Positions 1-32,142 of a stretch of DNA of 32,142 nt are shown here, piece after piece. This DNA comes from Bacteroidales bacterium (lineage in GTDB: Bacteria > Bacteroidota > Bacteroidia > Bacteroidales > UBA12481), in the NCBI GenBank assembly GCA_012523435.1, contig JAAYIP010000171.1, positions 1-32,142 on the forward strand, read 5' to 3'. Within the stretch, counting starts at the first letter, position 1; each line of letters begins with the position of its first letter. Both the position numbers and the translations under genes were made by a program. The notes beneath the pieces are model-generated. The model was not told the DNA's origin. It saw only the letters and a program-made list of their open reading frames with translations, and did no database searches.

Positions 1-1110
1 ATGCCCGAAGCTCGTACTTCGGCCGAAAAACTTGAAATGCATGGCGAAGAAATCAACGTTCTGAACATCGAAAGACGAGTCAGGCAGGATTATGACGATA
101 GAGAGTTCCTCCAGTCGGGCTCCGAAGGACGATCAGGCCGGGGTAGAGGCGCCGGTGATTTTATCACCCGATTGGCCAGAGGCCTTGTTAAAGCTGCCCT
201 GATATTTACTAAAATCATCCTGGGTTTTGTCGCTCTAATTTTGCTGATAACCGGGATCACCATCCTAGTGGCACTCGTATCGGTTGTTTTTGGCGGACAC
301 GCCTGGTTCATCGATCAGCAGTTTGGATTCAGCGGTTATGCCTTGAACGAAATATTGGGATTCTTTGTCAATCCAGCTACCGCCACCCTCGCCGTTATTG
401 CTATGTTCATTATCCTGCTGGTTCCACTGATCATCCTGATCATGGGGTTCTTGCGGCTGATTTTCAACATTCGTTTCCAGACGCGCACTATCGGATGGAG
501 TGCCTTTGGAGTATGGGTTATCGCCCTCATCTTATTGATAGTCATGGGTACTCGCGAGACCATCCGCTTTGCTTCTGAGAGTCGGGTAGAAGAGGAGACG
601 CCACTGGAAATACCTGTAGGGAAAACATTGAATATCACTACTTTTCCTTTCTCAGAGGATGCCCTTGATGAGGTTCCACACTTTAACTACCACAATGAAT
701 TCTGGATTTTGCGGGAGCAATCGGATTCTCTGAGCTTGCTAATTCGTCCCCGGGTTACGCTAAAGGCAAGCGTGGATACTACCACAAGTGTAGAAGTTAT
801 TCGTATTTCACGCGGAACAGATGCTTCGGCAGCACGACGGTATGCTCGTGAAATTGATTATAATTTCCAGTTAAGAGACACCTTGCTCGCATTGGATCCG
901 GTTTTCCGGCTCGACCGGAGGTCGCGTTTCCAAGCCCAGGAGATCAGGGTGGTTGTCAAAGTACCGATTGGAACCACGGTGTATTTGGATTCGCAATTGA
1001 AAGAGCTTCTGTATGCCGTAAAGAATACTGAAGACACCTGGTCGTCGAATCTTGTTGGTCGAGAGTGGGTTATGACTCCTGATGGTCTCTCGCTGGTCTT
1101 GTCGAGGTAA
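1..1110 (+). CDS. PspC-family membrane protein, C-terminal part (5' truncated by window edge)
   Basis: This is an open frame of 369 residues ending in TAA. The first residues (PEARTSAEKL, then EEINVLNIE) look like the stretch that usually follows a PspC domain in Bacteroidota envelope-stress proteins. The ATG at base 1 is therefore probably an internal methionine, and the PspC domain lies outside the window. Three hydrophobic segments are visible at about residues 62-98, 127-150 and 165-187. A soluble C-terminal part of about 180 residues follows, rich in beta-strand pattern. PspC proteins sit in the inner membrane and act in phage-shock-type responses; that role is inferred from the family. 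The stop codon is 18 bases before the next start, so the gene is probably co-transcribed with the downstream protease and thioredoxin genes. Confidence 0.7.
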   Translation: MPEARTSAEKLEMHGEEINVLNIERRVRQDYDDREFLQSGSEGRSGRGRGAGDFITRLARGLVKAALIFTKIILGFVALILLITGITILVALVSVVFGGHAWFIDQQFGFSGYALNEILGFFVNPATATLAVIAMFIILLVPLIILIMGFLRLIFNIRFQTRTIGWSAFGVWVIALILLIVMGTRETIRFASESRVEEETPLEIPVGKTLNITTFPFSEDALDEVPHFNYHNEFWILREQSDSLSLLIRPRVTLKASVDTTTSVEVIRISRGTDASAARRYAREIDYNFQLRDTLLALDPVFRLDRRSRFQAQEIRVVVKVPIGTTVYLDSQLKELLYAVKNTEDTWSSNLVGREWVMTPDGLSLVLSR

Positions 1111-1128
1111 TCGCTATTTTTGGGGGCT

Positions 1129-2046
1129 ATGGAGAACCGTTATTTGTACTCACGCCATCCCTTTGCTCAGCTTGTCCTGATCGCCGGTGTCACCATCATC
1201 TCGTTTATCGTGTTGATGGTGTTGGCCATAATGGTGGGAATGCTGTTTCTGGGAATGCCACTGGAGAGCTGGTTGTCGATTAGTATTGACAATCCGGAGA
1301 GTCTGCCGATTTTAAAATATATGCAGATCACCCAGTCGATCGGGTTGTTTGTGGCTCCACCGCTGATCATTGGTTGGCTCATGCTCCGAAGCCCCTCGCG
1401 CTATCTAAGTCTCGATAAGACTTTGTCTATCAAGTCGTTACTGTTAGTTATCGGAATACTGATTGCAGCCATCCCAATGAATAATCTCCTGATGCTTTGG
1501 AACCAGGAGCTGCGGTTGCCAAACTTTTTGGCGGGGGTGGAGGCCTGGATGCAACGAGCCGAGGAGAATGCTGCCCAAGTTACCACGGCCTTTCTTACCG
1601 TCAGCAGTTTTGGCGGATTTTTGGTTAATGTTCTGATGGTCGCGATTATCCCTGCCGTGGGCGAGGAGTTTTTTTTCCGGGGGATGATCCAAAAAACCCT
1701 CCACCGATGGTTCAAAAATCCTCATTGGGCTATCCTCGTCACCGCCATCATCTTTTCAGCTTTCCACCTTCAGTTTTACGGTTTTATTCCGCGCATGGTT
1801 TTAGGACTGCTGTTCGGTTACCTGTTGTATTGGTCTGGGAATCTTTGGTATCCCATCATAGGTCATCTGATCAATAACCTGATACCGGTTGTGTTAACCT
1901 TTTTCTTTCCCGAACAGTTTAATCCCGCCGATCTGGATCAGGTCAGTGCCGGTAATGGATTATGGCTCTGGGGAGTGGCCGGGACGCTTGCCGTTGTGTC
2001 TGGCTGTGTCTATTTTTATCGCTTACAATCAATTCGTCAATTATGA
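1129..2046 (+). CDS. CPBP family intramembrane metalloprotease (CAAX protease-like)
   Basis: The product is a 305-residue polytopic membrane protein. It carries the three CPBP/Abi motifs: EExxxR at residues 179-184 (EEFFFRG), FxxxH ending at His213, and HxxxN at His246-Asn250. These supply the glutamates and histidines thought to bind metal in this intramembrane protease family (relatives of Rce1 and MroQ). About eight hydrophobic segments are visible. I start at the ATG at 1129; a TTG at 1120 would add only three residues. The stop codon overlaps the ATG of the next gene as ATGA, which suggests translational coupling. The substrate is unknown. Family members process prenylated proteins or peptides, or act in signalling. 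Confidence 0.88.
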   Translation: MENRYLYSRHPFAQLVLIAGVTIISFIVLMVLAIMVGMLFLGMPLESWLSISIDNPESLPILKYMQITQSIGLFVAPPLIIGWLMLRSPSRYLSLDKTLSIKSLLLVIGILIAAIPMNNLLMLWNQELRLPNFLAGVEAWMQRAEENAAQVTTAFLTVSSFGGFLVNVLMVAIIPAVGEEFFFRGMIQKTLHRWFKNPHWAILVTAIIFSAFHLQFYGFIPRMVLGLLFGYLLYWSGNLWYPIIGHLINNLIPVVLTFFFPEQFNPADLDQVSAGNGLWLWGVAGTLAVVSGCVYFYRLQSIRQL

Positions 2047-2558
2047 GAATAGCTGCTTCTTTTCTGCTCTTGATTTTGCTCACCTTAGGTTCTGCCAATG
2101 CTCAGCTGACCCAATCGAGTGATGTGTTAAAGCTGGGCGAAGATATGCCCGAGTTCACTATTTTGTCGCTCGAGGGTAAGGAGTTGAGTTCAGAAGAGTT
2201 ATATGGTAAAGTGGTGCTAATCAACTTCTTTGCTACTTGGTGCCCGCCATGTAAACGGGAGTTGCCTGAGCTTGAAAAAGAGGTGTGGACGAAATACAAA
2301 GACCGTGAAGATTTTGTGTTGATGATTATTAGCCGGGAAGAGGTGAGCGGCAAGGTGCTGGAGTTTGTCAAGGAGAATAAGTACGCCATGCCGTTCTATC
2401 TGGATCCCAAGCGGGAGGTATATAATCTTTTTGCCACTAAGAATATCCCCAGGAATTATCTGTTTGATAAACAGGGCAGATTAATGCTCCATTCCATGGG
2501 ATTTAAGCAGTCGGAGTTCGATACGATGGTTTCTGAGATAGAAGAGCTTTTGAAATAG
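2043..2558 (+). CDS. TlpA/ResA-like periplasmic thioredoxin-fold oxidoreductase
   Basis: The product has 171 residues. An N-terminal signal peptide, hydrophobic to about residue 16, has a likely cleavage after SANA at residue 20. The redox-active motif WCPPC is at residues 66-70 in the usual context NFFATWCPPCKRELP, followed by a typical thioredoxin fold with a cis-proline region (IPRNYLFD). Such proteins reduce or exchange disulfides outside the cytoplasmic membrane, for example during cytochrome c maturation; the exact partner cannot be told here. The ATG at 2043 was chosen over an upstream in-frame start because it begins the signal peptide and overlaps the protease stop by four bases. A hairpin terminator follows 18 bases after the stop. 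Confidence 0.9.
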   Translation: MRIAASFLLLILLTLGSANAQLTQSSDVLKLGEDMPEFTILSLEGKELSSEELYGKVVLINFFATWCPPCKRELPELEKEVWTKYKDREDFVLMIISREEVSGKVLEFVKENKYAMPFYLDPKREVYNLFATKNIPRNYLFDKQGRLMLHSMGFKQSEFDTMVSEIEELLK

Positions 2559-2564
2559 ATCTTT

Positions 2565-3284
2565 TTAGCTTTCGGTAGCCGGGTCTTCCCGGCTTTTTTT
2601 TTCACTAGAGCGAAGAACATAGACTACTCCGTAAGTAGCAGCCAAGACGCGACCCTCCTCTCCGTTTTCCTCCAGAAAGTAGGCCTCTACTTCGTCCCAG
2701 ACTTTTTTGATCAGCTCGTCGATTTCCGTGCGCAGTTCCTGTAATTTCTGATTGGCTCTTTGGGCTGATTTTGAGGCAGTAATTTGGAAATAGTAACTAT
2801 CCTTGAATTGGTCGTACCACACCTTTACCCGCGCAATATTGGGGTTCATCATGGGTACTCCGCCGGTTTTGAGCCTGGTATTTTCCCCTTCGATGATACG
2901 TTCGCCCCATTCGAGTATTTCCTGCTCGGTCCGGAGACTCGGATGCCGGTTCTCCTGGTCGGGGAGATGGTAGTGAATTCGTGCTTCCGCCGGGATCTCA
3001 TCGCGCTGGATGGAGAGGTTGAGTACTTGGATGAAGTGAGATATATAGAGCCTGGTTTTTGCCAGGATGGGATGGAAATCCCGGTTGAGCCGGATCAGTT
3101 TATTCCGTTCCTGAGCCTGTTCGTGCTGCGCTCCCTCCAGTCGCTGGATCATGTTGCGGATTGGGTGGATATACTGAGGTGAGTAAGCTAAACGGTTTAA
3201 GGTAGTCGTTTCGGCCACATTTGCCGCGGCTCGTAGGGCTCGCATCCTGGCAGCATCCGTTGTTGGCAATCGACGATAAGGCAT
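2565..3284 (-). CDS. Hypothetical protein, charged and mostly helical
   Basis: The product has 239 residues with no signal peptide and no membrane segment. It begins MPYRRLPTTDAARMRALRAA, which looks to me like a conserved start shared by uncharacterised Bacteroidota proteins, but I cannot name a function. The body is rich in charged residues with heptad-like helices, especially residues 60-125 and 175-215, so a coiled-coil or helical-bundle cytoplasmic protein is likely. The gene stands alone: it converges on the thioredoxin gene and diverges from the aminopeptidase gene across a 100-base spacer. Its last codons overlap the opposite-strand terminator. Confidence 0.7.
   Translation of the reverse strand: MPYRRLPTTDAARMRALRAAANVAETTTLNRLAYSPQYIHPIRNMIQRLEGAQHEQAQERNKLIRLNRDFHPILAKTRLYISHFIQVLNLSIQRDEIPAEARIHYHLPDQENRHPSLRTEQEILEWGERIIEGENTRLKTGGVPMMNPNIARVKVWYDQFKDSYYFQITASKSAQRANQKLQELRTEIDELIKKVWDEVEAYFLEENGEEGRVLAATYGVVYVLRSSEKKSREDPATES
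2577..2602 (+). terminator. Rho-independent terminator after the thioredoxin gene
   Basis: A perfect 7-bp stem (AGCCGGG / CCCGGCT) with a TCTT loop is followed by a run of nine T. It lies just after the plus-strand stop codon at 2558. It sits inside the last codons of the convergent minus-strand hypothetical gene, so the same bases both code and terminate. Confidence 0.85.
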
Positions 3285-3349
3285 AGGCTAAATCCGGATC
3301 AAGTTAAGAAAAAAGAGCGACCCGCCTGGCAACTCCCCCCCGAATTGCT

Positions 3350-3357
3350 TATATTCG
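3350..3357 (+). promoter_or_regulatory. Possible -7 box for the aminopeptidase gene
   Basis: TATATTCG differs in one base from the Bacteroidota -7 consensus TAnnTTTG and lies 27 bases before the ATG. No clear TTG is found at the -33 position, so this is tentative. Confidence 0.3.
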
Positions 3358-3384
3358 TTTTTTTAACACTAAATACTTTTACAG

Positions 3385-4776
3385 ATGTTTAAAGCAGAAC
3401 TTTACCGCAAAAGAAGAGCACAGCTCAGAAAAGATATCGGATCGGGGCTCATCTTGTTGCTTGGCAACGTAGAGGCATCATTCAATTATCCGGCTAATAC
3501 TTATCATTTCAGACAGGATAGTTCTTTCCTCTATTTCTTTGGTTTAGATCTTCCTGGGCTTGCTGGCGTTTTGGATGCCGATACCGGTGAAGATTGGATC
3601 TTTGGGAATGATGTGGATATGGATGATATCATCTGGATGGGTGTTCTTCCGACCATCAAAGAGCTAGCCCAAAAAGTAGATGTTACCAAGACGGCTCCTT
3701 ATGCCTCTCTTGATGGAGCCCTTGCTGATGCTCTGGCCAAAAACCGGGTTGTTCATTTTCTGCCGCCCTACCGCGGTGAGACCAGCCTGGAACTTGAGCG
3801 ACTGTTAAAGATTCCGGCCTCCGGGTTGAAATCGGCCGCCTCCCTGCCCCTAATCAAAGCCATCGTCAAACAGCGGTCGGTCAAAGATCAGTATGAGATC
3901 GCCGAAATTGAGAAGGCTATTGATGCGGCTTACCTGATGCACACCACGGCCATGAAAATGGCCCAACCCGGCACCTGGGAACAGAAGATCGCTGGTACTA
4001 TTGAAGGAATTGCGTTGGCAAATGGCGGGCCGGTTTCGTTCCCGATTATCCTGAGCATGAACGGGCAAACACTTCATAATCACGATCATAGCCAGATCCT
4101 GGAGAAGGGCCGGTTGATGGTTGTGGATGCTGGATGTGAAACGGGGTTGCATTATGCTTCTGATCTTACGCGCACAACGCCTGTTGGTGGAACTTTTACT
4201 GACCGTCAAAAGCCTGTTTATGAGGCAGTTCTGGCCGCTAACATGAAGGCGATTGAGGCTATTCGACCAGGGGTGACCTATCGGGAGGTTCATCTTTTGT
4301 CGGCGAGGGTTTTGGCCTCTGCCCTCAAAGAGATCGGTTTGATGAAGGGAGATATTGATGCAGCAGTTGAGGCCGGAGCTCATGCCCTTTTCTTCCCGCA
4401 CGGACTGGGTCACATGATGGGCCTCGATGTTCATGATATGGAAAATCTTGGCCAGATATATGTTGGCTATGATGATGAGACTCGTCCATCGAAACAGTTT
4501 GGACTGGCTTCTTTGCGCATGGGGCGTCGCCTGGAGCCTGGGTTTGTAATCACTGTTGAGCCCGGATGTTATTTTATTCCGGCACTAATCGATCAATGGA
4601 AAGCCGAAGGGCTCCATCGCGATTTCATCAATTACGATGAGGTGGTGAAATACAAGGATTTCGGAGGCATCCGCATTGAAGATGATGTCCTGGTTACTGA
4701 CACTGGCTATCGTGTTCTCGGTCGCCCGGTACCCAAAACAGTGAAGGACGTCGAAGAGATGGTCAGAAAAGGCTAA
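3385..4776 (+). CDS. Aminopeptidase P family protein (Xaa-Pro aminopeptidase, M24B)
   Basis: The 463-residue product removes N-terminal residues that precede proline, acting in the cytosol with two metal ions. The N-terminal creatinase-like domain covers about residues 1-165 and includes SSFLYFFGLDLPG. The pita-bread M24 domain covers about residues 170-440. All five expected metal ligands are present: Asp248 (VVDAG), Asp260 (DLTRT), His343 (HGLGHMMG), Glu392 (VEPGCYF) and Glu432 (IRIEDD). The length is normal for the family. The gene is monocistronic and converges on sdhB with only nine bases between the stops; I see no hairpin terminator there. Confidence 0.93.
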   Translation: MFKAELYRKRRAQLRKDIGSGLILLLGNVEASFNYPANTYHFRQDSSFLYFFGLDLPGLAGVLDADTGEDWIFGNDVDMDDIIWMGVLPTIKELAQKVDVTKTAPYASLDGALADALAKNRVVHFLPPYRGETSLELERLLKIPASGLKSAASLPLIKAIVKQRSVKDQYEIAEIEKAIDAAYLMHTTAMKMAQPGTWEQKIAGTIEGIALANGGPVSFPIILSMNGQTLHNHDHSQILEKGRLMVVDAGCETGLHYASDLTRTTPVGGTFTDRQKPVYEAVLAANMKAIEAIRPGVTYREVHLLSARVLASALKEIGLMKGDIDAAVEAGAHALFFPHGLGHMMGLDVHDMENLGQIYVGYDDETRPSKQFGLASLRMGRRLEPGFVITVEPGCYFIPALIDQWKAEGLHRDFINYDEVVKYKDFGGIRIEDDVLVTDTGYRVLGRPVPKTVKDVEEMVRKG

Positions 4777-4785
4777 TCTCTTTTC

Positions 4786-5529
4786 TTACGGTTTTAAATT
4801 AGCAGCCAGGAATTCCCGGTTGAGGCGAGCGATATGCGCCAGAGAGACATTTTTTGGGCATTCGACCTCGCAAGCTCCGGTGTTAGTGCAGTTGCCGAAG
4901 CCCAATTCATCCATTTTGGCAACCATTGCTTTGGCGCGCCGAACTGCTTCGGTTTTGCCCTGGGGCAGTACCGCAAGCTGGGAAACTTTCGATGCGACAA
5001 ACAGCATGGCGGATGAGTTTTTACAGGTGGCCACGCAGGCTCCGCAACCGATGCAGGCGGCTGCATCCATTGCCTCATCAGCTTTTTCTTTAGCCACCAG
5101 GCTGGCATTGCCATCAGGGGCGCTGCCTGTGTTGATCGAGATAAAACCACCAGCCTGAAGGATTTTGTCGAAAGCGGTACGGTCCACCATCAGATCTTTG
5201 ATGACCGGGAACCCACCGGCTCGCCATGGTTCAACGACAATGGTGTCACCGTCTTTGAATTTCCGCATGTGGAGCTGGCAGGTGGTGATATCCTCGTCTG
5301 GCCCATGCGCCCTGCCGTTGATAAAGAGGCCACAAGTGCCGCAAATTCCTTCGCGACAATCATGGTCAAATACCACGGGCTCTTGCCCCTCGCGGATCAG
5401 CTGCTCATTTAATACGTCAAGCATCTCCAGAAACGAGCTGTCGGGTGAAATATTTTTAATTGCGTAGGTCTCGAACCGGCCTTTGGCTTTGCGATTCTCC
5501 TGCCGCCATACTTTCAGTGTCAGATCCAT
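4786..5529 (-). CDS. sdhB: Succinate dehydrogenase/fumarate reductase iron-sulfur subunit
   Basis: The 247-residue product passes electrons between the flavoprotein and the quinone site. The N-terminal [2Fe-2S] domain has Cys58, Cys63, Cys66 and Cys84. The C-terminal domain has [11 protein letters not shown] (residues 159-169), then Cys214, Cys220 and Cys224, which supply the [4Fe-4S] and [3Fe-4S] clusters. The gene starts four bases after the sdhA stop, so the two are coupled. In Bacteroidota this complex may run as succinate dehydrogenase or as fumarate reductase; the sequence alone does not settle the direction, and frdB would be an equally valid name. Confidence 0.95.
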
Positions 5530-5533
5530 GGTT

Positions 5534-7474
5534 CTATTCTTTGTAATTCCTGGTTTTTATTTCAATAAACTCATAATCAAGTGGTTCCTTGTAGAGCTTC
5601 GCCTCTTTCTGATCGCCTTGATACTCCCAAGCCGCCACGTATTTGAAATTTACATCATCGCGTAGAGCTTCGCCTTCTTCTGTTTGATACTCTTCCCGGA
5701 AATGGCCGCCACACGATTCTTCGCGATGGAGAGCATCTTTGGCCATCAACTCACCAAGGTCGAGAAAATCAGCCAATCGGCAGGCTTTTTCGAGCTCAAC
5801 ATTGAAGCCATCGGCTTTCCCGGGGATTCTTACTTCTTTCCAGAAAGCCTCCCGGACCTCCCGGATCATTCGGATACCTTCCTCAAGACCCTCTTTAGTA
5901 CGGCCCATGCCCACATGGTTCCACATCACATGGCCCAAGTCTTTATGTAGCGAATCAACCGAGCGTTTACCTTTGATACTCATCAGTTTATTGATCCGAC
6001 CTTGAACTTCCTCAATAGCTTTTGAGAATTCTGGATGGTTAGCGGGGTCCATACGAGCAACTCCAAGCTGGGTGGCGAGGTAGTTCTGTATCGTAAATGG
6101 CAGAACGAAGTATCCATCGGCTAATCCCTGCATCAAAGCGGATGCTCCCAATCGGTTAGCGCCATGATCTGAGAAGTTAGCTTCGCCGATGGCGAATAGA
6201 CCTGGGATAGTGGTTTGTAGTTCATAATCAACCCACAAGCCACCCATGGTGTAGTGGATAGCTGGATAGATCATCATGGGTGTTTCGTAAGGATTTTCAT
6301 CGACGATTTTCTCGTACATCTGGAAGAGGTTTCCGTACCGCTCTTCGATAACTTTTTTCCCGAGCCTCCCGATGGCCTCTTTAAAGTCGAGATAGACCGC
6401 CTGACCGGTTCCAACACCGTACCGGGCATCGCAGCGTTCCTTAGCCGCGCGCGAGGCCACATCCCGCGGTACTAAGTTTCCAAAGGCGGGATAGCGTCTT
6501 TCGAGGTAATAATCGCGCTTATCCTCCGGCAGATCGGTTGGTTTGAGTTTCCCTTCGCGAATGTTTTTAGCGTCATCGAGTTCTTTGGGGACCCAGATTC
6601 TGCCATCGTTACGAAGGCTTTCGCTCATCAGTGTTAGTTTACTCTGAAACTCGCCGTGGACCGGAATACAGGTTGGATGGATCTGGACAAAAGCGGGGTT
6701 GGCAAAGAGAGCTCCCTTTTTGTAAGCTTTCCATGCTGCGCTACCGTTTGATCCCATCGCCATGGTGGAGAGGAAATAGGTGTTTCCATATCCGCCTGTA
6801 GCCAAAACCACGGCATGACCGAAATGGGGTTCCAGAGCACCGGTTTCGAGGTTTCGGGTGATGATTCCCCGGGCAATCCCATCCACTATAACCAGTTCTA
6901 GCATCTCAGTGCGGTGATACATCTTCACGTTTCCCGCAGCAATTTGACGGTTCAGAGCGCCATAGGCGCCGAGTAAAAGCTGTTGACCTGTCTGTCCCCG
7001 GGCATAAAACGTCCGGGAAACTAGCGCGCCACCAAACGACCGGTTATGGAGCGTTCCGGCATAGTCGCGTGCAAAGGGAACTCCCTGACCGACACATTGA
7101 TCGATAATTTTGTTGCTCACTTCGGCCAGCCGATACACATTTGCCTCACGAGCCCGGTAGTCGCCCCCTTTGATCGTATCATAGAAGAGCCGATAGACAC
7201 TGTCGCCGTCATTCTGATAGTTCTTGGCTGCATTTATCCCGCCTTGAGCGGCAATGGAATGCGCCCGGCGGGGGCTATCCTGATAGCAGAAATTCTTCAC
7301 CTTAAAACCCAGCTCTCCCAGCGAGGCCGCTGCCGAAGCACCAGCCAGCCCGGTGCCTACCACGATGATGTCAAACTTACGCTTGTTGGCTGGATTAACC
7401 AGGTTTTGGGTCGATTTGTAGGTTGACCATTTTTCAGCCAGCGGGCCGGAAGGAATTTTGGCATTGAGATTCAT
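5534..7474 (-). CDS. sdhA: Succinate dehydrogenase/fumarate reductase flavoprotein subunit
   Basis: The 646-residue catalytic subunit interconverts succinate and fumarate at the inner face of the cytoplasmic membrane. The dinucleotide-binding motif [13 protein letters not shown] lies at about residues 38-50. His72 in [11 protein letters not shown] is the residue expected to hold FAD covalently. The segment beginning [12 protein letters not shown], the later [13 protein letters not shown] and the HYTMGG segment match the substrate-binding and capping regions of the long Bacteroidota/epsilon-type subunit. The gene is in the order sdhC-sdhA-sdhB, 50 bases after sdhC. Confidence 0.96.
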
Positions 7475-7524
7475 GACTTTCTCCAGTGTTTATTGTGGTA
7501 ATGAGACAAAAGAACCAAACTGGT

Positions 7525-8205
7525 TTAAATTAGCGATGCAATGAAAACCCATATCGGAATGATGGCAAACCCGCCAGCCACAACCAGGGTGTAAATTAGG
7601 CCTATGGTATCTAACCGCTTGCGCCACTTGCTGTTACTCAATCCAAGGGTTTGGAAGGCCGACCAAAAGGCGTGTGTCAGATGGAAACCCAGCGCTATCG
7701 CACCGATGATGTACAGGATCACAATGTACCATTGTTGAAAAAAGGTGGTAACCAGCAGATAAGCATTTTCCATATTACCCATGGCGCCCTCCTCTAATAA
7801 TTCGTGCCCGGTGAATTTCATCTTCCAGAAGAAATTCGAAATATGGATGGCCAGGAACACAAACACCAAAATCCCTAAAACAAACATGTTACGAGATGCC
7901 CAAGAGCTGGAGCCAGACAGCTTCTGCTGCTTATAACCAATGGGCCGCGCTCGCTGGTTCTGCCGGGTCAGTATAACCGCATAGATGATATGCAGAATAA
8001 ACCCGATGGCTAAAACGGGCTCTACAACCTTGATAATCGGGTTAGTCCCCATAAAATGAGCAGCCTGATTAAATAGATGCCCTGATTGATCAAACAGTAT
8101 CAGTGAATTGACCAGCAGATGGACCAGCAGAAAAGTGATCAGAAAGAATCCTGTTAAGCTCATCAGAAACTTCTTTCCGATGGATGAGTTCAGAAAGTTG
8201 GACAT
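7525..8205 (-). CDS. sdhC: Succinate dehydrogenase cytochrome b subunit (five-helix, b558 type)
   Basis: The 226-residue membrane anchor has five hydrophobic helices, at about residues 16-38, 60-80, 107-126, 153-176 and 200-224. Histidines 29, 72, 121, 175 and 178 are candidates for binding two haems. A single large anchor subunit with no sdhD is typical of the Bacteroidota and Bacillus-type complexes, which use menaquinone. It is the first gene of the operon and diverges from the alpha/beta hydrolase gene with 124 bases between them. Confidence 0.92.
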   Translation of the reverse strand: MSNFLNSSIGKKFLMSLTGFFLITFLLVHLLVNSLILFDQSGHLFNQAAHFMGTNPIIKVVEPVLAIGFILHIIYAVILTRQNQRARPIGYKQQKLSGSSSWASRNMFVLGILVFVFLAIHISNFFWKMKFTGHELLEEGAMGNMENAYLLVTTFFQQWYIVILYIIGAIALGFHLTHAFWSAFQTLGLSNSKWRKRLDTIGLIYTLVVAGGFAIIPIWVFIASLI

Positions 8206-8291
8206 GGCTAATCGGTATTAGTCGGAATCAGATTGTGGGTTAAATTAGGGAATCGCCAAATATTTACCAACGACCTCCTGGAAACAATCCC

Positions 8292-8299
8292 TATTTTTG
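8292..8299 (+). promoter_or_regulatory. -7 box for the alpha/beta hydrolase gene
   Basis: TATTTTTG is an exact match to TAnnTTTG and is 30 bases before the ATG at 8330. The -33 region has no good TTG at 19 bases, so strength and exact use are uncertain. Confidence 0.4.
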
Positions 8300-8329
8300 T
8301 TATTTCTTTATTGATATGCGAAAGAAAAG

Positions 8330-9133
8330 ATGAAAGTTATGACTCAATGGGCTACGAATGGCCAGATTCCGGTAGCCTACCAGGTAAAAGGCTCCGGCAT
8401 CCCGATGGTTCTTCTTCACGGATATCTCGAATCAAAAGAGATTTGGAAAGAGTTTACGCCTGCCTTAATTCTTGATAGTCAAGTATTTACTATAGACCTC
8501 CCGGGTCATGGTCAGACTCCGCCCACGGGGGATATTTCTACTATGGATCTCATGGGAGAGGCCGTTCTGGCGGTGCTTGATCATCATGGGATCGACCGGG
8601 CCGTTATGGTGGGACACTCCATGGGAGGATATGCAGCGTTGTCTATCCTGGAACACCACCCTGAGAGGATGCTTGGGTTGGTGCTGTTGCACAGTCATCC
8701 TTTCCCGGACAGTATGGAGGTGGTAAAGAAACGGAAACGGGAGATTGAAATCGTGGCTAAAGGGTATCAACATTTGTTGGTTGCCAACAATATTCCGAAC
8801 ATGTTTGCCGGGGAAACTCTGGAGCTTTTCACTCGTGAGTTGAAGAAGACTCAACGTATTGCTGGCCGGACAACACCCGAAGGGATTATCGCCGCCATCC
8901 GGGGATTGATGAGTCGGCCCGACCGGTCCCGGGTGTTAGCTGATTCTCCTGTTCCCTGCCTCAATATCATCGGGAAGCAGGATAAATACATAGATTTTGA
9001 ACAAGTATCCCTGAAAACAGTCTTGCCGGCTGGATCGGAGAGGCTCATCCTGGAATATGCCGGTCACATGGGCTTTTTCGAAGAGAAAATAGAGGTTTAC
9101 AAGGGGTTAATGGATTTCATTCGCCAGTTCTGA
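8330..9133 (+). CDS. Alpha/beta-fold hydrolase
   Basis: The 267-residue protein has the full alpha/beta hydrolase signature. The oxyanion region is VLLHGYLES (residues 28-35), the nucleophile elbow GHSMGG contains Ser97, the acid is probably Asp218 in IIGKQDKY, and the catalytic histidine is His246 in YAGHMGFFE. A helical cap lies at about residues 125-200. There is no signal peptide, so it is cytosolic. The substrate is not evident; esters, lactones and enol-lactones are all possible in this family. It converges on the nucleotidase gene with five bases between the stop codons. ATG codons at 8330 and 8339 are both possible starts. Confidence 0.88.
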   Translation: MKVMTQWATNGQIPVAYQVKGSGIPMVLLHGYLESKEIWKEFTPALILDSQVFTIDLPGHGQTPPTGDISTMDLMGEAVLAVLDHHGIDRAVMVGHSMGGYAALSILEHHPERMLGLVLLHSHPFPDSMEVVKKRKREIEIVAKGYQHLLVANNIPNMFAGETLELFTRELKKTQRIAGRTTPEGIIAAIRGLMSRPDRSRVLADSPVPCLNIIGKQDKYIDFEQVSLKTVLPAGSERLILEYAGHMGFFEEKIEVYKGLMDFIRQF

Positions 9134-9138
9134 CAGAA

Positions 9139-10893
9139 CTAACGATCGTCGCTCTCTTTGCCAAAAAGCCATTGTCGGTCGCGCGGAATAGCTCTCTCCA
9201 CCCATTTCTCCGGGATCACTTTCCAAGTAGATGCCGGCAAAGGATCAACCTCACCTTTAGATCGAAGCCAGGAAGCTAGCAGGCTCCGGAACTCGCTGTC
9301 GGAGGTCCAGACTACCCTGGATTCCATCTCCTCATGGCTAAGTCTGGCCCCCTGTTGAATATGACCGCCACCGCCACTCGCGCGATACGAGTTCATCGCC
9401 ACACGATAGCGCTCAGTCGGGCGAAAGGGCCGACCATCTGACATTCGGTGAATTATGACCATAGAATCAGCGGGTGCCTGAAGATCAACGGAATATTCAA
9501 TACCCATGGCTGAATCAAAATTGTAGGTGGCATTGATAAAGCTCCAGGAGCCACCAGAGCGCTTCCGAATCAGCAGCATAGGATCATCCTGACTATCCAT
9601 ATGGTTCATCCATAGAGAGTAAGAGTAGTTTAGGTACCCCAGGATCTCTTCACCGGTTAGTTCAACCAGGTATAACAGGTTTTCGTATCGGTAGAGCCTG
9701 AAAAGATCTTTTATTGCGATCGGTCCGGCTTCGAGGGATGCCTTGTAAGAGAGTGGGGCAGCAAAGGAGACCTCGGATCCGGTCAGCTCAAGTTGAGCCC
9801 GGTGAATCAGATCGGTGAAACCGGATGGCCCAAACCACGAGTCATCAGTGGTTACCCGTGAGGTGAGACGGGCAACCGGCTGTTCAACAAAAGCCTTGAC
9901 AGAATCAATATATCCGGCAAAAAAACGCATGAACTCCTGATCCGGCTCCTGATTCGACATGCTTGCTAACTCACCGGAAATCAATATTTTCTGTTTGCTT
10001 GATCGCTCCGGGTGTTGAACGCTGATGGTGGCAACAGCAACAGCCTCAGCTCTGCTACCTCCTCCCAGCAGGAGTACAGAATCACCCGATGGACCGGCAA
10101 CTTTCGTGTTCCAGCGACGATGATCATGACCGGTAAAGATGATGTCAAAGCCATCCACCTGCTCGGCGACTAGGCGGGAAGCGTTTTCATTCATAGGATC
10201 GGAAGCCGATTGTCCTCCGTATCCGGGATCGACACCCGCATGGAATAGTCCGATGATCAGATCAGGAGAGATTTTCTCCCTAACCTCCTCCAAGCATGTT
10301 TGGGCGGCGTCGATCATCCCGGTAAAATGCATGCCCGACCAGAGTACCGGCGGCAGCCAATCTGGAATTCGCGGGGTGACCAAGCCAATGACGGCAATGG
10401 TTAGGCCGGCTTTTTGGATGACTGTATAGGGCTGGAAATAGGATTTATTAGTTTGGTTATCAATGGCATTGGCTGCGAGCAGTGGGCAGTTGAGTTCTCC
10501 TGTCAGCTTATCGTACACGGGGTGGCCGGCTTCGATATCATGGTTGCCAACGGTGGCAGCGCTGTAATTCATGAAGTTCAGAATCCGTGCTGCAACATTC
10601 GGATGGTAGGTTTGCTCGAAATTAGAGAAGTAGGAGGCCGGGTCTCCCTGGATGAGATCTCCGTTATCGAGGAGAATAACTCGATCACCTAGGTTTGCAA
10701 TTTCTTGTTTTACAAATGATTGCACATGAGCCAGTGAGCCTGTTGCCAGGTCTTCGTCGAACCAGTTAATTGGGAAATAGGCCCCATGAACATCGGTTGT
10801 GACAATGATTTTAAGGAGGGGTTGTGGTTGGGCGATGGTGGTCGGGGTGAGCCAAAGGCACCCTAGAAAAGCAAGAAAGATGGTTTTTTTCAT
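9139..10893 (-). CDS. Secreted bifunctional UshA-like metallophosphatase/5'-nucleotidase
   Basis: The 584-residue product has a signal peptide (hydrophobic core at residues 4-20, cleavage near TIAQ). The two-metal phosphoesterase domain shows DVH at 34-36, DNGD at 76-79, GNHD at 116-119, His218 and GHDH at 255-258. A 5'-nucleotidase C-terminal domain covers about residues 335-545; its SYRASGGGGH segment resembles the substrate-binding loop. Family members hydrolyse 5'-nucleotides, UDP-sugars or 2',3'-cyclic nucleotides outside the inner membrane. It begins 25 bases after the processing protease stop and is probably the last gene of that transcript. Confidence 0.9.
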   Translation of the reverse strand: MKKTIFLAFLGCLWLTPTTIAQPQPLLKIIVTTDVHGAYFPINWFDEDLATGSLAHVQSFVKQEIANLGDRVILLDNGDLIQGDPASYFSNFEQTYHPNVAARILNFMNYSAATVGNHDIEAGHPVYDKLTGELNCPLLAANAIDNQTNKSYFQPYTVIQKAGLTIAVIGLVTPRIPDWLPPVLWSGMHFTGMIDAAQTCLEEVREKISPDLIIGLFHAGVDPGYGGQSASDPMNENASRLVAEQVDGFDIIFTGHDHRRWNTKVAGPSGDSVLLLGGGSRAEAVAVATISVQHPERSSKQKILISGELASMSNQEPDQEFMRFFAGYIDSVKAFVEQPVARLTSRVTTDDSWFGPSGFTDLIHRAQLELTGSEVSFAAPLSYKASLEAGPIAIKDLFRLYRYENLLYLVELTGEEILGYLNYSYSLWMNHMDSQDDPMLLIRKRSGGSWSFINATYNFDSAMGIEYSVDLQAPADSMVIIHRMSDGRPFRPTERYRVAMNSYRASGGGGHIQQGARLSHEEMESRVVWTSDSEFRSLLASWLRSKGEVDPLPASTWKVIPEKWVERAIPRDRQWLFGKESDDR

Positions 10894-10918
10894 TAGTATT
10901 CCCGAAGTAGCGCTTGTT

Positions 10919-12520
10919 TTATTTAAGAATCTCTATTGCTTTCAGGAGGGTATTATCGAGCTCCTGGATAATTGTGTAAAATCCTTCATTATCAAGGATA
11001 TTACGTGTAATGTAAGCTTTAAGCTGAGTCCGGAAAATAGGGGAAGTAGTTCGCCAGGCTGATGCGTTTGTGGGGATATTTTGTGATTGAAGGTATTTTC
11101 TAAATTTTTCAAGGATACTAATGGCATCAAGATAGTCGGCCAGGTCGGTTGGGGTTGGGAATGTGGAGAGTTCCTCACGGTGTTGGTCGGCGTAGGTTAA
11201 TCCGAACTGGTACACATGATTTCCATAAGTAACCTGGCGGTAGAGTGGAGTTAATCCGGAGGTATCGATGGGGACGAAATAGTCGGGCATAATTCCGCCA
11301 CCGCCATAAACGGTTCGACCTTCGGGGGTGGTAAACCGGAGGGAGTCGTTAAAATGGATACTGTCTTTTTGGATGAGCTCACCCTTGCTATATCGTTGGA
11401 TGACTTCATGATAGTAGTCATCCAGTCCGTTTTCGTATGATTTTTGGATGGATCGGCCGGTTGGGGTATAGTAGCGAGCGGTTGTGAGCCGGAGTGCTGA
11501 TCCATCGTTAAGGAGGGCTTGTTCCTGCACCAGTCCTTTTCCGAATGAGCGTCGTCCGATGATCCAGCCGCGGTCGTTATCCTGGATGGCTCCAGCGACA
11601 ATTTCAGCGGCAGAAGCTGACTCTTCATCGATCAGGATAGCCAGTTTGAGATTGGATGCCGGTCCGGTTCGGGAGCTGCGGTACTCTTGTCTTTTTCTTG
11701 CTCTGCCTTCGGTGTACACGATAAGGCTTCCTTTTTCGAGGAACTCTTCGGAGATACGAATGGCCGGTTCCATCATTCCTCCACCGTTGCCCCTAAGATC
11801 AAGGATAAGGCTGTGGCACTTCTCTTTCCTGAGCTTAGCCAGTGCTTCCTGAAACTCCGGGTACGTTGTTTTAGCGAATGTAGAAATTTTGATGAAGCCG
11901 ATGCCTGGGGCGGCCATGTAGGCAACATCCACGCTATTTTTGGGGATGACTCCTCTCGTGATGGTGAACTCAAGCTCTTCTTGTCGGATAGGGCGATAGA
12001 TGCCCAGGTTGACTTTCGAACCTCGTGGTCCGCGAATTTTTTCAACAATGGTATCCTGATCCATATTAACCCCAGCCACCAGAATACTATCCACCCGCAG
12101 GATTCTATCGCCAGGGAGCAGCCCTGCTTTTTCAGACGGTCCACCCTCGGTAGTTTGAAGCACCAGAATGGTGTCGTTTTGCATGGTAAATTCAATCCCT
12201 ATGCCATCGAAATTTCCCCGCATCACTTCGGTGACGGCTGGGAGGTCGGTAACGGGAATATAGATGCTGTGGGGGTCAAGTTTTTTGAGCAGTTGGGGAA
12301 TGATCTCTTCGGTGAGGCTATTTCGGTTGACCGAATCGACATAGTTCTGCTCGACGAAATTCAGGATGGCGCTAATCTTGTCATTCTGGGCGAAGACTTT
12401 CAGCGGTAGCGGTCTGGTGGTATTGTTTTGCAGAAAATTGGCCAACAGCATCCCGATCACTAGGAAGAGTGCAAGAAGCAAGGGCATCCAGATCGTGATG
12501 CGGTTTTTTTTATCCGGCAT
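10919..12520 (-). CDS. S41 family C-terminal processing peptidase with PDZ domain
   Basis: The 533-residue product is anchored or exported by an N-terminal hydrophobic segment at residues 9-30. A PDZ domain lies at about 105-175. The S41 serine protease core carries the catalytic dyad Ser301 (DEESASAAE) and Lys328 (RRSFGKGLVQ), and the DLRGNGGG motif at 241-248 is intact. Such proteases trim or degrade envelope proteins from the C-terminus. A further domain of about 150 residues follows the protease core, as in other Bacteroidota homologues. The gene starts 18 bases after the dCMP deaminase stop. Confidence 0.93.
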   Translation of the reverse strand: MPDKKNRITIWMPLLLALFLVIGMLLANFLQNNTTRPLPLKVFAQNDKISAILNFVEQNYVDSVNRNSLTEEIIPQLLKKLDPHSIYIPVTDLPAVTEVMRGNFDGIGIEFTMQNDTILVLQTTEGGPSEKAGLLPGDRILRVDSILVAGVNMDQDTIVEKIRGPRGSKVNLGIYRPIRQEELEFTITRGVIPKNSVDVAYMAAPGIGFIKISTFAKTTYPEFQEALAKLRKEKCHSLILDLRGNGGGMMEPAIRISEEFLEKGSLIVYTEGRARKRQEYRSSRTGPASNLKLAILIDEESASAAEIVAGAIQDNDRGWIIGRRSFGKGLVQEQALLNDGSALRLTTARYYTPTGRSIQKSYENGLDDYYHEVIQRYSKGELIQKDSIHFNDSLRFTTPEGRTVYGGGGIMPDYFVPIDTSGLTPLYRQVTYGNHVYQFGLTYADQHREELSTFPTPTDLADYLDAISILEKFRKYLQSQNIPTNASAWRTTSPIFRTQLKAYITRNILDNEGFYTIIQELDNTLLKAIEILK

Positions 12521-12538
12521 GATGTGTTTAGATTTTTG

Positions 12539-12967
12539 TTAATCCACAGGTAGGCAAAGAGTTTCGATGCCTGCCCGCTTGAGGAGGTCGATGCCATCGG
12601 ATAGTCGGTAGTTCTCTCCATACACAACCCGTTTGATTCCGGCCTGGATGATCAGTTTAGCACATTCCAGGCAGGGAGAGGCCGTGATATAGAGAGTGGC
12701 GCCGTCAGAATTATTGCTGCTACGTGCCACTTTGGTGATCGCATTTGCCTCTGCATGAAGAACATAAGCTTTTGAGTTCCCCTCCTCGTCTTCGCAATTA
12801 TTTTCAAAACCTGTGGGGGTTCCATTATACCCATCGGAGATGATCATACGGTCTTTCACCAAGAGGGCCCCAACCTTTCGGCGGGTACAATAGGAATTTT
12901 CAGCCCAGATTCGTGCCATTCGGAGGTAGCGGCGATCCACCAGCTCCTGTTTGTCGGGGTTTGTCAT
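12539..12967 (-). CDS. dCMP deaminase family protein (ComEB-like)
   Basis: The 142-residue zinc deaminase has HAE at 71-73, with Glu73 catalytic, and PCLEC with Cys99 and Cys102 as zinc ligands. The NGTPTGFENNC segment (48-58) is characteristic of deoxycytidylate deaminases rather than cytidine or tRNA deaminases. The reaction turns dCMP into dUMP, the precursor for dTMP. It follows the thx gene after 37 bases and precedes the processing protease by 18, so it sits in a mixed operon. Confidence 0.9.
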   Translation of the reverse strand: MTNPDKQELVDRRYLRMARIWAENSYCTRRKVGALLVKDRMIISDGYNGTPTGFENNCEDEEGNSKAYVLHAEANAITKVARSSNNSDGATLYITASPCLECAKLIIQAGIKRVVYGENYRLSDGIDLLKRAGIETLCLPVD

Positions 12968-13004
12968 GATAATCTTAGATCAGAGGGTCACAGATGGTCA
13001 GAGC

Positions 13005-13106
13005 TTACTTCTTTTTATCTCCTGTCTCTTTTTTTCTTGGGCGTAAAACGCCATAAGATTTCATGAACAGTTTTCCGCGTCGGGTTTTTTTGTCTCCTTT
13101 TCCCAT
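13005..13106 (-). CDS. Small ribosomal protein Thx (bTHX)
   Basis: This 33-residue, strongly basic reading frame begins MGKGDKKTRRGK and continues through the SYGVLRPRKK segment to a lysine-rich end and TAA. That matches the very short Thx protein of the 30S subunit, which lies in a cavity at the top of the head in Thermus and is widespread in Bacteroidota. It is short enough to be missed by ordinary gene-length cutoffs. It sits between tRNA-Leu and the dCMP deaminase gene. Confidence 0.9.
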   Translation of the reverse strand: MGKGDKKTRRGKLFMKSYGVLRPRKKETGDKKK

Positions 13107-13201
13107 AATGTATTGAATTATAGTTATTTGATTGTATCGGCTATTCCTCCTTCGGTAAGGGGTTTCAGCCTGGCTCCGATCTGCGGTGCGCCAACTTAGT
13201 G

Positions 13202-13285
13202 TACCCAGAGCCGGGGTCGAACCGGCACGAACTTGCGTTCACTGGTGTTTGAGACCAGCGCGTCTACCAATTCCGCCATCTGGGC
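13202..13285 (-). tRNA. tRNA-Leu (anticodon CAA)
   Basis: An 84-nt class II tRNA is readable on the minus strand. The acceptor stem is GCCCAGA / TCTGGGT. The D-arm is normal. The anticodon stem CTGGT/ACCAG holds the loop CTCAAAC, giving anticodon CAA for UUG codons. There is a long variable arm, and the T-arm is GCCGG-TTCGACC-CCGGC. The discriminator base is A, as expected for leucine. The CCA end is not encoded. Confidence 0.95.
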
Positions 13286-13306
13286 GAGGTGAATTCAATA
13301 GCGGGG

Positions 13307-13314
13307 CGAAGTTA
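13307..13314 (-). promoter_or_regulatory. Possible -7 box for tRNA-Leu
   Basis: Read on the minus strand this is TAACTTCG, one mismatch from TAnnTTTG, about 21 bases before the tRNA 5' end. The -33 region is only a T-rich stretch, so support is weak. Confidence 0.3.
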
Positions 13315-13337
13315 CGCAATCACAGGATAAAAAAAAA

Positions 13338-13363
13338 GAGCCCCAAAACGGGGCTCTTTTTTT
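13338..13363. terminator. Terminator hairpin between the T9SS-cargo gene and tRNA-Leu
   Basis: The stem is GAGCCCC / GGGGCTC with loop AAAAC, flanked by an A-run on the left and a T-run on the right. It can therefore terminate in either direction. It lies 20 bases past the stop of the minus-strand T9SS-cargo gene, which it most likely terminates. Confidence 0.88.
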
Positions 13364-13382
13364 CGGTTCGCAAGTGACGTTA

Positions 13383-15584
13383 TTATCTGATTAATTTGAT
13401 AACCTGGTTGTTAACTTTTAGGAAGTAAATGCCTTTAGCAAAGTCGCTCAAGTCGATAGGTTCATTGAAGCTCAGTTGCGACTTAACGACCCGGTAGTAC
13501 ACCTGGCGGCCTTGGATGTCCATGACTGAGATATGCAGATCGGTTGGGATCTGATTATCAACTTTCAGGTTGAACAGTCCATTATCTGATGGGTTCGGGT
13601 ACACGGTGATGCCCGTCTGGATATCGTTGGGGTCAATGCCCATGCTGATTCCATTATTATACACATCATCTAAGTTATTGTAGAAGGTTGTCCGATACAC
13701 ACGGTTTGCTCCGCTGGACGGAAACTCTGAGGTGTCCCAATTGCCGTTGATCCGGTATTTGTATTCAATTTTGTCAAAGATTGGAAATCCGGATACGGTT
13801 AGCGTATAAATTCCATCTCCGTCGGTATCCTCCATGTGGGCTGAACCATTCCATTCGTTGAAGGTACCGGCAATATCCAGGAAATCAGTGCCCGGAATAA
13901 AATAGCCGTTCGTGATGGGCAGTGTCATATCCACGTTGAAGGTAATATCAGCTTCGCTCGGGGCTCCTGTGTTGTTCAGGTTCAACCTGATCATGGAGCA
14001 GTCCTCATTGATGTACCAGGTGTTATCGTCGTTCAGGCAATAAACTGTTTTCCCGGGAGCATAGCGGTGGCTCATATCTGAACCGATGGTAAAACGGTAA
14101 ACGCTATTATCCGGATCATCTACCCCGCCTCCATGAAACACCTGAATAGCAGCAATATAGGTCCCTGGCTCCAGGAATTCCGATTCACCATCTTTCATCC
14201 ATTCCAGGGTTACCCAATTGTTGATCATGCTCTCTTCTACTTCGGTAAATTCGGAGGTCATCAAATCCACCCAAACTGCGTCTGTTGAATTCCATTTGTA
14301 AAGCCAGTATTGGAAGTTATATCCTACCTGAGTACTTGCTTGAGGGGCTTGAGCTCTTTGCATGATAGCGCACGACATGGAATTGACTTCACACGTCTCG
14401 TTGATATCATAAACAATGCCTATCCAGTCGCCATCGTTGTTCCCGTGACCGGCGGTGCTGGAGTGCGATTCCCACTCCCAGTCGCAGATAGAGTAAACGC
14501 TATCGGTAACATAATAGGTGTCGGAATAGACATTATTTTCAGGAATTGCGTCAATTTCATCCTGCTTGGCTGTCAACACCATTTTATAGTCGCCGTAACC
14601 ATCCGGATTGAATGGGGTGGCGACATCAAAGGTGTCGCGCGAAAGCATCCATATGTCGCGCATATCGGAGTTTTCATTATAAACGGAAGTTCCGTTTTTG
14701 AATACTTCCGCATTCAGATGGCAATTGGTTTGATCCTGTATCCCGCTGTTGATCAGAGCTCCGGCGAACGTATAACCACCGAAATCATTTGAGCCGGTCT
14801 GAGAAAAGGGAACCATATAAAAGAATCCCTCGTCATTATCCTGATCAGAATAATCGGTCATATACAGCCATGATTTTTCAAGCTTAATTTCATTCTGATA
14901 GCCTTCTGACAGCTCAAAGTCGTCGATACACCAATAATAGTGGCTGTTATCATTCCACTGGAAGCGAATCCAGACAACAGGTTGACCAGCTGCTATGTCA
15001 GAGATATTCATCTCCACAATTGGGTAGATACAATGAATGTTTGTATCGGTCTCAAATCGGGAGTCGATGGTTGACCAGCGTAGACCTTCGTCAATGCTGA
15101 TCATGACTTTCACATTGGGAGCACCGCAGCAGGCGCGGAAGTTCTGACGGTATTTCATAATGACCGATGAGCGGTCGGAGCAATCGATCGGTGGAAACTG
15201 GAACCAAGCGGTGCCACCCACCTGTGTGAACACATTATCCCGATAGTTGTATTCATCCATCGGTAACACAAAGAATCCGTCTTCCGGAGTTTTGGAATAG
15301 ATGTGGCCGGGCTCAAAGGTGTAGCGGCCTTTGATACTGTCATTTCTCCAAACCCAGAAGAATCCATTATCACTCTCGTCTGTGACAATATACCCTTCGG
15401 GCAGAGTCCAGCCTTTGGGATCATCCGGATTTGCAAAGTCGAAAGTCTCTAAAAAGAATACATCGCCCTCTGCTTTCAATTGGGAATGATCCTGGATTGG
15501 TAACACACTCACTTCCTTGCTATAAGGAACATGATGATTGCTGGTCTGCAACTTCTGACCATAGGAGATGGTGAAGATCAACAA
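13383..15584 (-). CDS. Secreted T9SS type A sorting domain protein (start disrupted)
   Basis: There are 733 open codons from a TTG at 15584. The C-terminal 75 residues or so are a type A sorting domain (ITVYPNPSDNG..., a middle segment with MDIQGRQV, end FAKGIYFLKVNNQVIKLI) that directs export through the type IX system and attachment to the surface. Ahead of it is a module of about 100 residues (ITFNVDMTLP, then IAGTFNEWNG and DTDGDGIYTLTV) resembling starch/glycogen-binding E-set folds. The N-terminal two thirds is beta-rich with many aromatic and acidic residues, resembling extracellular adhesion or binding proteins; no catalytic motif was recognised. The natural ATG appears to be at 15614, but its third codon is TAA, so the gene may be a recent pseudogene (see the separate entry). 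Confidence 0.75.
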   Translation of the reverse strand: MLIFTISYGQKLQTSNHHVPYSKEVSVLPIQDHSQLKAEGDVFFLETFDFANPDDPKGWTLPEGYIVTDESDNGFFWVWRNDSIKGRYTFEPGHIYSKTPEDGFFVLPMDEYNYRDNVFTQVGGTAWFQFPPIDCSDRSSVIMKYRQNFRACCGAPNVKVMISIDEGLRWSTIDSRFETDTNIHCIYPIVEMNISDIAAGQPVVWIRFQWNDNSHYYWCIDDFELSEGYQNEIKLEKSWLYMTDYSDQDNDEGFFYMVPFSQTGSNDFGGYTFAGALINSGIQDQTNCHLNAEVFKNGTSVYNENSDMRDIWMLSRDTFDVATPFNPDGYGDYKMVLTAKQDEIDAIPENNVYSDTYYVTDSVYSICDWEWESHSSTAGHGNNDGDWIGIVYDINETCEVNSMSCAIMQRAQAPQASTQVGYNFQYWLYKWNSTDAVWVDLMTSEFTEVEESMINNWVTLEWMKDGESEFLEPGTYIAAIQVFHGGGVDDPDNSVYRFTIGSDMSHRYAPGKTVYCLNDDNTWYINEDCSMIRLNLNNTGAPSEADITFNVDMTLPITNGYFIPGTDFLDIAGTFNEWNGSAHMEDTDGDGIYTLTVSGFPIFDKIEYKYRINGNWDTSEFPSSGANRVYRTTFYNNLDDVYNNGISMGIDPNDIQTGITVYPNPSDNGLFNLKVDNQIPTDLHISVMDIQGRQVYYRVVKSQLSFNEPIDLSDFAKGIYFLKVNNQVIKLIR

Positions 15585-15614
15585 TGAAGCGATAATTAGT
15601 GTAAATTATTTCAT
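15585..15614 (-). other. Original start and signal peptide of the T9SS-cargo gene, interrupted by TAA
   Basis: On the minus strand, ATG at 15614-15612 is followed by AAA and then TAA at 15608-15606. The frame then continues FTLIIAS into the open frame LLIFTISYGQ. Together this reads as a normal Bacteroidota signal peptide, MK-x-FTLIIASLLIFTISYGQ, with one lysine-like codon changed to stop. A single base change (AAA to TAA) would explain it. Confidence 0.75.
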
Positions 15615-15644
15615 AAGCGTTTGTTTTAACGGAGTTTTCGAACC

Positions 15645-15672
15645 GTTAATGTAAGCCATTTGTTGTTAATGT
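15645..15672. repeat. Direct repeat GTTAATGT, possible regulator site
   Basis: GTTAATGT occurs exactly at 15645-15652 and again at 15665-15672, with 12 bases between. It overlaps the candidate promoter of the T9SS-cargo gene, and the adjacent upstream gene encodes a LytTR regulator. The first copy lies in ACCGTTAAT, which fits the published LytTR half-site pattern; the second copy fits only in its core. Confidence 0.4.
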
Positions 15673-15676
15673 CAAA
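15646..15676 (-). promoter_or_regulatory. Candidate promoter of the T9SS-cargo gene
   Basis: On the minus strand a TTTG (15676-15673) is followed after exactly 19 bases by TACATTAA (15653-15646), the spacing of Bacteroidota promoters. The -7 box has two mismatches from TAnnTTTG. It lies 31 bases upstream of the disrupted ATG. Confidence 0.4.
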
Positions 15677-15766
15677 GCAAACGCTAAAAAATTGCGCACG
15701 AATGCGTATTTTTTTTGAATATCCGTGTAATAGGGGTGTCCGGTATCGTTGCAGGATTGGAAAAAG

Positions 15767-16528
15767 TCAAGTGGAGCGGGCCTGTTCTTTCATCTTCTGG
15801 ATGAACTCTTTCTTTTTTCGTTCACTCACATCAACCTGGGATCCATCGTCAAACACGATGTATCCACCGCGACCGGAGATGTATTTTTTCACAAAGTTGA
15901 GGTTCACCAGATGCTTGCTGTGAACGCGAACAAAGGAGAGGTCGGACAGTAACTTCTCAAAATTGTTAAGAGTTTTGGAGGTGACGATCCGTTGGCCGGT
16001 TTTGATATAGAAGACCGTATAACTGCCATTGGCCTCACAACGAACGATATCGGAGATCTTGTAAACTTCAAATCCGTCCATAGAAGAGAGTATAATCCGC
16101 TCGTTCCGGTTATCCATGCTCTCTTTAAAAACAGATACGCGTGTAGATATTTTGGTATCCTTCCGAATCTTCTGGTATCGTTCAACTGCCTGCTGTAACT
16201 TTTCAGCCGAGATCGGCTTGAGCAAATAGTCGAGCGCCGAAAATTCAAAAGCTTTCAGCGCATATTGATCGTAAGCCGTGGTAAAAATCACTTCGAAGTC
16301 GTTCGATACTACCTCATCGAGAATTTCAAATCCCTGGCCGTCAGGTAGGGCAATATCCAGAAACAGTAGTTCCGGCTTGACTGAATTGATAAGTTCAATG
16401 GCTGATTCAACGGTTTGTGCTGATCCAACTATTTGTATATCAGGACAGTACTTTTGGATGAGAATAGACAGAGCTTCCAGACTGTTTTCTTCATCATCGA
16501 CTATAACTGCTTGAACCTTAGCTTCCAT
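15767..16528 (-). CDS. LytTR family DNA-binding response regulator
   Basis: The 253-residue protein has an N-terminal receiver domain (about 1-125) with acidic Asp11 and Asp12, phospho-acceptor Asp58 in LLFLDIALPDG, and the conserved Thr/Lys positions in FTTAYDQYALKAFE and LLKPIS. A LytTR DNA-binding domain covers about residues 148-250. It is a cytoplasmic transcription regulator. No histidine kinase gene is adjacent, so its partner lies elsewhere. Unusually for this window, a strong Shine-Dalgarno sequence, GGGAGG, lies 5 bases before the ATG, which supports this start. It lies between dxs and the T9SS-cargo gene on the same strand. Confidence 0.93.
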   Translation of the reverse strand: MEAKVQAVIVDDEENSLEALSILIQKYCPDIQIVGSAQTVESAIELINSVKPELLFLDIALPDGQGFEILDEVVSNDFEVIFTTAYDQYALKAFEFSALDYLLKPISAEKLQQAVERYQKIRKDTKISTRVSVFKESMDNRNERIILSSMDGFEVYKISDIVRCEANGSYTVFYIKTGQRIVTSKTLNNFEKLLSDLSFVRVHSKHLVNLNFVKKYISGRGGYIVFDDGSQVDVSERKKKEFIQKMKEQARST

Positions 16529-16603
16529 AATTTCCTCCCTTATGTATTCGGATAAATTTAATGATTTTCCTTAGAAGGAAGTGATCTGACAGAAAAAGGA
16601 GTG

Positions 16604-18532
16604 TTATTTGAGCGGTTTTGACCAGAGTTCACGAATGGTGCTCGCAATGCTTTCCGGGTCATAACCACACTCTTTATATAGCTGTCTTTGTGTGCCATGC
16701 TCAATGAACCGGTCGGGGATACCAAGCATTCGGATTTCGCTCTGATAGCCTTTCATTGTGCGATACTCAGCGATGGCGCTTCCAAAGCCGCCGATGACAG
16801 ATCCGTCTTCGATGGTGATAATGTGGCTGTAAGTTTGGAAGATTTCATCCAATAGCTTTTCATCGAGTGGTTTGACAAATCGCAAGTCATAGTGTGCTGG
16901 TTTGATCGTTTCGTCATCCAGTAGTTTGATTGCTTTCGGCACAAAATTACCCGGATGGCCGATAGACAGGATGGCCACTTTAGAGCCTGCGATGATAAGG
17001 CGACCTTTTCCGATGGGGATTTCCCGGAATGGGGTTTGCCATTCGGGCATAACGCCTTGACCTCTCGGGTACCGGATAACGAATGGCCCCTGGTTTTGGA
17101 GTTGTGCGGTGTACATGAGGTTTCGCAGCTCCTCTTCGTTCATGGGCGAAGCAACAATCAGGTTAGGGATGATCCGCATATAGGCCAGATCGAATGATCC
17201 GTGGTGGGTTGGGCCATCTGCTCCGACGAGGCCTCCCCGATCCAGGCAGAAGACTACGTGAAGATTCTGCAGGGCTACGTCGTGGATCACCTGATCATAC
17301 GCTCGCTGCATGAATGTTGAATAGATATTGCAGAAGGGAATCAAGCCCTGCGTGGCCAGCCCAGCGGAGAATGTTACGGCATGTTGCTCAGCGATTCCAA
17401 CGTCAAAGGTGCGGTCGGGGAGCTGTTCCATCATGATGTTAAGCGATGATCCTGAGGGCATTGCCGGGGTTACTCCCATGATTTTTTCATTCAACCGGGC
17501 CAATTCAAGCAGGGTATGGCCAAACACATCTTGGTATTTAGGTGGGATGCCTGGCGGGTCTATTTCGGTCAGTTCGCCAGTAATTTTGTTGAACTTTCCT
17601 GGTGCGTGCCATTGGGTTTGATGCTGCTCGGCCAAGGGAAAGCCTTTTCCTTTTTTTGTCAGTACATGCAGCAATTTAGGGCCTTTAAATTTTTTCATAT
17701 CCCTCAGGACTTTCACCAGATGCATCACGTTGTACCCATCCACGGGTCCGAAATACCTGAAACCGAGTGATTCAAACAGGTTACTCTGTTTAAGGAGCAT
17801 ATGTTTGATGGCGTTTTCTAGTGTTTGGGCCATTCGACGGGCATCGGGGCCGATTTTGCTCAGGAGGCCAAGCATTTTCCAGGTATCCTCCTTGAACCGG
17901 TTCCACGATCGTGAGGTTGACATATCCATCAAGTAACGATTGAGTGCACCCCGGTTTGGATCGATGGCCATGTTATTATCGTTGAGGATAACCAGGAGGT
18001 TTGACTTTTCGCTGCCGGCGTTGTTGAGGCCTTCGAATGCCATTCCTCCGGTCAATGCTCCATCGCCGATGATGGCAATGGTTTGGCGTTTGGTTTCGCC
18101 TTTACGCTCTGCTGCCACAGCCATTCCGAGCGCGGCAGAGATGGAAGTAGAGGAGTGGCCGGTTCCAAAAGCGTCATATTCACTTTCTGTCATTTTGGGA
18201 AAACCGCTGATTCCCTTGTATTTACGATTAGTGTGGAAGGCATCCCTCCGGCCTGTCAGAATTTTGTGGCCATAGGCTTGGTGTCCAACGTCCCAGATGA
18301 GTTGGTCATAAGGCGTATCAAAGACATAATGAAGAGCGACCGTCAATTCCACAACGCCAAGGCTAGCTCCGAAATGCCCCGGATTACAGGACACTTCTTC
18401 GATGATGAACTGCCTGAGTTCATCGCAAAGTTCTGGGAGCTGCTCTTCGCTGAGCTTTTTAAGGTCGGCGGGGCTGTTTATGCTATTGAGCAGAATATAC
18501 TGATTTTCATCGGGGACTTCGGGTTTCGCCAT
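16604..18532 (-). CDS. dxs: 1-deoxy-D-xylulose-5-phosphate synthase
   Basis: The 642-residue thiamine diphosphate enzyme condenses pyruvate with glyceraldehyde 3-phosphate, the first step of the MEP route to isoprenoids. His53 and His84 are in the expected N-terminal contexts (NPGHFGASLG, DVGHQAYGHK). The ThDP/Mg motif runs from GDG (156-158) to NDN (184-186). The pyrimidine-binding domain has DVGIAEQHAVTFSAG, with its catalytic glutamate. The transketolase C-terminal domain ends the protein. The gene starts five bases after the frr stop, so it is probably translated from the pyrH-frr-dxs transcript. Confidence 0.96.
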   Translation of the reverse strand: MAKPEVPDENQYILLNSINSPADLKKLSEEQLPELCDELRQFIIEEVSCNPGHFGASLGVVELTVALHYVFDTPYDQLIWDVGHQAYGHKILTGRRDAFHTNRKYKGISGFPKMTESEYDAFGTGHSSTSISAALGMAVAAERKGETKRQTIAIIGDGALTGGMAFEGLNNAGSEKSNLLVILNDNNMAIDPNRGALNRYLMDMSTSRSWNRFKEDTWKMLGLLSKIGPDARRMAQTLENAIKHMLLKQSNLFESLGFRYFGPVDGYNVMHLVKVLRDMKKFKGPKLLHVLTKKGKGFPLAEQHQTQWHAPGKFNKITGELTEIDPPGIPPKYQDVFGHTLLELARLNEKIMGVTPAMPSGSSLNIMMEQLPDRTFDVGIAEQHAVTFSAGLATQGLIPFCNIYSTFMQRAYDQVIHDVALQNLHVVFCLDRGGLVGADGPTHHGSFDLAYMRIIPNLIVASPMNEEELRNLMYTAQLQNQGPFVIRYPRGQGVMPEWQTPFREIPIGKGRLIIAGSKVAILSIGHPGNFVPKAIKLLDDETIKPAHYDLRFVKPLDEKLLDEIFQTYSHIITIEDGSVIGGFGSAIAEYRTMKGYQSEIRMLGIPDRFIEHGTQRQLYKECGYDPESIASTIRELWSKPLK

Positions 18533-18537
18533 GATGA

Positions 18538-19101
18538 TTAAATGGTCATAATGTCTTTTTCTTTAAGTACCAGCTTTTCATCCACGAGGGTGATATGCTT
18601 GTCGGTCATTTCCTGAACCAGTTTTTCGGCATCTTTTTCCTCATCTTCGGCCAATCCTTCCTTGATGAGTTTTTTCAGTTGATCATTGGCATCCCGGCGG
18701 ATATTCCGAATCCCGACACGGGCGGTTTCGCCTTCGGATTTAACTTTTTTGACCAGTTCGCGCCGTCGTTCTTCGGTGAGGATGGGGATATTGATGCGGA
18801 TAATTTCTCCGTTGTTCATGGGTGTCAGTCCCATATTGGCAGCCAGAATCGCTTTCTCGATCGGGTCGATCATGTTTTTCTCCCAGGGTTGGATCGCAAG
18901 GGTTCGCGGATCTGGAGTGTTGATATTAGAGATCTGGCTAAGTGGTGTAGGAGTGCCGTAATAATTGACCACAATACCATCGAGCATGTGTGCGTTGGCT
19001 CTGCCGGTGCGTATCTTGCTCAGTTCGCTATCGAGAAACTTGAGAGTCTTCTGCATTTTATCCTCGGTGTCCATGAGGATTAGATCAACATCTTCATTCA
19101 T
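18538..19101 (-). CDS. frr: Ribosome recycling factor
   Basis: The 187-residue protein splits post-termination ribosomes together with EF-G. It shows the typical helix start with LDSELSKIRTGRA, the NYYGTPTPL and TLAIQPWEK segments of the second domain, and a C-terminal helical region with RREL and RRDANDQLKK. The length is normal. It lies 38 bases after pyrH and five before dxs. The pyrH-frr pair is a widely conserved arrangement. Confidence 0.97.
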   Translation of the reverse strand: MNEDVDLILMDTEDKMQKTLKFLDSELSKIRTGRANAHMLDGIVVNYYGTPTPLSQISNINTPDPRTLAIQPWEKNMIDPIEKAILAANMGLTPMNNGEIIRINIPILTEERRRELVKKVKSEGETARVGIRNIRRDANDQLKKLIKEGLAEDEEKDAEKLVQEMTDKHITLVDEKLVLKEKDIMTI

Positions 19102-19139
19102 ATTGTTTAACGGTTAAGTCTGATGGATTGTAAAAATAT

Positions 19140-19850
19140 CTATTTCCTGATGATCGTCCCAATTTTTTCGCCCTGAACCAGGCGACGAAGATTTCCTGGA
19201 GTGTTCATGTCGAACACGATGATAGGCAGATTATTCTCCCGGCAGAGGGTGAAGGCTGTCTGATCCATGATTTTAAGATTTTTGTCGATCGCCTCATCGA
19301 AAGTCAGCTGATCATAGCGGGTAGCGGAAGGATTTTTTTCGGGATCGCTGGTATAGACTCCATCTACGCGGGTGCCTTTGAGCAGTACTTCCGCGCTGGT
19401 TTCGACAGCACGGAGGGCTGCAGTGGTATCGGTAGTAAAAAAAGGGTTTCCGGTGCCCCCGGAGAAAATACATATCTCTTTGTTTATCAGGGATTTGACT
19501 ACAAGATCGCGATTCCAGAATTCGGCAGCGGGTTCCATGCGGATGGAGGTGAACAGCCGGGCGGGGATTCCCTTGGTGTGGAGGGCTGATTGGAGGGCGA
19601 GGCCATTGATTGCGGTGGCAAGCATTCCCATATAGTCGCCCTTCACCCGGTCAAATCCTCCGGCCATACCGGTAACGCCCCGGAAGATATTTCCACCGCC
19701 GATGACAACACCGGTTTCGATCCCGAGGTGGTGTAACCGGGCTACTTCATCGGCAAATTGTTCCAGTGGGACGGGGTCGATTCCGTGGGAGGAGGTGCCG
19801 GCGAGCGACTCGCCCGACAGTTTAAGCAAGATACGTTGGTAGGCGGCCAT
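19140..19850 (-). CDS. pyrH: UMP kinase
   Basis: The 236-residue amino-acid-kinase fold enzyme phosphorylates UMP to UDP in pyrimidine synthesis. It carries the LLKLSGESL phosphate-binding start, GVVIGGGNIFRG, GTGNPFFTTDTTAALRA, and the KGTRVDGVYTSDP segment specific to PyrH. The length is normal. It starts 81 bases after tsf, beyond a terminator, so it probably begins a separate transcript with frr and dxs, or is reached by read-through. Confidence 0.97.
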   Translation of the reverse strand: MAAYQRILLKLSGESLAGTSSHGIDPVPLEQFADEVARLHHLGIETGVVIGGGNIFRGVTGMAGGFDRVKGDYMGMLATAINGLALQSALHTKGIPARLFTSIRMEPAAEFWNRDLVVKSLINKEICIFSGGTGNPFFTTDTTAALRAVETSAEVLLKGTRVDGVYTSDPEKNPSATRYDQLTFDEAIDKNLKIMDQTAFTLCRENNLPIIVFDMNTPGNLRRLVQGEKIGTIIRK

Positions 19851-19877
19851 GGTTGAGGTGTTAGTGACCCGAAAGAT

Positions 19878-19906
19878 AAAAAAAATCCCGGTGGTTACCG
19901 GGATTT
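19878..19906 (-). terminator. Terminator after tsf
   Basis: On the minus strand a perfect 10-bp stem (AAATCCCGGT / ACCGGGATTT) with a 4-base loop is followed by a run of eight T. It lies 26 bases past the tsf stop and separates rplM-rpsI-rpsB-tsf from pyrH-frr-dxs. Confidence 0.9.
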
Positions 19907-19931
19907 GAGTGATGCCAATGAAGGCGGAAGT

Positions 19932-20762
19932 TTATACGTTAAGGGTATATCTTATAAAGTCAAGAACTTTCAACTCTTTATCGTGTTGTGCCATGTATTC
20001 AGCCACGGTGACCTTATGGTCGCTGATGAATTCCTGGCTGACCAAGGTATTTTCTTTAAAGAATTTGTTCAGTTTACCTTCGGCGATTTTATCGAGGATA
20101 GCTTCGGGTTTTCCTTCTTCTTTAGCTTGAGCACGGCCGATCTCCAATTCTTTTTCGATGACTTCTTTTGGTACCCGGTCTTTGTCAACAGAGACGGGCG
20201 CCATAGCGGCTACCTGCATGGAGATGTTTTTAGGTACTTGCGGATCCTCGACGGCTTTGTTAAAGCTGACGATAGTAGCGAGGCGGTTACCTGGGTGGAT
20301 ATAGGAGACCACCTGGGGAGCCTCGAGTTTCTGGTAAATCGACAGGTCGATTTTTTCACCGATAACACCGGTCATGTTGGTTATTTCGCTCTCGATGGTA
20401 TGTCCTTCGACGGTTAGATTTTTCAGTTCTTCGAGCGAGTTTGGTTTCTGAGCAAGAGCTGCATCGGCAAAGAGGTGGGCTTTCTTAACGAAATCTTCGT
20501 TTTTGGCCACGAAATCGGTTTCGCAGTTCAGCACTACGAGGACGCCGAAGGTATGATCATCGTTCACTTTAGCGATGACGGCACCTTCGGTAGCTTCCCG
20601 ATCGGCGCGTTTGCTGGCAATTTTCTGTCCTTTTTTCCGGAGGATATCAATAGCCTGATCGAAATCACCGTTGGTTTCGGTCAGGGCCTGTTTACAGTCC
20701 ATCATTCCAGCGCCGGTCATTTGGCGCAGTTTGGCTACATCAGCCGCTTTAATTTCAGCCAT
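19932..20762 (-). CDS. tsf: Translation elongation factor Ts
   Basis: The 276-residue guanine nucleotide exchange factor acts on EF-Tu. The N-terminal UBA-like domain reads VAKLRQMTGAGMMDCKQAL (residues 9-27). The core has the conserved TDFVAKNEDF at 82-91, which contacts the EF-Tu GTPase domain. The C-terminal domain includes SQEFISDHKVTVAEYM. It follows rpsB after 18 bases, the usual rpsB-tsf pairing, and is closed by a terminator. Confidence 0.97.
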   Translation of the reverse strand: MAEIKAADVAKLRQMTGAGMMDCKQALTETNGDFDQAIDILRKKGQKIASKRADREATEGAVIAKVNDDHTFGVLVVLNCETDFVAKNEDFVKKAHLFADAALAQKPNSLEELKNLTVEGHTIESEITNMTGVIGEKIDLSIYQKLEAPQVVSYIHPGNRLATIVSFNKAVEDPQVPKNISMQVAAMAPVSVDKDRVPKEVIEKELEIGRAQAKEEGKPEAILDKIAEGKLNKFFKENTLVSQEFISDHKVTVAEYMAQHDKELKVLDFIRYTLNV

Positions 20763-20780
20763 GTTGTTTACAATTTTCGG

Positions 20781-21617
20781 TTATTCAGAATCTAATTCAT
20801 TGCCCTGTCCTGCTTCTTCGACATTTGCTTCGCGTCTGCGGATGGGTTTTCTTTCACGACGGCGGGAAGTACTCTCTTCGATTACTTCCTCGCTTTTTGG
20901 TTTTGCAGAGGCTTCTTTTTCCTTTTCTGATTTCCGCTCATTAAGCCCCTCTTCGATGGCTTTACACATGATGTCGGTTATCAGATAGATGGATTTGGAG
21001 GCATCATCATTAGCCGGGATGACGAAATCGATCATCTCGGGATCTGAGTTGGTGTCAACCATTCCGAATACCGGGATGTTGAGTTTGCGGGCTTCATTCA
21101 CGGCGATATGCTCTTTGCACACATCGATCACGAACAGAGCTGCTGGCAGGCGAGTCAGATCTTTGATGGAGCCGAGGAGTTTTTCCAGCTTGGCTCTCTG
21201 CCTGGAGACCTGGAGGCGCTCACGTTTCGACATATGATCAAAGGTGCCGTCGGTCGACATTTTGTCGATCGAGTTCATCTTTTTGACGGCTTTTCTGACC
21301 GTAGGGAAGTTGGTGAGCATTCCCCCCGACCACCGTTCGGTGACAAAAGGCATTCCGGTTTGCTGCACCCGTTCAGCCACAATCTCTTTGGCCTGTTTTT
21401 TTGTGGCGACAAAGAGGACTTTACGGCCCGACCGGGCGATACGTTTCATGGCTTCGGCCGCTTCGTCAATCTTGACAGCGGTTTTGTGGAGGTCGATGAT
21501 ATGGATCCCATTCTTCTCCATGAAGATATAGGGGGCCATGTTCGGGTTCCACTTACGTTTCAGATGACCGAAATGTACTCCGGCATCAAGTAATTCCTGG
21601 AAATTTGTTCTTGGCAT
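20781..21617 (-). CDS. rpsB: 30S ribosomal protein S2
   Basis: The 278-residue protein has the S2 signatures LLDAGVHFGHLKRKWNP at the N-terminus, then FVTERWSGGMLTNF and, further on, GMVDTNSDPEMIDFVIPAND. It is longer than the bacterial core of about 240 residues because of a charged Glu/Lys/Arg-rich tail of about 45 residues from residue 232 or so, a common feature in this phylum. It is preceded by a 106-base spacer with two hairpins that may be a regulatory leader. Confidence 0.97.
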   Translation of the reverse strand: MPRTNFQELLDAGVHFGHLKRKWNPNMAPYIFMEKNGIHIIDLHKTAVKIDEAAEAMKRIARSGRKVLFVATKKQAKEIVAERVQQTGMPFVTERWSGGMLTNFPTVRKAVKKMNSIDKMSTDGTFDHMSKRERLQVSRQRAKLEKLLGSIKDLTRLPAALFVIDVCKEHIAVNEARKLNIPVFGMVDTNSDPEMIDFVIPANDDASKSIYLITDIMCKAIEEGLNERKSEKEKEASAKPKSEEVIEESTSRRRERKPIRRREANVEEAGQGNELDSE

Positions 21618-21723
21618 TTTTATAATCTTAGTTTACCTTCTGATTTAGCAACCTTCCGGTAGTTCCGTCATCCGGAAGTCCGGCAAGTTTAGATACTAAA
21701 CTAAACTCTCTACTAACCGATCC
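21618..21723 (-). promoter_or_regulatory. Structured leader between rpsI and rpsB
   Basis: Two inverted repeats lie in this spacer: CTTCCGG / CCGGAAG (21653-21678, 12-base loop) and GTTTAG / CTAAAC (21687-21701, 3-base loop). Neither is followed by a T-run, so they do not look like terminators. No TAnnTTTG promoter is visible. The spacer is far longer than the other gaps in this operon, which suggests a cis-regulatory or processing element for rpsB-tsf. Confidence 0.5.
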
Positions 21724-22110
21724 TTAACGTTTCGAGAACTGGAAGCGTCTGCGGGCTCCTGGGCGACCTGGTTTCTTCCTCTCAACCACTCTTGGGTCAC
21801 GGGTAAGAAAACCGTTGGCGCGCAGCACCTTTTTGCATTCCGGATCGATCTCAACCAGCGCGCGGGCAATGGCAAGCCTCAAAGCTTCGGCCTGGCCTCT
21901 GGTTCCACCACCATCTAAATTGGCACGGATGTCATATTTGTCAATTACTTCAAGAACAGTAAGTGGTTGTTTGACAATGTGCTGAAGCTGGAAGAGCGGA
22001 AAATATTCGGATAGTTCTTTCTTGTTGACCGTTATCTGTCCTTTTCCTTCGTTGACAAAGACGCGGGCTACTGCAGCCTTTCTCCGGCCAATGGTATTGA
22101 TCAGTTCCAT
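21724..22110 (-). CDS. rpsI: 30S ribosomal protein S9
   Basis: The 128-residue protein starts with INTIGRRKAAVARVFV. It contains LDGGGTRGQAEALRLAIARAL and the basic tail KKPGRPGARRRFQFSKR, whose final KR reaches the P-site tRNA in known ribosomes. It follows rplM after five bases. Confidence 0.98.
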   Translation of the reverse strand: MELINTIGRRKAAVARVFVNEGKGQITVNKKELSEYFPLFQLQHIVKQPLTVLEVIDKYDIRANLDGGGTRGQAEALRLAIARALVEIDPECKKVLRANGFLTRDPRVVERKKPGRPGARRRFQFSKR

Positions 22111-22115
22111 GAATC

Positions 22116-22571
22116 TTATTTGAGACTATTAAGTTCGATATCTTTTGGTTTCTGTGCTTCGTGCGGATGTTCGTTACCAACATAAACATGCAGGTTTTTG
22201 AAGATCTGACGACCCAGTCGGTTTTTTGGAAGCATGCCTTTAACAGCGTGCTCTACCAGCCTCTCCGGGAATTTTGTAAGCATCTGGGCTGGCGTAGTCA
22301 AACGCTGCCCACCAGGGTATCCACTGTGCGAAAAATGAACGCGATCTGTCATCTTGCTGCCCGTCAACTTCACTTTTTCAGCATTGATGATAATCACATG
22401 ATCCCCGCAATCAACGTGAGGAGTGAAACTGGCTTTGTGCTTGCCGCGGAGGATTTTGGCCACTTCTGAGGAGAGGCGACCTAATACCTTGTTGTTGGCA
22501 TCAATAACCACCCAGTCTTTTACGACCGTCTCTTTGTTGGCAGATATGGTCTTGTAACTTAACGTATTCAC
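22116..22571 (-). CDS. rplM: 50S ribosomal protein L13
   Basis: The 151-residue protein starts at a GTG (22571-22569). The segment [21 protein letters not shown] is the normal N-terminus of Bacteroidota L13, and the open frame further upstream has no family character. The signatures [17 protein letters not shown] and [22 protein letters not shown] are present. It heads the rplM-rpsI-rpsB-tsf operon, with a clear promoter about 70 bases upstream. The rare GTG start may lower or regulate initiation. Confidence 0.95.
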
Positions 22572-22641
22572 TGTAATCCGTACTTTAAAATAGTTCAACA
22601 GATAACCCGGTTTCCGGTAAAACCCCGGACGAACGGGAGTG

Positions 22642-22671
22642 CAAAAATACATATATTTTTCAACCCGCCAA
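22642..22671 (-). promoter_or_regulatory. Promoter of the rplM-rpsI-rpsB-tsf operon
   Basis: On the minus strand, TTG (22671-22669) is followed after 19 bases by TATTTTTG (22649-22642), an exact match to the TAnnTTTG box of Bacteroidota promoters. The start of transcription would be near 22635, leaving a leader of about 64 bases before the GTG. That leader has short inverted repeats of the CCGG type. Confidence 0.75.
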
Positions 22672-22740
22672 CTTTCTTAACTACAAATTTGTTGAAAACC
22701 TGCACCCTTAATCCCTGATGGGCAGCAGAAAACAATTTTA

Positions 22741-23658
22741 TCAACAGTAGAGTGCTTTCTCAATCTGCCTCGTCAGTCGTAAAGCCTGGAAGCTCTCCTC
22801 CAGCCCGGAGTGAACCTCCTGCCCCTGCTGAAGTGAGTGAATCAGACGAAGGCATTGATTTGCGGCAATCCGCTCCGGCAAAGTATCCTCTTTTGTGTCA
22901 CCAGATGGATCAGGTGGCCAGAGAGTGGCTTCCTCGCGGTGCCAACGTTCATCATGCCGGATATAACGGGTAAAGCGGCTGGTGTTATTTAGCAAGTCTA
23001 ACAATATCACGCCATTGTGTTGCCTGACGAAGAACTGTCGAGTCGGTGGGGCCTCATCAGTATTAATGATCAGATTGATAACCAATCCGTTAAAAAACTC
23101 GATTCTGGCATCAATCTGGCTGAGCAAGGAGCCTCCATACCAGGTGGCATGTGGCCTCACCTTTTTAACGGTGCTACCAACCAGCCCAATGGCTAGATCG
23201 AGATCAGCAAAGACAGCGAGAACGGCTTCCCGCTCCGGGTTGGCGGAAGATAGTAAACCGGGCTGATGAATGATCTGGATGTGTTGCGGATGGTCCAGAT
23301 AAGAACGAATACTCCGGTAAACCGGCAAATGCCGCTCAGAATAACCGGCTTGGATCTGCACCCGCGCCTCCCTTGCCAGATCAAGCAAACATTGAGCCTC
23401 GTCAATAAAATCAGATACGGGAAAGCCCAGCGATACATGACGGGATTTGCGAATCACCCGTGAAATATCAGCAAAACCTCCATCAAGATTTTCCGGAATC
23501 CAGACCAGATCCGACGCATCAATCAGGCGATCTGTCTCCCGCTGATCCGATACCAACGGATTAACCCACCCAGCGATATGGCAACCCATTGCCTCCAGAT
23601 CACCCGAAAGCATCGTCGACCATTTTTGGTCAGCTGCCAATATCCCTACCGTTTTCAT
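22741..23658 (-). CDS. Gfo/Idh/MocA-fold protein lacking the catalytic residues
   Basis: The 305-residue protein follows the layout of Gfo/Idh/MocA oxidoreductases: a Rossmann half (about 1-110), then an alpha/beta half with IQAGYSERHLPVYRSIR, VFADLDLAIGLVGSTVKKV and IDARIEFFNGLVINL. Key sites are changed. The nucleotide-binding GxGxxG is absent (GILAADQKW), the EKP lysine motif is replaced by SLGFP at 76-80, and the catalytic His before DLDL is an alanine (FADLDL, 150-155). It may therefore be a pseudoenzyme or a sugar/nucleotide-binding regulator. It lies upstream of rplM on the same strand and diverges from the O-antigen ligase gene. Confidence 0.72.
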   Translation of the reverse strand: MKTVGILAADQKWSTMLSGDLEAMGCHIAGWVNPLVSDQRETDRLIDASDLVWIPENLDGGFADISRVIRKSRHVSLGFPVSDFIDEAQCLLDLAREARVQIQAGYSERHLPVYRSIRSYLDHPQHIQIIHQPGLLSSANPEREAVLAVFADLDLAIGLVGSTVKKVRPHATWYGGSLLSQIDARIEFFNGLVINLIINTDEAPPTRQFFVRQHNGVILLDLLNNTSRFTRYIRHDERWHREEATLWPPDPSGDTKEDTLPERIAANQCLRLIHSLQQGQEVHSGLEESFQALRLTRQIEKALYC

Positions 23659-23743
23659 CGTTAATCATCACAAAGTAACCTTATTTCCAGGGCGATTCCG
23701 CGGTTCTGCCCGACTATTTATCAAATGATACCTGTGGAAAACC

Positions 23744-23751
23744 TACATTTG
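23744..23751 (+). promoter_or_regulatory. -7 box for the O-antigen ligase-type gene
   Basis: TACATTTG matches TAnnTTTG exactly and lies 19 bases before the ATG at 23771. A -33 TTG is not evident at 19 bases, so confidence is moderate. Confidence 0.4.
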
Positions 23752-23770
23752 TGTAACCAATAACCGGGTA

Positions 23771-25399
23771 ATGATCCGATCCGACCTCAGTAAAGATCAG
23801 ATATTTAGGGGGTTATATCTGCTTGCACTATTCGTGCTGTTGGTATGCCTGCCGTTATCAAAATATGTCGCCAGCGCTGCCCAGCTCTTCCTGGCTATTG
23901 TCTGGCTGGCAGAGGGAAAGTTCGTCACTAAATGGCAACGCTTTCGCCAACGGCCAGCCATCGCGGTTTTTATGCTGCTCTACCTGGTGCACCTTGTCGG
24001 CCTGGCTTGGACAGCCGACCTGTCGACCGGCCTTCACGATCTGAAGATTAAGCTCCCCCTGCTGGGGCTCCCGCTAATCTTAGGAACTATAGATCCTTTG
24101 AATCACCGGGAGCTGAAGATGGTCCTGGGCGGGTTTGTGGTGGGAGTGTTGGTCGGAAGTTTGATATCGCTCAGTATTATATTGGGGATCAGTCATGTAG
24201 AGTATCTCGACGACAGGCAATCCAGTCTCTTTATCTCTCACATTCGGTTTGCGCTGATGATCAACCTGGCCATCTTCATCCTGGCTTGGTATGCTGCCAA
24301 ACCGGGGCTCCGGATTTGGCATCGGATCCTGCTGATAGCTACCGGGCTCTATCTGGTGGGTTTTCTGTTCATCTTCAAATCCCTGACGGGAGTTGTGGTG
24401 GTGATCATAGGAGGATTGATTGTGGGCCTCTTTTACGGGCTTCGATCCCGGGAGTTGTTGGTGCGTTGGTTTGTTATTGTTAGTGCTGCCACGCTGCCAC
24501 TTTTTACGGTCCTTTACCTTACCAATCAAGTTGATCGCTTCTACACGGTCAGGGAGAGCAGGGAACAGCTTGATAATAAGACTATCAGGGGAAATTCTTA
24601 TTATCACGATTTGCAGAACAGCGAGAGAGAGAACGGCTATTTTGTCTGGCAATACCTTTGTGAGCCAGAGTTAGCCGAAGCTTGGTCGGTGGTGAGTGAG
24701 CTACCCTATGATGGGCGCGACCTGAAAGGCCAGGAGTTGAAATACACGCTAATCCGGTACCTCACCTCCTTGGGATTGCGGAAGGATGCCCACGGGGTGT
24801 CGCAGCTGACGGAGGAGGATATCCGGTTGATAGAAAAAGGTTTTGCTAGTTCCATTTATCGGGAGCCAGGTCGGTTCCGAATCAAGATTTACGAGTTAAT
24901 CTGGGAGCTCGACCACTACCGGAAGGGTGGGAATCCGGGTGGTCATTCGGTGACGCAGCGTTTGGAGTTTCTCAGAACAGGTTGGGCGATATTCGCTGAG
25001 CAGCCGGTTGTTGGAGTGGGAACGGGCGATGTGTCGGCCGCCTTTGCATCGAAGTATGAGGAGTTGGATTCGATGTTGCCGCCGCAATATCGCTTGCGTG
25101 CGCACAACCAGTTCCTCACTTTTGGCATTGCCGTGGGGCTGGTGGGTGGGCTACTGAGCCTGATAGCACTCTTTATGCCGATTTTTATCGAAAAGAAGCA
25201 TCGCTCTTACCTGGCACTCATGTTTCTGTTGATCTCGCTGCTATCGATGCTCAACGAAGATACCCTGGAAACCCAGGCGGGAGTGGCTTTTTTTGCTGTA
25301 TTTTACGCTCTTTTCGTATTTTGTAATATTAAGACTCATGAAAAACCACGATCACGAGCTACTCTCCAGGGCGATTCAGCTGGCCCGCGAGAATGTTAA
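23771..25399 (+). CDS. O-antigen ligase/polymerase family membrane protein
   Basis: The 542-residue protein has about ten to twelve hydrophobic helices. A large hydrophilic segment lies at about residues 255-405, before the conserved motif region PVVGVGTGDV and RAHNQFLTFGIAVGL, which matches the Wzy_C/WaaL periplasmic loop where an Arg and a His are expected. Members join O-antigen or other undecaprenyl-linked glycans to an acceptor, or polymerise them, at the outer face of the inner membrane. The large loop is usual in Bacteroidota homologues. Its last 62 bases overlap the start of the guanine deaminase gene in another frame. No other glycan genes are nearby, so the substrate cannot be guessed. 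Confidence 0.85.
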   Translation: MIRSDLSKDQIFRGLYLLALFVLLVCLPLSKYVASAAQLFLAIVWLAEGKFVTKWQRFRQRPAIAVFMLLYLVHLVGLAWTADLSTGLHDLKIKLPLLGLPLILGTIDPLNHRELKMVLGGFVVGVLVGSLISLSIILGISHVEYLDDRQSSLFISHIRFALMINLAIFILAWYAAKPGLRIWHRILLIATGLYLVGFLFIFKSLTGVVVVIIGGLIVGLFYGLRSRELLVRWFVIVSAATLPLFTVLYLTNQVDRFYTVRESREQLDNKTIRGNSYYHDLQNSERENGYFVWQYLCEPELAEAWSVVSELPYDGRDLKGQELKYTLIRYLTSLGLRKDAHGVSQLTEEDIRLIEKGFASSIYREPGRFRIKIYELIWELDHYRKGGNPGGHSVTQRLEFLRTGWAIFAEQPVVGVGTGDVSAAFASKYEELDSMLPPQYRLRAHNQFLTFGIAVGLVGGLLSLIALFMPIFIEKKHRSYLALMFLLISLLSMLNEDTLETQAGVAFFAVFYALFVFCNIKTHEKPRSRATLQGDSAGPREC

Positions 25400-25811
25400 G
25401 GAAGGCGGTGGACCTTTTGGTGCCTTGATTACCCTGGATGGAAAGATCATCGCGGAATCAGCCAACCAGGTTATCCAAAATAACGATCCAACGGCACACG
25501 CGGAGGTAGAGACTATCCGCCGTGCTTCCAAGGTGCTCAACACGTTTGACCTGACCGGCTGTACGCTATACACCTCCTGCGAACCTTGTCCGATGTGCCT
25601 TGGGGCTGTGTACTGGTCGCGGATCAGCCGTGTCGTTTACGCCTCCAATCGAGAGGATGCTGCCCGCGCGGGATTCCGTGATGCCGAGTTGTATCAGGAA
25701 ATCATCCTCGATCCGGATAAACGGTCGATCCCGTTTGTCAATCTTGGGCTGCCTGATGCTGGCTCCGAATTTGAGGCCTGGGATCAATCTGAAATCCGCA
25801 AAGATTATTAA
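25338..25811 (+). CDS. guaD: Guanine deaminase (GuaD type, cytidine deaminase fold)
   Basis: The 157-residue zinc enzyme shows HAE at 54-56, with catalytic Glu56, and PCPMC with Cys84 and Cys87 as zinc ligands. It resembles Bacillus GuaD more than TadA: GGPFGALI near the start, NDPTAHAEVETIRRA, CLGAVYWSRI, and the C-terminal F-AW...K-Y ending, which in GuaD is swapped into the partner active site. The reaction turns guanine into xanthine and ammonia. Other nucleoside deaminase activity is possible. The ATG at 25338 gives the normal length and puts the start inside the O-antigen ligase gene, so the two are probably co-transcribed. Confidence 0.85.
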   Translation: MKNHDHELLSRAIQLARENVKEGGGPFGALITLDGKIIAESANQVIQNNDPTAHAEVETIRRASKVLNTFDLTGCTLYTSCEPCPMCLGAVYWSRISRVVYASNREDAARAGFRDAELYQEIILDPDKRSIPFVNLGLPDAGSEFEAWDQSEIRKDY

Positions 25812-25840
25812 CCGTTACAGGGTGAATCAGAAGTAATCAG

Positions 25841-25858
25841 CCAGTTGTCTCAAACTGG
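25841..25858 (+). repeat. Inverted repeat after guaD, possible weak terminator
   Basis: CCAGTT and AACTGG are separated by six bases, followed by a T-rich stretch (TTTGTTATT). It lies 29 bases past the guaD stop and directly abuts the -33 element of the next promoter, so it may be a weak terminator or an operator. Confidence 0.4.
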
Positions 25859-25889
25859 TTTGTTATTAGCCAAATATTTGCTATTTTAG
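25859..25889 (+). promoter_or_regulatory. Promoter upstream of the lipoprotein gene
   Basis: TTTG (25859-25862), a spacer of exactly 19 bases, then TATTTTAG (25882-25889), which has one mismatch to TAnnTTTG. The start of transcription would be near 25896, almost 190 bases before the gene. Confidence 0.5.
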
Positions 25890-26084
25890 TTCGCAGTAAT
25901 AGCAAGTTTGACTTAAGCAGATTAGAGACAACGATCAAGAATTTATCAATTTTCGCATCTTTTGATGCTTTGAAGGACAATGAATTTCGCTAGAAAACTA
26001 CTTCAATCGAGCTAGGACCTCAAGGCAGGCTTGGCCTCACGGAGGTGCCCAGTGAACATCCTACCCTGCTTTAATTCATTTATT
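25890..26084 (+). other. Long untranslated leader of the lipoprotein gene
   Basis: This stretch of about 195 bases has no convincing reading frame. It contains a two-part hairpin near 26017-26046, with ACCTC pairing GAGGT outside and AGGC pairing GCCT inside. No known riboswitch was recognised. Confidence 0.35.
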
Positions 26085-27098
26085 ATGAGGTCATTTTTGT
26101 TTTTGTTGTTACTATTATTGGGTGCTTGTTCGTCCGATCTGATTATTATGGAGGAGCACGAACCAGTACCTGTGATATGGGCAATCCTTGATCCATATGA
26201 CTCAGTTCAGTATGTAAGAGTTCAACGGACATTCCTGATCAGGGAGAAGGAGGACTGGGAAACATTGAACAGAGACTCTCTCGAGTTTAACGACGTAGAG
26301 GTGTTTCTTTACGGAAGCATAGATGGGCAAATAAAATGGAGGGAGCAATTCATTAAAACAACCAGGTCGAAAGAGGACGGATTCTTCCCTTCCGGTGATT
26401 ACCAGGTTTTTATGATTGACCATCCATTGCCGATAGAAGTAACACACGCAAGGGAATTTTTTGGAGGCGTTCCGGATATTGACAGTTTGTACCTCGAAGT
26501 GTGGATTCACGACATTGACCGGGTGATCGAAGCCGGAGCCCCTTGCATATCACCGGGGAGGGTACTTTATGCGCCCCGAGGAACCATGTTTTACATTTAT
26601 CAAGAGTTTTGTACCAAATTTACAATTTATGGAGGATATTCTGGTGAGTGTGGAGAACTTAGTTCTGGAGACTTGTGCTATCGGCAAACAGAATTCTGGG
26701 TTCACATCAAGGAACATTATGAAGACCATGTTGAATCAAAAACCCTAAACTGGAGGACAACCTCCGGATATGACGCATCCGGCTGGTACAACCTTACTCC
26801 AGAGCGGTTATTTAATCCAATGAAACAACAGATATCCGATGATCCTATGGTTATTGCCAGGACGCTCGACAGTATTGATGTGGAAATTAAGGTTCCCTCA
26901 AGTGTCTTCCAGCAATACTATAATTTCCGTGAATTTTGGGGTCATACGGAGAATACTTATTCCAACTTTAACTATGGCTATGGGATTTTCACGACCTTAC
27001 GACGTCACCGCATCACAGGATTTGTATTGGAGCGAAGAGCGATGGATTCCCTGTGCAATGGCTACTGGTATAAAGAGATGAAGTTTAGGAGTTGGTGA
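26085..27098 (+). CDS. Hypothetical lipoprotein
   Basis: The 337-residue product begins with a clear lipoprotein signal: hydrophobic residues 4-12, then lipobox LGAC with Cys15. The ATG at 26085 was chosen because it starts this signal; the longer frame from 26031 would bury it. The mature part is rich in Trp and Tyr and beta-strand pattern. The early segment WAILDPYDSVQYVRVQRTF recalls Bacteroidota surface lipoproteins of the DUF4249 kind, but that is only a resemblance. It has five cysteines besides the lipobox, four of them in the middle. It is probably anchored to the outer membrane or exposed on the surface. Function unknown. The gene looks more AT-rich than its neighbours, which may mean recent acquisition. 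Confidence 0.72.
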   Translation: MRSFLFLLLLLLGACSSDLIIMEEHEPVPVIWAILDPYDSVQYVRVQRTFLIREKEDWETLNRDSLEFNDVEVFLYGSIDGQIKWREQFIKTTRSKEDGFFPSGDYQVFMIDHPLPIEVTHAREFFGGVPDIDSLYLEVWIHDIDRVIEAGAPCISPGRVLYAPRGTMFYIYQEFCTKFTIYGGYSGECGELSSGDLCYRQTEFWVHIKEHYEDHVESKTLNWRTTSGYDASGWYNLTPERLFNPMKQQISDDPMVIARTLDSIDVEIKVPSSVFQQYYNFREFWGHTENTYSNFNYGYGIFTTLRRHRITGFVLERRAMDSLCNGYWYKEMKFRSW

Positions 27099-27146
27099 CT
27101 AGGTGGTTATCCGGGCTATGAATCAGACAGCACCAGCCGAATGCTG

Positions 27147-27266
27147 CACGGGTTAGGTATGGATTTTTTTCTGACCAAGCATTTGGGCAAAATGCTTGTC
27201 AGGCACTTTGATGATGGTTCTATTCTTCGGATTCAGGTTACCGAATGGTTGTGCATGCGGCTATAG
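27147..27266 (+). pseudogene. Decayed fragment resembling 3-methyladenine DNA glycosylase (MPG family)
   Basis: In the same frame as the preceding lipoprotein, the stretch translates to GLGMDFFLTKHLGKMLV, then RHFDDGSILRIQVTE, and soon ends at TAG. This resembles the N-terminus of MPG-type glycosylases, where FF is followed after about a dozen residues by LLGK.LVR, a DGS.LR turn and ITETEAY. Here about eight residues between FF and LGK are missing, and the similarity stops just after the VTE. The rest of the gene is absent. The call rests on a stretch of about 30 residues, so it remains provisional. Confidence 0.5.
27171..27202. repeat. Long inverted repeat
   Basis: CTGACCAAGCATTT (27171-27184) pairs with AAATGCTTGTCAG (27190-27202) over 13 pairs with one bulged C and a 5-base loop. 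A run of seven T precedes it on the plus strand, and no T-run follows it on either strand, so it is not a standard terminator. Confidence 0.6.
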
Positions 27267-27296
27267 TGCCTTGATTAACAGACAGATAGGGCTTGA

Positions 27297-28439
27297 TCAG
27301 CGACTCCTCCTCCTCCTGGCCAGGAAAAAGGAACCATCTACCGCCAGACACGCAGTCCAGATATGGTCGATCCGGTTGGAATTCAGATCGTAATAGGGCT
27401 CAAGCCTCAGTAATAAGCGTAAATAGGGCGTTAACTGCTGATCCAGTTCGTATCGCATGGTGATCATACGTCTTTCTGGCTCAGTTAGTTGGCCGGTTTT
27501 TTGACTGACCGACTGGTAAAGGGGCATCCCATGGGGGGCGATGAAATTGACTCCCCGCCAATATCCAGCCTCCAGGTTTCCCAGACTGGTTTTGACCCCC
27601 GCCTGGCACCAGGTGCCGTGCCCGTAAGGTATGGTTACATGACCGCCGGGATTGACCTCAGTGAACTCCATCCACAGAAAGTTTGCCCAGGCTGATCGAA
27701 AAAATCGTTTACCAAAAGTGAAATCAGCCCGAAATCCCTGTACAAGATTGAGCCGCGTTGAAGCAGGGAGATCCGTGGAGTCGATCTCCCCTCCCTGATG
27801 GCGGAACAGCGTGATTAACGGAGTGGAGAGTTGTAGGTTGGGGGAGTCGTAAAAAACTATAGATGAGTTCATCCCTGCAGTAAACATCTCCTGGAAAGGA
27901 TCGCCAGCTTTGATGAACTGCTCCCAATATACCCAGATATCGGACTTGAAAGAGGGAAAGTTTAGCAGCAGCTGGATGCCATTCTCGTAATCGTTGATCA
28001 GACTCTGCTCAAAGTCAAAAACCGGCTCCGGAAGCCGATGAGTGGCTGATCCGTACAATGTGCCAAAAATCAGCGTGAAACGTTCTGAGGGTTTGTACTG
28101 ATAGCGGATTACCGGAAGCACCCGGTCGAAATTGTCTCGTCCGGCATACTTCAACAAATGAACACCCGCGCTAAGCGTGGTGCGGGCTTCGGGACGAAAT
28201 TCCAGTACTGGCTCCAGACTGGCCCCAGCCATTGAGGTGCCGATGGCTAGGGAATTTCGAAACTCGCTGTTTCGAAAGAATCCCATGCCACGAACGCGTA
28301 GATCGAGGAGGCTTGCTTCCGACTGCTGCAGGCTGTCGGGATGCTGACGACTACCTTCATTAGCCTGAGACTTACCATCCGCAGTCCAGAAAGCGCAGAG
28401 GATGAGAGTGACATATATAGTCTTTCTTAGCAGCACCAA
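27297..28439 (-). CDS. Predicted outer-membrane beta-barrel protein of unknown function
   Basis: The product has about 380 residues. An N-terminal signal peptide (hydrophobic core of about residues 7-19, cleavage near KSQA) is followed by alternating hydrophobic and polar strands with many aromatic residues, tight turns and few cysteines, the pattern of an outer-membrane barrel or porin-like protein. The end is basic (RRRRSR), which is unusual for a barrel, since these normally finish with an aromatic residue. Start codons TTG (28439) and GTG (28436) are both possible; no ATG fits. A box TACTTTCG on this strand at 28469-28462 could be its promoter. I do not recognise the family. Confidence 0.65.
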   Translation of the reverse strand: MVLLRKTIYVTLILCAFWTADGKSQANEGSRQHPDSLQQSEASLLDLRVRGMGFFRNSEFRNSLAIGTSMAGASLEPVLEFRPEARTTLSAGVHLLKYAGRDNFDRVLPVIRYQYKPSERFTLIFGTLYGSATHRLPEPVFDFEQSLINDYENGIQLLLNFPSFKSDIWVYWEQFIKAGDPFQEMFTAGMNSSIVFYDSPNLQLSTPLITLFRHQGGEIDSTDLPASTRLNLVQGFRADFTFGKRFFRSAWANFLWMEFTEVNPGGHVTIPYGHGTWCQAGVKTSLGNLEAGYWRGVNFIAPHGMPLYQSVSQKTGQLTEPERRMITMRYELDQQLTPYLRLLLRLEPYYDLNSNRIDHIWTACLAVDGSFFLARRRRSR

Positions 28440-28498
28440 GGGTTAGCGTTCATCAGATGGACGAAAGTACGAAATTTCAGCGTCCTGCCGATTATCTC

Positions 28499-28506
28499 TA
28501 TTTTTG
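28499..28506 (+). promoter_or_regulatory. -7 box immediately before dusB
   Basis: TATTTTTG is an exact TAnnTTTG match ending four bases before the ATG at 28511. If used, transcription would start at or very near the start codon, giving a leaderless or almost leaderless message. It also argues against the more upstream ATG at 28457. Confidence 0.45.
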
Positions 28507-28510
28507 TGAC

Positions 28511-29506
28511 ATGAAAATCAGGGAAATCAAACTACCGGAGCAACCGCTGCTCCTGGCACCAATGGAGGATATTACCGATGCTCCTTTCCGGCAGCTGTGC
28601 AAGCGCTTTGGAGCCGATCTGGTGTTCTCGGAATTCGTGTCGGCTGACGCTCTGATCCGAAATGTGAAAACTACCCTGAAAAAGCTCCATAGTCACCCCG
28701 ATGAGCATCCTTACGGTATCCAGCTGTACGGCAAAGAGATCGAACCCATGGTGGAGGCGGCCAGAGTCGCCACGGAGTGGGAGCCCGACCTGATCGACCT
28801 GAACTTTGGATGCCCTGTGCGCAAGGTAGCGATGAAAGGTGCGGGTGCTGGATTACTACGGGATATCCCCCTGCTGGTCAGGATGACCGCCGAAGTGGTC
28901 AAAGCTACCCCTCTGCCGGTGACCGTGAAAACCAGACTGGGATGGGATGACGAGAACAAAATAATTGTAGAGCTGGCGGAAATGCTTCAGGATGTGGGGA
29001 TTGCAGCACTGACGATCCACGGACGTACCCGCGCACAACTCTACTCCGGTCAGGCCGACTGGTCCCTGATCGGTGAGGTGAAGCGAAACCCCAGAATGCA
29101 TATCCCGATCATTGGCAACGGAGATATAGATTCAGCCCTCAAGGCCCGCGAAGCATTCGATAAATACGGCGTGGATGCCGTCATGATCGGTCGGGCAGCG
29201 ATCGGACGCCCCTGGATCTTCCGTGAAATCAGGCATTTCCTCAAAAGTGGAACTCAACTCCCCGCCGTAACCGTCGGAGAACAGGTGGACCTCCTTCGTG
29301 AATACCTCCGGCGCGTAGGACTGGATACGGAAGAGGGACGTGCTGTCCGCAGCATGCGTAAATTCTTTGCCGTAGCCTTGAAAGGATTGCCTGATTTTAA
29401 AGAAACGAGAGTCAGCTTGTTACGGGCAAATACCTACGCCGAAACCGAAGAGCTGCTGAAAGCCATCGTCGATAGGTGGGGCGACTACCCGGCTCACTCA
29501 GCCTGA
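28511..29506 (+). CDS. dusB: tRNA-dihydrouridine synthase, DusB type
   Basis: The 331-residue FMN enzyme reduces uridines in the tRNA D-loop. The barrel begins with PLLLAPMEDITDAPFRQLC. The catalytic cysteine is Cys101 in DLNFGCPVRKV, and Lys140 in VTVKTRLGW binds the base or phosphate. The segments IHGRTRAQLYSGQADW, IIGNGDI and VMIGRAAIGRPW complete the FMN site. I start at ATG 28511 because family members begin about ten residues before LLAPM; an in-frame ATG at 28457 would add 18 residues without homologous character. The 3' end overlaps the convergent permease gene by 13 bases. Confidence 0.93.
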   Translation: MKIREIKLPEQPLLLAPMEDITDAPFRQLCKRFGADLVFSEFVSADALIRNVKTTLKKLHSHPDEHPYGIQLYGKEIEPMVEAARVATEWEPDLIDLNFGCPVRKVAMKGAGAGLLRDIPLLVRMTAEVVKATPLPVTVKTRLGWDDENKIIVELAEMLQDVGIAALTIHGRTRAQLYSGQADWSLIGEVKRNPRMHIPIIGNGDIDSALKAREAFDKYGVDAVMIGRAAIGRPWIFREIRHFLKSGTQLPAVTVGEQVDLLREYLRRVGLDTEEGRAVRSMRKFFAVALKGLPDFKETRVSLLRANTYAETEELLKAIVDRWGDYPAHSA

Positions 29507-30729
29507 GATCCGGGTAAAAAATAGCGCCGCTTCATAATCCGGATCGGAATATAAGCGGCAATCAGGCCAATCACTCCCACCATTAACGTAACCAACAGAA
29601 AATCAGTGAATAACATCTTAACCGGGTAAGCGTCTATGACAAAAGACCCCGATCCGGGCAACCTGACCAGGCCAAAGTGCTGCTGCAACAAACAAATGAG
29701 AGCTCCAGCCAGCAACCCAATGATAAGCCCCAAAGCGGTTACCAGAATTCCTTCCCAGAGAAACACCTGTCGAACCATGGCTTCACGAGCCCCCAGCGAC
29801 TGAAGGGTGTTCATATCGGCCTTCTTCTCTAACAACAACAACGATAGCGAAGAGATCGTATTAAAGGATGCAATAAACAGAATAAAGGTCATTATCAGGA
29901 AGATAATCCATTTCTCGGATGCCATCACCTTGTAAAAATAGGCATGTTGCTCCATCCGGTCCTGAACCCGTAGCGAATCCCCCAAGGCTTCCCGGAGCCT
30001 GGTCTTGGCACCGGCCGGCTTCATCTGACTGGGAATGCTGATTTCCAGCGAGCTCAGCTCATTTTCAGCGTAGCCAAAAAGGTTGCGCGCATAATCTACC
30101 GGTACGATGAAGTATTTGGAGTCATAATCCTGCTGGACCGAAAAGATCCCAGCCGGGAAGATCGTCTGGTGATTGAAAGCCCTGTTGGGGTCGAGGATTA
30201 AACGCTCTGAGCGACGGGGTACCCAGATATGTACCGGATTGATGAAGTTAAGCCCGATCCCCAGCTGAGCGGCAAGCTCGTATCCGATCACGCCTGTGGG
30301 TATCTCCCCCTGATAGAGCTGGAACTTCCCATCGATGATCATCGAATCGATGCCCGAAACCAGGGTGAACTTCTCACAAACACCCTTGATGGTGGCAATC
30401 GATTGACGATCGCGATAAACTAAGAGGGCATTCTCCTCAACTACTTCGCAATAGTGCGCCACCGCACCCGATCCCTCTAGCTTCCCCCTCATCTGATCGT
30501 CAAAATTGAACGATTTGCCCTCAACAGCAGTGATGCGGATATCCGGATCGAAAGCCCCAAATAGCGAACGGATTAACCCGTCCAGCCCGTTAAAGACAGA
30601 GAGGATGATGATGAGAGCCATCGTCCCAACTGCAATGCCGGCCACGGAGATCCGTGAGATCCAATTGATGATATGCCTCGAACGTCGCGCCTTGAGGTAC
30701 CGTAGGGCGATGAAAAAGGGCAGATTCAT
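29494..30729 (-). CDS. FtsX-like ABC transporter permease (LolC/LolE type)
   Basis: The 411-residue membrane protein has the MacB/FtsX layout: an N-terminal helix at about 26-47 after FFIALRYLKARRSRH, a large periplasmic domain at about 50-265, and three C-terminal helices around 270-295, 315-350 and 370-400. The position after the third-last helix, with LLEKKADMNTLQSLGA, is the typical coupling-helix motif that contacts the ATPase. LolC/E permeases extract lipoproteins from the inner membrane for outer-membrane delivery. No ATPase gene is next to it. Its ATG overlaps the rbfA stop by one base (TAATG), so translation is coupled. Confidence 0.88.
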   Translation of the reverse strand: MNLPFFIALRYLKARRSRHIINWISRISVAGIAVGTMALIIILSVFNGLDGLIRSLFGAFDPDIRITAVEGKSFNFDDQMRGKLEGSGAVAHYCEVVEENALLVYRDRQSIATIKGVCEKFTLVSGIDSMIIDGKFQLYQGEIPTGVIGYELAAQLGIGLNFINPVHIWVPRRSERLILDPNRAFNHQTIFPAGIFSVQQDYDSKYFIVPVDYARNLFGYAENELSSLEISIPSQMKPAGAKTRLREALGDSLRVQDRMEQHAYFYKVMASEKWIIFLIMTFILFIASFNTISSLSLLLLEKKADMNTLQSLGAREAMVRQVFLWEGILVTALGLIIGLLAGALICLLQQHFGLVRLPGSGSFVIDAYPVKMLFTDFLLVTLMVGVIGLIAAYIPIRIMKRRYFLPGSQAE

Positions 30730-31064
30730 TACTTGAGCAGTTCATTGATCCGCTCGGCATAATCGAGCGAATCATCCATAAAGAAGTGAAGATCAGGAAT
30801 ATGCCTAACCTGCTTGGCTATCTTGCGACCCAGCTCAAAGCGGATCTGTTTCGACTGGCTATCGATGCTTTTGAGGATCAGCTCACGCTGTGCGGGAGGG
30901 AAAATACTCAGATATACCCTGGCCTGAGAGAGGTCGGGACTCACCCGGACGACAGTCACCGAAATGATTGTCCCCTGACCGATATCAAGACCGGTTCCCC
31001 TGAAATACTCGGCTAATTCCTTCTGGATCAGCCGGGAGACTTTCTGCTGTCTGGTGGTTTCCAT
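30729..31064 (-). CDS. rbfA: Ribosome-binding factor A
   Basis: The 111-residue KH-fold protein aids maturation of the 30S subunit. It starts METTRQQKVSRLIQKELAEY. The segments ISVTVVRVSPDLSQARVYL and IRFELGRKIAKQVRHIPDL match RbfA, including the region that corresponds to the AxG helix-kink of the type II KH fold. The ATG at 31064 gives normal length; a longer in-frame start near 31175 would run through the promoter region. A -7 box lies 34 bases upstream. Confidence 0.93.
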   Translation of the reverse strand: METTRQQKVSRLIQKELAEYFRGTGLDIGQGTIISVTVVRVSPDLSQARVYLSIFPPAQRELILKSIDSQSKQIRFELGRKIAKQVRHIPDLHFFMDDSLDYAERINELLK

Positions 31065-31097
31065 GATCCGGTTCCTTTCTGTTGATGGATAATGATG

Positions 31098-31105
31098 CAA
31101 AGGTA
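31098..31105 (-). promoter_or_regulatory. -7 box for rbfA
   Basis: On the minus strand TACCTTTG matches TAnnTTTG exactly, about 34 bases before the ATG. No good -33 TTG is present. Confidence 0.4.
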
Positions 31106-31133
31106 ATGAAAGCCAGTTAAAAGCAGGAATTCC

Positions 31134-31141
31134 TATCTTTG
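31134..31141 (+). promoter_or_regulatory. -7 box for trpS
   Basis: TATCTTTG matches TAnnTTTG exactly and lies 19 bases before the ATG at 31161. The two -7 boxes of rbfA and trpS face away from each other across 28 bases. Confidence 0.45.
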
Positions 31142-31160
31142 TGCGGTTCACAAAGATATC

Positions 31161-32142
31161 ATGGAGATGAAACAAACGGTTTTAAGTGGAATCCGGTCGA
31201 CTGGTAACCTTCACCTGGGAAACTATTTCGGTGCCATCCGAAATTTCGTGGGGATGCAACACGAGTACAACTGTTATTTTTTCGTGGCCGACTGGCATTC
31301 GCTGACGACTCATCCACACCCGAATGATCTGCACGGTAATGTCAAAACCGTCCTGTCGGAATACCTGGCCTGCGGCATTGATCCAGAGGTGGCTACTCTC
31401 TACATCCAGAGCGATGTGCCGGAGATTGCCGAACTCTATCTTCTGATGAACATGAACGCCTATATTGGTGAGCTGGAGCGCACGACAACCTTCAAAGAGA
31501 AGATCCGCACCCAGCCCGATAATGTCAATGCCGGGCTGCTCACCTATCCGGTGCTGATGGCCACCGATATCATCATCCACAAAGCTCACAAGGTGCCCGT
31601 GGGCAAGGATCAAGAACAGAATATCGAGATGGCTCGCCGCTTTGCCCGGCGTTTTAATACTATTTATAACGTGGATTATTTCCCAGAACCTGAGGGATTT
31701 AGTTTTTCGGGTAACCTGATAAAAATTCCCGGACTGGATGGTTCGGGCAAGATGGGTAAATCGGAGGGTAATGCCATTAATCTCGCCGATAATGAGAAGA
31801 TTATTAGGAAAAAGGTGATGTCTGCTGTTACCGATAGCGGCCCGACTGAGATGAACCAGACTCCACCCGAGCCCATTGAAAACCTGTTCAAGCTGATGGA
31901 AGTTGCCAGTGGACCTTCCACCGTAATGCATTTCCGCGAGCGTTATGCCGATTGTACGATCCGATATGGAGATATGAAGAAGCAGCTGGCTGAGGATATT
32001 ATCCGGCTGACGGCACCGATTCGGGAGCGGATCATCGCCATACAATCCGATGATGATTATCTGGGCAGGGTGGTCAGGATGGGTGCCGAAAAAGCACGGG
32101 AAAGTGCTTCAAAAACCCTGCAGGATGTGCGGAAAATCATCG
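31161..32142 (+). CDS. trpS: Tryptophanyl-tRNA synthetase (3' end outside window)
   Basis: There are 327 open codons with no stop before the window edge, so only a short C-terminal part is missing. The class Ic signatures are clear: the HIGH-like motif HLGN at 18-21 (STGNLHLGNYFGA), DWHSLTT at 45-50, the tryptophan pocket region NMNAYIGELERTT, the segment with VGKDQEQNIEMARR, and the KMSKS-like KMGKS at 197-201 in DGSGKMGKSEGN. The enzyme charges tRNA-Trp in the cytosol. ATG codons at 31161 and 31167 are both plausible; family members often start close to the second. A reverse-strand open frame here is a shadow. Confidence 0.95.
   Translation, partial: MEMKQTVLSGIRSTGNLHLGNYFGAIRNFVGMQHEYNCYFFVADWHSLTTHPHPNDLHGNVKTVLSEYLACGIDPEVATLYIQSDVPEIAELYLLMNMNAYIGELERTTTFKEKIRTQPDNVNAGLLTYPVLMATDIIIHKAHKVPVGKDQEQNIEMARRFARRFNTIYNVDYFPEPEGFSFSGNLIKIPGLDGSGKMGKSEGNAINLADNEKIIRKKVMSAVTDSGPTEMNQTPPEPIENLFKLMEVASGPSTVMHFRERYADCTIRYGDMKKQLAEDIIRLTAPIRERIIAIQSDDDYLGRVVRMGAEKARESASKTLQDVRKII

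Follow-up and report, generated by a model that had tools for sequence, protein, structure and literature searches.

A gene for an exported surface protein on the minus strand of the analysed DNA (the window, 32,142 nucleotides in full) carries a TAA stop as its third codon, where its homologues carry a sense codon. Its start codon is conserved, the remainder of its frame is intact, and it bears no trace of a long relaxation of selection. We consider it probable, at about 0.55, that this is a very recent null or pseudogene allele of a surface protein that is otherwise retained. According to this reading, a nonsense mutation would have arisen very recently at codon 3 in the sampled strain, in a long-conserved and otherwise intact gene whose product is predicted to be a surface protein of several beta-sandwich domains, exported through Sec and the T9SS. 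Translation would begin at the conserved ATG at 15614 and terminate after two residues, and no exported protein would be made, since the next alternative starts along the frame still fall within the signal peptide. Both the presence of this base in the cell itself and the absence of a product are inferred.

The early stop and the start of the gene

Direct reading of the minus strand from 15614 to 15606 gives ATG AAA TAA, in agreement with the initial annotation. The start codon occupies 15612..15614, codon 2 (AAA) 15611-15609 and the stop 15606..15608. After the TAA the strand continues as TTT ACA CTA ATT ATC GCT TCA TTG TTG ATC TTC ACC ATC TCC TAT GGT CAG. The frame from the ATG comprises 743 codons, codon 3 being the sole stop inside it, and its own terminal stop lies at 13385-13383. 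The open frame behind the early stop (13383..15605, minus strand), which encodes the T9SS-exported, all-beta multi-domain protein, is 740 codons long plus the stop; the 733 open codons counted initially are correct from the TTG at 15584, but not as the length after the early stop. This frame is not random, as it shows 56-59% protein identity to intact orthologues over ~730 residues and its start is aligned in 22/22 homologues. Relative to these orthologues at the same locus the lesion is a disabling one, as in a nonsense pseudogene.

The 22 homologues are all homologous copies from related genomes that have a readable 5' end. Every one of them opens with ATG AAA, has AAA, AAG or AGA as codon 3 and continues into a signal peptide of the same kind. 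Hence the ATG at 15614 is the ancestral start, and the start of the gene is not in doubt. The premise of the initial annotation, a start at this ATG and a sense Lys/Arg codon 3, thus stands. A true start further downstream, which would have removed that premise, is ruled out, since the homologues start at exactly this position. The interrupted Sec signal peptide region (15549..15614, minus strand) reads M-K-stop-FTLIIASLLIFTISYGQK, and the alignment with homologue signal peptides, which are of the MKRFTLLL...LSYGQK kind, agrees with the textbook signal peptide described initially; cleavage would be expected near ..SYG-Q. The homologues have this peptide intact, whereas in the window gene the TAA leaves no translatable N-terminal Sec signal peptide.

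The number of base changes behind the stop depends on the ancestral codon 3. At this locus related genera have AAA, whereas most copies from the same genus have AGA; in the tree, the window gene splits off close to the base between these two groups. Hence one or two changes separate it from its ancestor: the single change proposed at first is one possibility, two changes the other.

The protein, its locus and its relatives

A T9SS type A sorting domain at the C-terminal end (13401..13604, minus strand; residues 661-728 of the downstream ORF) had been recognized from the sequence and is confirmed by both PF18962 (4.5e-13; 49.7 bits, cut-off 27) and TIGR04183 (6.7e-12; 45.2 bits, cut-off 23). 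It is preceded by a CBM48 / AMPK-CBM-like beta-sandwich (13731..13895, minus strand; residues 564-618). The PF02922 match to the latter (2.7e-4) falls just under the cut-off in the window protein; 11/16 family members match at E<=0.1, the best at 8.8e-9. The AlphaFold2 model is all beta and of low confidence (mean pLDDT 63), Foldseek returned only unspecific multi-domain beta proteins with a query TM <0.2, and no function is drawn from this structural evidence. Sequence matches in the PDB are limited to the C-terminal sorting-domain region. The architecture allows the guess that the protein is perhaps a surface adhesin or binds carbohydrates or glycans. The genome also encodes SprA, PorV and PorU, all above cut-off, with SprA truncated by a contig end; their presence indicates that export itself has not been lost. 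With its sorting domain, its Sec signal peptide region and this machinery, the window gene resembles the type A substrates of the T9SS (TIGR04183 / PF18962), but its signal peptide is interrupted at codon 3.

Upstream of the gene, a promoter-like site (TTGACA, 16 nt, TACATT; 15648..15675, minus strand) is a consensus match only, and such sites total 7 in the region against 5.3 expected, not above shuffles. The conserved upstream neighbour is a LytTR-type response regulator (15767..16528, minus strand; PF00072, PF04397), found with 72-79% identity at the same position in 10 relatives. The gene order pyrH, frr, dxs, LytTR regulator, surface gene(s), dCMP deaminase and S41 protease is common to the relatives up to contig limits.

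The initial annotation had suggested comparing the locus among relatives. This was done with eleven genomes from within the family, seven of them of the same genus and none conspecific, and it revealed intact copies with a sense Lys/Arg codon 3. The relatives have one to three close copies of the surface gene, and each relative with a full-length copy has at least one intact copy, often accompanied by a shorter paralogue; the window has a single copy, the one with the stop. One relative has a tandem copy with TAA at codon 30 (L052; G004:C82:42989-45178) beside an intact sister copy. Matches to the surface-protein family number 6-20 per relative (G001-G011) vs 8 in the window's genome, and matches to the sorting domain 37 to 150 vs 34. 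A search of genome collections yielded no closer or conspecific genome, the nearest showing about 56-60% protein identity. Similarly, the window's own assembly has no second intact allele or copy of the locus, and the DNA pattern of the locus gave 0 matches in viral contigs.

Other lesions in the genome and the age of the loss

The genome has 34 matches to the sorting domain, of which 24 are scorable substrates once seven cut by contig ends, one spurious match, PorU itself and one unclear case are set aside. Six of the 24, the window gene included, are broken. A paralogue in the same genome (L059; G000:C324, 11942-13282) is frameshifted by one base directly behind the conserved stretch ..FFSETFGWENP, a surface protein (L113, C130) has a TAG, an HExxH metalloprotease-like gene (L129, C332) a nonsense TAA and a further substrate (L127, C201) a frameshift ahead of its sorting domain. 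A Kelch-like gene (L126, C78) has several lesions and is therefore a real pseudogene. As a control, 61 non-T9SS regions (59.7 kb) were tested by homology against the genes of two relatives, and one of the 61 turned out to be broken. It is a beta-propeller-like (PQQ-type) gene (L144:8362; G000:C47) with a lone TGA at a conserved Gly, intact in the relative G003. The contrast of 6/24 with 1/61 gives a Fisher p=0.002 and, for lesions per base, p=0.04, with two detection methods, small numbers and controls biased to conserved genes. In the relatives G003 and G004 about 3/38 T9SS substrates are broken, and the difference from the window's genome (6/25 vs 3/38) is not significant (p=0.14).

A de novo scan of codon usage for nonsense lesions returned mostly antisense shadows, and the homology test was adopted because these candidates were unreliable. 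Apparent stops near 23396-23771 and ~20874-21959 of the window were discarded as alignments crossing antisense or intergenic DNA.

The 740 codons after the early stop contain no other stop or frameshift. The absence of a second lesion bounds the neutral divergence since the loss at about 0.8-1.9%, if 3.8-4.4% of substitutions are nonsense changes and the indel ratio is taken as 0.05-0.2. Identity to the relative G010 by codon position is 0.69/0.77/0.40, and similar for the others, which indicates long purifying selection. The distance to outgroups is 0.91 for the window gene and 0.87-1.15 for its sisters, hence no longer, and likewise the adjacent LytTR regulator is no more distant than its sister genes. 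The window gene thus shows neither further decay nor relaxed selection, as expected if the loss is very recent or if the stop is an assembly error. Given the intact remainder, the unaccelerated branch and the T9SS machinery that is still present, any loss must be recent; therefore the change is either recent or absent from the cell altogether. The very recent loss put forward in the initial annotation gains support in its recency from the same intact remainder and unaccelerated branch.

Weighing the explanations

The options listed at the outset were the right ones, although they were left unranked. The null allele and a consensus error are both ordinary. The latter, in which the gene is intact in the cell and one contig base is wrong or two near-identical tandem copies have collapsed, is a distinct possibility, though we hold it to be the less probable of the two. 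It would fit a gene that has no lesion apart from the stop and is still constrained. The fragmented assembly (2.64 Mb, 369 contigs), presumably a MAG, counts in its favour and against a null allele, and so does the lone nonsense codon at the conserved Gly of the non-T9SS gene (L144:8362), of the sort that base-call errors would give; the relative's tandem copy with its TAA at codon 30 is another lone nonsense. Furthermore, tandem copies in the relatives are often located at contig ends, so this gene family is hard to assemble. Against an error stand the concentration of the lesions in T9SS substrates instead of a spread over coding DNA, the Kelch-like gene among them being a real pseudogene, and the assembly having no second copy of the locus. 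Since random errors would not give such a bias, real recent inactivation is favoured. Comparison with known cases runs along the same lines. Single-base consensus errors in metagenome assemblies share the lone disabling change, the constrained gene and the fragmented assembly, but the lesions of this genome, unlike errors, lean to one functional class. Recent nonsense pseudogenes and strain-level null alleles of bacterial surface proteins are alike in having one early stop with the rest intact, in a probably nonessential exported protein with intact copies in relatives; they differ in that the stop in the window is read from an assembled contig.

That the gene is still expressed, by re-initiation at the TTG at 15584 (or at a non-standard ATT/ATC start), by readthrough or by a suppressor tRNA, appears improbable. 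Conserved coding sequence follows directly after the stop, and the TTG is the eighth codon past it, so re-initiation there is possible in principle. The resulting product, beginning MLIFTISYGQ, would however be without the charged n-region, and the greater part of the hydrophobic core would be missing too, although both are retained in all homologues; this bears out the initial view that a signal peptide from this start is too short; from what is generally known of Sec signal peptides, export of such a product is unlikely. A single recoded codon is not a general explanation either, because TAA, TAG and TGA are each found in lesions of this genome, along with frameshifts; other window genes are read normally, and the scanned part of the genome, with only two tRNA genes in it, showed no suppressor tRNA. 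Reversible ON/OFF phase variation seems highly improbable, and so does the loss of a surface antigen under selection (e.g. in escape from phages or grazers), even though the gene encodes a surface protein, the lesions of this genome are enriched in T9SS substrates and a selected loss would resemble a recent pseudogene. Like phase-variable contingency genes, the window gene is a surface protein gene switched off at its 5' end, but it lacks their repeat tract or invertible segment: a search near the stop for tandem repeats, inverted repeats or an invertible element found none, and hence no known switching mechanism applies. A single substitution is not known to act as a fast switch. The phase-variation-like option of the initial annotation is accordingly set aside, and nothing speaks for the loss being adaptive. 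A broader reading, that null mutations of very recent date, each arisen independently, are stripping the lineage of its T9SS surface proteins, with this stop as one step of selected antigen loss, is unlikely in our estimate; behind it stand the 6/24 broken substrates, the one copy of the gene compared with two or three in most sisters, and the smaller genome.

For annotation, the true start of the gene is at 15614; automatic gene calling will probably place it at the TTG at 15584 instead and so miss the signal peptide. Should the lesion be real, the null allele would represent the recent loss of one surface protein, an ordinary event. Should the excess of broken T9SS substrates be borne out, this genome would provide a usable case of ongoing erosion of a surface proteome.
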